Assembly: GCF_009936275.1 (NCBI RefSeq)
Contig: NZ_AP019797.1
Span: 1,417,501-1,481,500, forward strand
Origin: Rhodothermus marinus
GTDB lineage: Bacteria; Bacteroidota; Rhodothermia; Rhodothermales; Rhodothermaceae
Length of the DNA: 64,000 bases
Reading direction: 5' to 3'
Shown here: piece by piece, positions 1 through 64,000 of the stretch
Layout: every line of letters starts with the position of its first letter
Numbering within the stretch: position 1 is the stretch's first letter
Position numbers and translations under genes: made by a program
The notes under the pieces: generated by a model
Told to the model about the DNA's origin: nothing
Database searches by the model: none
What the model saw: only the letters and a program-made list of their open reading frames with translations

Positions 1-73
1 GCGTGCCCGCATGGCGCGGCAGTCCGTCTCCCCGTTGACTTTCTGTCGGTGTCGTCCAAGCAGGAGGTAAGCA

Positions 74-1351
74 ATGCGCAAAGTTAAAGGCCTTCGCTGG
101 TGGATTATCAGCCTGATCGCGATTGCCACTGTCATTAACTACATCGACCGGGGTGCGCTTTCGATCCTCTGGCCCAACATCTCCGCCGATCTGGGGATGA
201 CCAAAGAGGATTATTCCCTGATCGCCATCATGTTTACGATTGCGTACGCGATCAGTCAGACGCTCTCCGGGCGGCTGTACGACTGGGTCGGCACGCGCCT
301 CGGCTTTGTCATTTCGATCACGGTCTGGTCGATTTCCATTGCGCTCCATGCCATTGCGCGGAGCGTGACCAGCTTCAGCATCTTCCGATTTCTGCTCGGG
401 CTGGGCGAGGCCGGCAACTGGCCCGGTGCCACCAAGGCGGTGGCCGAGTGGTTTCCGATCAAAGACCGGGCGCTGGCGCAGGGCATTTTCAACGCCGGGG
501 CCTCCATCGGGTCCATCATCTCGCCGCCGCTGATCGCCTTCCTGTACCTGTGGCTGGGCTGGCAGGCGACCTTTGTGGTGCTGGGCGGACTGGGTCTGCT
601 CTGGCTCATTCCCTGGGTGATCGTCTACAAGGCGCTTCCAGACCGCCATCCCTGGCTGACCGAGGAGGAGCGTCAGTACATTCTGAGCGGACAGAAAATC
701 GAAGATGCCGAGGCGGAGGATGAACGGGTGCCTGGCTTTTGGGAACTTCTCTCGTACAAACAGACCTGGTCGGTGCTCGTGTCCCGCTTTTTCCTGGACC
801 CCATCTGGTGGCTTTTCGTGTTCTGGCTGCCCATCTACCTGCACGACCGGTTTGGCTTCGACATCCAGCAGATCGGCCTTTCGGCATGGGTGCCATACGT
901 GGGAGCGGCCGCCGGGGCGCTGTTTGGCGGCTGGTACGCCGGTTTCCTGATGCGTCGGGGCTGGACGGTGGACAAGGCCCGCAAATGGGCCATCACGCTC
1001 GGCGGGCTGATCATGCTACCCGGACTGCTGCTTACCTCGATTGCAGCCCATCCCGTCGTGGCTGTCCTGTTGATCGCCGTGGTGCTGTTCGGATTCCAGG
1101 TTTCCATCGGCAACATCCAGACGTTGCCCAGCGACTTCTATTCCGGAAAGGCCGTCGGGTCAGTGGCAGGTATGGGCGGGACCACGGCCGCGCTCGGGGT
1201 GATCATAACAACCTGGCTGGTTCCCAAGCTGGTGGTGGCCAGTTACGTACCGTTTTTCCTGATGGGTGCCATGCTGGTGCCGCTGGGTGTGCTCTCTGTG
1301 TACGTGCTGGGTGGCCGCATTCGGCGTGTACCACTGCGTCGGCGGCCCTGA
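74..1351 (+). CDS. MFS transporter, ACS family, hexuronate (ExuT)-like
   Basis: A 425-residue inner-membrane major facilitator protein with about 12 hydrophobic segments. The first helix carries the anion:cation symporter signature NYIDRGALS, and GRLYDWVGTRLGF follows in the loop after helix 2. The length and the motif FRFLLGLGEAGNWPGA are typical of ExuT/GudP-type transporters of glucuronate, galacturonate or other sugar acids. The start is well set by AGGAGG eight bases upstream. The family assignment is firm and the substrate is inferred. A beta-glucuronidase-type GH2 enzyme at 22972-24786 would release a possible substrate, but it is not linked in an operon. Confidence 0.85.
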   Translation: MRKVKGLRWWIISLIAIATVINYIDRGALSILWPNISADLGMTKEDYSLIAIMFTIAYAISQTLSGRLYDWVGTRLGFVISITVWSISIALHAIARSVTSFSIFRFLLGLGEAGNWPGATKAVAEWFPIKDRALAQGIFNAGASIGSIISPPLIAFLYLWLGWQATFVVLGGLGLLWLIPWVIVYKALPDRHPWLTEEERQYILSGQKIEDAEAEDERVPGFWELLSYKQTWSVLVSRFFLDPIWWLFVFWLPIYLHDRFGFDIQQIGLSAWVPYVGAAAGALFGGWYAGFLMRRGWTVDKARKWAITLGGLIMLPGLLLTSIAAHPVVAVLLIAVVLFGFQVSIGNIQTLPSDFYSGKAVGSVAGMGGTTAALGVIITTWLVPKLVVASYVPFFLMGAMLVPLGVLSVYVLGGRIRRVPLRRRP

Positions 1352-1530
1352 ACTCTGAAAGCGCACCTCCAGGCGTGCGGTAGCTGCGGAGCCTGGGAGC
1401 CTTCAACGTGCCTGGTGAAAAGTGTAGGCGGTCGGCCGGGTTGGGCTCAAAACGTTGCGCTACGTGCATCTTTGCGGCGCCGCTGTTATTATTGGACCGA
1501 ATTATCGGTTCGTCTGTTTGATTTTGATCA

Positions 1531-4374
1531 ATGCGCCGCGCCGCGCTGCTTTTTACTCTGTTCTGGGGTGTTGTCGAAGGCGCCCATGCCCAGTGGTATG
1601 GCGTGACCTATCGGCCGCCCGGGGTGCATTACCGGGTGCTGCGCAGTCCACACTTTGAGCTGATCTACCAGCAGGGACGTGAGGCCGAAGCGCGCGCGGC
1701 GGCTGCGCTGCTCGAAGCGCACTACGACAGCGTGCGGGCCCTGGTGGGGCTGCGCCATGACTTCCGGATGCCGGTGATCATAAGCGACTACCGGGATCAG
1801 GGTAACGGCTTCGTCTCGGCGCTGCCGTTTCGACAGGAACTCGACGTGGCGCGGCTGCGCGGGCTGGCCGTGGCGCCCACGACGCACTCCTGGCTCCATG
1901 CGGTGGTGCCGCACGAGCTGGTCCACGCCGCCCATGCCGAACTGAATGCCGGGCTCGGTATCGGGTGGGGACTGCGGCTGCTGGGGCCTGACTGGAGCCG
2001 TCTGCTCAACCTGTGGGCACCCGCCGGCTTTGCAGAAGGCGTGGCCGTCTTCTACGAAAGTCGCATCGAGGGAGGGGCCGGCCGCCTGCACTTTCCATTT
2101 TTCAATATGGAATTCCGGGCGGCCATGGCTTCCGAACGTCCCTGGCGGCTGGCCCAGCTCCTGGAAGCCTCGACCTACACCTGGCCCTTCGATCGCCACT
2201 ACAACGGCGGCGGCCATCTGTATCAGTACCTGGTCGAGAACGGAAAGCCCGACTTCTTCCGACGCACGACGCGCTGGTTTCACCGCATGCCGCTGACGGG
2301 TTTCGGCGTGGCTTTCTGGTACGGCACGCGACAGTTTCCGGCCACGCTGGGCCGGCGTTTTCGTCGGGAGGCCCGGGCACAGGTACTGGCCGATCTGAAG
2401 CGTCGCGCGCCGTTCACCGAGGTACAGGTGGTGCGCTCCGAGCGCGGGTTGATCCTGCGCCGGCCTTACTGGCTCGACAACCGCACGCTGGTGGTCTACG
2501 CCTTCGGCTATCAGGAACGGCCCGGCTACTACCGGATCGATGCCAGCACGGGCCGCATGACGCGCCTGCGCACCTTCGCCACCACGGAGGACTATCTGTA
2601 TGCGCCGACCGCCGACCGACAGGCATTGCTGGTGGCCCGCTACGTGCCCGATCCGCTGCTCTCAGGACGGCTTTCGGCCGAGGTCTACCGGATGGATCTG
2701 AATGGAAAGGTGCAGCGCCTGACCCGTGGCGGGCGTGTCTACGCGCCGGTGGAGGCGCCGGACGGTAGCATCTGGGCGCTTCAGAACGACGGCTTCTACA
2801 ACCGCTGGGTGCGGATCGGGGCGGATGGCAGCATTACGCCGGTGGCCGCCTTCAAGGAGGTCTTTTTCGTGCAACTGGCGCCCGCGCCACAGGGGGATCG
2901 AGTGGCCGTGCTGCTGAATCGGCACGGTCGTCAGGGATTGTTCGAAGCCCGGATCGAGTCGGACGGCCGCGTAACGCTACGGCCCTGGCTGGCCTTTCGC
3001 CAGGGTGCCATCTACGACGTGAGCTGGAGCGCTGACGGCCGCTGGCTGCTCTTTACGGCCGATCCCGACAGTGTGCCGAACATCTACGCGCTGGAGGTGG
3101 CAAGCGGCCGCGTGCGACGGCTGACGAACGTGGCCTTCGGAGCCCTGGAGCCGGCCCTGTCGCCCGACGGCCGGCACCTGGCTTTCATTCACTACCGGCA
3201 CGAGCGCTACGAGCTGGTGCGCATTCCCTTCCGGCCCGAGGCGGCGCCCAAAGTGCCTTCGACGGAGCTGGCATCGTTCTCGCTGCAGGCTGTGGCCGCA
3301 CACGAAGCCGATCCGGTGGCGTTCGACGGGCCGCCACGGCCCTATCGGGCCTGGCGCTATCTGTGGCGGCCACGTCTGACCTATCTGGTGGGCGATCTGC
3401 CGCAGGGTGATCCGGACGGCTACGGCGAGGGGCTGGGATGGGCACTCGGACTGGGGCTGGAAGGCACCGATCCGCTCCAGCGCTGGGTGTACATGGCGCA
3501 CGGCTTCTACCGGCAGGACCGGCTCTGGGGCAGCCTGTGGCTGAGCTACGGCGGCTGGTCCTTCCGGCCCGGACTGTTCCTGTACGATCTGCCATCCTCG
3601 GCCCTGGTGCGCTTCAGCGACGGCGCGATCCGTCGCGTCGGGCGCGAGCGACGCGGGGTGGCCGTCAGTGCCAATCTGCCCGTGCTGCTGGAGTCGAACG
3701 TGTACAGCTCTTGGCTGCTACTGACGCTGATCGGCCGCAGCGAGCAGGAGCGCTACTTCTGGCACCGCCAGTCCGACCACCCCACGCTGCTGCGCGACAC
3801 GCGACAGACGGTGGAACCCATCGTGACGGTGGCCTACCGGCTGCAGCAGAACCTGCGCGACCTGATGCCCAACCAGGGATTGAGCTGGACGACCCGGGCG
3901 CTCTGGGACCTGCGACGCACGACGCTGGCCCGGCGCGAAGCCTACCGCTCCAGCCTGCATGTGTACCTGCCGCTGCTGGCCCGCTACAACGTGGGACTTC
4001 GGCTCGAGGCCGGGCTGCTCTGGCAGAACCGGGGCGACGTGCTCGACCTGACCACGTTCCTGCCGCGCGGCTGGGAAGACGCCTTCCTGGGGCACGGCAC
4101 GTTCGGACGGCTGGGCACGCTGGCGCTCGTGCCCGTGAAGTTCATCGACAGTGGCCTGGTGATCCTGCCGCTCTACGTCGATGCGCTGTACCTGTACGGC
4201 TTTGCCGAGACGGTTCGGATCCTTGACGGCGAAGTGATAGGGCCACGTGATCTCAGCGCGATGGGTGGTGGGGCCGGGGTGCAGTTCCGGCTCTTTTCTC
4301 ATCTGCGGCTGGATCTGCGGGCCGGCATGGCCTATCGCCTGCGCGACGGAAAGTGGCAGACCGTCTGGCGCTGA
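1531..4374 (+). CDS. Secreted gluzincin-like metalloprotease with TolB-type propeller and C-terminal beta-barrel
   Basis: A 947-residue protein with an N-terminal signal peptide ending near AHAQ. Residues about 30-290 look like a peptidase MA (gluzincin) domain: HELVH at 128-132 is an HExxH zinc motif, and Glu169 in GFAEGVAVFYE is the likely third ligand. Residues about 300-600 contain TolB/WD40-like blades such as SWSADGRWLLFTA and LSPDGRHLAFIH. Residues about 620-947 are rich in alternating aromatic strands and resemble an outer-membrane barrel. It is probably anchored in or exported through the outer membrane. The substrate is unknown. The start follows an AT-rich stretch with no clear ribosome binding site. 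Confidence 0.7.
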   Translation: MRRAALLFTLFWGVVEGAHAQWYGVTYRPPGVHYRVLRSPHFELIYQQGREAEARAAAALLEAHYDSVRALVGLRHDFRMPVIISDYRDQGNGFVSALPFRQELDVARLRGLAVAPTTHSWLHAVVPHELVHAAHAELNAGLGIGWGLRLLGPDWSRLLNLWAPAGFAEGVAVFYESRIEGGAGRLHFPFFNMEFRAAMASERPWRLAQLLEASTYTWPFDRHYNGGGHLYQYLVENGKPDFFRRTTRWFHRMPLTGFGVAFWYGTRQFPATLGRRFRREARAQVLADLKRRAPFTEVQVVRSERGLILRRPYWLDNRTLVVYAFGYQERPGYYRIDASTGRMTRLRTFATTEDYLYAPTADRQALLVARYVPDPLLSGRLSAEVYRMDLNGKVQRLTRGGRVYAPVEAPDGSIWALQNDGFYNRWVRIGADGSITPVAAFKEVFFVQLAPAPQGDRVAVLLNRHGRQGLFEARIESDGRVTLRPWLAFRQGAIYDVSWSADGRWLLFTADPDSVPNIYALEVASGRVRRLTNVAFGALEPALSPDGRHLAFIHYRHERYELVRIPFRPEAAPKVPSTELASFSLQAVAAHEADPVAFDGPPRPYRAWRYLWRPRLTYLVGDLPQGDPDGYGEGLGWALGLGLEGTDPLQRWVYMAHGFYRQDRLWGSLWLSYGGWSFRPGLFLYDLPSSALVRFSDGAIRRVGRERRGVAVSANLPVLLESNVYSSWLLLTLIGRSEQERYFWHRQSDHPTLLRDTRQTVEPIVTVAYRLQQNLRDLMPNQGLSWTTRALWDLRRTTLARREAYRSSLHVYLPLLARYNVGLRLEAGLLWQNRGDVLDLTTFLPRGWEDAFLGHGTFGRLGTLALVPVKFIDSGLVILPLYVDALYLYGFAETVRILDGEVIGPRDLSAMGGGAGVQFRLFSHLRLDLRAGMAYRLRDGKWQTVWR

Positions 4375-4378
4375 GCGT

Positions 4379-5227
4379 TCAGCGTGTCGCCGAAGTGTCG
4401 GCCAGCACCTCGGCAACGGCCGCCAGCACCTCGTCGGTCGTCCAGCGATTGCCCCGCCAGATGCGTCCGATGCGTCCGTCCGGCATCACGAGCGCCGTGG
4501 TCAGGTTGTGGATAATCTCACCGCCTTCGGTCTCGTAGTGTACCCCGAACTGCGCGGCCAGCCGGCGGATGGTGGTCGTGTCGCCCGTGGCAAAGATCCA
4601 GTGGCGGGTGTCGTCCGTGTAGTGCCGTGCGTAGCGTCGCAGGACCGAAGGCGTGTCGTAAGCCGGATCGAAGCTGATCGTGAGCAGGCGCGTGCGATCG
4701 CCGAAACGCGCTTTGAGCGGTTCCTGAAGCTGCTGGAAGCGGCGCGACATGAGCGGGCAGAAGTCGGGCACCGGGCAGCGCGTGTAGATGAACGTAAGCA
4801 GCAGGGCGCGGCCCTGCAGGTCCGACAGGCGGAGTTGCAGGCTGTCCTGCGTCAGCAGCGTGGCTTTGGGGAGCGGATCGCCTTCCTGCAGCAGAGGCAG
4901 GCCCTGAAATGCAGGCGGCGCGCCGGCATCCAGGTTCAACCGGGTGCCCGGCGGCAGGCGCCGGATGTCGGTGATCCAGGCGCTGTCGCGCGTCACGTGG
5001 AAAGTGAAGGCGATCTGGTCGCCCAGGGAAAGGCGGGACACGGCCGTCGTATCCGGCGTGCGAAATGGCATTGTCATGGCCGGCATGTAGCCGGGGATCT
5101 CCTCGTGCTGAATGAAGAGCGTGTGCGGGTCGTCGCCGAAGCCGACCACACGGCCACGCACTTCGTAGGTGCGGGAAAACCGACAGCCCGTCAGTAGCAG
5201 AGCGGCAAGAAGCAGCAGGCGCGGCAT
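4379..5227 (-). CDS. CusF-like/SCO1-SenC fusion lipoprotein
   Basis: A 282-residue lipoprotein (lipobox LLLTGC). Residues about 20-95 match the CusF copper-binding fold, including the methionine motif MPAMTMPF. Residues about 110-275 are an SCO1/SenC thioredoxin-like domain with the paired cysteines in TRCPVPDFCPLM and the conserved His in IIHNLTTALVM. Sco proteins deliver copper to the CuA site of haem-copper oxidases or reduce its thiols. The cysteine spacing is CX5C, where the textbook motif is CX3C. The gene ends five bases from the convergent gene at 1531-4374. The family is firm; the target oxidase is not in the window. Confidence 0.85.
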   Translation of the reverse strand: MPRLLLLAALLLTGCRFSRTYEVRGRVVGFGDDPHTLFIQHEEIPGYMPAMTMPFRTPDTTAVSRLSLGDQIAFTFHVTRDSAWITDIRRLPPGTRLNLDAGAPPAFQGLPLLQEGDPLPKATLLTQDSLQLRLSDLQGRALLLTFIYTRCPVPDFCPLMSRRFQQLQEPLKARFGDRTRLLTISFDPAYDTPSVLRRYARHYTDDTRHWIFATGDTTTIRRLAAQFGVHYETEGGEIIHNLTTALVMPDGRIGRIWRGNRWTTDEVLAAVAEVLADTSATR

Positions 5228-5304
5228 GGCATCGGGAAGCGGTTCGTTCCGGGTACGTCCCGGATACGTCGGATCGGCACGGCGGATCTGCTTTTGCCAA
5301 AAAC

Positions 5305-5691
5305 TCAGGAACGGCGATTCCTGGCCGATTCGATGGCTTTCAGGAGCTGCTGGCGGGTGAAGGGTTTCGTCAGGTACTCGTCGAATCCTTCCTGCAGAAA
5401 CCGGTCGCGGTCTTCCGGGCGGGCGTAGGCGGTAAAGGCGATGGCGGGCGTGTCGCGGTAGGTGAGGCGCTCACGGAGTTCGTGCAGCAGGTCGATCCCT
5501 GTGCGCTGCTCGCCCAGGTTGATGTCGAGCAGGAGCACCTCGGCATGCTCCTGACGGGCCAGCTCCAGCGCTTCATCAAACGTGGCGGCCAGCAACAGGT
5601 CGAAGTGCTCCTGCAGAAAATAGCGCAGCAACAGCCGCGTCTCCGGGTTGTCTTCGACGGCCAGCAGCCGCGGCTTCGAGGGTTCCGACAT
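5305..5691 (-). CDS. Single-domain response regulator
   Basis: A 128-residue CheY-like receiver domain with no output domain. The acidic pair is in AVEDNPE, the phospho-acceptor Asp in VLLLDINLG, the conserved Thr region in AIAFTAYA and the Lys in YLTKPF. It probably relays signals between histidine kinases and other partners through protein contacts. It lies about 60 bases downstream of the HhH envelope gene on the same strand and could be cotranscribed with it. No cognate kinase adjoins it; the only kinase in the window is at 28387-30327. Confidence 0.85.
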   Translation of the reverse strand: MSEPSKPRLLAVEDNPETRLLLRYFLQEHFDLLLAATFDEALELARQEHAEVLLLDINLGEQRTGIDLLHELRERLTYRDTPAIAFTAYARPEDRDRFLQEGFDEYLTKPFTRQQLLKAIESARNRRS

Positions 5692-5752
5692 GGCCAGTGC
5701 CCCTGTTAGCGTGACCGGTTACGTAGAAAGAATCGACAAAATGGATCGGCAC

Positions 5753-7729
5753 TTAACCCATCTGCCACAGCAGCAGAAATTGCCAGGTGCGCCGGATGTT
5801 CCGTGTCGGTGTTTCCTCCAGCGTGGTGGTGTGCCGTAGCTGCAACAGCAGGCGCGAAAAGGGACGCAGTTGCAGGCGCAGCAGCGTGCGCTGACCCCGG
5901 TCGCTCAGCGCCGCCAGCGCCATGCTGTAGCGCAGGCCGGGCTCGGGCGCGTAGAGCAGCAAAGCCGTGTCGCTGTCGAAGAAGGTCAGACGGGCGTCAA
6001 GCTGCAGCCAGGGGCGGGGCAGCCAGCGCACGCCCTGGTAGAACAACCAGCCGGTGTTGCGTTGCTCAGATCGGGTGCGGCGGGCGTGCTCCAGACGGGC
6101 TTCCAGCCGCAGCGTGGAACTGAAGGCGTAGGTGCCGTGCCAGCGGAGGGACAGGTAACGCTCGGGCGCAGTCGCTTCGAGCAGGGACGCCCCGGGACCG
6201 GGCGCTGCCGTACGTTGTTCGGCGCGATCGTGCCGGACCTGCAGGTAGGTCTCCAGCCAGGGACGCGGGCGCATGGTGAGCCGGAGCCAGTGTGTGCGGC
6301 CGATGGTGGGCCAGAACTGTCCGTAGCGGGGCCAGGGGAGCCGGTACTGATCGACCGCGGCCAGCAGTTGCCAGTCCGGCGCCGGCGTGAGCTCCAGACC
6401 GACGTAACCGCCCGTTTCGCCGGTAGGCGTGCCGCTCCGGGTGTCGAACGGATCGCCGTGCAGGCTGACGAAGCGAGTGGGCAGGTGACGCACGGCCAGC
6501 GTAGCCCGGGCAATGCGGCCCATTGGCCCCGACAGTGCCGCCACCAGGCCGAAGGGACGGCCGAGCGTGCCGCCGACCTCGGCGCTCAGCAGCGTCCGGC
6601 CGAGCAAAAACTGTCCGAAAGCGCCCAGCGCGTGGGCCGTGCGGCCGCGCCAGGCGTGTCGGTTGTAGAGGGCATCTCCGGGCTGCAGCGGATGGGCAAA
6701 GTGCGTCGTGTAGCCGACCAGACCCAGCTGGCCGCGGGCATGCTCGAAGGTCAACGCACCGCCCAGCACGTCGCTACGCAGCACCCCTTTGCGGCTGCGC
6801 TCGGCCTCGGTGCGGTGCAGGCCCGAAGCGGGGAGGCTGACGACGCCGGCCCGCAGCGTGGCTTCGAGCGTGTCGAGGCGGGCATCCAGCCAGCGCCGTG
6901 ACCCGAAGAGCGAGAGGTGCAGCGCCGAAGCAGGGGCCAGCGTCAATGCCAGGCCGCGAAAGTAACGTACCTCGTCGGTGCCGCTGTAGGGCGTCAGACC
7001 CGATCCCTGGCGCAGCGGCGCGTCGGCCGCCGCCTGGTAGCTGTCGATGGCGGGCATGGACCAGAGCGTCAGTCCGGCGCCAAAACGGGCGCTGAAGTCC
7101 CCTACGATGAATTGCTCCAGCCATCCCGAACCGCGCCAGGCCACGAAACCGGCCTGATGATCGAAGCCGTAGGTGCGTGTGGCCGGATCCCAGCGAAAGG
7201 GCTCGCCCGGGTCGCTTTCGAGCGTGAGGGCCGTTTCGAGCCGGCCGTAGCGCAGCCGCAGGCGCGTCTGGAGCCGGAGCGGCGGGCCGGGATAGCGTAC
7301 GTCGGCCTGTGCAGGAACATGGTCGAACCGCTGGAGCACGTAGCCCGATGGGCGGACGGGGCTCAGGAGCGAGCGGACGGTCACGAACGGCCGGATGCGG
7401 GCCAGCAGCTCCGGCGTGAAGCCCTCCACGCGAAGCAGTTCGTCCACGTTGGCAAATGGCCCGCGTCGGCGGTGCGCCACGATTTGCCGTGCCAGCAGTG
7501 GCGAGAGGCCGGGAAGGCGGGCCAGCTCCCCCACCGGGGCCGTGTTCAGGTCCAGCGGATCCTGCAGCCGCTCGTCCAGCCAGGCGGCCAGCTCCTCCAG
7601 AGCCTCCGGATCGAGCGTCAGTCCTTCCAGCGCTGCTTCGACGGGTGAGGCCGGAGAGAGCGTGTCCGGCACGACCTGTCGGGCAAATGCCGGCGTCGCA
7701 ACGAGTAGCAGGATGCCAAACAAACGCAT
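5753..7729 (-). CDS. Helix-hairpin-helix protein with predicted outer-membrane barrel
   Basis: A 658-residue protein with a short signal peptide (ends near PAFA). Residues about 55-115 form a ComEA-type helix-hairpin-helix pair (LDLNTAPVGELARLPG and FANVDELLRVEGF), a fold that usually binds DNA without sequence preference. The remaining roughly 530 residues are arginine- and aromatic-rich alternating strands typical of an outer-membrane beta-barrel. Proteins of this architecture are common in Bacteroidota but have no settled function; a role in DNA uptake or surface assembly is a guess. It starts six bases after the upstream PorV-like gene on the same strand, so the two are probably coexpressed. 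Confidence 0.65.
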   Translation of the reverse strand: MRLFGILLLVATPAFARQVVPDTLSPASPVEAALEGLTLDPEALEELAAWLDERLQDPLDLNTAPVGELARLPGLSPLLARQIVAHRRRGPFANVDELLRVEGFTPELLARIRPFVTVRSLLSPVRPSGYVLQRFDHVPAQADVRYPGPPLRLQTRLRLRYGRLETALTLESDPGEPFRWDPATRTYGFDHQAGFVAWRGSGWLEQFIVGDFSARFGAGLTLWSMPAIDSYQAAADAPLRQGSGLTPYSGTDEVRYFRGLALTLAPASALHLSLFGSRRWLDARLDTLEATLRAGVVSLPASGLHRTEAERSRKGVLRSDVLGGALTFEHARGQLGLVGYTTHFAHPLQPGDALYNRHAWRGRTAHALGAFGQFLLGRTLLSAEVGGTLGRPFGLVAALSGPMGRIARATLAVRHLPTRFVSLHGDPFDTRSGTPTGETGGYVGLELTPAPDWQLLAAVDQYRLPWPRYGQFWPTIGRTHWLRLTMRPRPWLETYLQVRHDRAEQRTAAPGPGASLLEATAPERYLSLRWHGTYAFSSTLRLEARLEHARRTRSEQRNTGWLFYQGVRWLPRPWLQLDARLTFFDSDTALLLYAPEPGLRYSMALAALSDRGQRTLLRLQLRPFSRLLLQLRHTTTLEETPTRNIRRTWQFLLLWQMG

Positions 7730-7735
7730 GGCGGC

Positions 7736-8560
7736 TCAGCGGACCAGCGTCAGTGAAAGCGCAGGCGACCACCCCAGCACGGCGTGGTATTCGGCGGCCG
7801 CGTCGGCCTGGATCGGTCCGATTGTCAGTCCGAAGCCGGCCGTGATGCGTTCAGGGAGCGTGCCCGTGCCGACGCGGAGCGTGAGCACGGGAAGCGCCTG
7901 CACTTCGAGTCCCGCCCGGAAGTCGGGCGCAAAGCGCAGTTCCTTGTACACGTCCACCAGCAACCGGAACGGTGCGGCCGGGTGGTAGGCCAGTCCCAGA
8001 CGCAGCGTACGGGGCAGTGCCTCACGGCCGGCCAGCCGGGGCGCGTTCAGATTGGTGGCGGCCATGCCCACCGTCAGCCACGGGAAAACCTCGGCCTGCA
8101 GGCCTGCCCAGAGGCCGAGCGCGCCGGCCGCCCCGTAGCGTTCGATGGCCACGTGCTGGTAGCGCAGGCTCAGGCCCAGGCGGAGCGGCCGACGGGTGGC
8201 CGGATGCAGCGTGCGGGCCAGCCCCAGCCAGAGATGCGTCTCCCGGTAGGCGTCGAAGCCGAACGTGCGCGCGCCCAGCGCCATCGTCATGCGCGCTACG
8301 GGTTGCACGTAGGTGGCCGCACCCAGCCGCAATGCTTCCAGCCCGTAGGCCTGACTGACCGTGAGCGACAGCGCCGTCCGCCGCCAGTCGGCCCAGGCGG
8401 CCGGATTCGCGTGCGCCCAGACGTCGGCCGTCAGGGCCGTGGTGGCACCGGCCAGTGCCACGGCGCGGGCACCCCCTTCCAGCGACTGGCCCTGTGTGCC
8501 TCCGGTCAGTGCCGCCACGAGCAACACGCACCACAGGCCGATGTGTCGTCTTCGGGACAT
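7736..8560 (-). CDS. PorV/PorQ-like outer-membrane barrel protein
   Basis: The ATG at 8558-8560 gives 274 residues and places a signal peptide (ending near GTQGQ) at the N-terminus; an in-frame start further upstream would bury that signal. The mature N-terminus SLEGGARAVALAGATTAL, followed by HANPAAWADWRRT, matches the opening strands of the FadL-like PorV/PorQ/UPF0164 group that takes part in type IX secretion. The rest alternates short strands consistent with a barrel. It is divergent from PorD (8662) across about 100 bases, so the two may share a promoter region. The family is fairly clear; assignment to PorV or PorQ specifically is not. Confidence 0.65.
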   Translation of the reverse strand: MSRRRHIGLWCVLLVAALTGGTQGQSLEGGARAVALAGATTALTADVWAHANPAAWADWRRTALSLTVSQAYGLEALRLGAATYVQPVARMTMALGARTFGFDAYRETHLWLGLARTLHPATRRPLRLGLSLRYQHVAIERYGAAGALGLWAGLQAEVFPWLTVGMAATNLNAPRLAGREALPRTLRLGLAYHPAAPFRLLVDVYKELRFAPDFRAGLEVQALPVLTLRVGTGTLPERITAGFGLTIGPIQADAAAEYHAVLGWSPALSLTLVR

Positions 8561-8661
8561 GGCAGCAGTAGAAAATGCAGGATGCCCACTGCAAAACAGG
8601 GACAATTCGGCGCAACCGTCATGGGAAACCGGCGCCACGGCTTGCCGTACCATGGGCCGGT

Positions 8662-9573
8662 ATGGCTTCAGTCAGACGACACCGGCTCAGGGCATGGCTG
8701 TTCGGGTTGGGGCTGGCGCTGCTCCTCGTGGCGCCGCTCCGGGCCCAGGAGTTGAATTGTTCCGTATCGGTCAACTATCAAAAGCTGCAGGGCTCCCAGT
8801 ACGACTACTTGCGCGAGCTGGAAGATCAGATCCGGCGCTACCTCAACGAACGGCGCTGGACGAACGACGCGTTCGAGGACATCGAGCGCATCGACTGTAC
8901 GGTCCAGATCTTTTTTGAAGAGGCCGTTACGCTGACGCGCTTTCGAGCCCGGCTCGTGCTGGCCACGCGCCGGCCGATCTACGGCACCACGCAGTACACG
9001 ACGGTACTCCAGCTCAGCGATCCGAACTGGGAGTTCGAGTATCCGCAGGGCACGCCGCTGATCTTCAACCTGGAGCAATTCCACCCGCTGACGTCCGTGC
9101 TCGACTTCTACGCCTTCATCATTCTGGGGTACGATTACGACACGTTCAGCGAGCTGGGCGGCACGCCGTTTTTCGAGCAGGCCCGGCGCATTGCCGAGCT
9201 GGCGCAGGCGGCCGGGGCCAACGGCTGGAACCAGATCGGCGACGACCGCAGCCGCGTGGCCCTGATCACGCAACTGCTCGACCCGCGCTACCGGGCGGTC
9301 CGGCAGGCGTACTTCAAGTATCACTTCGAGGGGCTGGATCACTTCGTCCAGGATCCCGAGGCGGCCCGTGCCGCCGTGCTCGACGTGCTGCGCTCCCTGG
9401 AGGCACTTTATCAGGAAGTGTCCCGTCCCTACGTGATGGATCTGTTCTTCACGGCCAAATATCAGGAGCTGGCGGCCATTTTCGAAGGATCCCGCTTGGC
9501 CCAGGAAGCTTTTTCGATTCTGAGCGAGCTGGACCCCTCTCATCTGTCCGAGTACAACCGGTTGGCGCAGTAG
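8662..9573 (+). CDS. porD: Type IX secretion protein PorD (DUF4835)
   Basis: A 303-residue protein from the ATG at 8662, which puts a signal peptide (ending APLRAQ) in place and leaves QELNCSVSVN as the mature start, the hallmark opening of the DUF4835/PorD family. Further family motifs are NERRWTNDAFEDIERIDC, YGTTQYTTVLQL and DFYAFIILGYDYDTF. PorD is a periplasmic or outer-membrane component linked to the type IX secretion system. A T9SS-sorted cargo protein occurs at 48730-49923, which supports a working system in this organism. It is divergent from the PorV-like gene. Confidence 0.85.
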   Translation: MASVRRHRLRAWLFGLGLALLLVAPLRAQELNCSVSVNYQKLQGSQYDYLRELEDQIRRYLNERRWTNDAFEDIERIDCTVQIFFEEAVTLTRFRARLVLATRRPIYGTTQYTTVLQLSDPNWEFEYPQGTPLIFNLEQFHPLTSVLDFYAFIILGYDYDTFSELGGTPFFEQARRIAELAQAAGANGWNQIGDDRSRVALITQLLDPRYRAVRQAYFKYHFEGLDHFVQDPEAARAAVLDVLRSLEALYQEVSRPYVMDLFFTAKYQELAAIFEGSRLAQEAFSILSELDPSHLSEYNRLAQ

Positions 9574-9741
9574 CGCTGTAAAGAAGTCGGCAAATGCCGC
9601 CCGACGTTTTGCACTTATTGGAAGCGTTTCCGAACTTGAGAAAGGCCTGCCGGATCATGGCGGGCGAGGGATGGGCTGCTGCGCCCGTCTGAGGCAAGTT
9701 TTCGGCCTACCATTCCCAGAAACCAACTTGTTCAGAACGTT

Positions 9742-11028
9742 ATGCCGCGCAAACCAAAGCCAAAGTGGCCGGCCGAGATCAACGGCCATCGCCTGCATCC
9801 GGAAAGCCTGATGATGAGCTACGGCTACCGACCCGAGTGGTCGGAAGGCGCGCTCAAATGTCCGATCTTTCAGACCTCGACGTTCGTCTTTCAGTCGGCC
9901 GAAGAGGGCAAACGGTTCTTCGAACTGGCCTACGGGCTGCGCGAGCCCCGTCGGGCCGAGCAGCTCGGGCTCATCTACAGCCGCCTGAACAATCCAGATC
10001 TGGAAATTCTCGAAGATCGGCTCACGCTCTGGGACGAGGCCGAGGAGGCCGCCGCTTTCGAGAGCGGCATGGCCGCGATCTTCACGTCGCTGCTCACGTT
10101 CCTGCGGCCCGGCGACGTCGTGCTGCACAGTGAGCCGCTCTACGGCGGCACCGACTATCTGCTCAAGCACATCCTGCCCGAGTGGGGCATCGAGCCCGTG
10201 GGTTTCCTGGCGGGCACGCCCGAAGACGAGGTGCGGGCGCTGATCGACGAAAAAGGTATCGGCGAGCGGCTGCGCGTGCTCTACGTGGAGACGCCGGCCA
10301 ACCCCACGAACCGGCTGGTGGACCTGGAGGCGTGCGCCCGCATCGCTCGCGATCATGGCCGCCCGGACCGTCCCGTGCTGGTCATGGTGGACAACACGTT
10401 CCTGGGGCCGCTCTGGCAGCATCCGCTCAAGCATGGCGCCCACATCGTGCTCTACTCGGCCACGAAGTACATCGGCGGTCACAGCGACGTGATTGCCGGG
10501 GCGGCACTGGGCGCCAGCGAACTCCTCAAAGCGATCAAGGGCACGCGCACGTTTACCGGTTCGATGGCGGGGCCGTGGACGGGCTGGCTGCTCATGCGTA
10601 GCCTGGAGACACTCAAGATCCGCATGGAAAAGCAGGCACGCAACGCCCGACGTGTGGCCGACTTTCTGGCCGAGCACCCGAAGGTGGAGCGTGTCTACTA
10701 CCTGGGACACCTGAAAGAAGACGATCCCCAGTACGAAATCTTCCAGCGCCAGTGCAAGAGTCCGGGCGCGATGATTTCGTTCGAGATCCGGGGTGGCGAG
10801 GCCGAGGCGTTCCGCTTCCTGAACAGCCTGAAGCTCATCAAGCTGGCCGTGAGTCTGGGCGGGACCGAGTCGCTGGCCGAGCATCCCGCCACCATGACGC
10901 ACTCCGACATTCCGCCCGAGGAGCAGCGCCGCATCGGCATCCGCGAAAACCTGATCCGCCTTTCGGTCGGCATCGAACACCCCGCCGACCTCATCCTCGA
11001 CCTGGAACAGGCCCTGGAGGCGGTGTGA
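9742..11028 (+). CDS. Cystathionine gamma-synthase family PLP enzyme
   Basis: A 428-residue fold-type I PLP enzyme of Cys/Met metabolism. The Schiff-base lysine is K242 in SATKYIGGHSD; other family landmarks are YSRLNNPDLEILEDRL, AAAFESGMAAIF, EPLYGGTDYLL and the C-terminal SLGGTESLAEHPATMTHS. Members make or break cystathionine, or eliminate sulfur from methionine or homocysteine. Sequence alone does not separate gamma-synthase from gamma-lyase. The gene stands alone and is followed by a strong hairpin terminator at 11044-11079. The 168-base upstream region shows no riboswitch that I recognise. Confidence 0.85.
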   Translation: MPRKPKPKWPAEINGHRLHPESLMMSYGYRPEWSEGALKCPIFQTSTFVFQSAEEGKRFFELAYGLREPRRAEQLGLIYSRLNNPDLEILEDRLTLWDEAEEAAAFESGMAAIFTSLLTFLRPGDVVLHSEPLYGGTDYLLKHILPEWGIEPVGFLAGTPEDEVRALIDEKGIGERLRVLYVETPANPTNRLVDLEACARIARDHGRPDRPVLVMVDNTFLGPLWQHPLKHGAHIVLYSATKYIGGHSDVIAGAALGASELLKAIKGTRTFTGSMAGPWTGWLLMRSLETLKIRMEKQARNARRVADFLAEHPKVERVYYLGHLKEDDPQYEIFQRQCKSPGAMISFEIRGGEAEAFRFLNSLKLIKLAVSLGGTESLAEHPATMTHSDIPPEEQRRIGIRENLIRLSVGIEHPADLILDLEQALEAV

Positions 11029-11043
11029 GGAGATGAACCAAAA

Positions 11044-11079
11044 CAGAAAAGCCCCTGCATCGGTGCAGGGGCTTTTCTG
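11044..11079. terminator. Bidirectional hairpin terminator
   Basis: A perfect 16-bp inverted repeat (11044-11059 and 11064-11079) with the four-base loop TCGG. The stem core is GCCCCTGCA, flanked by AAAA on one arm and TTTT on the other. It can therefore act in both directions, ending the PLP-enzyme gene on the plus strand and transcripts of the tRNA-Leu gene on the minus strand. Confidence 0.9.
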
Positions 11080-11080
11080 C

Positions 11081-11167
11081 TGGTGCGAAAGGGGGGACTC
11101 GAACCCCCACGGCCTTGCGGCCACGAGATCCTAAGTCTCGCGCGTCTACCAGTTCCGCCACTTTCGC
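11081..11167 (-). tRNA. tRNA-Leu (anticodon UAG)
   Basis: An 87-nt class II tRNA on the minus strand. The acceptor stem GCGAAAG pairs with CTTTCGC, followed by discriminator A and an encoded CCA. The anticodon loop CTTAGGA carries TAG, so it reads CUN leucine codons. The long variable arm (GTGGCCGCAAGGCCGT) and the T-loop TTCGAGT are intact. No other tRNA gene was found in the window. Confidence 0.96.
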
Positions 11168-11287
11168 ACGTTCTCCATGCACGGCTTAAATATATTCCCG
11201 AAGGAAGAGAGGTTCCAGTGCGTGGTGCGCGGAAAAGCCTGAAAATCGCTATTTTTGAAACGGACTTTAAACAGCAAGAGGAATCCC

Positions 11288-13543
11288 ATGAAACCGACCC
11301 TGCGCGTGCTGCTGTCGCTGAGCCTGGCACTGCTCGTCGGATGTGCCACCAGCCAGCCCACCACGACCTCGGAAGCGCCTGCCCGACCGGCACCTCCGCC
11401 GCCGCCTACCACCGTACCCGAGGCGCCGCTTTCGCCGCGGATGGTCCCCTCGCTCGACACGGTGCGGGCCGGGCGCTTCGACAACGGCAAGATGTGGACG
11501 TTCGACGATCCGCCCATCGACTATTTCGCCGAGGCCTACGGCTTCCGGCCCGACTCGGCCTGGTTCCGGGAAGCCCGGCTGGGCGCGCTGCGCATTCCGG
11601 GCTGCTCGGCCTCGTTCGTCTCGCCCAACGGGCTGGTGATGACGAACCACCACTGCGGTCGGGAAGCCGTCGTGGCCGTCAGCCGACCCGGCGAAAACCT
11701 GCTCGACAACGGCTTCTACGCCCGCTCGCTCGAGGAGGAGCGCCGCGCCGAAGACTACTACGCCGACCAGCTCATCGAAATCCGCGACGTGACCGATGAA
11801 GTCTATGCTGCGCTGGAAGGGGCCGAGACGGACGCCGAACGGGCCATGGCCCGCCAGCAGGCCATTCAGGAGATCGAACAGCGGCTGCTGGAAGAAAAAG
11901 GCGGGGAGGAGGCCGGCTACGTCGTCGAGGTGATCTCGCTTTATAACGGCGCCAAGTACTCGGCCTACATCTTCAAACGCTACCGCGACATGCGGCTGGT
12001 GATGGCGCCCGAGCTGCAACTGGGCTACTTCGGCGGCGACCCGGACAACTTCACCTATCCGCGCTACGCGCTCGACGTGACGTTCTTCCGCATCTACGAC
12101 GAAAACGGCCAGCCGCTGCGCACACCGCACTACTTCCGCTGGAGCCGGGAGGGTGTCGAGGAAGGCGACGTGGTCTTTGTGATCGGCAATCCGGGTTCGA
12201 CGAGCCGGCTGCAGACCGTGGCCCAGCTTGAATTCCGGCGCGACGTGCTCGAACCGGCCATCCTGCGGCTCATCCAGACACGCATGTCCGCGCTTCAGGA
12301 CTATCTGCGTGAGCTGCCCGACGGACCGGAGCGCGAAGAAATCCGCAACGAGATCTTCTCGCTCAGCAACGCCGAAAAGCTCTACACCGGCCGCGTCAAA
12401 GGGCTGCGCGATCCCTATATCATCGCCCGCCGTCGGGATGCTGAGCGGCGCTTCCGGGAGGCGCTGCGCCGCGATTCGACGCTGGCACGCAAATACGATC
12501 CGCTTTTTGACCGCATGGCCGAGCTGGTCAACCAGCAGCGTGACTATGCGGCCGAACTGCAGGCCTTTCTGGCCTTCAACCCGAACAGCAGCCTCAGCAG
12601 CACGGCGATTCGCCGGGCCATTCTGGCCTACATCTACCTGAACCGGAAGCAGGCGGGCGCTTCGGACGAACAGCTGGCCGAGCTGCGCGACGAGATCCTT
12701 TCGGTGGACGATCAGCCCAAAGGCGTGCAGTGGCGCTATCTGAAGGCACGGCTGGAGGATTTCGTCCGCTACTTCGGCGAAGACAGCCGCCTGGTCGACC
12801 AGATCCTGCAGGGACGCGCGCCCGAGGCGGTGGCCCGCCACATTATCGACAACACCGTGCTGAGTGACTCGGCCCGGACGGCGCAGGCGCTGGAAAGCGG
12901 CACGCTGACGATGGACGACCCGGCCGTGCAGCTCGTGGCGACCGTCTGGCCGCGCTTCCAGGCATTCCAGAGCGCCTGGGCGGGCATTTCGGCCCAGCAG
13001 CAGGAGATTGCCAGCCAGCTCGGCCGCGCCCGCTACGAGGTCTACGGCACCTCGGTGCCGCCCGATGCTACTTTCTCGCTGCGCATCGCCGACGGCGTGG
13101 TCAGGGGTTACTCGTACAACGGTACGATGGCGCCGCCTTACACCACCTTCTACGGCCTCTACGACCGCTACTATGCCTTCGGACCGGGCACCGACTGGGA
13201 TCTGCCCGAGCGCTGGCTGCATCCGCCCGAAACGTTCGACCGCTCCACGCCTCTCAACTTTGTAGCCACGGCCGACATCATCGGCGGCAACTCGGGCTCG
13301 CCGGTGATCAACCCGAACCTGGAGGTCGTCGGACTCATCTTCGACGGTAACATCGAAAGCCTGCCGGCCGACTACATCTACATGCCCGATCGCGGGATGC
13401 GGGCGGTGGCCGTGGACGTGCGGGGGATTCTGGAGGCACTCGACGAGATCTACGATGCCGACCGGCTGGTGCTGGAGCTGACCACCGGCCAGCTGGTGCG
13501 CTCCGAGGAAGAGGCCGATGCATTGATGAATAGCGGACGCTGA
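11288..13543 (+). CDS. S46 family dipeptidyl-peptidase, DPP7-like
   Basis: A 751-residue lipoprotein (lipobox ALLVGC) when started at the ATG at 11288. Trypsin-like S46 catalytic parts are present: His in MTNHHCG, Asp in YFGGDPDNFTYPRY, and Ser in IIGGNSGSPVI. S46 enzymes remove dipeptides from peptide N-termini in the periplasm or at the cell surface. Eighteen residues after the catalytic Ser lies Gly (LIFDGN), the residue reported for DPP7 with broad hydrophobic P1 preference; the P1 specificity is inferred from that single position. The next gene, a paralogue, starts two bases after the stop, so the pair is an operon. Confidence 0.88.
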   Translation: MKPTLRVLLSLSLALLVGCATSQPTTTSEAPARPAPPPPPTTVPEAPLSPRMVPSLDTVRAGRFDNGKMWTFDDPPIDYFAEAYGFRPDSAWFREARLGALRIPGCSASFVSPNGLVMTNHHCGREAVVAVSRPGENLLDNGFYARSLEEERRAEDYYADQLIEIRDVTDEVYAALEGAETDAERAMARQQAIQEIEQRLLEEKGGEEAGYVVEVISLYNGAKYSAYIFKRYRDMRLVMAPELQLGYFGGDPDNFTYPRYALDVTFFRIYDENGQPLRTPHYFRWSREGVEEGDVVFVIGNPGSTSRLQTVAQLEFRRDVLEPAILRLIQTRMSALQDYLRELPDGPEREEIRNEIFSLSNAEKLYTGRVKGLRDPYIIARRRDAERRFREALRRDSTLARKYDPLFDRMAELVNQQRDYAAELQAFLAFNPNSSLSSTAIRRAILAYIYLNRKQAGASDEQLAELRDEILSVDDQPKGVQWRYLKARLEDFVRYFGEDSRLVDQILQGRAPEAVARHIIDNTVLSDSARTAQALESGTLTMDDPAVQLVATVWPRFQAFQSAWAGISAQQQEIASQLGRARYEVYGTSVPPDATFSLRIADGVVRGYSYNGTMAPPYTTFYGLYDRYYAFGPGTDWDLPERWLHPPETFDRSTPLNFVATADIIGGNSGSPVINPNLEVVGLIFDGNIESLPADYIYMPDRGMRAVAVDVRGILEALDEIYDADRLVLELTTGQLVRSEEEADALMNSGR

Positions 13544-13544
13544 G

Positions 13545-15824
13545 ATGAACCAACGCGCCTGGATTGTTGCGCTGAGCCTGACGCTGGCTGCGCTGAGCCT
13601 TCGGTGCGCCGGTCCCCGCGAGACGGCCCGGATCGTCGAGGCGCCGCCGCTCGTGACCGAAGCGGAAACCACCGCGACGACCGGCATGCGGGCGGCGGCG
13701 TCGACGGCTTTGCCGGGGCTCGATACGGTGCGGGCCGGACGCTTCGACACGGGACGGCTCTGGACGTTCGAGGAGCCGCCCCTGGACTACTGGGAGGCCA
13801 CCTATGGCTTCCGGCCCGACTCGGCCTGGCTGGCCCATGCCCGCCTGGGTGCGTTGCGGCTGGTCTTTGAAAGCGGCCGTTGCTCGGGCGCCTTCGTCTC
13901 GCCCAACGGGCTGGTCGTGACGAACCACCACTGCACCTGGGAGAGCCTGGACCTGATCGATCGGCCCGGCGAGGCGCTGCTGGAAGAGGGCTTCTATGCC
14001 GACTCGCTGCAGGGCGAGCGGCGATTGCCCGGACTGTACGCCGAGCAGCTCCTGGAAGCGCGCGATGTGACGGAGCTGATCGTGCGCGGGCTGGAGGAGA
14101 TCCGCGACGACGTGGAGCGTGAGCGCCTGCGCAATCGGCGTCTGGAGCGGCTCAAGCAGCAGCTCGAAGCCGAAGCCCGGGACCGCGACACCAAGCTGCA
14201 CGTGGAGATCGTGCCGCTCTACTACGGCGCCCGCTATACGGCCTACACCTGGCGGCGCTATCACGACGTGCGCCTGGTGATGACGCCCGAGCTGCGCGTT
14301 GGCTACTTTGGCGGCGACTTCGATAATTTTACCTATCCACGCTATGCGCTGGACGTCAGCTTCCTGCGTGTCTACGGGCCGGACGGGCGTCCACTGGAAA
14401 GCCCCTGGTACTTCCCGTGGCGTACCGAAGGGGCCCGGCGCGGCCAGCTCGTCTTCGCCGTGGGCAATCCGGGCGCGACGCAGCGCCATCTGACCGTCAG
14501 CCAGCTCGAATTCGAACGCGACTATACGCTCCCGCAACGGCTTCGACTGCTGCGCCGCCGGGCGGAGGTGCTGGAACGCTACATCCGGCAACAGCCCGAT
14601 TCGGCCGACATCTACGGCCTGCGTAGCGTCTATTTTGCGCTGAAAAACACGATCAAGGCCACCGAGGGACAGCTCCGGGGCCTGCGCGACCCGTACCTGC
14701 TGGCCCGCAAGCAGGCGGCCGAGCGGGCGCTGCGCGACAGCATGATGGCCAGCGACTCGCTGCGCAACTATTTTGGCAACGTGTTCATGCAGCTCGAGGC
14801 GCTGCAGCGCAGCAAGGCGGCGGCCGCGCCGCAGACGGCCGCCTTTCAGTTTTTCGGCACGAGCACGCTGCTGAGTTCGCACATCCTGCTGCGGGCGCTT
14901 TTCGGCTACGCCCACGATCTGATGCGCCAGCGCGGTGCGTTCCCGTCCCGGTTGGAAGAATTGCGTCGGGAGGCGCTCCGGATTCGGGACTGGCCCGATT
15001 CGGTCGAGGTGGGCTACATCACGGCCCGACTCGAAGAGCTGCGCGACTATCTGGGACCGCAGCATCCGAGCGTGCAGCGGCTGCTGGGCGATCGCTCGCC
15101 CGCCGAGGTCGCCCGCGACCTGGTGGCTCGCACCGCGCTGAAAGACTCAGTGGCCTTCGCCCGGCTGCTGCGCGAGGGGTATCTGAACAGCGGCGACGCT
15201 TCGGTGCCCGTGATCGAAGTGCTGGGGCCGCTCTACTTCACGCTCGGCCAGCAGCTCGACCAGTTCGAGGCACGCGAGCGCTTCCTGAACGCCCGCCTGG
15301 CGGCGCTGCGCTTTGCCGTCTACGGCCACTCGGTGCCGCCCGACGGTACGGGCACGCTGCGCATCGCCGACGGCCGCATCGAAGGCTATCCTTACAACGG
15401 GACGCAGGCTCCGCCGTTCACCACGTTCCTCGGGATGTACGATCGGTTTTACAGCTTCCGGGGACGCAGTGGCTGGAACCTGCCGGCCCGGTGGCTGACG
15501 CCGCCCGAGGCGTTCGAGCGCGCCACCCCGCTCAATCTGGCGGCCAGCACCGACATCTCGGGAGGCAGCTCCGGCTCGGCGCTGATCGATCAGGATCTGC
15601 ACCTGGTGGGCGTGGTCTTCGACAGCAACATCGAAGGACTGGCGGGTGAATACGTCTACATGCCCGATCGCGGCATGCGGGCGGTGGCTGTCGATAGCCG
15701 GGGCGTGCTCGAAGCGCTGTGCGACCTGTACGGCGCCGATCGGCTGGTGCTGGAACTGACCACGGGCAAGCTGATCCCCGACGAAGCTACGGCCGAAGCG
15801 GCGCTGGTCGGCGAGGTGGAGTAG
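13545..15824 (+). CDS. S46 family dipeptidyl-peptidase, DPP11-like
   Basis: A 759-residue paralogue of the upstream gene with the same order of catalytic motifs: His in TNHHCTWES, Asp in YFGGDFDNFTYPRY and Ser in DISGGSSGSALID. The residue 18 after the catalytic Ser is Ser (VVFDSN), which together with Arg has been reported to mark DPP11-type enzymes that prefer acidic P1 residues. The N-terminus has a possible lipobox (SLRC) with an unusual Arg at -1. It starts one base after the preceding stop region and is probably cotranslated. Its last 38 bases overlap the convergent gene at 15787-16725. Confidence 0.85.
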   Translation: MNQRAWIVALSLTLAALSLRCAGPRETARIVEAPPLVTEAETTATTGMRAAASTALPGLDTVRAGRFDTGRLWTFEEPPLDYWEATYGFRPDSAWLAHARLGALRLVFESGRCSGAFVSPNGLVVTNHHCTWESLDLIDRPGEALLEEGFYADSLQGERRLPGLYAEQLLEARDVTELIVRGLEEIRDDVERERLRNRRLERLKQQLEAEARDRDTKLHVEIVPLYYGARYTAYTWRRYHDVRLVMTPELRVGYFGGDFDNFTYPRYALDVSFLRVYGPDGRPLESPWYFPWRTEGARRGQLVFAVGNPGATQRHLTVSQLEFERDYTLPQRLRLLRRRAEVLERYIRQQPDSADIYGLRSVYFALKNTIKATEGQLRGLRDPYLLARKQAAERALRDSMMASDSLRNYFGNVFMQLEALQRSKAAAAPQTAAFQFFGTSTLLSSHILLRALFGYAHDLMRQRGAFPSRLEELRREALRIRDWPDSVEVGYITARLEELRDYLGPQHPSVQRLLGDRSPAEVARDLVARTALKDSVAFARLLREGYLNSGDASVPVIEVLGPLYFTLGQQLDQFEARERFLNARLAALRFAVYGHSVPPDGTGTLRIADGRIEGYPYNGTQAPPFTTFLGMYDRFYSFRGRSGWNLPARWLTPPEAFERATPLNLAASTDISGGSSGSALIDQDLHLVGVVFDSNIEGLAGEYVYMPDRGMRAVAVDSRGVLEALCDLYGADRLVLELTTGKLIPDEATAEAALVGEVE

Positions 15825-16725
15825 CGGCGGCTTCCAGCGCGGCGACAATGGCGGGCGTCACGTCGCGCAGGTCGCAGGCGTGGCAGAAAAGCTCGGCGCC
15901 GCGACCGCGGGCGATCAGCGGCACCGGGTTGCGCGTATGCGTGCGCACGCGCAGGTCTTCCAGGTTGCCGTGGTCGCTGGTAACCACAAGCAGGTGGCGT
16001 TCGGGATCGAGCAGTTCCAGCAGCGCCGAAAAGAACCGGTCCAGCGAGGCCAGCACCGCCCGTGCTTCGTCCATGTCCTGATGGTGCCCGGCCTGATCCG
16101 TCAGAAAGTACTCGAAAAGCACGAAGTGGTGTTGCTGGAGCAGCATTGTCAGATGGCGGGCGGCTTCGGCTTCGTCGATAGGCGTGACCGGGAACCCTGC
16201 TTCGTGCAGGCGCCGGCCCGTCAGGTCGGCGGCGACGGCCTCGCCCCGGGCCAGATCCTCCAGCGTGCGGAGCCGCACGTCGGCTTCCCGGCAGCAGCGG
16301 GTGGTGACGCTCCAGCGGTCGCGTCGGCGGGCCTGCTCGAAGAATACGGGCGGATAGGCATTGGCAAAAGCTACCGAAAGCCCTCGGGCTTTCAACCGGC
16401 GAAAAATGTTATAGCGGGCCAGCACGGCGCGGGTTCGGGAGTGGGCGTAGGGACCGTAGTGGCGTCCGGCGATGCGTGGCGCGTTGAAGCCGGTCAGCAG
16501 GGCGGTCTGCCCGGTGCCGCTCTGGGGCAGGCCGGGCATGCCCAGCGTGGCATCCAGGTGACGGAAGACGTGCCGGAGCCTGGAGAACGGTCGCGTCTGG
16601 TCTGTCCAGCGCTGGCCGCAGGTGAGCCGTTCAAGGCCGGGCCAGTTCTCTGCGAATGGATTGCGCGGATGCGGTGGGCCCAGCCCGACGCCGTCCAGAA
16701 AGACGAACAGCACGTGCGGGCTCAT
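15787..16725 (-). CDS. Alkaline-phosphatase-superfamily metalloenzyme (phosphoglycerate-mutase-like)
   Basis: A 312-residue protein. VLFVFLDGVGLG at the N-terminus supplies the first metal-binding Asp, PQSGTGQTALLTGFNA holds the probable nucleophile Ser/Thr region, and HLLVVTSDHGNLED near the C-terminus gives the Asp-His metal pair of the alkaline phosphatase/iPGM/phosphopentomutase superfamily. It is shorter than iPGM (about 510) and lacks its inserted domain, so it is more likely a stand-alone phosphatase or mutase. The substrate is unknown. It overlaps the S46 gene tail-to-tail by 38 bases. Confidence 0.7.
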   Translation of the reverse strand: MSPHVLFVFLDGVGLGPPHPRNPFAENWPGLERLTCGQRWTDQTRPFSRLRHVFRHLDATLGMPGLPQSGTGQTALLTGFNAPRIAGRHYGPYAHSRTRAVLARYNIFRRLKARGLSVAFANAYPPVFFEQARRRDRWSVTTRCCREADVRLRTLEDLARGEAVAADLTGRRLHEAGFPVTPIDEAEAARHLTMLLQQHHFVLFEYFLTDQAGHHQDMDEARAVLASLDRFFSALLELLDPERHLLVVTSDHGNLEDLRVRTHTRNPVPLIARGRGAELFCHACDLRDVTPAIVAALEAAATPPRRPAPLRP

Positions 16726-17057
16726 ATGATTTTCCGGGCATCATGGTGCATGTGTGCGGCATCCCATGACCCCCTCAGTCGCTTCGCGACAGCTCCCCCT
16801 GAAAGGGGGAGCAGGGTCTGTAGGCTACGGCTGGTGGTGGCGACGGGTACCTGGGCGCGTTTCAGCGTCGAAGCTTTCTCGTATGTGCTTCCCCCCTCCC
16901 TGCCAGGGAGGGGGCCAGGGGGAGGGTTGCTCCTGCGGGTTGCTGGCACCGACGTTCAGGACGTTGGCGTTGGCGGTTGGCGCCGCTTATTCTGGGCTGA
17001 AAGCACGGACACATGGGATGTTGCGCTATCATGTTCCAGTAAATCAGCGATCACATA
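16726..17057. repeat. Intergenic REP-like palindrome cluster
   Basis: This 332-base gap holds no gene I can support. It contains three GC-rich inverted repeats: GTCGC-TTC-GCGAC at 16778-16790, GCTCCCCCT-GAA-AGGGGGAGC at 16792-16812, and CCCCCTCCCTG-C-CAGGGAGGGGG at 16892-16914, followed by a further G-rich run. This composite looks like an extragenic repeat (REP) unit more than a simple terminator, because the stems have no T-run and come in a set. I see no second copy in the window. Confidence 0.55.
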
Positions 17058-17951
17058 TCACTCGGCCGGGGAGGTGCGGCGGGCCGCTTCGACTACCCAT
17101 TCAAAGTCCACCGATTCGCGGATAGGGTGCACTTCGGGCATGGTGCGTGTGCTGATGCCGAAGACCGGCCGGTGCGCCTGAACGGCCCAGTCGAGCGCCA
17201 TATGCTCGGGGGTTTCGTCCCGGGGTTCAACGAAAACCGCCGCCTGGGCCAGCGCAGCCTGCACGAGCGCCCGCTGGCGATCACGCCGGTCGCTGGGCCG
17301 CAGTTCCATGAGGAAGGGCGACAGCAGCAGACCGCCGGCCCGCAGCGTGGCAGCGGCCACCGGGCGCATGGGCGGAAGGAGCTGGGCCAGTCCGGTATGG
17401 GCGACCATGATGGCCGGATGGGGACGGGGCGCGTTGTGGCAGAGCTTCTGGAGGGCCACATCGAAGCCGGAAAGCGCCCCGGTCACCGGAACGCAGCCGG
17501 CTTCGATCAGGTGCAACGTCAGGTCCTGCGCGCGATCGTAGGCCGCATCGGAGATCGGGGGACGGGCCAGCAGCGCGACGGTGGGCTGCGCCAGCAGCTC
17601 CAGATTCCCGTAGGCAAAAAGCAGAAATGGACGCTGATGTTCGGGGAGCGCTTCCAGACCGGCAGGCCAGACATCATCGTGCGGCGTCAGCACCCGGATG
17701 CGTTTGGTAATCAACGTAGCCAGTTCGGCTTTCGCCTGCTCCTGCATTTTTTGCAGGAAGGCCGCATTGGAGAGCTGAGCCAGCAGGCGGATGCCTTCGG
17801 GGCGGTGGCCCAGGTGATTGCGAAGCGCCTCCGGTGGCTGCGACGACAAGGCCTCGAAGCTCCCGACGTGACGTACGAGCCACCCTGTTGCCGTCCAGTC
17901 GTCGGGCAACAATCGGGCAAGCGTCAGCGCAAAAAGCGTGGAGGCCGTCAC
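17058..17951 (-). CDS. Divergent DprA-like Rossmann-fold protein
   Basis: A 297-residue protein starting at GTG. An N-terminal helical region (1-100) is followed by a Rossmann-like domain (about 120-285) that tracks DprA/Smf in order: VALLARPPISDAAYD, AGCVPVTGALSGFD, ATLRAGGLLLSPF and AAVFVEPRDETPEH. True DprA has GSR, SGLARGID and AH at the first positions; here these are ARP, TGALSGFD and LQ. It probably keeps the fold but may have lost the usual ssDNA/RecA-loading function. It stands alone between the REP cluster and the divergent patatin gene. Confidence 0.6.
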   Translation of the reverse strand: MTASTLFALTLARLLPDDWTATGWLVRHVGSFEALSSQPPEALRNHLGHRPEGIRLLAQLSNAAFLQKMQEQAKAELATLITKRIRVLTPHDDVWPAGLEALPEHQRPFLLFAYGNLELLAQPTVALLARPPISDAAYDRAQDLTLHLIEAGCVPVTGALSGFDVALQKLCHNAPRPHPAIMVAHTGLAQLLPPMRPVAAATLRAGGLLLSPFLMELRPSDRRDRQRALVQAALAQAAVFVEPRDETPEHMALDWAVQAHRPVFGISTRTMPEVHPIRESVDFEWVVEAARRTSPAE

Positions 17952-18080
17952 GGCGTCTACATGGTCCTGCTTGCAGGAATGTAACGGGTTGCCCTGTCGA
18001 ATGCAACCAACATCATGGCATTTTTGCCATATACTTTCTTCCAGTATCGTCGATACTTTGAGCAGGATAAGCTTCGTAAA

Positions 18081-19355
18081 ATGAACTGGAAGGGTTTTTC
18101 ACAGATGCGACGCTGGTGGGCGAGCTGGAAGGAGCGGATCGGAAGGCCGGGCGACTGCGCGCTGGTGCTCAGTGGAGGTGGGGCGCGCTCGGCCTATCAG
18201 GCGGGTGTGCTGCACTACATCGCCGAAGCGTTTCCGGACCGGGCCTTTACGATCATGACGGGTGTGTCGGCGGGGGCGATCAATGCGGCACAACTGGCCA
18301 ACCATACGGGCACGTTCCCGGAAGCGGCTGCCCGGCTGGTGCAGACCTGGCGGGCCGTGCGCCTCGAAGACGTGATGGAGCCGGAATCGCGCTGGAAGGT
18401 GCTGCGCACGCTACTGCGGCGAGCCCGCTCGAACGGAGAACAGCCGCTCCCGGAAGACACGCTGCGGGGCCTGGTGGACAATGCGCCGCTGCGGGCCTTT
18501 CTGAAGCGCCATCTGCAGACGACCGACGGCCGGCTGCACGGCGTGGCCTTCAACCTGAAGCGCGGCACGCTCCGGGCCTTTGCCGTGACGACCACCAACT
18601 ACTCGACGGGGCAGTCGGTCACCTGGGTGGAAGGCCGCGACATTCACGACTGGGAGCTACCCGATCGCCGGGGTGTGCGGACTGAACTGACCGTCGAGCA
18701 CATCCTGGCGTCGGCCGCGCTTCCGCTGGTCTTTCCGGCCATCAGGCTGGGCGACGCCTGGTACGGCGACGGGGGTATCAGTCTGCTGACGCCGCTAGCG
18801 CCGGCCATTCATCTGGGCGCCGATGCCATTCTGGCCATCTCGACGCGCTACAAGCGCAGCCAGGCGGAAGGCGATGCGCACGACGTGGCGGGCTACCCGC
18901 CGGCCGCGCAGATCCTGGGCCTCATGCTCAACGCCATCTTTCTGGACACGCTCGACCAGGACGCAGCCATGCTGGAGCGAATCAACCGCCTGGTGAAGAA
19001 ACTTCCCCCGCACCGACGCGACGGACTCCGGCCGATCCGCCTGTTGATCCTGCGGCCTTCGGTAGATCTGGGCAAGCTGGCCGCCAACTACCGACCGCCG
19101 CTCAAGGGAGCGCTCCGCTTTCTCACCTGGGGGCTGGGGGCTACCGAGACGAAGACGCCCGACTCGCTCAGCATGATGCTGTTCGATCCGGGCTACATTG
19201 CACAACTGCTGGAGATCGGCTACGAGGATGCCCGGCGCCAGCACGACCGCATCGCCGCCTTTCTGGAGGGCGCACCGCGGCGGCCGCCCGGCAACGGACA
19301 CCCGGCCGAAACCCCGGAAGTCAGTGGCGCGGAAACACCACCCGCAGTCCGATAA
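18081..19355 (+). CDS. Patatin-like phospholipase
   Basis: A 424-residue cytoplasmic or membrane-associated lipid hydrolase from the ATG at 18081; an earlier in-frame ATG (18015) adds 22 residues with no family match. The patatin elements are present: oxyanion-hole GGGARSAYQAG, nucleophile Ser63 in GVSAG, and catalytic Asp230 in YGDGG. Patatins cleave acyl chains from phospholipids or other lipids. The C-terminal 130 residues are family-typical but not catalytic. The last 35 bases overlap the convergent S9 peptidase gene. Confidence 0.85.
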   Translation: MNWKGFSQMRRWWASWKERIGRPGDCALVLSGGGARSAYQAGVLHYIAEAFPDRAFTIMTGVSAGAINAAQLANHTGTFPEAAARLVQTWRAVRLEDVMEPESRWKVLRTLLRRARSNGEQPLPEDTLRGLVDNAPLRAFLKRHLQTTDGRLHGVAFNLKRGTLRAFAVTTTNYSTGQSVTWVEGRDIHDWELPDRRGVRTELTVEHILASAALPLVFPAIRLGDAWYGDGGISLLTPLAPAIHLGADAILAISTRYKRSQAEGDAHDVAGYPPAAQILGLMLNAIFLDTLDQDAAMLERINRLVKKLPPHRRDGLRPIRLLILRPSVDLGKLAANYRPPLKGALRFLTWGLGATETKTPDSLSMMLFDPGYIAQLLEIGYEDARRQHDRIAAFLEGAPRRPPGNGHPAETPEVSGAETPPAVR

Positions 19356-22065
19356 AGGCCGGGGGCGGCGCCGGCACTTCCTTCGTGCGTGGATCGCGTA
19401 CCGTGACGGCCGAGGCGCCGGAGGGTTGCAGGCGACCGTCTTCGCCTACCGCCCACTCGGCCACGTTGCCGTCCAGGTCGTACAGCAGCGGCGCGTCCGG
19501 GTCTTTTGCGTTACCCGGTGGACGTGATCCGACGGGCAGTAGCAGTTCGTCCGGCCGAAAGTCGGCCAGCACGTCTTCCAGTTGTCGGCGCTCGTCCGGG
19601 TTGGGCGTGTAGCCCAGCCAGTAGGCCAGCGTGTTTTCTGAAGCGCCGGCTTTCCGCTGCAGCTTTTCCAGTTCGGCCACGGTGGGCAGCCGGTAGGGCT
19701 GGCCGGTCTGGCGGCGGAGCCAGGCCACGTAGGCGCGCGCTTCGTCGGCCGTGATGCCGCTGGCCGGATAGTTTTCGGTGCCGGGCGGCACGGGGTAGTC
19801 CGGCTTGAAGGCCCGGAACTGCGCCCGCGTCACCTCGAAGCGGCCGACCCACAGCGTGTCGTCCAGTCGAACCATTTCCGGAAGCAACATGCCGTTCTGT
19901 TCGACCCCGTAGCGTCCGTCGGCCGTCCGGGCGATCCGGCGGGCCCGCAGCTTCAGCGCCAGCGGGGCGCTTTCGGGCAGCACGCGCCGGCGCAGGCGCT
20001 CGGCCATCGACGTGCGGCCGAACAGGTAGGTGTCGGCCCAGGCCAGGTCTTCTTCCATCTTGCGCTTCTGATGCGAGGGACGCCGGAAGCCGTGCGGCTC
20101 GCCGGGATACAGGATGAAGCGGACAGGCGCCTTCCCCAGCTGCTGGAGCGCCCGGTAGTGTTGCCAGCCCTGCTCGGTGGGCACGGCCGTGTCCTGATCG
20201 CCGAAGTGAATCAGCGTGGGGGTGACGACCCGGTGCAGCCGGAAAAGCGGGCTTTTGGCGATGTAGTGGTCCAGACGCTCCCACGGCGGCCCGCCGAAGT
20301 AGGAATCGTCGAAGCTGACGCCGAACGCGCAGTTGCCGTAGTCCGAGATCCAGTTCACATCGCCCGCGCCCGGCATGGCCACCTTGAAGCGCTCCGGATA
20401 CTCGACGGTCAGTGCGATGGTCAGGATGGCCCCGTTCGACCAGCCCATCACGCCCAGCGAGTCGGGATCGACCAGCCCCTGCGCTACCAGGTGCTCGATG
20501 CCCTTGATGATGTCGGGCAGCTCCAGCTCGTAGTAGCGTCCTTTGATCGACTCGACGAACTCCAGCCCGTGGTGGCCGCTCCCGTGGTAGTTGGGCCGGA
20601 GCACGAAGGCACCGCGCTGGGCCCAGAGCGGCGGATAGACCGTCCAGTCGGCCCGCCAGGCGTCCAGATCGACGCCGCTGGGTCCACCGTGAATGACCAC
20701 CATCAGCGGATGGCGGCGGCCCGGCCGGTAGTTGAAGGGATAGTACAGGATCCCGTTGACCGTGTCGCCTTCGGCGCCTTCCCAGTAGATCACCTCGGCG
20801 CGGGGGATGGGGTAGTCTTTGAGGTAGGTATTGAGGCGCACGAAGGGCCGAACGTTGGTCAGCCGGCCGCGGCGGTAGGTGCCTACCAGATATTGCGGCA
20901 GCGAGTCGGCGCGGGAGTACACGAAGGCGATCGTGTGGCCGTCGGGGCCGATCCGGATCGACGTGCTGTGGCGCAGGCGTGCGTCCGAAACGGGGTGGGT
21001 ACGCCAGCCATCGGCCGTCTTTTCGTAGAAGCGAGGCTCCATACGCGGACCGGCCGCCAGTTGCACATGGACGCCGCCCTCGGTCACCTGGTAGCCTCCG
21101 TAGCCGACGCCCGCGTCCCAGCCGAGCGGCACTTCCGTGTAGGTACGCCGGGCGACGTCGAAGTAGTAGAGCTTCGTGATCCCGGCGCCTTCGTTTTCTG
21201 GATCCGAGGAGAACTCGTCGCTTGCATAGAAGCCGGACCCGTCGCGCGTCCACACGAAGCGTTCCGGATCAAAGTAGCGCTCGGCGAAGATCTCGACGGT
21301 CTCGTTGCGCTCAAGGTCCAGCAGGTACTGGCGGGGCTGGTGCCGCGCGTCGGCATCGACCGGATGTGGATCGATGCTGTAGACGATAAAGCGTCCCGTC
21401 GGATTGACGGCAAATTCCAGGATTTCTCCTTCGTTTTCCGTCAGCCGCTCGATTTTCTTCGAGTCAATGGCTATGCGGAAAAGCCGTACGGGGTAGAATT
21501 CGGTGGTGTCCTCGACGGCCTGCGCGTCGTCTTTCTGCTTTTTGCGCTGCTGTTCGTCGTAGGTGGGCGTTTCGCGGGCGGCAAAGACCAGTCGCGTGCT
21601 GTCGAACCAGGCGAAGTCCTGCACCGGCACGTCCAGTTCGGTCAGGCGGTAGGGCTCGCCGCCGAAGGTGTCGAGCAGCCAGAGCTGGCTTCCCTGTGTT
21701 TTGTCGTCGTCGTCGGTCTTACGCGACGAGAGAAAAGCAATGTAACGGCCGTCCGGGCTCCACTGGGGGTTGTGGTTGTTGCCGCTGCGCGTGAGCTGGA
21801 CGGTCAGTGGCAGCCCGTCGGTGCCTTTCTGGTCCAGATAGGTCAGAAACAGGTCGGTCTCGAAGCGATCTTCGTCGAAGTTGGCCCGGCGGCGCACCCA
21901 CACGATGCGCCGCCCGTCGGGGGCGATCTCCAGGTCGGTAAGCGTCTCCTGACGCAGGATGTCCTCGACGGTCCAGGTGTGCTTCGACTGGGCGTGGGCC
22001 GCAAGCACAGAAACAAGCACAGAAAGCAGCAAAAAGGCCAGGCCGATTCCAATTCGCCGCAGCAT
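19321..22065 (-). CDS. S9 prolyl-oligopeptidase-type peptidase fused to a formylglycine-generating-enzyme-like domain
   Basis: A 914-residue protein with a signal peptide (ends AAHAQ). Residues about 30-400 form a WD40-like propeller (PQWSPDGRYIAFLSS). Residues about 430-700 are an alpha/beta hydrolase with the triad Ser543 (GWSNGA), Asp625 (FGDQDTAVP) and His658 (GEPHGFRRP), as in acylaminoacyl/prolyl peptidases. Residues about 715-914 match the FGE/SUMF family: VGRFEVTRAQFRAF, YRLPTVAELEK, LYDLDGNVAEW and FIGLRVVF. That domain has no cysteine, so it cannot do FGE chemistry and is probably a binding or structural module. It is unusual as a fusion. It overlaps the patatin gene tail-to-tail by 35 bases. 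Confidence 0.85.
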   Translation of the reverse strand: MLRRIGIGLAFLLLSVLVSVLAAHAQSKHTWTVEDILRQETLTDLEIAPDGRRIVWVRRRANFDEDRFETDLFLTYLDQKGTDGLPLTVQLTRSGNNHNPQWSPDGRYIAFLSSRKTDDDDKTQGSQLWLLDTFGGEPYRLTELDVPVQDFAWFDSTRLVFAARETPTYDEQQRKKQKDDAQAVEDTTEFYPVRLFRIAIDSKKIERLTENEGEILEFAVNPTGRFIVYSIDPHPVDADARHQPRQYLLDLERNETVEIFAERYFDPERFVWTRDGSGFYASDEFSSDPENEGAGITKLYYFDVARRTYTEVPLGWDAGVGYGGYQVTEGGVHVQLAAGPRMEPRFYEKTADGWRTHPVSDARLRHSTSIRIGPDGHTIAFVYSRADSLPQYLVGTYRRGRLTNVRPFVRLNTYLKDYPIPRAEVIYWEGAEGDTVNGILYYPFNYRPGRRHPLMVVIHGGPSGVDLDAWRADWTVYPPLWAQRGAFVLRPNYHGSGHHGLEFVESIKGRYYELELPDIIKGIEHLVAQGLVDPDSLGVMGWSNGAILTIALTVEYPERFKVAMPGAGDVNWISDYGNCAFGVSFDDSYFGGPPWERLDHYIAKSPLFRLHRVVTPTLIHFGDQDTAVPTEQGWQHYRALQQLGKAPVRFILYPGEPHGFRRPSHQKRKMEEDLAWADTYLFGRTSMAERLRRRVLPESAPLALKLRARRIARTADGRYGVEQNGMLLPEMVRLDDTLWVGRFEVTRAQFRAFKPDYPVPPGTENYPASGITADEARAYVAWLRRQTGQPYRLPTVAELEKLQRKAGASENTLAYWLGYTPNPDERRQLEDVLADFRPDELLLPVGSRPPGNAKDPDAPLLYDLDGNVAEWAVGEDGRLQPSGASAVTVRDPRTKEVPAPPPAFIGLRVVFPRH

Positions 22066-22101
22066 GACTTCCGGTAGGCTTGTCGCTGTCAGGGGACGGG
22101 C

Positions 22102-22962
22102 TTAATCTACAAAAGCGCCCGATTCGATGGGGGCAAGTACCTGGCGGCACAGATCCAGGAAGAATGTTTTTTCATCGAAGCGGGCGCCGGGGCCGATGCG
22201 CACGCCTACCTGGCGCAGGTGATCAACCCGCAGCGTGCCCAGAAAACGGCCCCATCGGGCGCTCCGGACCGAGACGTAGCCGTCGTTGAGGCCTTCACGT
22301 TGGTAGATGTAGCGGGCCAGCGGGGCGATGCAGGGCGTGATGGGTACGTCGGTGCCGGGACCGGCTATGCCCGCCCAGGAGAAGCAGGGGACGTCCGGGT
22401 GATCGGGCACCTCCGCGTTGAACACTTCGGTCACGTAGGCCGGGGTCAGTTGTGCGACGGTATCCAGCAGGGCGGTGGGCTCGTCGGGCAACAGCAGGTG
22501 GCTGAGGCGTCGGGCCAGGCGCTCCAGCCAGCGCCGCACGGTTGCGGGACGCTTCAGCACCAGCTCGGCCAGTGCGGTGCCCCGGTGGGGCGTGGCGATC
22601 GTGATCAGCGAGGCGACGTGCCGGTAGCCGTCGAGTCGGGCGATCAGGTAGCGGGCGTCGAGTCCCCCCATGGAATGGGCGACCAGGTGAGCTTTCGGGG
22701 CGCGTGTCTCCTCAAGGACGTGCTGCAGGTATTGCCGCCAGCGCTCGGCGCGTCGGGCCATCGGCGCGTACGGGGCCACGTTGGGGGCGTAGGCCCGGAT
22801 GCCGTGCCGCCGCAGGTGTTCGGCAATGGGATGCAGCTGGCTCGGACGCCAGGGCAGGGCCAGTGCCCCCAGTCCGTGCATCAGCAGCACCGGATAGCGC
22901 AGGGGCACGACCGGCGGCTCAGGAAAAGCCGGTGCCCGGATCCGGAGGCGTGCCGCACCCAT
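22102..22962 (-). CDS. Alpha/beta-hydrolase, triacylglycerol-lipase-like
   Basis: A 286-residue hydrolase. YPVLLMHGLGALALPW holds the oxyanion-hole HG, AHSMGGLDARYL contains the nucleophile Ser, and ATPHRGTALAEL is a second lipase landmark; the late His is probably in VDHLRQVG. The order resembles bacterial true lipases of family I. No signal peptide is evident, so it may act inside the cell or be exported in another way. It follows the GH2 gene on the same strand with only nine bases between them, so the two are likely cotranscribed. Confidence 0.75.
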   Translation of the reverse strand: MGAARLRIRAPAFPEPPVVPLRYPVLLMHGLGALALPWRPSQLHPIAEHLRRHGIRAYAPNVAPYAPMARRAERWRQYLQHVLEETRAPKAHLVAHSMGGLDARYLIARLDGYRHVASLITIATPHRGTALAELVLKRPATVRRWLERLARRLSHLLLPDEPTALLDTVAQLTPAYVTEVFNAEVPDHPDVPCFSWAGIAGPGTDVPITPCIAPLARYIYQREGLNDGYVSVRSARWGRFLGTLRVDHLRQVGVRIGPGARFDEKTFFLDLCRQVLAPIESGAFVD

Positions 22963-22971
22963 AGGCTGGCT

Positions 22972-24786
22972 TCAATCGTTGATCGCGCTCTGGGCCAGCT
23001 CCCGGTAAAACGCCTGCAGCACGTAGAAGGCCTGCTTGCGCTGACCGCGATCCGAGATCACGCCCTTCCGGTTCCAGTAGTCCTGAATGCGCGCCAGCGG
23101 TCGCCGCGGCGAGCGAAAATCCTTCAGAATCCACGGCGACATGCCCACCAGAAACGGAATCCGCCGCAGCATGGCGATCTGTTCCCGGTAGAGCCGCGCC
23201 TGGTACTCCTCGGTCCAGATCTGCTCGGCCGGCCCGTGAAAGCCCGCCTTCGCCCCGCCGCCCCACTCGCTCATGATGAGCGGCTTGTCGTAGGCGTTTT
23301 GCCAGACCACGCGCCGCGCCTTCTCGGGCGGCCCGTCGTACCAGCCGATGTACTCGTTGTTGCCCAGCACGTCCAGGTAGCGGCTCAGTTCGTCGTCGAT
23401 CACGATCGTCGTGTCGTTCACGTAGCGGTGCTCCAGCGCGGCCGTTACCAGCCGCGTCGGGTCCAGCCGACGTGCCTCGTCGATCAGTGTGCGCAGAAAG
23501 CGCAGCCGCGCCTCGCCGCGCGGCGTCTCGTTGGCCACCGACCAGAGAATCACGGCCGCCCGATTTTTGTCGCGTGTGATCAGCTCACGCAGTTGCTGAC
23601 GCGCCAGCTCCAGCGTGTGCGGGTTCTCCCACTGGATCGTCCAGTAGACCGGAATCTCGGCCCACACCAGCAGGCCCATCGCCTCGGCCGTGCGTACCAT
23701 GGCTTCGTTGTGCGGATAGTGCGCCAGCCGCACGAAGTTGCAGCCCAGCTCGCGCGCCCAGCCCAGCAGCACGCGGGCGTCCTCCTCGGAAAAGGCCCGC
23801 CGTCCCTCGAAAGGCGCCTCCTCGTGGATCGAAATGCCCCGCAGAAAAATGGGGCGGCCGTTGAGCAACAGCTCGGTGCCCCGGGTCTCGATCGTCCGAA
23901 AGCCGATCGAGTCGACCACGGTCTCGTAGCGCGTGGCCAGTTCGACCCGGTAGCGGCGCGGGTGCGCTGGACTCCAGCGCTCGAGCCGCTCCGGCACACG
24001 CAGCCGGAACGTACCGCGACCGCTCGTGTCGGGCCGGATCGTCTGCACAAGCCCCAGCTCTGGAAGGCGGAGCGTCACCGTCAGCGTGCGCTCGGGACCG
24101 TCGAGCTGCACCCAGCCCGCAAGAAACGACGGGTCCGCCGGATCGAGCTGCACGAAATAGTCGCGCACGAACGTGCGGGGCGTCTCCACCAGCAGCACGC
24201 GCCGCGTCAGCCCACCATAGTTCCACCAGTCCATGTTGTCGGTGGGGACGCCCTCGGCGCGGCGACGGTTGTTCACGTAGACGACCAGATCATTTTCGCC
24301 GTCGCGGACAAGCTCTGTGATTTCAAAATTGAACGGGGTAAAGCCGCCTTCGTGGCGGCCCAGCACCTGACCGTTGAGGGCCACGATGGCCTCGTAGTTG
24401 GCCGCCCCGAAGTAGAGAAACAGCCGCCGATCGGCCGGGAGGCGATAGGTGAAAGTGCGCTGGTACCAGACGGTGCCCTCGTAGAAGAAAAGTTCGGGGC
24501 GCTGGCTGTTCCAGTCGCCGGGCACCTCCAGGCGCGGGGCGTCTTCGAAGCTGTACTCGATGCGATCGGCCGGATGCTGGGGGCGGCGGTGGCGGAAAAA
24601 GCCGTTAGGGTCGGGCGTGTTGCGGTAGGTGCGGTAGCCCACGTCGTAGGGATCGACGATGGCGGCCCAGCTTCCATGCAGTGAGGTGGTCCGGCGGCCG
24701 TCCACGTTGATGATGAGCGGGTCAGGCTGAGCATGGGCGGCCCCGACCAGCCAGCCCAGCAGAAGCAACAGAAAGTAGCGGCGCAT
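22972..24786 (-). CDS. Glycoside hydrolase family 2, beta-glucuronidase/galactosidase type
   Basis: A 604-residue enzyme with a signal peptide (ends GAAHAQ). It has the GH2 order: jelly-roll sugar-binding domain (about 30-215), immunoglobulin-like domain (about 216-310) and TIM barrel (about 311-604). The acid/base is Glu420 in WSVANETP and the nucleophile is Glu507 in IMSEWGGG. The length and single barrel resemble UidA-type beta-glucuronidases more than LacZ (about 1020). It is exported, so it probably acts on glycosides or polysaccharide fragments outside the cytoplasm. The substrate is uncertain. It leads a two-gene unit with the lipase downstream. Confidence 0.88.
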   Translation of the reverse strand: MRRYFLLLLLGWLVGAAHAQPDPLIINVDGRRTTSLHGSWAAIVDPYDVGYRTYRNTPDPNGFFRHRRPQHPADRIEYSFEDAPRLEVPGDWNSQRPELFFYEGTVWYQRTFTYRLPADRRLFLYFGAANYEAIVALNGQVLGRHEGGFTPFNFEITELVRDGENDLVVYVNNRRRAEGVPTDNMDWWNYGGLTRRVLLVETPRTFVRDYFVQLDPADPSFLAGWVQLDGPERTLTVTLRLPELGLVQTIRPDTSGRGTFRLRVPERLERWSPAHPRRYRVELATRYETVVDSIGFRTIETRGTELLLNGRPIFLRGISIHEEAPFEGRRAFSEEDARVLLGWARELGCNFVRLAHYPHNEAMVRTAEAMGLLVWAEIPVYWTIQWENPHTLELARQQLRELITRDKNRAAVILWSVANETPRGEARLRFLRTLIDEARRLDPTRLVTAALEHRYVNDTTIVIDDELSRYLDVLGNNEYIGWYDGPPEKARRVVWQNAYDKPLIMSEWGGGAKAGFHGPAEQIWTEEYQARLYREQIAMLRRIPFLVGMSPWILKDFRSPRRPLARIQDYWNRKGVISDRGQRKQAFYVLQAFYRELAQSAIND

Positions 24787-24866
24787 GGCTTCGATGAAGG
24801 GAAAGATTTCTTACAGCGGCTCCTGTCGAAGCCTACGCAATTTTGCGAAAGGAATCAACGTACCGG

Positions 24867-25481
24867 TTAATGCACCAGCCAGAGCAGCAGGGCGACGGCG
24901 AGTGGCACGCGCAGGTTGTCGTTGAGCGGAAGCGGCAGCACTTCCAGCACGGTGGCCAGCAGGGCGGCCAGCACGGCGTGCAGCGGGGGGACGGGAAAGA
25001 AAAGGGCCGTGAGCAGCGCCGCGCCGAAAAAGGCGAGCGACCCTTCGATGGTGCGGCGGCTTCCGGGCCAGCGGTGGCGTCCGAAGCGGCGCCCCACGAC
25101 GGCCGCGGCCGCATCGCCCACCATGAAGACGGCAAAGGCCGTGGCGGCCAGCGGCAGTGGAAACAGCGTGGCCAGCAGCGCGCTGGAGAGCAGCACCCAG
25201 GTGGCGCCGTTGATGGCGATGGGACCGCCGGGCGGCGGCAGTTCCTCGGGGCGCATCATACCGCCAAAGATTTCTCGGATGAAGCGGTGAAAGGTCGGCC
25301 AGCGGGCGCGCAGCACATCGGCCCCGAGGGCCGCCAGTGCCAGTGGCCAGAGCACGGCCAGCGCCGTCGGGCGCGTCACGTGCAGCATGCCGATCGGGAT
25401 GCTCAGCGCCAGCAGGTGCAGCGCCTTGCGGAGCAACTCGCCCCGATAGGACAGAGACGCGGTCTGTGGGACTTCCGCCAT
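24867..25481 (-). CDS. Polyprenol/diacylglycerol kinase-family membrane protein
   Basis: A 204-residue protein from the ATG at 25479-25481; a TTG upstream (25523) would add 14 residues. It has about six membrane segments and the motif VGDAAAAVVGRRFGRHRWPG, followed by RRTIEGSLAFF, which marks the dolichol kinase/CTP-dependent diacylglycerol kinase (SEC59/DGK1-like) group. This family uses CTP to phosphorylate a lipid alcohol, or is related to CdsA. It stands alone, divergent from hemE. The precise lipid is not inferable. Confidence 0.7.
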   Translation of the reverse strand: MAEVPQTASLSYRGELLRKALHLLALSIPIGMLHVTRPTALAVLWPLALAALGADVLRARWPTFHRFIREIFGGMMRPEELPPPGGPIAINGATWVLLSSALLATLFPLPLAATAFAVFMVGDAAAAVVGRRFGRHRWPGSRRTIEGSLAFFGAALLTALFFPVPPLHAVLAALLATVLEVLPLPLNDNLRVPLAVALLLWLVH

Positions 25482-25608
25482 GGTCGTTGCGGCAGACGGT
25501 ACGAGCCTGTCAACGAAACGCAACGATCTTCGGTTCGGATTTAACGAAAAGGGAACCCGACCCGCTGCTTTTCGATAGGCTCAGCGCTTTCACACCGATG
25601 TTTGAGAA

Positions 25609-26676
25609 ATGCCCATGACGGATTTCCCCCCGCTTCAGAACGATCTGTTGCTCCGGGCGGCGCGGCGCGAGCCGGTCGAGCGCACGCCCGTCTGGATCAT
25701 GCGGCAGGCCGGCCGCTACCTTCCCGAGTACCGGGCACTTCGAGCCGACGAGGCCTTTTTCGACGTGGTGCGCACGCCGGAGCTGGCCACCGAGGTGACG
25801 CTGCAGCCGCTGCGGCGCTTTCCGCTCGATGCGGCCATTATTTTTTCCGACATCCTGGTGGTGCCGCAGGCGCTGGGGCTGCGCGTGGAGATGATCCCGG
25901 GCCGCGGGCCGTACTTTCCCGATCCGCTGCGCACGGTTGAAGACCTGCGGCGGCTCCGGCGGCCGGATGTGCGCGAGGCGCTGCGCTATATGCTGGAAGC
26001 GATCACGATGACGCGGAAGGCCCTGGCCGGTCGCGTGCCGCTCATCGGCTTCTGCGGAGCGCCCTGGACGCTCATGGCCTACATGGTGGAGGGCGGAGGC
26101 AGCAAGACGTTCGCCCGCGCCAAGGGCTGGCTCTACCGGCAGCCCGAGGCCAGCCACCGACTGCTTTCGCTGCTGACCGACGTGCTCGTGGAGTTTCTGA
26201 TCGCACAGATCGACGCGGGGGCGCAGGTGGTGCAGGTGTTCGATTCCTGGGCCGGCGTGTTGAGCCCGGACCTGTTTCACACCTTTGCGCTTCCGTACCT
26301 GCGCCGCATCGGCGGGGAGGTCGGGAAGGCCCGGCCCGAGGTGCCGCGCATCGTGTTCGCCCGGGGTGCCCATGCATCGCTGGCCGAACTGGCCGAGGCA
26401 GGTTACGACGTGGTGGGGCTCGACTGGACGATCGACCCGCGCCAGGCCCGACAGCTGACGGGCGGACGTGTGGCCCTGCAGGGCAATCTGGATCCCTGCG
26501 CGCTGTATGCCGAGCCCGAGACGATTCGCCGGCTGACGCACCGGATGCTCGAAGCCTTCGGGCCGCGTGGGCACATCGCCAACCTGGGGCACGGCCTGCA
26601 CCCCGACCACAACCCCGATCACGTGCGCGCCTTCGTAGAAGCCGTGCACGACTACGTACCGGTGGCTTCGGAATGA
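25609..26676 (+). CDS. hemE: Uroporphyrinogen decarboxylase
   Basis: A 355-residue enzyme that converts uroporphyrinogen III to coproporphyrinogen III in heme synthesis. The signature [13 protein letters not shown] lies near the N-terminus (about 24-36), and [20 protein letters not shown] and [11 protein letters not shown] are also family blocks. The length is normal. The start is the ATG at 25609 or the one two codons later (25615); ribosome binding sequence does not decide. hemF, hemH and hemL lie within the next 15 kb but not in one operon. Confidence 0.95.
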
Positions 26677-26721
26677 GTTATGCCCGCAATGAATCCTGAC
26701 GCTAATTGAGCTGTTTTTTGA

Positions 26722-28313
<1,592 letters not shown>

Positions 28314-28314
28314 C

Positions 28315-28386
28315 CAGGTCATCATCGTAATTTGGCAGCTGTCGCAGCGTGTCCGGCAACTCCTGGCAGAGCTTTCGGGCGAGTAG
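28315..28386 (+). pseudogene. Probable HEPN (DUF86) C-terminal remnant
   Basis: Just beyond the left end of the TnpB element, an open frame without its own start reads VIIVIWQLSQRVRQLLAEL and stops at 28384-28386. This resembles the last helix of HEPN-domain toxin partners (pattern V-D-I-V-W...LP.L...L), which normally follow an MNT gene like the one at 26722-27081. About 85-90 N-terminal residues would be missing. The match is short and made by eye, so the call is tentative. It ends one base from the convergent histidine kinase stop. Confidence 0.4.
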
Positions 28387-30327
28387 CTACGAAGCAGCAG
28401 AAGAGACGGGCAGCACGATCGTAAACGTGCTGCCCTGGCCGGGGGTGCTGTCGACTTCGATCCGGCCGCCCAGGCGCTCGACGATCTGCTTCGTGATGGC
28501 CAGGCCCAGCCCGCTCGACGGTTCGTCGCCGGTGGGTTGCGCCGAAAGACGCTGAAAATACCCGAACAAGCGCGCACGATCGGCTTCGGTCAGGCCGGGG
28601 CCTTCGTCTCGGACACTCAGCCGCACCGCGTCGGTATGGCGGGCGAGTTGTACTGTGATACGCTTGCCGAAAGGCGTGAACTTGAGCGCATTGGTGAGCA
28701 GGTTCGTCAGGGCCCGCCGCAGTTGCTCGGGATCGGTCTCCACCACGCAGGATCCTGCAGACGGTGCCAGGAAAACGAGTTGCTGCTGCTTACGGGTGGC
28801 GCGGTCCTGATGGAAGTGGACGGTTTCGGCGACCAGTTCGACCAGATCCACGCGCATGCGCCGGAAGGTAACCCGCCCGCTTTCCAGTGCCGAGGCGGTG
28901 ATCAGCTGCTCGATGGTGCCCAGCATGCGCTGACTGGCTGCTTCGGCCAGTTCGAGCAGTTCCCGGTGGGGGCTGTCGGGCGGAAGCTCCTCGCGTACGG
29001 TCTGGATCAATCCCTGCACGCTGCTCAGTGGATTGCGCAGGTCATGGGCGGTAGCGCCCAGCAGGTGGGTTTTCAGCGCATTGATTTCCTGAAGGTGCCG
29101 CTCGGCGGCCTCGGCCCGGGTGCGGTCCAGCAGGGCCTGCGCGCGTTCGCGCGTCAGCAGGCGGATGCGGGCGCCCAGTGCCAGCGACAGGAGCAGCGCC
29201 TCGGCAGCCGAACCGAACTGGGCGCTGTAGCGGGTAACCGGCACGACGGGCAACAGGCCCCACCAGGTGGCCACGTACACTACAAGCCCGAGCACGAAGG
29301 GCAAGGCAGCCAGCAGGTAATAGCGGGCCAGGGGATGGTCGCGGCGATGGGCCTGCCAGCCGGCCCCGAAGCCGAGCAGCGCCGCCATCAGCGCGGCCAG
29401 GGCGGCAAACTGTTCGGCCAGCACCCAGTAGCCGAGCAGGCCCAGCAGAGCGGGGAGCGTCAGCAGGGCCATCAACAGGTGCAGCAGCCGATGGTAGATT
29501 GGCGCATAGCGCGACGTTTCCAGAAAGGAGACCGTGAAGCACAGGTAACCGAGCCCGGCCCCCAGCAGCAGGTAAAAGTCGATCGCGTGGGGATAGGCGC
29601 GCTCGGAGGACCAGAACAGATCGGCCAGGTAGCCCGAGGCCGAAAGCCAGAACAGCGCCAGCAGGGCCGTCAGCATTACGTAGTAGAGATAGCTTCGCTC
29701 GCGCACCACCAGAAACAGAAACAGATTGTAGAGCGCCATGGCCAGCAGCAGCCCCGCCAGCAGACCCTGCACCACGCGATGGGAACGTTCGGCCGCCAGG
29801 GCTTCGTCGATCGGATGCAGCCGGATCGGCACCGGAACGCCCGGCGAGACGTAGCTGACGAAGTTGTGCCGGACGCGCAGGTACAGGTGATGCGGCACGC
29901 CCGGCGTAAGGTGCAGCGAAAGATAGGGCGGCCGGAAGGTGGCAATGTCGCGCGCTCGGGGCGGTACCAGAAAGCCCGTGCGCAGCGTGTCGCGAGGCGG
30001 CAGACGGCCGTCCACCAGCACGTAGCCGGTCACCTGATCGGCCGGAATCTCGACCAGCCAGTGCGAGAGCCCCGGCGCGGCGACCAGCTTCAGCCGGAGC
30101 CAGTACGTTCCCGGTGGTAGATCGGGCGTCAGGCGAGCCGGAGAGCGCCAGGCGTCGGACTGAAGGACCTGAGCAAGTGTCAGCGTATCGGTGGGATCGA
30201 TAAGCAGCGCCGCATAAGGCTCTGTCACCGATACGATCCCGGCATGTTCAAGGCGAAGAACAGCAGGCTGTGCCGCATTACCTGAGGGCAACAGGATAAG
30301 GAACAACAGAATGGAGCCGGGCGGCAT
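28387..30327 (-). CDS. 7TMR-DISM sensor histidine kinase
   Basis: A 646-residue membrane kinase. After a signal-like N-terminus, residues about 25-170 form a periplasmic 7TMR-DISM extracellular domain, which often binds carbohydrate or other small ligands. Seven hydrophobic segments follow (about 180-385). HisKA has phospho-acceptor His428 in ATAHDLRNPLSS. The HATPase domain has the N box LLTNALKFTP, G1 VRDEGPGL and G2 SSGLGLAI. No response regulator is adjacent. Its stop is next to the HEPN remnant on the other strand, and it diverges from the pseudouridine synthase gene. Confidence 0.88.
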   Translation of the reverse strand: MPPGSILLFLILLPSGNAAQPAVLRLEHAGIVSVTEPYAALLIDPTDTLTLAQVLQSDAWRSPARLTPDLPPGTYWLRLKLVAAPGLSHWLVEIPADQVTGYVLVDGRLPPRDTLRTGFLVPPRARDIATFRPPYLSLHLTPGVPHHLYLRVRHNFVSYVSPGVPVPIRLHPIDEALAAERSHRVVQGLLAGLLLAMALYNLFLFLVVRERSYLYYVMLTALLALFWLSASGYLADLFWSSERAYPHAIDFYLLLGAGLGYLCFTVSFLETSRYAPIYHRLLHLLMALLTLPALLGLLGYWVLAEQFAALAALMAALLGFGAGWQAHRRDHPLARYYLLAALPFVLGLVVYVATWWGLLPVVPVTRYSAQFGSAAEALLLSLALGARIRLLTRERAQALLDRTRAEAAERHLQEINALKTHLLGATAHDLRNPLSSVQGLIQTVREELPPDSPHRELLELAEAASQRMLGTIEQLITASALESGRVTFRRMRVDLVELVAETVHFHQDRATRKQQQLVFLAPSAGSCVVETDPEQLRRALTNLLTNALKFTPFGKRITVQLARHTDAVRLSVRDEGPGLTEADRARLFGYFQRLSAQPTGDEPSSGLGLAITKQIVERLGGRIEVDSTPGQGSTFTIVLPVSSAAS

Positions 30328-30445
30328 TTACGAACATCTCCCGCCAGGGTACCGGCTTTCGTCCGCGAATACACCTGCTACCCGCAACCGAAATGGAAGG
30401 TTCTCGTTGATGTGTGTCGAACGAAACTTCGGAAGGGAAGACGCC

Positions 30446-31174
30446 ATGCTGGAGGTAGCGGAACTCCCTGTGCTGTACCTGGACAACCACCTGCTGGTCA
30501 TCAACAAGCCCTCGGGATTGCGCAGTCAGGGCGATCGGAGCGGGGCGCCGACCGTGCTCTCGCTGGGCAAGGCGCTGATCAAGGAGCGCTTCAACAAGCC
30601 CGGGAACGTCTATCTGGGACTGGTCCACCGGCTGGATGCGCCGGTGTCGGGCGTGATGGTGCTGGCCCGTACGTCCAAGGCGGCCGCCCGGCTGATGCAG
30701 CAGTTTCGGGAACGCACGGTGGAAAAGGTGTACCTGGCGCTGGTGGAAGGCGAGCTGGAAGGCAGCGGCACCTGGGAGGATTTCATGGCGCCGGCCCGCG
30801 ACCACATGCGCCTGGTGCCGGAAGACCATCCGTTCGGGAAACGAGCCGTTCTGCACTGGCAAGCGCTCATGACGCGCAACGGGCTGACGCTCATGCGCCT
30901 GGTGCCCGAAACCGGCCGCAAGCATCAGATCCGGGTGCAGCTGGCCTTCCGGGGCTATCCCATTCTTGGCGACCGGCGCTACCGGGCTCGGCGCTGGCTG
31001 GCGCCCGGACAGATGGCGCTGCACGCCTGGAAACTGGCACTCACGCATCCGACCCGCCGCGAGCGCATGCAGTGGACGGCGCCCGTGCCGCCGTTCTGGG
31101 ATGAAGCCTTCCGGCTGCGCGTCGATCGACTGCTGGCCTATCTGGAATCCGCCGGTCCCGAGGGCATCCGGTAA
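30446..31174 (+). CDS. RluA-family pseudouridine synthase
   Basis: A 242-residue enzyme from the ATG at 30446, chosen because GGAAGGGAAG lies just upstream; longer in-frame starts lack a ribosome binding site. The catalytic Asp is in LVHRLDAPVSGVMVLAR, and VNK-like (VINKPSG), PETGRKHQIRVQLA and GYPILGDRRY blocks are all RluA-type. There is no N-terminal S4 domain, as in RluA/TruC and unlike RluC/RluD. It isomerises uridine in rRNA or tRNA; the site is not predictable. The last 37 bases overlap the convergent small gene at 31138-31449. Confidence 0.88.
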   Translation: MLEVAELPVLYLDNHLLVINKPSGLRSQGDRSGAPTVLSLGKALIKERFNKPGNVYLGLVHRLDAPVSGVMVLARTSKAAARLMQQFRERTVEKVYLALVEGELEGSGTWEDFMAPARDHMRLVPEDHPFGKRAVLHWQALMTRNGLTLMRLVPETGRKHQIRVQLAFRGYPILGDRRYRARRWLAPGQMALHAWKLALTHPTRRERMQWTAPVPPFWDEAFRLRVDRLLAYLESAGPEGIR

Positions 31175-31449
31175 CCGTGCACTTCCTCGGCGCAGACGGC
31201 CGGGGCCGGTACGACGCAGACCTCTTCGTCGCGGAACGGATCGACCACGATGGGAATGTGCTGATAGGTCTCGAAGCGGCCGGCTCCGCGCTGAAACTGC
31301 CGCCCGATCGCCTTGCACAGCCGCCGATAGGCCGTACGGCCTACCAGAATGTAGCGGGCTTCGTGCCCGGCTTCCTGAAGTTGCCGTAGGCTGTCATGGA
31401 TGAACGGCAGCATTTCGTCGTCATTCGGCGTATATTCCAGAACCGTCAT
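31138..31449 (-). CDS. Small hypothetical protein
   Basis: A 103-residue protein of unknown function. I use the ATG at 31447-31449; it has AGGTTGGGG upstream, and a TTG three codons earlier is the alternative. The sequence has a charged N-terminal helix (NDDEMLPFIHDSLRQLQ), then ILVGRTAYRRLCKAIG and a strand-rich end with IPIVVDPFRDEEVCVVP, suggesting a compact alpha/beta fold. No signal or membrane segment is seen. It lies between and on the strand opposite to the pseudouridine synthase and hemF genes. It may be real because the codon choice and length are plausible. Confidence 0.5.
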   Translation of the reverse strand: MTVLEYTPNDDEMLPFIHDSLRQLQEAGHEARYILVGRTAYRRLCKAIGRQFQRGAGRFETYQHIPIVVDPFRDEEVCVVPAPAVCAEEVHGYRMPSGPADSR

Positions 31450-31471
31450 AAGCCCCAACCTGTGTTGATCG

Positions 31472-32455
31472 ATGATGATGGATGATCACGCCCGTGTTGA
31501 CCGGTTGCGCAAAGAGCCGCGCACCGATATTCCGATGGCGCATCGCGTGCAGCGCTTTGTCGAAGCACTGCAGCATCACATCTGCAAGGCCATAGAAGAC
31601 GCCGACGGTGCCGCACAGTTTCGGCGAGATCCCTGGAATTATCGCGAAGGAGGCGGCGGACTGACCTGCGTGCTGGAAAACGGTGCTGTCTTTGAAAAGG
31701 CGGGCGTCAACACGTCGGCCATCTGGGGAAAACTCACAGAGCGAGCGGCCCGGGCCATCGGCGTGCATCCCGGCCCGTTTTTCGCCACGGGCCTTTCGCT
31801 GGTCATTCATCCCCGTTCGCCCTACGTCCCCAGTGTCCACGCCAACTTTCGCTACTTTGCGCTGGGTGAAGACCTGTTTCATCCGGAGGATCAGTGGTTC
31901 GGTGGTGGCGCCGACCTGACGCCCTACTATCCTTTTCTGGAAGACGTGCAGCACTTCCACCGCGTCTGGAAAGAGGTGTGTGATCGGCATCCGGGCGTGG
32001 CCGATTATGCGCGCTTCAAGGCGGCCTGCGACGCGTATTTCTACCTGCCCCACCGAGGCGAAATGCGCGGCGTAGGCGGCATTTTCTACGACTATCTGCG
32101 CGACGATCCTGAAGGCGCGTTTTTCTTCACCCGGGAGGCCGGCCGTGCCTTCCTGCGTTCATACCTGCCCATCGTCGAGCGCCGCAAGGACATCCCCTAC
32201 GGCGAGCGCGAGCGGCACTTTCAGCTGTTGCGACGTGGCCGTTATGTGGAGTTCAATCTGATCTACGACCGGGGGACCCGCTTCGGACTGGAGTCGAACG
32301 GCCGCACCGAAAGCATCCTGATGAGTCTACCGCCCGAGGCGCGCTGGCAGTACGACTGGCGTCCGGTGCCCGGATCGCCCGAAGAGGCGGCGCTCTGGTT
32401 CTTCCAACCGCGCGACTGGCTGGCGCTGACCGAGGCCGACGTGCCGCAGCCGTAG
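31472..32455 (+). CDS. hemF: Oxygen-dependent coproporphyrinogen III oxidase
   Basis: A 327-residue enzyme that oxidatively decarboxylates coproporphyrinogen III to protoporphyrinogen IX, using O2. Family signatures are VFEKAGVNTSAIWG, SLVIHPRSPYVPSVHANFRYF, GGGADLTPYYPF and LIYDRGTRFGLESNGR. Length matches the family (about 300-330). Three tandem ATGs start the frame; the first at 31472 is used here. It overlaps nothing and has 22 bases to the small divergent gene. It fits with aerobic heme synthesis in this organism. Confidence 0.95.
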   Translation: MMMDDHARVDRLRKEPRTDIPMAHRVQRFVEALQHHICKAIEDADGAAQFRRDPWNYREGGGGLTCVLENGAVFEKAGVNTSAIWGKLTERAARAIGVHPGPFFATGLSLVIHPRSPYVPSVHANFRYFALGEDLFHPEDQWFGGGADLTPYYPFLEDVQHFHRVWKEVCDRHPGVADYARFKAACDAYFYLPHRGEMRGVGGIFYDYLRDDPEGAFFFTREAGRAFLRSYLPIVERRKDIPYGERERHFQLLRRGRYVEFNLIYDRGTRFGLESNGRTESILMSLPPEARWQYDWRPVPGSPEEAALWFFQPRDWLALTEADVPQP

Positions 32456-32567
32456 CTTGTCTGTATTTTGAATTCTCTGCACGCAGCGCTGGCTATTAAC
32501 AATCTGGCTACAATTTGCTAACTTATGGCCGGTTCTGACAGGCCGGAGGGTTGTCCTCATAACGTTC

Positions 32568-33503
32568 ATGACAGGTACGACGGAAGCGCGGCGCGCCTGG
32601 CGTACGCCGGAGATTGAAGAGCCGACCAACCGGTATTTCATTCATCCGCTGAGCTGGGCGCTGGTGCAGCGGCTGGCGCGCTGGGGCGTGCATCCCAACA
32701 CGGTCTCGCTGGTGGGGCTGGCCCTTGGAGCTGGTGCTGCGTTCGCCTATTACCACTACACCTCCTGGCAGGCCTGCGTGCTGGGCTTTCTGCTGATGAT
32801 CGGCTGGCACGTCATGGACGGTGCCGACGGCCAGCTGGCCCGCCTCACCGGCCGCACTTCCGAGATCGGCAAGGTACTCGACGGCCTGTGCGACCACGGC
32901 ACATTTGTGCTGATCTACATCAGCCTGGCGCTGGCGACCTATCCGTCGGCGGGCTGGATCGCCTGGGTGCTGGCCGTACTGGCCGGCGTTAGCCATATCG
33001 TGCAGGCCAGCACCTATGAGTTTCAGCGGCAATCCTACGACTACTGGGTTCACGACAAGCAGAGCGCGCGGCCGGTCACACCCGAAGCCTTTCGTGCGAC
33101 GCTGGCCGAAAAACGCGGACTGGCTCGATGGATGGGCCAGCTTTACCTGGTCTACCTACGCGTGCAGTATGGCGTGGGCGCGGCTGATCTGGAGCTGATG
33201 CGGTTGCTGGAAGAGGCGCTTGAGAAATTTTCATATCCCCAGAAGGCGCGCCAGATGTACCGCTACGTGCACCGGCCGCTGGTGCGGCGCTGGGCGATTA
33301 TGAGCTCGAACTACCGCACGCTGGCCATTTTTATCGCCTGCCTGTACGGCAGACCGCTGGCTTTTTTTATGTTTGAACTGGTGGTGCTCAACCTGATCTT
33401 TCTGCTGCTGGTCGTGCAACTGCGGATTCGGAACCGGCGCTTCCGATTGTGGTTGCGCCGCCATCTGGAAGGAAAGCCGGCAGATGCCTGGCTGCAACGG
33501 TAA
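32568..33503 (+). CDS. CDP-alcohol phosphatidyltransferase family (inositol-lipid or CDP-inositol transferase)
   Basis: A 311-residue membrane protein with about six hydrophobic segments. The full CDP-OH-P motif is present: D84, D87, G88, A91, R92, G101, D105 and D109 within the run that begins MDGADGQLARLTG. This family joins a CDP-activated group to an alcohol. It is followed directly by inositol-1-phosphate synthase and CTP:inositol-1-phosphate cytidylyltransferase, so CDP-inositol is the likely donor and a glycerolipid alcohol or inositol-1-phosphate the acceptor. In R. marinus CDP-inositol has been described as the head-group donor for inositol phospholipids. The specificity here is by context. 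Confidence 0.8.
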   Translation: MTGTTEARRAWRTPEIEEPTNRYFIHPLSWALVQRLARWGVHPNTVSLVGLALGAGAAFAYYHYTSWQACVLGFLLMIGWHVMDGADGQLARLTGRTSEIGKVLDGLCDHGTFVLIYISLALATYPSAGWIAWVLAVLAGVSHIVQASTYEFQRQSYDYWVHDKQSARPVTPEAFRATLAEKRGLARWMGQLYLVYLRVQYGVGAADLELMRLLEEALEKFSYPQKARQMYRYVHRPLVRRWAIMSSNYRTLAIFIACLYGRPLAFFMFELVVLNLIFLLLVVQLRIRNRRFRLWLRRHLEGKPADAWLQR

Positions 33504-33533
33504 TTCGTTCACCATCCTGAAGAGGAGCCATCC

Positions 33534-34862
33534 ATGAGCGAAGCTGTTTCGATCGCGCCCCCGGAGGGCAAGTTGCTGGTGCTCACGCCGGGGCTGGGCG
33601 CCGTGGCGACCACGTTCATTGCGGGGGTCGAGGCGGTCCGGCAGGGACGGGCTCGACCCTATGGATCGCTGACGCAGATGCAGACGATCCGGCTGGGGCG
33701 TCGCTCGGCCGGACGCAACCCGCTGATCAAGGAGTTCCTGCCGCTGGCCGAACTCGACGACCTGGTCTTCGGCGCCTGGGACATCTTCCCGGACGATGCC
33801 TACGAGGCGGCCATGCGCGCCCAGGTCCTTGAAGAGCGCGACCTGAAGCCGCTCGAAGACTTCCTGCGCACGATCCGGCCCATGCCGGCCGCCTTCGACC
33901 GCCAGTACGTGCGGCGGCTCGACGGGCCCAACGTCAAAAAGGCCCGCACGAAGAAGGAGCTGGCCGAGATGCTCCGCGAGGACATCCGGCGCACGCTTGA
34001 GGAGACCGGCGCCAGCCGGGCCGTCATGATCTGGTGCGGCTCGACCGAGGTGTACACGCGCCCGTCGGACTGCCACCGCTCGATCGAAGCCTTCGAGGCG
34101 GGCCTGGAAGCCAACGATCCGTCGATCACGCCCTCGCAGCTCTATGCCTACGCGGCCATCATGGAGGGCGTACCCTACGCGAACGGCGCCCCGAACCTGT
34201 CGGCCGACGTGCCTGCTCTTGAGCAACTGGCTGAGGAGAAGGGTGTGCCCATTGCCGGCAAGGACTTCAAGACCGGCCAGACCATGCTCAAAACGGTGGT
34301 GGCGCCGGCCTTCAAGATGCGCATGCTGGGCGTGCGCGGCTGGTTCTCGACAAACATCCTGGGTAACCGCGACGGCGAGGTGCTCGACGACATCGACAGC
34401 TTCCGCGCCAAGGAGGTGACCAAGTCGGGCGTGCTCGACACGATCCTGCAGCCCGATCTCTACCCGGAACTCTACGGCAACCTCTACCACAAGGTGCGGA
34501 TCAACTTCTACCCGCCGCGCGGTGATGCCAAGGAGAGCTGGGACAACATCGACATTTTCGGCTGGATGGGCTACCCGATGCAGATCAAGATCAACTTCCT
34601 GTGTCGGGACTCCATCCTGGCCGCGCCGATCGTGCTGGACCTGGCGCTGTTCCTGGACCTGGCCGCCCGGGCCGGGCTCAAGGGCATTCAGGAGTGGCTC
34701 TCGTTCTACTTCAAGAGCCCGCACGTGCAGGAAGGCCACGTACCCGAGCACGACCTGTTCATCCAGCACATCCGGCTGAAAAACACGCTGCGCGTGCTGG
34801 GCGGCGAGTCGCCCATCACGCACCTATCCGAAGAGTTTGAGCTGTACGAGAACCTGAGATGA
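33534..34862 (+). CDS. ino1: Myo-inositol-1-phosphate synthase
   Basis: A 442-residue NAD-dependent enzyme that turns glucose-6-phosphate into inositol-1-phosphate. The N-terminal LVLTPGLGAVATTFIAGVEA is the dinucleotide-binding region; NGAPNLSADVPAL, GKDFKTGQTMLKTV and SWDNIDIFGWMGYPMQIKI are characteristic synthase blocks. A good ribosome binding site (GAGGAG) precedes the ATG at 33534. Its stop overlaps the next start (ATGA at 34859-34862), which implies coupled translation with the cytidylyltransferase. Confidence 0.93.
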   Translation: MSEAVSIAPPEGKLLVLTPGLGAVATTFIAGVEAVRQGRARPYGSLTQMQTIRLGRRSAGRNPLIKEFLPLAELDDLVFGAWDIFPDDAYEAAMRAQVLEERDLKPLEDFLRTIRPMPAAFDRQYVRRLDGPNVKKARTKKELAEMLREDIRRTLEETGASRAVMIWCGSTEVYTRPSDCHRSIEAFEAGLEANDPSITPSQLYAYAAIMEGVPYANGAPNLSADVPALEQLAEEKGVPIAGKDFKTGQTMLKTVVAPAFKMRMLGVRGWFSTNILGNRDGEVLDDIDSFRAKEVTKSGVLDTILQPDLYPELYGNLYHKVRINFYPPRGDAKESWDNIDIFGWMGYPMQIKINFLCRDSILAAPIVLDLALFLDLAARAGLKGIQEWLSFYFKSPHVQEGHVPEHDLFIQHIRLKNTLRVLGGESPITHLSEEFELYENLR

Positions 34863-35617
34863 TTCAGAATGGAGCAGGACCCCGGACGGGCATCGTGCTG
34901 GCGGCCGGGTTGGGTTCGCGGCTGGCCGGTGCCCGCCCGGGGTTTCAATTGAAACCCCTGACCCCGGTGGCTGGCATGCCGCTGATCCTCCGCACGCTGC
35001 GAAGCGTAGCGCTGGCCGGCTGCCGGGAAGTGGTCATCGTCGTGGGCTACCACGGCGAGGAGGTGCAGGAGGCGGTCCGCCGCCACTACCACGGGCCGCT
35101 CCGGGTGCACTTCGCCCACAACCCGCACTACGAACTCCAGAACGGCCTGTCGGTGCTGGCCGCGCGGCCATACGTGCGTGAGGCCCCTTTTCTGCTCACC
35201 ATGGCCGATCACGTGCTGGGGGACGAACTCATGGCGCTGGTGCGCACGCATCGGCCCCCGAAAGACGGCGCTACGCTACTGGTGGACTACCGCATCGACC
35301 AGATCTTCGACCTGGATGATGCCACCAAGGTGCGCGTTGAGGACGGCTGGATCGTGGACATCGGCAAGCATCTGACCGACTTCAACGCCATCGACACGGG
35401 TGTCTTCGTCTGCACCTTCGCCTTGATGGACGCGCTGGAGGCCGTCTATCGGGAGCAGGGCGATGCGTCGCTCTCCGACGGCGTACGCCGACTGGCCCGC
35501 GCCCGCCGCATGGCCGCGCTCGATATCGGCGACGGCTTCTGGCAGGACGTCGACACGCCCGAAATGCTCGCCTACGCCGAGCGCCGCCTGCTGGAAATGG
35601 CGCGATCCGAGTCCTGA
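34859..35617 (+). CDS. CTP:inositol-1-phosphate cytidylyltransferase (IPCT)
   Basis: A 252-residue nucleotidyltransferase that would make CDP-inositol. The N-terminal GIVLAAGLGSRLA and QLKPLTPV are the nucleotide-binding signature of the NTP-transferase fold. The stretch DATKVRVEDGWIVDIGK, then AIDTGVFVC, and WQDVDTPEMLAYA match the IPCT half of the archaeal bifunctional di-myo-inositol-phosphate enzymes. It starts four bases inside the synthase stop, and CDP-alcohol transferase precedes both, so the three are one operon. It ends at a strong terminator (35620-35657). Confidence 0.88.
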   Translation: MIQNGAGPRTGIVLAAGLGSRLAGARPGFQLKPLTPVAGMPLILRTLRSVALAGCREVVIVVGYHGEEVQEAVRRHYHGPLRVHFAHNPHYELQNGLSVLAARPYVREAPFLLTMADHVLGDELMALVRTHRPPKDGATLLVDYRIDQIFDLDDATKVRVEDGWIVDIGKHLTDFNAIDTGVFVCTFALMDALEAVYREQGDASLSDGVRRLARARRMAALDIGDGFWQDVDTPEMLAYAERRLLEMARSES

Positions 35618-35619
35618 AC

Positions 35620-35657
35620 AAAAACGGGGCAAGGCGTGTTGGCCTTGCCCCGTTTTT
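35620..35657. terminator. Bidirectional hairpin terminator
   Basis: A 16-bp inverted repeat, AAAAACGGGGCAAGGC at 35620-35635 and its complement ending in GTTTTT at 35642-35657, with a six-base loop. A and T runs lie on both arms, so it can end the inositol operon from the left and pckA from the right. Confidence 0.9.
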
Positions 35658-35675
35658 CTGCTACGCCATTTCCGG

Positions 35676-37271
<1,596 letters not shown>

Positions 37272-37479
37272 TTTTGATATGAATTCAAAGCAATGTCCCG
37301 GTTTTCTCGTTATGCTTAAGCATAGAAAAAGCGCTCCCGGTCCGTGTTAAACCTCTGTTTAAGAATTTCTGAGATTCTATAAGATCGCCGCCCTTGTGCG
37401 AAACTTCAAGCAGAAAGCGGAACTGACAATCGCCGCCCGGCTCTAAACCCGAAGTCGCCAAACAGCAGAAGGTGAGGTC
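37272..37479. promoter_or_regulatory. pckA-hemH divergent control region with palindromes
   Basis: The 208-base space between the divergent pckA and hemH genes is AT-rich and carries two inverted repeats: the perfect 14-mer TATGCTTAAGCATA at 37311-37324, and TTAAAC-N4-GTTTAA at 37347-37362. A third, weaker one (AGAAT...ATTCT) lies just after it. These are candidate operators. No regulator is identifiable, and neither promoter can be drawn with confidence. Confidence 0.45.
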
Positions 37480-38811
37480 ATGACGCCCCGGCAGTTTCTG
37501 AAGCACTACCAGTACGATGAGCGGCTGGTCCGCGGAGATTATTTTCCATCGGCCCCGCTTGCAGTCAATCCCGGCGAAACGGTCGGAGTAGTATTGCTCA
37601 ATCTGGGTGGCCCTGAGCGTGTGGAGGATGTGGAGCCCTTCCTCTACAACCTGTTCATGGACCCGGCCATCATCGACATCCCGCTGAAGGGCATTGCCCG
37701 TCACTGGCTCTGCCGCCTGATCGCCCGGCTGCGTGCAAAGAAGGTGGGCAAAGACTACGAGATGATCGGGGGCGGCTCGCCGCTGAACCGGCTGACGCGG
37801 GAGCAGGCGCAGGCGCTGGAACGGTTGCTGAACCGACGCTTCGGGCAGCCGGCGGGGGTGCATTTCCGCACCTACATTGCCATGCGCTACTGGCATCCGT
37901 TCAGCGAGGAGGCGGCCGCGCAGATGCAGGCCGAAGGGGTGGACAAGGTGGTGCTGCTTCCGCTCTATCCACAGTATTCCAAGACGACCACCGGCTCGTC
38001 GCTGCTCTACTGGTGGACGCTGGAGCAGGTGGGCGAAATTCCGCGCTGGCCTACGACCTACGTCTACGAGTACGCGGCGCATCCCAAGTACATTCAGGCG
38101 ATCAGCGAGCGGATCGACGAGGCGCTGCAGCGCTTTCCGAAGAACGTGCGCTCCGAGGTGCATCTGGTCTTCAGTGCGCACGGCACGCCGCTCATTGAAA
38201 TGAAGGAGCGGCGCGATCCCTACTGCTGCCTGATCCACTCCACAGTGGACCGGGTAATGGCCTACCGGAAGCACGACCTGCCCTACCACGTGTCGTTCCA
38301 GAGCAAGGTGGGGCCAGGTGAGTGGCTGACGCCGAGCACGCCCGACAAGCTGGCCGAGCTGGCGCAGCAGGGCGTGCGGGCCGTGCTGATGGTGCCGGTG
38401 GCGTTCGTGACCGACCATATTGAAACCTCCTTCGAACTGGACATCGAAGTGCGGGAAGAGGCCGAGCAGTTCGGCATTACCCATTACGAAGTGATGCCGG
38501 CACTGAACTGCCACCCGCTGTTCATCGAGGCGCTGGCCGAGGTGACCGTGGCGCAGCTCCGGCTGCCGGTGCCGTCCGCAACGGTCGGTGCGTCGGGAGA
38601 CGGGGCGCCGGCGACGACGCCTTACCCGATTCGTCCGCTTGACGAACTGCCCCGCTACCATCCGCGCGTGCGTAAGACGCGTTGCCACCAGTGCGAGCAC
38701 ATCACCGAGGCGCGGTGCTGGATTCCCTCAGAGTGCGAGCCGGCGCCTGAGAACGCCGAAAGCACGGCACCGCCGAAGCCTTCCGTTCATTCCAAACGGC
38801 CTGCCTCGTAA
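37480..38811 (+). CDS. hemH: Ferrochelatase with cysteine-rich C-terminal tail
   Basis: A 443-residue enzyme inserting Fe2+ into protoporphyrin. It has the family blocks VVLLNLGGPERVEDVEPFL, MRYWHPF, LLPLYPQYSKTTTGSS and LVFSAHGTPL, with ferrochelatase-type metal/porphyrin residues. An N-terminal extension of about 30 residues precedes the core, and a C-terminal tail of about 70 residues holds four cysteines in CHQCEHITEARCWIPSEC, which could bind zinc or an Fe-S cluster. A good ribosome binding site precedes the ATG. hemL starts six bases after the stop. Confidence 0.93.
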   Translation: MTPRQFLKHYQYDERLVRGDYFPSAPLAVNPGETVGVVLLNLGGPERVEDVEPFLYNLFMDPAIIDIPLKGIARHWLCRLIARLRAKKVGKDYEMIGGGSPLNRLTREQAQALERLLNRRFGQPAGVHFRTYIAMRYWHPFSEEAAAQMQAEGVDKVVLLPLYPQYSKTTTGSSLLYWWTLEQVGEIPRWPTTYVYEYAAHPKYIQAISERIDEALQRFPKNVRSEVHLVFSAHGTPLIEMKERRDPYCCLIHSTVDRVMAYRKHDLPYHVSFQSKVGPGEWLTPSTPDKLAELAQQGVRAVLMVPVAFVTDHIETSFELDIEVREEAEQFGITHYEVMPALNCHPLFIEALAEVTVAQLRLPVPSATVGASGDGAPATTPYPIRPLDELPRYHPRVRKTRCHQCEHITEARCWIPSECEPAPENAESTAPPKPSVHSKRPAS

Positions 38812-38817
38812 GGAGCG

Positions 38818-40131
<1,314 letters not shown>

Positions 40132-42353
40132 GCGCCTCGCCGTCGGTCGAAGGCTCTACGAAGCGCAGATCGATCTGACGCGTGGCCGGATCGGCCCGTA
40201 CGACGACCACCTCGACCACGTCGCCCGGCCGGTACCGTTTGCCGGAGTAGATGCCACGTAGCGTATAGCGCCGCTCGTCGTACTCGTAGTAGTCGTCGCC
40301 CATGTCGCGCACGTGCACCAGCCCTTCGACGAGCACGTCTTCGAGCTCGACGAACACGCCGAAATTCGTCACGCTGCTGACCACGCCCCGGAAGCGCTCG
40401 CCCACGTGCTGCTGCATGTACTGCACCTGCTTGAAGCGAACCGAGTCGCGCTCGGCCTCTTCGGCCGCTCGCTCGCGCTCGGAGCAGTGCCGGCAGAGAG
40501 CCTCCAGTTCGTCGGCGTCGACGGTCGGGGCTTTTTCCGCCTTCTTCAGGTATTGCTTGAGCAGTCGATGGACCATCAGGTCCGGATAACGTCGGATGGG
40601 GCTGGTGAAATGCGTGTAGAAATCGAACGCCAGCCCATAATGGCCGATGTTCTGCGTCGAATAGCGGGCCTTGGCCATGGCCCGCAGTGCCGCTTCTTCG
40701 ATGACCGGCTCTTCGGGCGTACCCTTCACGTGCTGGAGCAGCTCGTTGAGCGCTTTCGAGGAGACGGTGCCGTCTTCGGTCAGCTCCAGATGATAGCCGA
40801 AGACGCGCACGTACTGGGCCAGCTGGCGGATTTTCTCGGCGTCGGGCCGGTCGTGAATGCGGTAGACGAAAGGCGGCGCTTCGGCGCGCTTGCCGATCGT
40901 TTCGGCCACGAGCCGATTGGCCAGCAGCATGAATTCCTCGATGAGCTGATGGGCCGCCAGCCGCTCTTTGCGGTAGATACGGATCGGGTTACCGGCCTCG
41001 TCCAGCTCAACCTTTACTTCAGGTAGGTCGAAATCGATGGCCCCGGCTTCCATGCGGGCCCGGCGGAGCTTCTGAGCCAGCTCATGGGCCAGGCGTACCG
41101 GCTCGGCCAGCGGATGATCGGCGCCGTCGATGATGGCCTGGGCTTCCTCGTAGGTGAAGCGCTGACGCGAGTGAATGACGGTCTCGCGGATCTGGTAGCG
41201 CACGACGCGGGCCGAGGGCGTCAGCTCCATGAGCACCGAATAGGTCAGCTTGTCCTCGCCCGGCCGCAGCGAACAAACCTGATTGGAGAGTTTTTCGGGA
41301 AGCATGGGAATCACGCGGTCCACGAGGTAGACGCTCGTGCCGCGCTGATAGGCTTCTTCGTCGAGGGCGGAGCCGGGCCGGACGTAGTAGCTGACGTCTG
41401 CAATATGGACGCCGACTTCGATGTGGCCGTTGGGCAGGCGCCGCAGGTGCAGCGCATCGTCGAAGTCCTTGGCGTCGGAGGGGTCGATCGTAAAGACCTC
41501 GCGGTCGCGCAGGTCCAGCCGGCGACGGTATTCACGCTCGGGAATAGCGTCCGGGATGCGCTCGGCTTCTTTGAGCACAGCCTCGGGGAAGCCGGTGCGC
41601 ACGTCCTTGCTGAGCGCCAGCGCCAGCACCTGCACGCGTGGATCGCTGGCCGGACCAAGCACTTCGAGCACGCGTCCCTCGGGCGAGGCCTTGGGATCGT
41701 CGAAGCGGTCGATGGAGACCACCACCTTGTCGCCGGCGCGGGCGCCGTTGAAGGCCTCGCGGGGCACGTAGATGTCGCGTGTCAGGCGTGGATCGTCGGG
41801 CACCACAAACGCATAGGCGCCGCGCGGGTAGAAGGTCCCGACGGCCTGCTTGCGGCGGCGTTCCAGTACTTTGAGCACTTCGCCTTCCCGACGGCGGTCG
41901 CCTCGGGCCGGAGCGGCCAGTCCCACCAGCACGCGGTCGCCGTCGAGCGCCGTGCCCATATGCGCTTCGCTGATGTAGATGTCTTCGTCTTCCTGGCCTT
42001 CGATCTCCACAAAGCCGTAGCCCTGTGGATGCACGCGCAGGATGCCCTCCACGCGATAGGGCCGGCGCTCGTAGGTGTAGCGACCCCCCTTGACGCGGGC
42101 GACCAGGTGCTGATGCTCCAGTTCGGAGAGGACCTCCCAGAAGCGCTGATAGGCCTCGTAGTCGCGTAGATCTAAAAGCTTGGCCAGTTCTTTCGGACGA
42201 TACGCCTTATGCGCATTGTTGCGCAAAATCGAGAGGATGGCCCGCCGGATCTGCGGACGAGTAGGCAGGCGTTTTTTTCGGGAGGTTTTCGCTTTTTTCT
42301 GCGCGGATTTTTTACGGCGTGCCAAGGATGCTCGCAGGGGTCGGTTTTCAGGA

Positions 42354-45300
42354 TTAGCGATGCTGTTCAACGTCGGCCTGCTCCGAGTTGTTGCCGGCCC
42401 GAGTCAGCGGCGGCGTTTCCGGGAGCGTGCGATCCGGAATCAGCCAGCCGAAGAGCCGATCCAGCAAACGCCGCCAGGTGGGAAATTCGGTCTGGTAGGA
42501 AAGACCGGCGCCTGTGACGCTGGTCAGCGTGTAGTCGTTGAGCACGTCATCCTCGCGCCGGTAGAAGACCTGCACGGACACGCTGGGGGTCAGCCGGATC
42601 TCGACGACAAACTCGCCCAGCAGATTCTGCTGGCCCTCGGCGGTGCTTTCGCCACGGTAGACGCCCTGGCCCCGGATGATCAGACGCTCGTTCAGCAGCC
42701 GAAGGGCGATGCCGTAGGTGACGTCCAGACGCTGGGTCCCCTCGCCCTGCACGCCCAGCAGCAGGTCCACGTTGGGTAGCACCTGGCTCAGGTAGCGGTT
42801 GAGCTGGCTGGCGATGAGTTGCGAGAGGCTGTTGAAGGCAAGCTGGTTGCCTGACGAGGTGAGCGTTTCGGGGGTGGTGCGTTCGGTAGTGAGCAAGAAA
42901 GAGTTGGTGAGCAACACGCTCGTGGCGTACTCGGCAGCCCGTTCGGGCTGGTTGAGCAGCGCTTCGAGCCCTTCGTAGCCGGCCAGCGGCTCGTTGATGG
43001 AGCGGTCGATGGCCAGACGCAGGCTGACCTGTGGGGCCTCGACGCGACCGGTAATGTGCATCTGCACGACAAGCGGAATCAGGCCGGTGCCCTGACCCAG
43101 CGTGCCCGGAAGGCCGGCCCGTGAGGCCCGCGTGCGATAGGCTGCTTGCAGGTCGAGCCGGGCATTGATGGGATCGCCGTCCCAGGTGATCGTGCCGCCT
43201 TCGATCAGAAACCGCCGGACGAAAATCTCACCGGCTGTGAACAGGTAGTCGCCTTCCGTCACGTCCAGTTGCCCGAAGGTCTGGAAGGTGCCTTCCTGAC
43301 GAATGATCTGCAGACGGCCGCTCCCGCGCGCGTTGATCACATCACCCAGCAGCGGGTCGATCACCAGCCGAACCGTGGTGCCCTGCGGTGCCAGCAGGTT
43401 CAGGTCCAGATCCAGCCCGTCCAGGAAGGACCGTTCGCCCGGTGGGCGCCGGGCCAGCAGGTTGGGGCGACGCGTCGGACGCTCCGGGATGCGGCCGGTC
43501 GAGTCGGCGAAGACGATGAACGCCTCGTCCGCCTCGGTGCCGCTTTCGGCCAGTGGAATGTAGATTTCGCTTTCCGGAAGCACCTCGGCATCAGCCGTCT
43601 GCAGCAGCGCTCCGTAGAGTGGGCCGCTGAGTGAAAACGTCCCACGGCCCCAGATCTTTCCGTAAAACGGCAAATCGCGGCTGTAGGTGACGTTCATGAC
43701 CTGCAGTCCATTCAGACGGGCGGTCAGGTCAAAGGAAAAGAAGCGATACTCGTTGAAGAAGATGCGGCCGTCGACGCGGGCCTGGCCGCCGGTCGGATCC
43801 TGCAGGCGCATGGCTTCCAGCAGAAAACCTGCTTCGTCCACCGACACCGGTCCTTCGATCCGGTAGTGCAGGTTGAATCGGGGAATGTCGAAGGCGCCTG
43901 CATTAAGCTGCATGGCGGCGTTGAAGATCGGTCGTCGAAACGTGCCCGTGATGCGGCCCTGGCCGGCAAAGTAACCCTGCACGTTGGCGATCAGGTCGGG
44001 GAAGATATAGGTGAAGAAGAAGGCATCGGCGTGGGTGGTCTCCAGGCGCAGGTCGAGCCGGCCGGCGTCGTCGGACGAAGGCAGCCGGACCGTTCCAGAC
44101 AGGTGCAGCCGATTGGCGGCGTCGATGGTGGTATCCGGATCGAGCCGGACATCCAGCGCCACCTGTGGGGAGCCCGGCACGTAATGACTGACCAGACGCA
44201 GCGTGCCCAGCGGGTGCCGGTCGTAGCGAAGGCGATCGATGTGCAGAAATCCGGCAAGTTGGGGCGTTCCGAAAGTGCCGACCAGACTGAGCCGGCCTTC
44301 CAGTTGGCCGCTGAGCCTGCGGGCGCGACCCAGTGCCCGGGTGAGTTCTTCCAGGGCAATGCTGCGTAGTGTTACGTAAGCCGTATCGGTTACCTGAGCG
44401 GAGAGCATGCCCTTCAGTTCGATTTCGCCGGCGATCGAGTCGGCTGCGGGCCGATTGCGCAGGAGCAGCGAATGCAGTACGGCGGCATCGGCATACAGGT
44501 CGATGCGGGCCGGCTGCGTCAGCTGCCAGCGATAGTCCCGGACCTGCCAGTAGAATTCCTGCAGCGTCAGGCGATTGAAGCGATCCAGTAGGTCCAGCGT
44601 GGCGGTCAGCCGCAGCGTCTCGCCGGTCGTATCGGGGCGGCTGCTCAGGCTGAGTTGGGCACCTTCCGGCAGAAAGTAGCCTACCAGACGGATCTGTCGG
44701 AGCTGCTGCAGCCGGGCGCTCTGCCATTCGAACAGGCCCACCAGCGAGCGGTCGATCTGGCGCCCGGTGGCCAGCTGCAGCCGTCCCTGCACATCTTCCT
44801 GGTGCAGCGCGCCTATCCCGAGCGTATCGGCCTGCCACTCCAGCGCAAGTTGAAGCGTGTCGGCTCCGGCCCGCGTCCAGAGCGTAGCCGTCAGGTCGGT
44901 CCGAATCGCCGGAAGGCCAGCCAGCGGCTGTAGCCAGTCGAGCCGACGCACCTGCAGGCGTCCCTGAAGGACTGCAAGCTGTGGGCGCAGAGCCGGCGGG
45001 GAGAGTTCGAGAGGGCGTGGCGGTCGGTAGAAGGGTTTTTCGGTCTGACGATGGATCGCTGCGGCGAATGCCTGTTGCCAGTAGCGCACGAGCGGCGCAA
45101 GCCGGTCGGGGGTCAGGTGGCCGCGCAGCTCTGCTTCGAGCAGGTCTCCGGTGATCTGGAGCCGATGCTGCAACGAATCGGCCGGCGTCAGGGTCAGGCG
45201 CGCCGAAGCAGGGGCAAGTTGCCAGGAATGATCGGCACGTCGCGCATAGGAGGAGTCGAGTCGCAGGTGGGCGGTGGCCGTCAGCTCGGGCCAGGTTGCC

Positions 45301-46928
45301 CCGGCACCTTCCAGCGAAAAGGTGGCGTCGATGCGGGTCTGGAGCGTGTCGGGCTGAAGGTAAGGCCCCAGATCGAAGCGGCGGGCCACGGCGCGCAGCC
45401 AGAAGCGGGCGCTGTCGGGATCGGACCGGTAGAAAGCGGTGGCTGTCAGGTTACCGTCCTGCTGAGGAAGCGAGAACGTGGCCCAGAAGCGAGGCCCGCT
45501 TCGCTGGAGGGTGAAAAGTAGCGAGTCGCCCGTGCCGCCGAATGGCCGGGGATCCAGGCGAAGATGCAGGTCGAACTGGCGGGGGCCCTGACCGTGCACT
45601 TCGGCGAGGCCGTTGAGCAGGATGGACGGCGGACCACCTTTCCACAACCGGGCAGGTTGCACGTTGCGCAGTTGCAGGTGGGCCTCGTAGGCCGGTGCGT
45701 CTCCGGAAGCCTTTCGTACGAGCCGAAACGGCCCTTCCAGCGTGCCGGGCAGACCGCGCAGACGCACGCTTCCTTCCAACCGGCGAAGCGTCGGGCCTGA
45801 AGTCAGGCGCATCAGGCCGCGTGCCTCCGCGCGAAGGGCCAGCGGAGTGCGGGTCTGCAGGGAGGCGGGAAGCGGAAGCGTCGGCCAGAGCCGGACCAGC
45901 CCGGCCGTTTGCAGGCCGGTGCCGGTCGCAAGCAGGTCGAAATCCAGCGAGTCGGGCAGCCCCAGCAGCGTGCCTTCCAGGTGCAGGCGTCCGGCAGTAG
46001 CGGCCAGCTCCAGCTGCTCCAGCACCAGCCCGTTGACCGTGCCATGCACCCGCCCGGCAATTGTGACGGGCTGGTGCAACGAGAGGCCGGGCAGCAGGCG
46101 GCGGAGTTCGGCAAAGTCGAGCGTGCCGGTTTCCAGCTCGAGCTGCAGGGCCGATTCGGCAAACGGCGTGCGTGGAATGAACTGGCCACTGAGCGCCACC
46201 AGGGTGTTGCCCAGCGCCAGTTCCAGCCGGGGCAGATGCCACCGGCCCTCCTGGTAGAAAAGCTGACCGGATAGATGGCGCAGGCGCTGGTCGGGATGGG
46301 AAAGATGCGCGTCGAGCCGGAGCAGATCGAGCAGCAGCCGGTCTGGATGGTATTCCAGCGTGGCCTGCAGCGTCAGACTGTCCAGGCGGGTTTGCGTAAA
46401 GTCGAAGAGTTGCCCTCGGCGTACCGGCTCAGGCGGCGGGCCCGTGCGGTCTGTCTCGATGGATCCATTATGCAGATAAAGGTCGGCAATGACCAGCCCC
46501 CAGCGGGCTTCAGAAGGCGCAGCGCTCGTGTCGCGCCATTGGGCAAAATTCCATTGACCGTTCTCATAGCGCAGGAAAAGTCGGGGATGGAACAGCTCCA
46601 CGCGCCGGAAGGCCAGCGTATGGCTGAGGAGCATTCGCCAGGAAGGGCGCAGCGCTACCGAATCGACGTCCAGCAGCAACCGGCCATCCGGCGTGTAGAG
46701 TCGGACGCGCGTAGCGTACAGGCCGCGCACCAGGTCTCCGTCCAGGCGCTCGATCCGAAGCTGTCCGCCCAGATGCGCCCGGAAGGCCGCTTCCAGTTGG
46801 GCGCGCACGAAGTCGCGTCCGGCGCGCGTGCGCGTTAGTGCTACAAAGAGCACCAGGCCGACGGCCAGCACACCGGCCGCCAGTATTAGCAATCGGCGGG
46901 CAATATGTCCGAGCGCACGTACGGGCAA
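42354..46928 (-). CDS. tamB: Translocation and assembly module TamB (DUF490)
   Basis: A 1524-residue protein with one N-terminal membrane anchor (about 10-32, LLILAAGVLAVGLVLFVAL) and a very long periplasmic beta-taco of repeated strands. The C-terminal 350 residues carry the DUF490 domain with GQLDVTEGDYLFTAG, AAYRTRASRAGLPG and the final DVTYGIALRLLNERLIIRG. TamB, often with TamA, moves lipids or supports outer-membrane protein assembly between membranes. No tamA is adjacent. The start is a TTG with no clear ribosome binding site, so the true start could differ. It is 14 bases after aroB. Confidence 0.9.
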   Translation of the reverse strand: MPVRALGHIARRLLILAAGVLAVGLVLFVALTRTRAGRDFVRAQLEAAFRAHLGGQLRIERLDGDLVRGLYATRVRLYTPDGRLLLDVDSVALRPSWRMLLSHTLAFRRVELFHPRLFLRYENGQWNFAQWRDTSAAPSEARWGLVIADLYLHNGSIETDRTGPPPEPVRRGQLFDFTQTRLDSLTLQATLEYHPDRLLLDLLRLDAHLSHPDQRLRHLSGQLFYQEGRWHLPRLELALGNTLVALSGQFIPRTPFAESALQLELETGTLDFAELRRLLPGLSLHQPVTIAGRVHGTVNGLVLEQLELAATAGRLHLEGTLLGLPDSLDFDLLATGTGLQTAGLVRLWPTLPLPASLQTRTPLALRAEARGLMRLTSGPTLRRLEGSVRLRGLPGTLEGPFRLVRKASGDAPAYEAHLQLRNVQPARLWKGGPPSILLNGLAEVHGQGPRQFDLHLRLDPRPFGGTGDSLLFTLQRSGPRFWATFSLPQQDGNLTATAFYRSDPDSARFWLRAVARRFDLGPYLQPDTLQTRIDATFSLEGAGATWPELTATAHLRLDSSYARRADHSWQLAPASARLTLTPADSLQHRLQITGDLLEAELRGHLTPDRLAPLVRYWQQAFAAAIHRQTEKPFYRPPRPLELSPPALRPQLAVLQGRLQVRRLDWLQPLAGLPAIRTDLTATLWTRAGADTLQLALEWQADTLGIGALHQEDVQGRLQLATGRQIDRSLVGLFEWQSARLQQLRQIRLVGYFLPEGAQLSLSSRPDTTGETLRLTATLDLLDRFNRLTLQEFYWQVRDYRWQLTQPARIDLYADAAVLHSLLLRNRPAADSIAGEIELKGMLSAQVTDTAYVTLRSIALEELTRALGRARRLSGQLEGRLSLVGTFGTPQLAGFLHIDRLRYDRHPLGTLRLVSHYVPGSPQVALDVRLDPDTTIDAANRLHLSGTVRLPSSDDAGRLDLRLETTHADAFFFTYIFPDLIANVQGYFAGQGRITGTFRRPIFNAAMQLNAGAFDIPRFNLHYRIEGPVSVDEAGFLLEAMRLQDPTGGQARVDGRIFFNEYRFFSFDLTARLNGLQVMNVTYSRDLPFYGKIWGRGTFSLSGPLYGALLQTADAEVLPESEIYIPLAESGTEADEAFIVFADSTGRIPERPTRRPNLLARRPPGERSFLDGLDLDLNLLAPQGTTVRLVIDPLLGDVINARGSGRLQIIRQEGTFQTFGQLDVTEGDYLFTAGEIFVRRFLIEGGTITWDGDPINARLDLQAAYRTRASRAGLPGTLGQGTGLIPLVVQMHITGRVEAPQVSLRLAIDRSINEPLAGYEGLEALLNQPERAAEYATSVLLTNSFLLTTERTTPETLTSSGNQLAFNSLSQLIASQLNRYLSQVLPNVDLLLGVQGEGTQRLDVTYGIALRLLNERLIIRGQGVYRGESTAEGQQNLLGEFVVEIRLTPSVSVQVFYRREDDVLNDYTLTSVTGAGLSYQTEFPTWRRLLDRLFGWLIPDRTLPETPPLTRAGNNSEQADVEQHR

Positions 46929-46942
46929 GGCGGGCAGGGGGG

Positions 46943-48091
46943 TCAGGAAGTTATAGCCGCGCGGTGGCTTTCCAGCACGAACTGCCAGGCGTCCCGCAAT
47001 TCGGCTTCGGTTACATCGTCGGCCAGGTAGGCTTCGCCTACGCGGCGCAGCAACACGAAGCGCAAGCGCCCGGCCAGGGCTTTTTTGTCCACCTCCATGG
47101 CCTCGCGCAGCGCCTCGAAATCGAGCGTGTCGGGCGATCCGGGCACCGGCAGGCGTTGCAGCAGCGTGCGGATGCGGTCGAGGGGCAGGTCCGGGTGTCT
47201 CCGGTGCGAGAGCCAGAGGGCGGCCAGCATGCCCAGCGCCACGGCCTCACCATGCGTGAAGTGTCCGTAGCCGGCCACGCGCTCGATGGCATGGCCGAAC
47301 GTGTGTCCGAAGTTCAGAATCGCCCGCAGTCCGGCCTCGCGTTCGTCCTGCATGACCACCCGGATTTTGACGGCGACCGCCTGGCCAATCAGCTCCGGCA
47401 GTAGCGCCGCGTCGCGCTGCATTACGTCCGCCCAGCGCTTCTCCAGCAGGGCAAACAGCGCCGGATCGCCGATCAGCGCATGCTTGACCACTTCGGCCAG
47501 GCCGCTGGTCCACTCGCGTTCGGGCAACGTCTGCAACAGCGACGGGTCGGCAAACACAAGCACCGGCTGGTGGAAGGCGCCGATCAGATTCTTTCCGCGC
47601 GCGTGGTTGATGCCGGTCTTGCCACCGATGGCGCTGTCGACCTGGGCGATCAGCGTGGTAGGCACCTGCACGAGTGGCAGCCCGCGCAGCAATGTGGCTG
47701 CGGCAAAGCCTGCCAGATCGCCGATCACGCCGCCGCCAAAGGCCAGCATGGGGGTTCGGCGGTCGATGCCCCAGCTCAGCGCCTCGTCATAGATGCGTTC
47801 CAGGTAAGGCAGCGCTTTAGTAGGTTCGCCCGGAGGGAGAACCAGCACGTGGGGTGTCCAGCCTGCCGCTTCCAGCGTCGCCTGGAGCGGCTCCAGGTGC
47901 AGGTGGGCCACGTGCTCATCGGTCACCAGCAGCAGGCGGCCGCGGCGCAGCCCGACGCGCTCGAGCCACGCCGGAAGCGCCGCCAGCGATTCGATCACGA
48001 CCGGATAGCGCCGGTCGCCCGGAAGCTCTACGTAATGGACCACGACGACGGTTTTCGGGTTATTCAATGCGTTCCGTTTAAGAAAACCCAC
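46943..48091 (-). CDS. aroB: 3-dehydroquinate synthase
   Basis: A 382-residue NAD-dependent enzyme of the shikimate pathway. The blocks GGGVIGDLAGFAAATLLRG, LIAQVDSAIGGKTGINHARGKNLIG (zinc and substrate region, broken here at known residues) and LNFGHTFGHAIE are typical. Zinc ligands are the Glu in SGLAEVVKHALIGD and the two His in the later GHTFGHA and GHFTHGEAVALG. The GTG start at 48091 is used; a start a few codons downstream is possible. It leads the aroB-tamB-rnr unit and is divergent, by 33 bases, from mnmM. Confidence 0.93.
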   Translation of the reverse strand: MGFLKRNALNNPKTVVVVHYVELPGDRRYPVVIESLAALPAWLERVGLRRGRLLLVTDEHVAHLHLEPLQATLEAAGWTPHVLVLPPGEPTKALPYLERIYDEALSWGIDRRTPMLAFGGGVIGDLAGFAAATLLRGLPLVQVPTTLIAQVDSAIGGKTGINHARGKNLIGAFHQPVLVFADPSLLQTLPEREWTSGLAEVVKHALIGDPALFALLEKRWADVMQRDAALLPELIGQAVAVKIRVVMQDEREAGLRAILNFGHTFGHAIERVAGYGHFTHGEAVALGMLAALWLSHRRHPDLPLDRIRTLLQRLPVPGSPDTLDFEALREAMEVDKKALAGRLRFVLLRRVGEAYLADDVTEAELRDAWQFVLESHRAAITS

Positions 48092-48124
48092 CAGCGGGGC
48101 GGCTGGTCCCGCAATTTAGCGTAA

Positions 48125-48733
48125 ATGCAGCGCAGTTCGACAGATCGGCCATTTTTTCTTGAAGGGACGGCGCTGGCGCACCGGATCGTGGCGGCCGTGC
48201 TGCAACCGGGCGAGGTGGCCGTTGACGCGACCGTGGGCAACGGGCACGATACGCTGTTTCTGGCCCGGCAGGTTGGGCCGCAGGGGCACGTCTATGGCTT
48301 CGACATTCAGGAAGAAGCACTGGTGCGGACGCACCGGCGTCTGGAGGAGGCCGGACTGCATGAACGTGTGACGCTGCTGCAAATGGGCCACGAACATATG
48401 GCCGAAGCAGTGCCTGCGGCGTGGCACGGGCGCATCGGGGCGGTCATGTTCAACCTGGGCTATCTGCCGGGCGGAAGCGACCGCACCTGCATTACCCGTC
48501 CGCAAACCACAGTGCCCGCCCTTGAGGCGGCACTTCGTCTACTTCGCCCCGGCGGTGTGTTGACCGTGGTGGCCTATCGGGGACACCCCGGCGGGGCCGA
48601 AGAGTCCGAAGCCGTGCGGCAATGGGCCGAAACGATCGACCCCGACCGCTTCGTGGCCGCCCGTTATGCCTTCTGCAACCGACGCCGACCGGCGCCGGAA
48701 TTGTTCGTGGTGGTCCGGAGCCCTGCCGGTTAA
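48125..48733 (+). CDS. Class I SAM-dependent methyltransferase, MnmM/YtqB-like
   Basis: A 202-residue Rossmann methyltransferase. SAM motif I is VDATVGNGHDTLFLAR and the acidic residue of motif II is in GFDIQEEAL. FNLGYLPGGSD and LEAALRLLRPGGVLTVVAYRGHPGG match the YtqB family, shown in Bacillus to be the tRNA wobble-uridine methyltransferase MnmM. It has no clear Shine-Dalgarno sequence. It overlaps the convergent T9SS cargo gene by four bases. Confidence 0.82.
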   Translation: MQRSSTDRPFFLEGTALAHRIVAAVLQPGEVAVDATVGNGHDTLFLARQVGPQGHVYGFDIQEEALVRTHRRLEEAGLHERVTLLQMGHEHMAEAVPAAWHGRIGAVMFNLGYLPGGSDRTCITRPQTTVPALEAALRLLRPGGVLTVVAYRGHPGGAEESEAVRQWAETIDPDRFVAARYAFCNRRRPAPELFVVVRSPAG

Positions 48734-49923
48734 TGCACCACCACCAGCCGGCGTGTCCAGTGCTGCGTGCCGGCTTCGATTCGGAGCAGGTACAGGCCGG
48801 CCGGCCAGGTATGTGCATCAATGGACACAGGGTGCGTGCCCGAAGGCAGCAGCCCGTCAAACGGCCGCGCCACTTCCTGCCCCAGCAGGTTGTAGACGCG
48901 CACCGAGACCGGCTGCGGCGATGGGAGCGTCAGCGTCAGCATGGCATGCTCGCGGAGCGGATTGGGATAGGGGCCGCGCAGGACTACCATTGGCGCATCC
49001 GGAAGCGGCTCGCCCGCCACCGGTCGGAGCGTCGAGACGCTGTAGTAGGCACCGCTGGGGACCTGGGTGAAGACCGGTGGAAAGCCTCCTGAAACAGAAA
49101 GCGTGGTGCCGATTTCGGCCTGGATGATTGAAGCCGGGTTTGCCTGCAGCCAGTCTTCGGAAAGCCACATGTAGCTGATGAAGATGTCCAGCGGTTGGCT
49201 GAAGCCAGTCACGCCGCTGACGCGCACCGTACGCTTGAGCCGCAGCGTCTCGCGCGAGCCGGCGGGCGTGATCAGCGTCCCGTAGCCGTCCACCGTCCAG
49301 AAAATCTGGACCGTAGCGTTTTGCAGTTGGTCCCGGTATTGTTCATAGGTCTGAATAGCCGTACTGTCGCCGGTGATGGCGGCCAGAAACCGGGCGATGA
49401 CCTCCAGGTTGGTCGCTGGCGACGAGGGCCACTGCCAGCTCGTCTCGTAGGTCAGCGGAAACTTCAGCCAGGGAAACGGCTCGGGCAACAACAGCGTCGA
49501 GTCGTCGGCCGCCAGGCCATAGTAGTAGTTGCCGTCGTCCTGAATCAGGCTGCCGTAGATGTAGGCGCCGAGCAACACGGCATGATCCGCCTCGGTGAAC
49601 ACGTCAGCACCCGGCAGGCTGTTCTCATAGGGCAGATAGGGAATCGAGGACGTAACCGGCTCCTGGAAGTTTAAGCCTGTAAAATCCCAGGTTTGCGAAG
49701 GGCCACTTTTGTCGATCAGCGCCTGCAGGGCCAGTCGCGTCTGAGCCTGCTCGTCCTGCGTGTCGCCAAAATCGACGTTGTAGGTCGTGCTGCTGTAGGC
49801 CTTCCCGATCAGGACCTGGTAATTGTCGGCATTCAACGTGAACGGACTCTGCTGGGCCAGTGATAATTGCACCGCTGCAATGGTAAGCAGCACGCCTGGC
49901 AGAACACCGTACCTGTTACGCAT
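48730..49923 (-). CDS. T9SS-sorted secreted protein of unknown function
   Basis: A 397-residue protein with a signal peptide (ends LSLAQ). The last roughly 80 residues are a type A T9SS sorting domain: GPYPNPLREHAMLTLTL, VSVRVYNLLGQEV, GTHPVSIDAHTWPAGLYLL and a final RRLVVVH. This tail directs export through the type IX system and attachment at the surface. The middle 290 residues are acidic with many aromatic strand-like runs and no recognisable enzyme motif. It confirms that T9SS is used, together with PorD at 8662-9573. Confidence 0.82.
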   Translation of the reverse strand: MRNRYGVLPGVLLTIAAVQLSLAQQSPFTLNADNYQVLIGKAYSSTTYNVDFGDTQDEQAQTRLALQALIDKSGPSQTWDFTGLNFQEPVTSSIPYLPYENSLPGADVFTEADHAVLLGAYIYGSLIQDDGNYYYGLAADDSTLLLPEPFPWLKFPLTYETSWQWPSSPATNLEVIARFLAAITGDSTAIQTYEQYRDQLQNATVQIFWTVDGYGTLITPAGSRETLRLKRTVRVSGVTGFSQPLDIFISYMWLSEDWLQANPASIIQAEIGTTLSVSGGFPPVFTQVPSGAYYSVSTLRPVAGEPLPDAPMVVLRGPYPNPLREHAMLTLTLPSPQPVSVRVYNLLGQEVARPFDGLLPSGTHPVSIDAHTWPAGLYLLRIEAGTQHWTRRLVVVH

Positions 49924-49972
49924 GGCTGCTTTGAAGACAGATTGTCGTTATGTTATGTGTAAAAAATACGTC

Positions 49973-50008
49973 TGAAGGTTCAAATAAAAATGAAGGTTCA
50001 AATAAAAA
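49973..50008. repeat. Perfect 18-bp tandem duplication upstream of the TANGO2-like gene
   Basis: The 18-base unit TGAAGGTTCAAATAAAAA occurs twice in a row (49973-49990 and 49991-50008), just before the likely start codon at 50014. The unit length is a multiple of three and each copy brings a GAAGG sequence, so copy number could alter translation. Confidence 0.9.
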
Positions 50009-50013
50009 AGAGG

Positions 50014-50784
50014 ATGTGTCTGGTACTCTGGGCCTATTACCGGCATCCGCGCTATCGGCTGGTGCTGGCGGCCAATCGGGACGAGTTCTACGCGCGGCCG
50101 TCGGCGCTCGTGCATCGGTGGCCGGAGGCGCCCGACGTGCTGGCCGGTCGCGACCTGGAAGCGGGGGGGACCTGGCTGGGCGTTTCCGAACGGGGGCGCC
50201 TGGCGCTGGTGACAAACTACCGGGAGCCGGACCGACGGGCGGTCGGTCGCCGCTCGCGCGGCTGGCTGACGCGTGACTTTCTACGGGGCGGCGAACCGCC
50301 CGTGGCCTACCTTGAGCGCGTGCTGGCAGAAGGGCATGCCTACAACGGCTTCAACCTGCTTGTGGGAGATACCGAGACGCTGGCTTACGGCTCGAACCGA
50401 AGCGACGGCGTCAGGGTGCTGGCGCCCGGCCTTTACGGCCTGAGCAATCACCTGCTGGGCACGCGCTGGCCTAAAGTAACCCGGGGACTGGCGGCATTCG
50501 AGGCGATCCTGCAGGATGAATCAATTGACCCGGAGGCGCTGCTGGCGTTGCTGGCCGACCGCACGCCGGCGCCGGACGAAACGCTGCCACGGACCGGACT
50601 GGACTTGGAATGGGAGCGTCGGCTTTCCGCCATCTTTGTCGCGACCCCCGTCTACGGCACGCGCAGCTCGACCGTACTGCTCTGGGACAAAGACGGAACG
50701 CTCATGTTCTCCGAACGCACTTATGGGCCGGGCGGCCGTCCGCTCGAAACCCGCACCTACCGGGTGAAATGCCCGGCAGACTGA
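50014..50784 (+). CDS. NRDE/TANGO2-family protein
   Basis: A 256-residue protein from the ATG at 50014, chosen because the family begins Met-Cys (MCLVLWAYYRHPRYRL); an in-frame ATG at 49990 would add eight residues. The name-giving motif NRDEFYARPS is present at about 20-30, and AGGTWLGVSERGRLALVTNYREP is also family-typical. Family members are linked to heme or acyl-CoA handling in eukaryotes, and their bacterial role is unclear. Cys2 may be an N-terminal nucleophile residue. Confidence 0.8.
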   Translation: MCLVLWAYYRHPRYRLVLAANRDEFYARPSALVHRWPEAPDVLAGRDLEAGGTWLGVSERGRLALVTNYREPDRRAVGRRSRGWLTRDFLRGGEPPVAYLERVLAEGHAYNGFNLLVGDTETLAYGSNRSDGVRVLAPGLYGLSNHLLGTRWPKVTRGLAAFEAILQDESIDPEALLALLADRTPAPDETLPRTGLDLEWERRLSAIFVATPVYGTRSSTVLLWDKDGTLMFSERTYGPGGRPLETRTYRVKCPAD

Positions 50785-50917
50785 AGGGTGCTGATGGTTT
50801 ATAGAAGCAACGGTGGACGCGCACAGGCGCGCCGCCCGTAAATTCCGGTAACGATCAGGTGCAGATCCGGGTATCGGTGAGGACCGTCTTACCTGGCAAC
50901 CTGTAACGGAGCAAACC

Positions 50918-51406
50918 ATGCGACTCTGCTTGCTGCGTCATGCCGAGGCGCATCCGGCCGCGCCCGGTCAGCCCGACGCCGAGCGGCTGCTCACGGAAGC
51001 CGGTCAGCAGGTAGCCCGTCAGATGGGGGAAGCGCTACGGCGTATTCGACTGGCACCGGGCGCCGTTTACACCAGTCCGTACCGCCGCGCCGTGCAGACG
51101 GCGCAGGCGGTGGCCGAAGCGCTGGGCGTGCCCGTCGTTGAAGACCGGCTGCTGGCTCCAGGGTGCGGTCCGGCCGAACTGGAAGCGCTCATTCAGGCCT
51201 ACGCCCCTGGTGAAACCGTACTTGTCGTAGGCCATCAGCCCGACTTCGGCGAGCTGGTGCGCTGGCTGACCGGCGCCGCCATTCGATTGCCCGCCGGAGG
51301 CCTGGCCGTCGTCGAGACGCCGGCGCTCCGAGAACGAGCCGGGACGCTGCATGGCCTGTACGATCCGGCCTGGCTGGCGGCTGTTATGACCGGGCAAACC
51401 GGTTGA
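50918..51406 (+). CDS. sixA: Phosphohistidine phosphatase SixA
   Basis: A 162-residue histidine-phosphatase-superfamily protein. The catalytic RHG-type motif is LLRHAEAHPAAP near the N-terminus, with Arg in YTSPYRRAVQTAQAV and the second His in VLVVGHQPDFGELV. The small size and the latter motif fit SixA, which removes phosphate from histidine in phosphotransfer proteins. A GGAG ribosome binding site precedes the ATG. It stands alone upstream of nirK. Confidence 0.82.
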   Translation: MRLCLLRHAEAHPAAPGQPDAERLLTEAGQQVARQMGEALRRIRLAPGAVYTSPYRRAVQTAQAVAEALGVPVVEDRLLAPGCGPAELEALIQAYAPGETVLVVGHQPDFGELVRWLTGAAIRLPAGGLAVVETPALRERAGTLHGLYDPAWLAAVMTGQTG

Positions 51407-51459
51407 CGGAGGTTTCGACGAACCTTGGCCGCCATTTCATGGGGTCTCCTTTCTGTCTT

Positions 51460-51482
51460 TATTTAGATAAAGTACTATTTAG
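51460..51482 (+). promoter_or_regulatory. Repeated TATTTAG motif upstream of nirK
   Basis: TATTTAG occurs at 51460-51466 and again at 51476-51482, 16 bases apart, in an AT-rich stretch 44-66 bases before the nirK start. Spacing of about one and a half helical turns and placement suggest an operator for a nitrite- or NO-responsive regulator, but no regulator is in the window. Confidence 0.35.
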
Positions 51483-51525
51483 TCGAAATTGATGCTGTCA
51501 CCAACAACCAAACCTGCTACCTGCC

Positions 51526-52593
51526 ATGAAAGCCAGCTCGCGTCGTGACTTTCTGAAAGGCCTGGGCGTGGCCGCCGCCGGTGGACTGATCACTTCCTCG
51601 GGCCTTTCGCTGGAAGCCGAAGGTCGTGGTCGTTCCGGCCGGATTGTTACGGGACCCATGGGGCGGCGTGTCGAGCGCGTGGCCGCCGATCCCGCCGACA
51701 TTCCGCCGCCGATCCATCGGGACTGGCCCATCACGCACGACATCACGCTGCGCGTCGAGGAGGTCGTGGCCGAGATCGAACCGGGTGTGACCTTCAACTT
51801 CATGACCTATAACGGCCAGATCCCCGGCCCCATGATCCGCGTGCGGCAGGGTGACGTGGTCAACCTGACCATCGAGAATCCGTCGTCGAACCGCATGCCG
51901 CACAACGTGGACTTCCATGCCGTTTACGGTCCGGGTGGTGGTGCTGCGCACACGCTGGTGGCGCCCGGCCAGTCGAAGACGATTCGCTTCCGCTGCCTGT
52001 ATCCGGGCGCGTACGTTTACCACTGCGCTGTGCCCGACATGGACTTCCACATCTCCAGCGGCATGTTCGGGATGATTCTCGTCGAGCCGCCGGAAGGCCT
52101 GCCGCCGGTGGACCGGGAGTTCTACCTGGGGCAGCATGAGCTCTACACCGACAAGCAGCCGGGCGAGCCGGGCCATCACAACTTTGACTTCGAGAAGCTC
52201 TTCGAAGAAAAACCCACCTACGTACTCTTCAACGGTGCCAAGTACGGCCTGACGGCCGATCGCTACGGCGCCATGAAGGCGAAGGTGGGCGAGACGGTCC
52301 GGATCTTCCTGGCGGTCGGTGGTCCGAATCTGACGAGCAACTTCCACCCGATCGGCAACGTGCTTTCCTACGTCTGGCGCGAAGGGGCCATCCTGAACAA
52401 CCCCGAACGGAATGCGCAGACCGTGGCCATCCCGCCGGGCAGCTGCGGCATCTTCCACATGCGGTTGCCGGTGCCCGGCCCGGTCAAGTTCGTCGATCAC
52501 GCGCTCACGCGTGTGGCGCGCAAGGGCCTGCTGGCCGTGCTGGAGGTGGAAGGTCCCGAGCAGCCGGACATCTACAATCCCAACCCCGCCTGA
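51526..52593 (+). CDS. nirK: Copper-containing nitrite reductase
   Basis: A 355-residue enzyme reducing nitrite to NO, exported by a Tat signal (SSRRDFLKGL). Two cupredoxin domains hold the full ligand set: type 1 copper His126, Cys167, His175 and Met180; type 2 copper His131, His166 and His325; and the catalytic Asp129 and His274. These line up with the well-known Alcaligenes enzyme. It is followed 27 bases later by a blue copper protein that may donate electrons. No nor or nos genes are near. The upstream region has a repeated TATTTAG. Confidence 0.93.
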   Translation: MKASSRRDFLKGLGVAAAGGLITSSGLSLEAEGRGRSGRIVTGPMGRRVERVAADPADIPPPIHRDWPITHDITLRVEEVVAEIEPGVTFNFMTYNGQIPGPMIRVRQGDVVNLTIENPSSNRMPHNVDFHAVYGPGGGAAHTLVAPGQSKTIRFRCLYPGAYVYHCAVPDMDFHISSGMFGMILVEPPEGLPPVDREFYLGQHELYTDKQPGEPGHHNFDFEKLFEEKPTYVLFNGAKYGLTADRYGAMKAKVGETVRIFLAVGGPNLTSNFHPIGNVLSYVWREGAILNNPERNAQTVAIPPGSCGIFHMRLPVPGPVKFVDHALTRVARKGLLAVLEVEGPEQPDIYNPNPA

Positions 52594-52619
52594 AACCCTG
52601 AACCAAGGAGGAAACAATC

Positions 52620-53063
52620 ATGATGCGTCGTAGCCTGTTGTTGGTGGGCCTGGTGCTCCTGGCACTCCGGGTCCAGGCCGAGCCGGTCAAAGAGATCGTG
52701 ATCGAGCCGGTCGGCGACGAGCTGAAGTTCAAGGTGACCGAGTTCACGGTCGCGCCGGGCGAGACCGTGCGGCTCATCTTCAAGAACACGGCGAAGGTGA
52801 TGCCGCACAACGTGGTCGTGCTGAACACCGACAGTCCGAACGTGGTGAACCGGGTGGGCACGGCCGCCATCTCGGACCCGGACTACGTGCCGGACGATCC
52901 GGCCATTCTGGCCTACACGAAGGTGGCCCAGCCTGGCGAGACCGTGGAGGTGACCTTCAAGGCGCCGGACAAACCCGGCCGCTACCGTTACGTCTGCACC
53001 TTCCCCGGACACTACACCCTGATGCAGGGCGTGATGGTCGTCTCCGGAAAGGCCACCAGCTGA
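52620..53063 (+). CDS. Azurin/auracyanin-type blue copper protein
   Basis: A 147-residue cupredoxin with a signal peptide (ends VQAE). Copper ligands are the His in MPHNVVVL and the Cys, His and Met of CTFPGHYTLM near the C-terminus, the usual type 1 spacing. It would carry electrons in the periplasm. Placed directly after nirK behind a strong AAGGAGG ribosome binding site, it is a likely electron donor to the reductase. A hairpin terminator at 53096-53125 ends the unit. Confidence 0.9.
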   Translation: MMRRSLLLVGLVLLALRVQAEPVKEIVIEPVGDELKFKVTEFTVAPGETVRLIFKNTAKVMPHNVVVLNTDSPNVVNRVGTAAISDPDYVPDDPAILAYTKVAQPGETVEVTFKAPDKPGRYRYVCTFPGHYTLMQGVMVVSGKATS

Positions 53064-53095
53064 TGGGGGAGGTGCACGCCTGAGCGATCAGGCAG

Positions 53096-53125
53096 GGGCG
53101 GACGCCGAGGCGTCCGCCCTTTTTC
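53096..53125 (+). terminator. Rho-independent terminator of nirK-cupredoxin
   Basis: An 11-bp stem GGGCGGACGCC (53096-53106) and GGCGTCCGCCC (53109-53119), closed by a minimal loop, followed by TTTTT at 53120-53124. Confidence 0.85.
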
Positions 53126-53217
53126 TTTATACCGGCCACTTCTGGGGGCCGATTTTACGGAAACGCCGGACAGATGCAGGCATATCAGGAATAACCAGGA
53201 GCAAAAGGCGCAGGGCC

Positions 53218-53787
53218 ATGGCCGAAACGGTCACGCGCTATCGGTTCACGGTGGAGGAATTTCATCGGATGGGCGAAGCGGGTATCTTTCAGGAAGATGA
53301 CCGCCTTGAACTGATCGAAGGCGAACTGGTCCGGATGAGTCCCGTCGGAAGCCGTCACGCCGCCTGTGTCAAGCGGCTGGTCGATCTCTTTCTGCCGCTT
53401 CAGGCAGGCCGAAAGGTTTTGCTTGGCGTTCAGGATCCCGTGCGTCTGGATGATCGGACGGAGGTGTATCCGGACGTGTCGTTGTTGCGGTGGCAGTCGG
53501 ACTACTACGCGTCGGGTCATCCGGGTCCGGAGGCGGTGTTGCTGGTGGTGGAGGTGTCGGAGACGTCGCTGGCCTATGATCGGGAGGTGAAGGTGCCACT
53601 TTATGCACGGGCGGGTGTGCCGGAGGTGTGGGTGGTGGATGTGGAGGGTCAGGCGTTGTGGGTGCACCGGTTGCCGGAGGGGGAGGCTTACCGGGAGGTC
53701 TGGCGACTGGAGGCCGGGGAGGAAGTGGCGCCGGAGGCGTTTCCGGAGCACCGGCTGCGGGTACAGGACATCCTGGGGATTTCCTGA
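53218..53787 (+). CDS. Uma2-family (DUF820) PD-(D/E)XK nuclease-like protein, copy 1
   Basis: A 189-residue protein of the restriction-endonuclease-like Uma2 family, which is expanded in cyanobacteria, Chloroflexi and some other lineages. RYRFTVEEFHRM, LELIEGELVRMSPVG, EVYPDVSLL and LLVVEVSETSLAYDREVKVPLYA supply the acidic and Lys residues of the PD-(D/E)XK core. Its role is unproven. A near-identical copy follows 17 bases later. The second half is strikingly G-rich and T-ending compared with neighbours, suggesting transfer. Confidence 0.85.
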   Translation: MAETVTRYRFTVEEFHRMGEAGIFQEDDRLELIEGELVRMSPVGSRHAACVKRLVDLFLPLQAGRKVLLGVQDPVRLDDRTEVYPDVSLLRWQSDYYASGHPGPEAVLLVVEVSETSLAYDREVKVPLYARAGVPEVWVVDVEGQALWVHRLPEGEAYREVWRLEAGEEVAPEAFPEHRLRVQDILGIS

Positions 53788-53804
53788 GGGCAGAGCGAAA
53801 AACT

Positions 53805-54368
53805 ATGGCGGAGCTGCTGACGCGCTATCGGTTCACGGTGGAGGAGTTTCACCGGATGGGCGAGGTGGGTATCTTTCGGGAGGATGATCGTCTGGAGCTA
53901 ATCGAAGGCGAGCTGGTCCGGATGAGTCCCGTCGGAAGCCGCCACGCCGCCTGTGTTGCCCGCCTGACGCGGCTCTTTGTGCCGTTGCAGGAGCGGGCCA
54001 TTGTCTGGGTACAGAATCCCGTGCGTCTGGATGATCGGACGGAGGTGTATCCGGACGTGTCGTTGTTGCGGTGGCGGTCGGACTACTACGCGTCGGGCCA
54101 TCCGGGTCCGGAGGCGGTGTTGCTGGTGGTGGAGGTATCGGAGACGTCGCTGGCCTATGATCGGGAGGTGAAGGTGCCACTTTATGCACGGGCGGGTGTG
54201 CCGGAGGTGTGGGTGGTGGATGTGGAAGGGCAGGTGTTGTGGGTGCACCGGTTGCCGGAGGGGGAGGCTTACCGGGAGGTCTGGCGGCTGGAGCCCGGTG
54301 AAGAGGTAGCACCGGAGGCGTTTCCGGCGCATCGGCTGCGGGTACAGGACATCCTGGGGATTTCGTAA
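53805..54368 (+). CDS. Uma2-family PD-(D/E)XK nuclease-like protein, copy 2
   Basis: A 187-residue tandem copy of the preceding gene. The two proteins agree at nearly every residue except for a block of about 20 (residues about 51-72), where VKRLVDLFLPLQAGRKVLL is replaced by VARLTRLFVPLQERAIV, and a few scattered positions. The ATG at 53805 is chosen by alignment with copy 1; a longer in-frame extension upstream is a shadow of copy 1. The active-site residues are kept. Confidence 0.85.
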   Translation: MAELLTRYRFTVEEFHRMGEVGIFREDDRLELIEGELVRMSPVGSRHAACVARLTRLFVPLQERAIVWVQNPVRLDDRTEVYPDVSLLRWRSDYYASGHPGPEAVLLVVEVSETSLAYDREVKVPLYARAGVPEVWVVDVEGQVLWVHRLPEGEAYREVWRLEPGEEVAPEAFPAHRLRVQDILGIS

Positions 54369-54372
54369 AGGC

Positions 54373-55104
54373 TCATCCGGAGGCGAGCAGGCTTTTCAGC
54401 GTGCGGGCGTTCTGCACGGCATGGCCGTCGATATCGTTGTTGAAGTACACGTACACGTCGCGGCCTTCGTCCAGCCAGTAGCGGATGCGGTTGGCCCATT
54501 CCCGGAGGGTGGCTTCGTCGTAGCCGCCCGCGTAACGTCCGGTCGTGCCATGGAAGCGCACGTAGACGGCCGGACCGGTCGTCCAGTGCGGCACGTCGAG
54601 CCGGGACCAGTCGTGGATGCAGAAGATCAGCTCCTGCTCCAATAGGAAGTTATGGACAGCTTCGGTGAACCAGCTCCGATGGCGAAACTCAAAGACGTGC
54701 AGATGTCCCTCGGGGAGCAGCGCGGTGAATGCCTCCAGACGCTCCAGGTCGGCGTGCAGGCCGGGTGGAAGCTGGTAGAGCACCGGCCCGAAGTGTTCCT
54801 GCAAGGGCGTCATGGTTTCAAAGAACGTCTGCAGCGGCTCGGTGCAGTCGCGCAGGCGTCGCTGGTGCGTGATCAGGCGACTGGCCTTGACGGCAAAGCG
54901 AAAGCCTGGCGGGGCCAGATCGTGCCAGCGCTGCACGGTAGCGGGGCGGGGGAGATGGTAGAACGTGTTGTTAAGTTCGACGGTGTCGAACTCGCGGGCG
55001 TAGTAGCTGAACCACTGATTCGAAGGCACCTCTTCCGGATAAAGCACGCCGCGCCAGTGACGATAAGCCCAGCCTGAGGTACCGATCCAGGCGCGTCCGT
55101 TCAT
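54373..55104 (-). CDS. DUF72 (YecE-like) protein
   Basis: A 243-residue protein of the DUF72 family with a TIM-barrel fold. IGTSGWAYRHWRGVLYPE, EFDTVELNNTFYHLP, FRFAVKASRLITH and DVYVYFNNDIDGHAVQNA are the family landmarks. Function is not established, although the fold suggests an enzyme or nucleic-acid protein. It is convergent with the second Uma2 gene, four bases from its stop. Confidence 0.88.
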   Translation of the reverse strand: MNGRAWIGTSGWAYRHWRGVLYPEEVPSNQWFSYYAREFDTVELNNTFYHLPRPATVQRWHDLAPPGFRFAVKASRLITHQRRLRDCTEPLQTFFETMTPLQEHFGPVLYQLPPGLHADLERLEAFTALLPEGHLHVFEFRHRSWFTEAVHNFLLEQELIFCIHDWSRLDVPHWTTGPAVYVRFHGTTGRYAGGYDEATLREWANRIRYWLDEGRDVYVYFNNDIDGHAVQNARTLKSLLASG

Positions 55105-55261
55105 GGAAAAACGTCGGGTTGGCCGGAACCGACTATAAAACCGGCCGTTGCAGCGTAGTGTTCACCGTATTGTTCCACCGACCGGTGCCCTCTCGTTGGC
55201 TGCACGGCATTTCTGCCTGACAGGGCAAGAGGACTTCCGGTCCCAGTACACAGGTTCAGTT

Positions 55262-55474
55262 ATGTCTCAGGGTACCGTCAAGTGGTTCAGCGCCGAAAAA
55301 GGCTACGGCTTCATCCAGCAGGATGGCGGGGGCGAAGATGTCTTTGTGCACCGGACGGCTGTGGCCGGGCTGGGCTACGGCGAAGAGCTGCGCAAGGGCG
55401 AGCGGCTGAGCTTTGAGATCCGTCGCACGCCCAAAGGACTTCAGGCCGTGAACGTCAAGCGGCTGGACGTGTAA
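55262..55474 (+). CDS. Cold-shock domain protein (CspA family)
   Basis: A 70-residue single-domain RNA-binding protein. It starts GTVKWFSAEKGYGFIQQ, with RNP1 KGYGFI and RNP2 DVFVH. The ATG at 55262 gives the exact family length; a longer open frame upstream is not coding. Csp proteins bind single-stranded RNA or DNA and unwind RNA structure. The 157-base upstream region may hold a long leader. A terminator follows at 55498-55541. Confidence 0.93.
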   Translation: MSQGTVKWFSAEKGYGFIQQDGGGEDVFVHRTAVAGLGYGEELRKGERLSFEIRRTPKGLQAVNVKRLDV

Positions 55475-55497
55475 GCGCGCGACGCGTTTGTACTCCC

Positions 55498-55541
55498 GAA
55501 AGGTCCGGCGTTTCTGTGGTGAGCGCCGGACCTTTCTTTTT
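55498..55541 (+). terminator. Terminator after cold-shock gene
   Basis: A 13-bp stem GAAAGGTCCGGCG (55498-55510) and its complement (55524-55536) with a 13-base loop, followed by TTTTT at 55537-55541. Confidence 0.85.
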
Positions 55542-55810
55542 AACCAACGGAGAGACGGTTGTCTCCGTGTATGCATTGAGGGGATTTCTTGGGCACGCAC
55601 CCGGCTGTCGTCAGCACGGTGGCATAGCCGCAGCCGCGTGATCAGGAGTGTGCGCCGCCAACATGTGGCGGAAACGACCATGTCTGCACCTTGTGGGTAT
55701 CAGAGCTCCTGGCACAACCTCAAGACCGCCTTCCAGATGAGCAAGGCGCAGCACAGGCGCAGAAACACCTCATGAATATCGGTGCGGCAACCGAAGTGCG
55801 CAGCATGACG
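55542..55810. other. Gene-free stretch with possible transposase fragment
   Basis: No intact gene is supported. On the minus strand a short frame within about 55708-55806 reads HEVFLRLCCALLIWKAV and ends at a stop. This resembles the end of a DDE-type transposase but is too short for a family call. It lies on the downstream side of the solitary CRISPR-type repeat. Confidence 0.3.
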
Positions 55811-55840
55811 ATTTCAATACCAGAAAGGTGCGATTAAAAC
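55811..55840 (-). CRISPR. Solitary CRISPR-type repeat
   Basis: A 30-bp sequence that reads on the minus strand from GTTTTAATCGCACC to GGTATTGAAAT. The GTTTNAATC start, ATTGAAA(T/C) end and 30-bp length are those of type I-B/III-type CRISPR repeats. No second copy is visible in the window, so it is not an array by itself. It looks like a leftover or a one-repeat locus. Confidence 0.55.
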
Positions 55841-55956
55841 CCCCAGCCTTAACCGTGATGATCGTAGTGGCTGAATCGGGATAGTTATTCAGGATGATAA
55901 TGATTGATATTGTGGCATAAGTAATTGTAAATGTGGGGATATGTCAGTTCATCCTT
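55841..55956 (-). other. AT-rich leader-like stretch beside the CRISPR-type repeat
   Basis: This 116-base region is distinctly AT-rich for this genome. In the minus-strand orientation it lies directly upstream of the repeat's GTTTT end, where a CRISPR leader would be. It holds no gene; it abuts the murA stop at 55957. Confidence 0.4.
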
Positions 55957-57276
55957 TCAGTTTTCCTCGGCCGATTCGGGAGTGGGGGTGGCGAATTCGT
56001 CGTAGCTTTCGCGACGGATGGCAATGCCGGCAGCCGAGAGCTTGCCTTCGAGATTTTCGTAGCCGCGGTCGAGGTGGTAGACACGCAGCACGTGCGTTTC
56101 GCCTTCGGCCACCAGACCTGCCAGCACCAGCGAGACGCTGCCGCGCAGGTCGGTGCTCATCACATGCGCGCCCTGCAGACGCTGCGGCCCTTCCAGATAA
56201 ACTGTATTGCCTTCGACCCGGGCCTGCAGCCCCATGCGCATGAGTTCGGGGACGTGCTTGAAGCGATCAGGATAGACTGTATCCCGCACGAAGCCGGCGC
56301 CTTCGGCCTGTGAGAGCAGAACGGTCCACTGCGCCTGCAGGTCGGTCGGGAAGCCCGGATAGGGCGCCGTCTCGATGGAAACGGCCTGCAGCCGTTCGGG
56401 CACGGTGACGGCCACCGTGTCGCCGTCGAAGGTGAACGCGGCACCGGTCTGGCGGAACGCCTCCAGAAACGCTTCGCCCAGATGAGAGGGCTCGGCGCCG
56501 GTCAGGTAGATCGTGTCGCCGGGCGTGCCCGCGATGGCGGCTGCGATCATGAAGGTGCCCAGTTCGATACGATCAGGACAGTTGCGGAACGTGACGGGAT
56601 GCAGGGCATCGACGCCTTCCACCTCGATCGTGCGTGTGCCGAGTCCTTCGATGCGGGCGCCCATCTGTTGCAGGGCCCGGCCAAAGACGACCACGTCGGG
56701 TTCCAGCGCGGCGTTTTCGATGCGGGAGCTGCCGTGGGCCGTGACGGCTCCCAGCAGCAGGTTGACCGTGGCGCCGACGCTGGGCGGCTCGAGCCGAAAA
56801 CGCCCCCCGCGCAGTCGTCCGCCGGGTGCGCGGGCCACCACGTAGCCCCGGTCCAGCTCGATCTCGGCCCCGAAGGCGCGCAGTCCCTCCAGGTGCAGGT
56901 TGACCGGGCGCGGACCCCAGGCGCAACCGCCCGGCAGCGACACGCGCGCCCGTCCGCAGCGGCCCAGCAGCGCGCCCAGCATGTAGAACGACGCCCGCAT
57001 CTGCTTGACCAGCTCGTAAGGGGCCTCGGGAAAGTCGATGCGCGTGGCATCGATGTGCATGACGTGCGTTTCCGGATCGAACCGCACCGAGGCCCCCGCA
57101 ATGCGCAGCACGTGGGAGAACGTGGTGATGTCGCGCAGGTGCGGGATGTTTTCCAGCACGGTGACGCCGTCGGCCAGCACGGCCCCGGCCATGAGCATGA
57201 GCGCCGTGTTCTTCGAACCGCTGATCGGGATCGTGCCCCGAAGCGGACGGCCGCCTTCGATGACCAGTTTATCCAT
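55957..57276 (-). CDS. murA: UDP-N-acetylglucosamine 1-carboxyvinyltransferase
   Basis: A 439-residue enzyme that adds enolpyruvate to UDP-GlcNAc, the first committed step of peptidoglycan synthesis. The ATG at 57276 gives the family start [14 protein letters not shown]; an upstream in-frame extension of 35 residues has no family match. [19 protein letters not shown] and the catalytic Cys118 in [14 protein letters not shown] are present, the latter being the fosfomycin-reactive residue. It is divergent from the cysteine desulfurase gene. Confidence 0.94.
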
Positions 57277-57379
57277 ATTTCCGAAGGTTGTCGGTTCGGT
57301 AGCAAAATACAATCGGTGGAATCCGCACGCCAGCGGCCGCGTTCCTTCGAGGCGATGAGGGTTAGAGGAAATACGCGCC

Positions 57380-58552
57380 ATGCAGAAGCCGCAGATTATC
57401 TATCTGGACCATGCCGCCACGACGCCGCTCGATCCGCGCGTGCTGGAGGCGATGCGGCCGTATCTGGAGGAGCACTACGGTAACCCGTCGTCGGTACACC
57501 AGCTTGGCCGTCGGGCACGCGTGGCCATCGAGGAGAGTCGCGAGCGCATCGCCGCGCTGATCGGCGCCGAGCCGGCCGAGATCGTCTTCACCAGCGGCGG
57601 CACCGAGGCCGACAACCTGGCGCTCCGGGGCGTACTGCACGGGACGCGTCGGCACCTGATCACGTCGCTGGCCGAGCACGAGGCCATCCTGCGCACGGCC
57701 GAAGCGCTCGAAGAGGAGGGAGCGGCGGTCACTTACCTGCGGCCCGGACCCGACGGGGCCGTCACGGCCGAGCAGGTGGACGAAGCTATCACGGAGAAGA
57801 CGGGGCTGGTGTCGATCATGCACACGAACAACGAGTTGGGCACCTGTTCGCCCATCCGCGCCATCGCCGAGGTGTGCCACTGCCGGGGCGTGCCGCTGCA
57901 CTGCGACGCGGTGCAGGCCGTGGGTTTGCTGCCCGTGCGTGTGGACGAGCTGGGCGTCGATCTGCTTTCGGCCTCGGCGCACAAGTTCTACGGTCCCAAG
58001 GGGGTGGGCTTTCTGTACGTGCGGCGTGGTGTCGAGCTGCGGCCGCTGCTACACGGGGGCAAGCAGGAGCAGGGGCGACGGGCCGGTACCGAGAACGTGG
58101 CCGCCATCGTGGGCATGGCGCGGGCGCTGGAACTGGCCGTCGAAGAGCAGGAAACGCGCCTGGCCTATTTGCGCCAGCTCCGCGAGCGGCTGATCCGGCG
58201 ACTGGACGAGGCGCTGGGCGATACGTTCGTGCTGAACACACCACGCGATCCGGAGCGGGCCGCGCCGCACATCGTCAACATCGCCTTCCCGCCGCAGAAC
58301 GGCGAGCCTGTGGACGGCGAAATGCTGCTGCTCAATCTGGATCTGGAGGGCGTGTGCGTCTCGTCCGGTTCGGCCTGTACGAGCGGGGCCGTCGAACCCA
58401 GCCACGTGCTGCGGGCCATCGGGCTGCCCCGCGAGACGGCCGGAGCCGCCGTACGCTTTTCGATGGGCTGGAAAAACACCGAGGCGGAAATCGATCGGGC
58501 CGTCGAAATTCTGGCGGCTGTAATGGCCCGCCTGGTGGGCGTGCTCCGCTGA
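57380..58552 (+). CDS. Cysteine desulfurase (NifS/IscS type)
   Basis: A 390-residue PLP enzyme removing sulfur from cysteine for Fe-S clusters and thiolated tRNA. YLDHAATTPLDPRV opens the protein, Lys202 in SASAHKFYGPKG binds PLP, and Cys333 in SSGSACTSGAVEPSH is the active-site cysteine. GGKQEQGRRAGTEN is the group I signature. No iscU or sufE is next to it. It is transcribed toward fbp, 83 bases away. Confidence 0.92.
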   Translation: MQKPQIIYLDHAATTPLDPRVLEAMRPYLEEHYGNPSSVHQLGRRARVAIEESRERIAALIGAEPAEIVFTSGGTEADNLALRGVLHGTRRHLITSLAEHEAILRTAEALEEEGAAVTYLRPGPDGAVTAEQVDEAITEKTGLVSIMHTNNELGTCSPIRAIAEVCHCRGVPLHCDAVQAVGLLPVRVDELGVDLLSASAHKFYGPKGVGFLYVRRGVELRPLLHGGKQEQGRRAGTENVAAIVGMARALELAVEEQETRLAYLRQLRERLIRRLDEALGDTFVLNTPRDPERAAPHIVNIAFPPQNGEPVDGEMLLLNLDLEGVCVSSGSACTSGAVEPSHVLRAIGLPRETAGAAVRFSMGWKNTEAEIDRAVEILAAVMARLVGVLR

Positions 58553-58635
58553 AATTTGCAGGTAATGGAAGCAATCTGGTGCGACATTTTGTATTTTAGA
58601 AAAAAGCGCTTCTGTTCTAAAACCGACGAATCGCT

Positions 58636-59673
58636 ATGGAAACACTGCATACCCGGGGACGCAAAGTCGTTGAAGAGTTCATCACGCTGGAGCAATTCAT
58701 CATCGATCAACAGGAGCGCTTCCCGCATTCGACCGGAGCCTTTTCGCGGTTGTTGCGAGACATCAGCGTGGCGGCCAAGATCGTCAACCGCGACATCCGC
58801 CGGGCTGGCCTGGTGGACATCTTCGGAACCACCGGTAAGGTCAACATCCACGGCGAAGTACAGCAGAAGCTCGATGCACTGGCCCATGAAGAGTTCGTGC
58901 GGGCGCTCAAGCGGGGCGGCGAGTGCTGCCTGATCGGCTCGGAAGAACACGCCGAGGCCATTCCGCTCAGCGCCAACGGCGAGGGGGACGGCCGCTACAT
59001 CGTGCTGCTCGACCCCCTCGACGGCTCCTCGAACGTGGACGTGAACGTATCGGTTGGGACGATTTTCAGCATCTATCGCCTGCCCGACGAGTACGAGACA
59101 CCCACACTGGAAGCTGCTCTACAACCGGGCAGCAAGCAGGTTGCGGCCGGCTACATCGTCTACGGCTCGTCCACCATGCTGGTCTACACCACGGGCAACG
59201 GGGTCAACGGCTTCACGCTGGACCCGTCGATCGGCGAGTTCATCCTGTCGCATCCGAACATCCGCATTCCGAAGACCGGCTCGATCTACTCGATCAACGA
59301 GGGCAACTTCAACTCCTTCGAGGAAGGACTCAAGCGCTTCATCCGCTGGGCGCAGGAAGAAGACAAAGCCACGGGCCGGCCGTTCTCGACGCGCTACATC
59401 GGCTCGTTCGTGTCCGACTTTCACCGCAACCTGCTCAAGGGTGGCATCTACATGTACCCGGCCACGAAGAAGAATCCGGAGGGCAAGCTCCGGCTGATGT
59501 ACGAGGCCAACCCCATGGCCTTCATTGTGGAGCAGGCGGGCGGACGCGCTTCGGACGGCCATCGGCGCATCCTGGACATTGTGCCGGAGAAGCTGCACCA
59601 GCGCACGCCGCTGTTCATTGGTAGCGAGGAGCTGGTGCGCACCGTCGAGGAATTCCTGCAGGGCAAACGCTGA
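58636..59673 (+). CDS. fbp: Class 1 fructose-1,6-bisphosphatase
   Basis: A 345-residue enzyme of gluconeogenesis. [18 protein letters not shown] holds the metal-binding acidic residues and is the class 1 signature; [19 protein letters not shown] is also family-typical. It complements pckA in this window. A PIG-L deacetylase starts seven bases after its stop. Confidence 0.95.
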
Positions 59674-59680
59674 ACACCTT

Positions 59681-60577
59681 ATGCGCGCCTCCGGTCTGTT
59701 TCTTCTCACAGGCATTCTGGTTCTGGTAATGGCTGGATCTGTGCAGGCCCAGTCGGCTCGGCCCCTGCGCATTCTGTGCATCGGGGCGCACCCGGACGAC
59801 TGCGACGTCAAAATGGGCGGCACGGCGGCGCTCTATGCCGCCATGGGCCACCAGGTGAAGTTCCTCTCGGTCACGAACGGCGACGCCGGGCACTACGCGC
59901 AGGGCGGCGGCGTGCTGGCCAATCGTCGCCGGGCCGAGGCCGAAGAGGCCGCCCGGCGGCTGGGCATCGCCGAATACGAAGTGCTCGACAACCACGACGC
60001 CGAACTGGTACCCTCGCTGGAGGTCCGCAAGCAGATCATCCGCAAGATTCGCGAGTGGCAGGCCGACCTGGTCTTTGCGCCCCGGCCCAACGACTATCAT
60101 CCGGACCATCGCTATACCGGCCAGCTCGTGCAGGATGCGGCCTATCTGGTCATGGTGCCCAACGTGGTACCGGATACGCCGCCGCTTGCGCACAATCCGG
60201 TCTTCCTTTACCTGAGCGATCGCTTCAAAAAGCCCAATCCGTTTTCGCCCGACATTGCCGTGATCATCGACAGCGTGGTGGAGCGTAAGCTCGACGCGCT
60301 TGATGCGCACGTCTCGCAGTTCTACGAATGGCTACCGTGGATCGACGGGCGCCTGGCCGAAGTGCCGGCCGACTCGGCCGCGCGGCGGGAGTGGCTCCGG
60401 GCGCAATGGCTCCGGCCGAACATCACCCAGGAGGTGCGTCTGGCCCTGATGCGCTGGTACGATCCGGAGGTGGCCGCTCAGGCGCAGCATGTCGAGGCGT
60501 TCGAAATCTGCGAATACGGCCACCAGCCCACCGAGGACGAGATCCGGCTGCTGTTCCCGATGCTGGGGAAGCCGTAG
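59681..60577 (+). CDS. PIG-L (LmbE) family deacetylase, exported
   Basis: A 298-residue protein from the ATG at 59681, which provides a signal peptide (ends SVQAQ). AHPDDCDVKMGG and the later HPDHRYTGQ are the zinc-binding and catalytic motifs of PIG-L deacetylases. Relatives act on N-acetylglucosaminyl-inositol, mycothiol precursors, bacillithiol (BshB) or antibiotics. An exported form more likely acts on a sugar derivative or glycan. It is seven bases downstream of fbp. Substrate unknown. Confidence 0.82.
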   Translation: MRASGLFLLTGILVLVMAGSVQAQSARPLRILCIGAHPDDCDVKMGGTAALYAAMGHQVKFLSVTNGDAGHYAQGGGVLANRRRAEAEEAARRLGIAEYEVLDNHDAELVPSLEVRKQIIRKIREWQADLVFAPRPNDYHPDHRYTGQLVQDAAYLVMVPNVVPDTPPLAHNPVFLYLSDRFKKPNPFSPDIAVIIDSVVERKLDALDAHVSQFYEWLPWIDGRLAEVPADSAARREWLRAQWLRPNITQEVRLALMRWYDPEVAAQAQHVEAFEICEYGHQPTEDEIRLLFPMLGKP

Positions 60578-60606
60578 GTCGATCAGGAACCCGGGGCTTC
60601 CCGACG

Positions 60607-61058
60607 CTAGATCGTCTTGTTGGGGATGAACGGGCGCGCCCAGAAGCTCACGCTCAGGATGTAGCCGAACGTCAGGTACAGGAAGCACAGCCCACCCCGC
60701 AGGCCCAGCAGGTCGCCCAGCGTCCCGATAATCAGAGGCACCACGGCGCCTCCGGCAATGCCCGTCACCAGAATGCCCGAAAACGCCCCGTGGTGCGCCT
60801 CCACCGAGTTCAGCGCAGCGAAAACACCACCGGCCACATCACCGACGCGAACAATCCGATCAGCGGAAACGCCCAGCGGGCCACCGGACCCGGACCAAAG
60901 AGCGCGGCCGTCAGGCAAACCAGCGCCGCGAGCGTCAGGCTCAGCCCGAAGTCGTCGATGATCTCGGGAATGAGCGGCCCGATGATGTTCGTCAGAAACG
61001 AGATGACGAAGAACGTAAAGAGAATCAGGCCCACCAGGGCGTAGCTGCGCTGTCGCAT
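60607..61058 (-). pseudogene. Decayed MFS transporter (sugar/FHS type)
   Basis: Two minus-strand frames together give pieces of an MFS protein. The first (61058 to about 60815) gives SYALVGLILFTFFVISFLTNIIGPLIP and then RWAFPLIGLFASVMWPVVFSL. The second resumes as ALNSVEAHHGAFSGILVTGIAGGAVVPLIIGTLGDLLG to 60607. A one-base loss near 60813-60819 breaks the frame (CTG-CGCTG where CTGGCGCTG would be expected). About 300 residues from the middle are absent, as MFS transporters are about 400 long. It follows nagB by three bases. Confidence 0.8.
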
Positions 61059-61061
61059 CGC

Positions 61062-61832
61062 TCAGTGCACGTCGAAGGGTTCCGAGATGCCGTCGTGGTG
61101 GTTGTACTCCAACTCCGAGGCCGCTTCTTCGTCGAGCAGCACGTGCGCGTAGCGGTGCAGTTGCACGATCGTGGCCGGCACCATCGCCGAAATCGGCCCT
61201 TCGAGCATCGCCCGCACCGCGCGCGCTTTGGCCCGTCCGCTGGCCAGCAGCAACAGCCGCCGCGCTTCCATGATCGTCCCGATGCCCATCGTGATCGCAT
61301 GGCGCGGCACCGCCTCTTCGCTCCCGAAAAAGCGCGCGTTGGCCTTAAGCGTGGCCCGCGAGAGCGTCTTGATGCGTGTGCGCGAGCCCAGCGACGAGCC
61401 CGGCTCGTTGAAGGCCAGGTGGCCGTTGGGACCGATGCCCAGAATCTGCAGGTCGATGCCGCCTGCGTGCCGGATCTGCTCCTCGTACCAGTCGCAGTGC
61501 GCCTCGACGTCGTCGACCATGCCGTTGGGAATGTGGACGTTCGAAGGGTTGATGTTGATGTGTTTGAAGAGGTTTTCCCACATGAAGTAGTGATAGCTCT
61601 GGGGATGGGAGGGCGGCAGGCCCACGTATTCGTCGAGGTTGAAGGTGAAGACCTTGGAGAAGTCGAGCTGGCCGCGGCGGCAGCCTTCGACGAGGCGGCG
61701 GTAGAGGCCCAGCGGGGTGCTGCCGGTGGCGAAGCCCAGTACGCAGTTGGGTTTGCGGCGGATGAGCGTGGCGACGATCTCGTAGGCACGTTCGCTCAAT
61801 GCCTCGTAGTCCGGAAAAATCTCGACCAGCAT
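61062..61832 (-). CDS. nagB: Glucosamine-6-phosphate deaminase
   Basis: A 256-residue enzyme that makes fructose-6-phosphate and ammonia from glucosamine-6-phosphate. FNLDEYVGLPPSHPQSYHYFMWENLF, GIGPNGHLAFNEPGSSL and SRTRIKTL are the family motifs. It allows use of amino sugars. The next gene on this strand, an MFS transporter, has decayed to a pseudogene, so a matching uptake gene is lost or lies elsewhere. Confidence 0.92.
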   Translation of the reverse strand: MLVEIFPDYEALSERAYEIVATLIRRKPNCVLGFATGSTPLGLYRRLVEGCRRGQLDFSKVFTFNLDEYVGLPPSHPQSYHYFMWENLFKHININPSNVHIPNGMVDDVEAHCDWYEEQIRHAGGIDLQILGIGPNGHLAFNEPGSSLGSRTRIKTLSRATLKANARFFGSEEAVPRHAITMGIGTIMEARRLLLLASGRAKARAVRAMLEGPISAMVPATIVQLHRYAHVLLDEEAASELEYNHHDGISEPFDVH

Positions 61833-62136
61833 GACCTGACAGCGGGTTGGCTGATGGCAGGTCTCGTAATCTCAGGGAAAAAACGTGAAAAAAACAAGAG
61901 GCGACGATACTGGAAACGATCCCAAAATGCAGCGACGGCGCGGGCCCGGGCTACCATGGTCGTCACAGAATGTGCCAATCATTGCCTGCCGACACACTAT
62001 CTGGCGCCGGTGCTTCGGGCAGGATGCGAATTGGCTTGTTGCACGAAATGGACAGCTCCGGTGTGTTTTTCTGAAGGGACAGCCCGTATCTTTCCCTGAG
62101 CAAAATGCGGGCGTAGCGTCAACCGGCTGAATCGCC
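61833..62136. other. Gene-free intergenic region (304 bases)
   Basis: This spacer lies between the divergent nagB and mannosylglycerate synthase genes. I see no gene, tRNA, strong palindrome or recognisable riboswitch in it. It probably holds both promoters, which I cannot place. A short AT-rich tract (about 61870-61905) is nearest to nagB. Confidence 0.5.
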
Positions 62137-63330
62137 ATGAGCCTGGTCGTTTTTCCCTTCAAGCATGAGCACCCCGAAGTGCTGTTGCACAACGTGCGTG
62201 TGGCGGCCGCTCATCCCCGGGTGCACGAGGTGCTCTGCATCGGATACGAGCGCGAGCAGACCTTCGAGGCCGTCGAACGGGCTGCGCCCGAGATCTCGCG
62301 AGCTACGGGTACGCCGGTAACGGTCCGGCTGCAGGAGCGGCTGGGCACGATGCGGCCCGGCAAGGGCGACGGCATGAACACGGCGCTCCGGTACTTTCTG
62401 GAAGAAACGCAGTGGGAGCGCATCCACTTCTACGACGCCGACATCACCAGCTTCGGGCCGGACTGGATCACCAAGGCCGAAGAGGCGGCCGATTTCGGCT
62501 ACGGGCTGGTACGGCACTACTTCCCACGGGCCTCGACCGATGCGATGATCACCTGGATGATTACGCGGACGGGGTTCGCGCTCCTCTGGCCGCACACCGA
62601 GCTGTCGTGGATCGAGCAGCCGCTGGGCGGCGAGCTGCTCATGCGGCGCGAAGTGGCCGCCATGCTTTACCAGGACGAACGGGTGCGGCGGCGGAGCGAC
62701 TGGGGCATCGATACGCTCTACACGTTCGTTACCGTGCAGCAGGGCGTTTCGATCTACGAGTGTTACATCCCCGAGGGCAAGGCGCATCGCCTCTACGGCG
62801 GGCTCGACGACCTGCGCACCATGCTGGTCGAGTGTTTTGCGGCCATCCAGAGCCTCCAGCATGAGGTAGTCGGCCAGCCGGCCATTCATCGCCAGGAGCA
62901 CCCGCACCGCGTGCCGGTCCATATCGCCGAGCGCGTGGGCTACGACGTGGAGGCCACGCTGCATCGCCTCATGCAGCACTGGACGCCCCGGCAGGTGGAG
63001 CTGCTGGAGCTTTTTACCACGCCCGTGCGCGAAGGAATGCGCATCTGCCAGCGTCGCCCGGCTTTCAACTTCATGGACGAGATGGCCTGGGCGGCCACCT
63101 ATCACGTGCTGCTCGAGCACTTTCAGGCGGGCGACCCGGACTGGGAGGAGCTGCTCTTCAAGCTCTGGACGACCCGCGTGCTCAACTACACGATGACGGT
63201 CGCGCTGCGCGGCTACGACTACGCGCAACAGTACCTTTACCGTATGCTGGGGCGCTACCGCTACCAGGCCGCGCTGGAGAATGGACGCGGCCATCCGGTA
63301 CCGCCGCGCGCGGCGCTTTCAACCGCCTGA
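62137..63330 (+). CDS. mgs: Mannosylglycerate synthase (GT78)
   Basis: A 397-residue glycosyltransferase that makes 2-O-alpha-mannosylglycerate from GDP-mannose and glycerate, the main compatible solute of R. marinus under heat and salt stress. The first residues MSLVVFPFKHEHPEVLLHN, the nucleotide-sugar DAD motif (Asp100, Asp102) and QEHPHRVPVH agree with the enzyme I remember from R. marinus, at the same length. It is a single-step route, distinct from the two-step path via mannosyl-3-phosphoglycerate. It is divergent from nagB. Confidence 0.93.
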   Translation: MSLVVFPFKHEHPEVLLHNVRVAAAHPRVHEVLCIGYEREQTFEAVERAAPEISRATGTPVTVRLQERLGTMRPGKGDGMNTALRYFLEETQWERIHFYDADITSFGPDWITKAEEAADFGYGLVRHYFPRASTDAMITWMITRTGFALLWPHTELSWIEQPLGGELLMRREVAAMLYQDERVRRRSDWGIDTLYTFVTVQQGVSIYECYIPEGKAHRLYGGLDDLRTMLVECFAAIQSLQHEVVGQPAIHRQEHPHRVPVHIAERVGYDVEATLHRLMQHWTPRQVELLELFTTPVREGMRICQRRPAFNFMDEMAWAATYHVLLEHFQAGDPDWEELLFKLWTTRVLNYTMTVALRGYDYAQQYLYRMLGRYRYQAALENGRGHPVPPRAALSTA

Positions 63331-63400
63331 CGAAACACGGACGCACCGGCCGGGTCCAATATTGGACCAATCCAGATGTTGCTGGCAAAAGCGCCTCACC

Positions 63401-64000
63401 ATGCGTGAACGAGCAGTCCTGGAAAATATGCGCCGGCTGGCGCACGACCTGCGGCGCATCCGGGAAAAGCGGAAGCGCTCGCTGCAGGAGATCCACAACG
63501 AAACCAAAATCGCGCTGGAGCTGCTGCAGCACTTCGAGCGCACGGCGCTTTACGACCACGAACGGTACAATCCCGTCTATCTTCGCTCGTTTGCCCGGAC
63601 GTATGCGACCGCCATCGGCATCGACCCGGCCGCGGTACTGGAGGCGCTGGAGCTGGCTTTCGAAGGGCGCTATCGCAACCAGCTGGCCGTACAGTTTCTG
63701 GGCGAAGAACCGCTACCCGAGCCGGAGCCGGAAACGCCGCCGTCCGAAGAACCGACCCCTGAGGCCGTGCCCGAAAGCAGACCGTCCCGGGAGCCTGAGC
63801 CCGCCCTGCCGCTGGTGGCCACTCCGGGCGGTCTGGAACGGCTGGAACGCCCTTCGCGCTGGAAAGCCTGGGTTGGAGGGGTTGCCGTGGTGGTGATGGT
63901 GGCCATAGGCCTCTGGTATCTGCTGCGACCGGCCCCGGCACCACCCCCGGAGCCGCTGGCCGTGGATACGGCAACGGTTTCGGCTACTGCGGCCGATACC
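63401..64000 (+). CDS. RodZ-like helix-turn-helix membrane protein (partial)
   Basis: The frame is open from the ATG at 63401 to the window edge, so at least 200 residues. Residues about 10-80 are a RodZ-type helix-turn-helix (RREKRKRSLQEIHNETKI... then YLRSFARTYATAIG). A proline/glutamate-rich linker follows, and then a single membrane helix (VGGVAVVVMVAIGLWYLL) at about 165-182. RodZ links the MreB cytoskeleton to the envelope; the periplasmic part is missing here. Confidence 0.75.
   Translation, partial: MRERAVLENMRRLAHDLRRIREKRKRSLQEIHNETKIALELLQHFERTALYDHERYNPVYLRSFARTYATAIGIDPAAVLEALELAFEGRYRNQLAVQFLGEEPLPEPEPETPPSEEPTPEAVPESRPSREPEPALPLVATPGGLERLERPSRWKAWVGGVAVVVMVAIGLWYLLRPAPAPPPEPLAVDTATVSATAADT

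Follow-up and report, generated by a model that had tools for sequence, protein, structure and literature searches.

The window, i.e., the whole 64,000-nucleotide stretch of Rhodothermus marinus DNA analyzed here, carries three consecutive genes on the forward strand, below called T, MIPS, and IPCT.

31472–32455, + strand: hemF, left flank, unrelated to the trio
32568–33503, + strand: T, CDP-alcohol phosphotransferase, 311 aa (PF01066, 46.7 bits against a cut-off of 22)
32817–32894, + strand: CDP-alcohol phosphotransferase signature, D1xxD2G..AR..G..D3xxxD4, residues D84 to D109 of T
33522–33527, + strand: GAGGAG preceding MIPS, read from the sequence, a putative ribosome-binding site
33534–34862, + strand: MIPS, myo-inositol-1-phosphate synthase, 442 aa (PF07994, NAD-binding, 311 bits against a cut-off of 25; PF01658, Inos-1-P_synth, 109 bits against 27)
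34859–34862, + strand: ATGA, overlap of the MIPS stop and the IPCT start
34859–35617, + strand: IPCT, CTP:inositol-1-phosphate cytidylyltransferase, 252 aa (NTP_transf_3, 55 bits)
35676–37271, − strand: PEP carboxykinase, right flank, unrelated to the trio

T and MIPS are separated by 30 nt, with GAGGAG inside. The original prediction had named the same three enzymes in this order, with ATGA coupling of the last two; Pfam and PDB matches and the coordinates (32568–35617) bear out the identities and the order, and the overlap confirms the coupling. Both MIPS domains clear their cut-offs, and the top PDB match of the protein is 7nwr (E = 5.6e-164).

The best NCBIfam match of IPCT is NF041135 with 132.7 bits (the cut-off of 580 bits applies to a two-domain protein), the runner-up family reaching 74 bits; the top PDB matches are 2xme (6e-24) and 4mnd, then 4jd0. 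The phylogenetic check proposed with the original prediction places IPCT in a 29-row clade with the IPCTs of A. fulgidus and T. maritima whose structures are solved (support 99/96; both PDB rows are long branches), and the 11 other nucleotidyltransferases of the order used for comparison fall outside, i.e., the protein groups with the archaeal and Thermotoga enzymes and not with other nucleotidyltransferases. R21, K32, and D117 are invariant in 26 of 26 aligned rows and align with the same residue types (Arg, Lys, Asp) in 4jd0. Active-site residues of IPCT are given as R16, K26, and D112 (PMC12275187); the aligned Arg and Lys agree with this numbering, and the aligned Asp is three positions away from D112. 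The IPCT of the Rhodothermus locus L061 is 97% identical to that of the window.

T carries all eight signature residues (D84, D87, G88, A91, R92, G101, D105, D109). Seven of them are invariant in 37/37 aligned rows, and the fourth Asp, D109, is found in 22/37. Outside the signature, R154 is Arg in 30 rows and Lys in the other 7, and R250 is kept in 30/37. Among the NCBIfam families, archaetidylinositol phosphate synthase scores highest (56.6 bits, far under the cut-off of 180), followed by PIP synthase NF045883 (36.7 bits, below 170); NF041135 gives 29.3 bits of 580. The best PDB matches are AF2299 (4o6m), the DIPP synthase domain of 4mnd (E = 1.7e-4), and cholinephosphotransferase 1, with the profile aligned over the first ~160 residues only and the acceptor side outside the alignment. 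Simple hydropathy reveals four hydrophobic segments in T (five in the family mean), the last at residues 265–283, and none past residue 283. According to a passage of PMC4634129, lipid-acceptor CDP-alcohol phosphotransferases as a rule possess three or four additional membrane helices, which in the CEPT1 type would lie at the C terminus.

IPCT is present in 19 of the 60 genomes examined from the order, in each case immediately preceded by MIPS. T or a divergent T-like gene (counted at E ≤ 2.3e-33) is present in 15 genomes, all with IPCT, and adjoins MIPS in nine of these. Since MIPS directly precedes IPCT in 19/19 genomes and T adjoins MIPS in 9/15, the arrangement of the trio is more than chance. 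The three genes are adjacent in 7/7 Rhodothermus genomes, and the same order, judged by coordinates, recurs in G070 and G122, two genomes from a different family; in a tree of MIPS and IPCT the T-adjacent loci form two separate groups. The ATGA or GTGA overlap is retained in 14 of 33 MIPS–IPCT pairs (40 IPCT loci were considered, seven of which had no close MIPS within the stretch examined).

The phylum sample comprised 394 genomes, with at most five (T), six (IPCT), and four (TagF-like, see below) best candidates scored per genome. Here, a T-profile match (E ≤ 1e-12) was obtained in 50 genomes, 29 of which gave no IPCT match at 1e-20 among the candidates scored. The set of IPCT orthologues also numbers 29 genomes, at E ≤ 1e-90, a cut chosen after the list had been seen; of 42 matches at 1e-20, four intermediate (G199, G189, G375, G402) and nine weak ones were excluded. 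Long open frames suggest fusions in G199, G189, and G375, and G402 has an adjacent T. Some wider T relatives have a different nucleotidyl- or cytidylyltransferase nearby (PF00483 in L127, PF01467 in L132), and no cytidylyltransferase was seen in the short stretch read beside L120 and L125. The original prediction, which knew IPCT otherwise from solute synthesis in hyperthermophiles, proved too narrow: Balneolota, other Rhodothermota, Myxococcota, and further MAGs have MIPS–IPCT pairs as well.

Four loci (L068, L086, L101, L104) encode a PF03706-type protein immediately before T, and the genome of the window encodes a 44–52% identical one elsewhere. This protein was considered as a dedicated inositol-lipid flippase and rejected; the link is unspecific, because the protein is found in 48 of the 60 genomes of the order, whether T is present or not.

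Very probably, the trio constitutes a complete route to inositol phospholipids through activation of the head group; the direct basis for it is gene identities, catalytic residues, operon-like order, and co-occurrence. MIPS would convert glucose-6-phosphate to inositol-1-phosphate, IPCT would form CDP-inositol from inositol-1-phosphate and CTP, and T, in the membrane, would use CDP-inositol to attach inositol phosphate to a neutral glycerolipid with release of CMP, acting as a CDP-inositol:dialkylglycerol (or diacylglycerol) inositolphosphotransferase. Such logic would resemble the eukaryotic Kennedy route to phosphatidylcholine and phosphatidylethanolamine and be the opposite of the reaction of CDP-diacylglycerol with inositol or inositol phosphate. 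The enzyme activities, including that of T, are predicted ones, and the preference of T for CDP-inositol over CDP-diacylglycerol we infer from gene context and a published study. In that study, Jorge, Borges, and Santos (2015) reportedly described a route in R. marinus from CDP-inositol and dialkylglycerol, with assays of inositol phosphate transfer from CDP-inositol and an inositol lipid with ether bonds; its abstract is said to give a product of 810 Da and to state that DIP is absent from R. marinus. Since the trio fits this published route, it is already known; the head-group-activation logic of the original prediction is supported. The paper named there does exist (reference 34 of PMC9246714), and a passage of PMC9246714 cites it for CDP-inositol as the precursor of dialkylether glycerophosphoinositol lipids. 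The trio offers a compact genetic definition of a head-group-first inositol lipid route and a genome marker for finding it; a point of interest is how a short T that apparently lacks the extra helices of CEPT1 would accept a lipid.

Two other functions of the trio were weighed. It is very improbable that T acts like a PIP synthase on CDP-diacylglycerol and MIPS-made inositol-1-phosphate, with IPCT serving another purpose: T scores far under both NCBIfam cut-offs, at E ≤ 2.3e-33 it never occurs without IPCT in the 60 genomes of the order, although a PIP synthase needs no IPCT, and the published assays reportedly show CDP-inositol as the donor. What speaks for it is the ranking of archaetidylinositol phosphate synthase and PIP synthase as the first two NCBIfam families, and R154 and R250, which recall the two arginines through which PIP synthases bind inositol phosphate according to a passage of PMC4634129, their equivalence being supposed. 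Production of di-myo-inositol phosphate, a heat-protecting solute, with T as DIPP synthase and inositol-1-phosphate as acceptor, has almost negligible probability; IPCT does belong to the DIP-pathway type, and T has matches to both the 4mnd DIPP synthase domain and NF041135, but it is nearer to AF2299, and cholinephosphotransferase 1 is about as near as DIPP synthase. Moreover, the MIPS–IPCT pair is also found in lineages such as Balneolaceae and Myxococcota, which are not known to be thermophiles, and DIP is reportedly missing in R. marinus. Of the further observations, the score of T far under the PIP-synthase cut-off and the proximity of some of its wider relatives to other nucleotidyl- or cytidylyltransferases speak for the head-group-activation route; its best NCBIfam family, an enzyme of the opposite logic, the T relatives without IPCT in the phylum, the few hydrophobic segments of T, and the lack of a convincing candidate from the three ether-lipid enzyme families in the genus speak against it.

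As for the acceptor, the ether lipids named in the original prediction received no backing from the genome. GGGP synthase (PcrB) and PlsA/GER-type proteins (PF09989) were each found in 0/7 Rhodothermus genomes, and the AGPS-type family PF02913 has one match per genome (n = 7), each within a frame of 979 to 999 aa; in the genome of the window it is, by eye, a 973-aa FAD/Fe-S-type protein. These three ether-lipid families yielded no convincing candidate in the genus, which raises the question of the dialkylglycerol source in a bacterium where no recognized ether-lipid enzyme was found. The same result favors the rather unlikely alternative that T takes ordinary diacylglycerol, or a mixed ether-ester lipid, instead of dialkylglycerol. 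The reported nominal mass of 810 does not discriminate, fitting dialkyl 34:0 (calculated 810.599), diacyl 32:0 (810.526), and ether-ester 33:0 (810.562) equally; a sphingolipid acceptor was rejected, as the calculated nominal masses of dihydroceramide phosphoinositols are odd and mismatch the reported neutral 810. Against diacylglycerol stand the ether bonds reportedly found by Jorge and colleagues, and Rhodothermus may have an ether enzyme of another or unlisted family. Dialkylether lipids are also named in a passage of PMC9246714.

In relatives, a TagF-like glycerophosphotransferase gene (PF04464) lies upstream of IPCT. Of the 394 phylum genomes, 20 encode it, and each of these belongs to the 29 that have an IPCT orthologue; it was not found in the genome of the window. 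PF04464 matches 9/9 TagF-like members at E of 0.1 or better (best 3.7e-12); in L067 it scores 24.5 bits against a cut-off of 22.1, across about 100 residues only. Searched against the PDB as a sequence profile, the TagF-like protein matched no TagF structure; its sole hit, a weak one at E = 0.017, was a putative serine hydrolase. The association suggests a second, undescribed use of CDP-inositol in relatives. There is perhaps an even chance that the TagF-like transferase is supplied by MIPS and IPCT in Balneolota, other Rhodothermota, and some Myxococcota, where it would place inositol phosphate on a surface glycan or build a teichoic-acid-like inositol-phosphate polymer, T and the TagF-like protein being alternative consumers by lineage, with the lipid version in Rhodothermus. 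A strict either/or is ruled out: G026, one of five TagF genomes in the order, has both, and a weaker T-like match is also seen in five of the 20 TagF-like phylum genomes (G114, G137, G188, G227, G291). If the association is true, inositol phosphate in surface polymers of whole bacterial families would be new chemistry.

Among known systems, the R. marinus pathway of Jorge and colleagues is said to combine, in the same genus, IPCT and a candidate CDP-alcohol transferase with CDP-inositol as head-group donor, and the trio of the window probably represents the same genes. Hyperthermophile IPCT/DIPP synthases (A. fulgidus 4mnd, 2xme; T. maritima 4jd0) share the IPCT family and the CDP-alcohol phosphotransferase superfamily; the window, however, has separate genes, and its acceptor would be a lipid, not inositol-1-phosphate. 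The alternative cluster of Bacteroides vulgatus and Prevotella likewise combines MIPS with an NTP transferase and a CDP-alcohol transferase (Heaver et al., 2022; PMC9246714, in the passages concerned), and passages of PMC9246714 and PMC10191378 propose that it works via CDP-inositol. Compared by description, it differs in having a HAD hydrolase, none lying beside the trio; in L119 and L127, T relatives of other Bacteroidota that resemble this cluster, the fourth signature Asp is replaced by Gly. Eukaryotic CPT1/CEPT1 of the Kennedy pathway share the logic of a CDP-head group plus diradylglycerol and match T at E of 2e-4 to 6e-4 (two best), yet typically have the extra helices, and T shows no hydrophobic segment past residue 283. 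Actinobacterial PIP synthase shares the CDP-alcohol phosphotransferase domain and signature with T (36.7 of 170 bits), but uses the opposite donor.

The CDP-alcohol phosphotransferase (T), myo-inositol-1-phosphate synthase (MIPS), and inositol-1-phosphate cytidylyltransferase (IPCT) genes of the window stand in the order T–MIPS–IPCT on one strand, with an ATGA common to the end of MIPS and the start of IPCT, and are flanked by hemF and the PEP carboxykinase gene (Pfam):

32568–33503, + strand, T, CDP-alcohol phosphotransferase (domain by Pfam)
33534–34862, + strand, MIPS (domains by Pfam)
34859–35617, + strand, IPCT (domain by Pfam)

Coordinates and Pfam domains bear out the three-gene row and the MIPS/IPCT coupling of the original prediction, whose reading of the trio as CDP-inositol genes for inositol phospholipids is good in outline. 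The trio is already known, because the inositol-lipid chemistry is published for the genus Rhodothermus; the new points, offered as leads rather than proof, are the acceptor question and the TagF-like alternative in relatives. The genome is a single contig of 3.43 Mb. Haem-synthesis genes surround the trio (25609–40131; hemF by Pfam; hemE, hemH, and hemL by eye from translations). The window also encodes a 382-aa protein resembling, by eye, TnpB/OrfB transposon proteins (27064–28212, − strand), adjoined by a small nucleotidyltransferase-like ORF (26722–27081).

The top NCBIfam model for IPCT is the bifunctional IPCT/DIPP synthase (132.7 bits; runner-up, 74). Among solved structures, it is closest to A. 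fulgidus IPCT (2xme, 4mnd), then to 4jd0, identified as T. maritima IPCT in PMC12275187. R21, K32, and D117 of IPCT are invariant (26/26 aligned rows), and identical residues occupy the aligned positions of 4jd0. PMC12275187 names R16, K26, and D112 as critical; by our count, the aligned Arg and Lys fit R16 and K26, and the aligned Asp is three positions off D112, so the identity of that Asp is unsure. In a 40-row tree, a single branch (99/96) separates 29 rows, made up of the window IPCT, its relatives, and both PDB IPCTs (whose exact placement is unsure because of long branches), from 11 other nucleotidyltransferases of the order; hence, as expected from the original prediction, IPCT does not cluster with other sugar nucleotidyltransferases. 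The top PDB match of MIPS is 7nwr (E = 5.6e-164; next, 1.1e-58), which we take to be a Bacteroides enzyme. In three MAGs, labelled Gemmatimonadetes, Latescibacterota, and Zixiibacteriota, IPCT is fused to a CDP-alcohol phosphotransferase, like the archaeal bifunctional enzyme (L088:2299–3747, L089:5000–6445, and L091:5995–7452; domains examined for L091).

T carries the complete CDP-alcohol phosphotransferase signature (8/8 residues). Its nearest solved relatives by single-sequence search, all weak, are AF2299 (E = 1.2e-6), DIPP synthase (1.7e-4), and cholinephosphotransferase 1 (2e-4); NCBIfam ranks archaetidylinositol phosphate synthase above PIP synthase, both so far under the cut-off that membership of T in either family is not established. 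The sequence of T alone is not decisive; it is the gene company that points to CDP-inositol as the donor. Within the order, 19/60 genomes have an IPCT orthologue (E ≤ 1.2e-77; next match, 3.5e-12), with MIPS directly adjoining it in 19/19. T is present in 12 genomes and a divergent T-like protein in three more (G016, G023, and G027), which makes 15/60, every one IPCT-bearing; weaker T matches (2.7e-8 and above) were taken as other CDP-alcohol transferases. T adjoins MIPS in 9/15 genomes and is located elsewhere in 6/15. The four remaining IPCT genomes lack T (G011, G014, G033, and G035).

Clustering the neighbouring genes of 46 loci (50 less four repeats; 40/46 with IPCT) reveals a family of ~390-aa proteins encoded upstream of IPCT, on the same strand, in 12 loci:

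L067:3363–4553, L064, L071, L074, L075, L079, L082, L084, L092, L097, L100, L110, TagF-like (PF04464) members

The gene adjoins MIPS in 9/12 loci; other genes or ~3.5 kb intervene in L071, L074, and L092. All nine members tested match PF04464 (CDP-glycerol:poly(glycerophosphate) glycerophosphotransferase; best E = 3.7e-12), and the protein has WHG and NFSS-type motifs, which we take to be TagF motifs. Polysaccharide-flippase-type proteins (PF01943/PF13440) are encoded nearby in L067, L071, L097, and L100 (the four TagF loci with one scanned), and a glycosyltransferase in L100.

Within the order, TagF-like genes occur in 5/60 genomes (G011, G014, G026, G033, and G035), that is, in all four IPCT genomes without T and in one with both; in this search (n = 60) they are absent from 7/7 Rhodothermus genomes. 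Among 394 genomes of the phylum, 20 have a TagF-like gene, all inside the 29 with an IPCT match at 1e-90 or better, a cut chosen after the list was seen; the other nine have T or T-like genes. The chance probability of this overlap is about 5e-27, but the genomes are related (16 of the 20 in one family, f18, and four in four other families). The TagF-like gene lies upstream of IPCT on the same strand, 175 to 8825 nt off, in 19/20 genomes, in seven of which the gap just fits MIPS; in one it is on a contig other than that of IPCT. On the MIPS+IPCT tree, T-adjacent loci need two changes and TagF-adjacent loci five, gains and losses being indistinguishable; well-supported branches force two changes for each. 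Most simply, T and the TagF-like protein would be alternative consumers of CDP-inositol. We know of no such activity for the TagF-like protein, and the open-access titles and abstract openings listed in literature searches (subscription papers falling mostly outside the scope) contain no description of it.

The acceptor in Rhodothermus is reportedly dialkylglycerol (Jorge 2015). GGGP synthase (PF01884) matches 0/7 Rhodothermus genomes, its cut-off being passed in 20/60 genomes of the order; PF09989, presumably a domain of PlsA/GER-type enzymes, is found in 0/60. PF02913, which we assume to be part of AGPS, occurs once per Rhodothermus genome, each time within an open frame 979–999 aa long; the protein of the window genome (973 aa; FAD and Fe-S parts by eye) presumably differs from AGPS. 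Since these families yield no convincing candidate, either the ether is formed by an enzyme outside them, or the acceptor is not (fully) an ether. The product mass, said to be 810 Da in the work of Jorge, is non-discriminating, as this nominal value fits dialkyl 34:0 (computed, 810.599), ether-ester 33:0 (810.562), and diacyl 32:0 (810.526) alike.

The window genome also encodes a PF03706-type membrane protein (L202:2304–3386; C1:2448803–2449882), which shares 44–52% identity with the proteins encoded immediately upstream of T in L068, L086, L101, and L104; the type is widespread (48/60 genomes of the order).

T-profile matches (E at or below 1e-12) are seen in 50/394 phylum genomes, 29 of them without an IPCT match at 1e-20. 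The fourth signature aspartate, the likely catalytic base according to PMC4634129, is retained in the window T and is Gly in 15/37 aligned rows, namely all those from L119 to L134 (other Bacteroidota). The T family at large should not be called a CDP-inositol family, as it includes the Gly-bearing enzymes and the IPCT-less relatives, whose head groups may differ. At L120:150–3424 and similar loci, a class III aminotransferase and a GFO/IDH/MocA oxidoreductase adjoin the T relative, which suggests another, amino-bearing head group; in L132, the T relative is near a CTP_transf_like protein. In L119 and L127, T relatives lie near an NTP_transferase, a PF03706 protein, and a HAD-like frame (by eye), a neighbourhood resembling the Bacteroides vulgatus cluster as described in PMC9246714.
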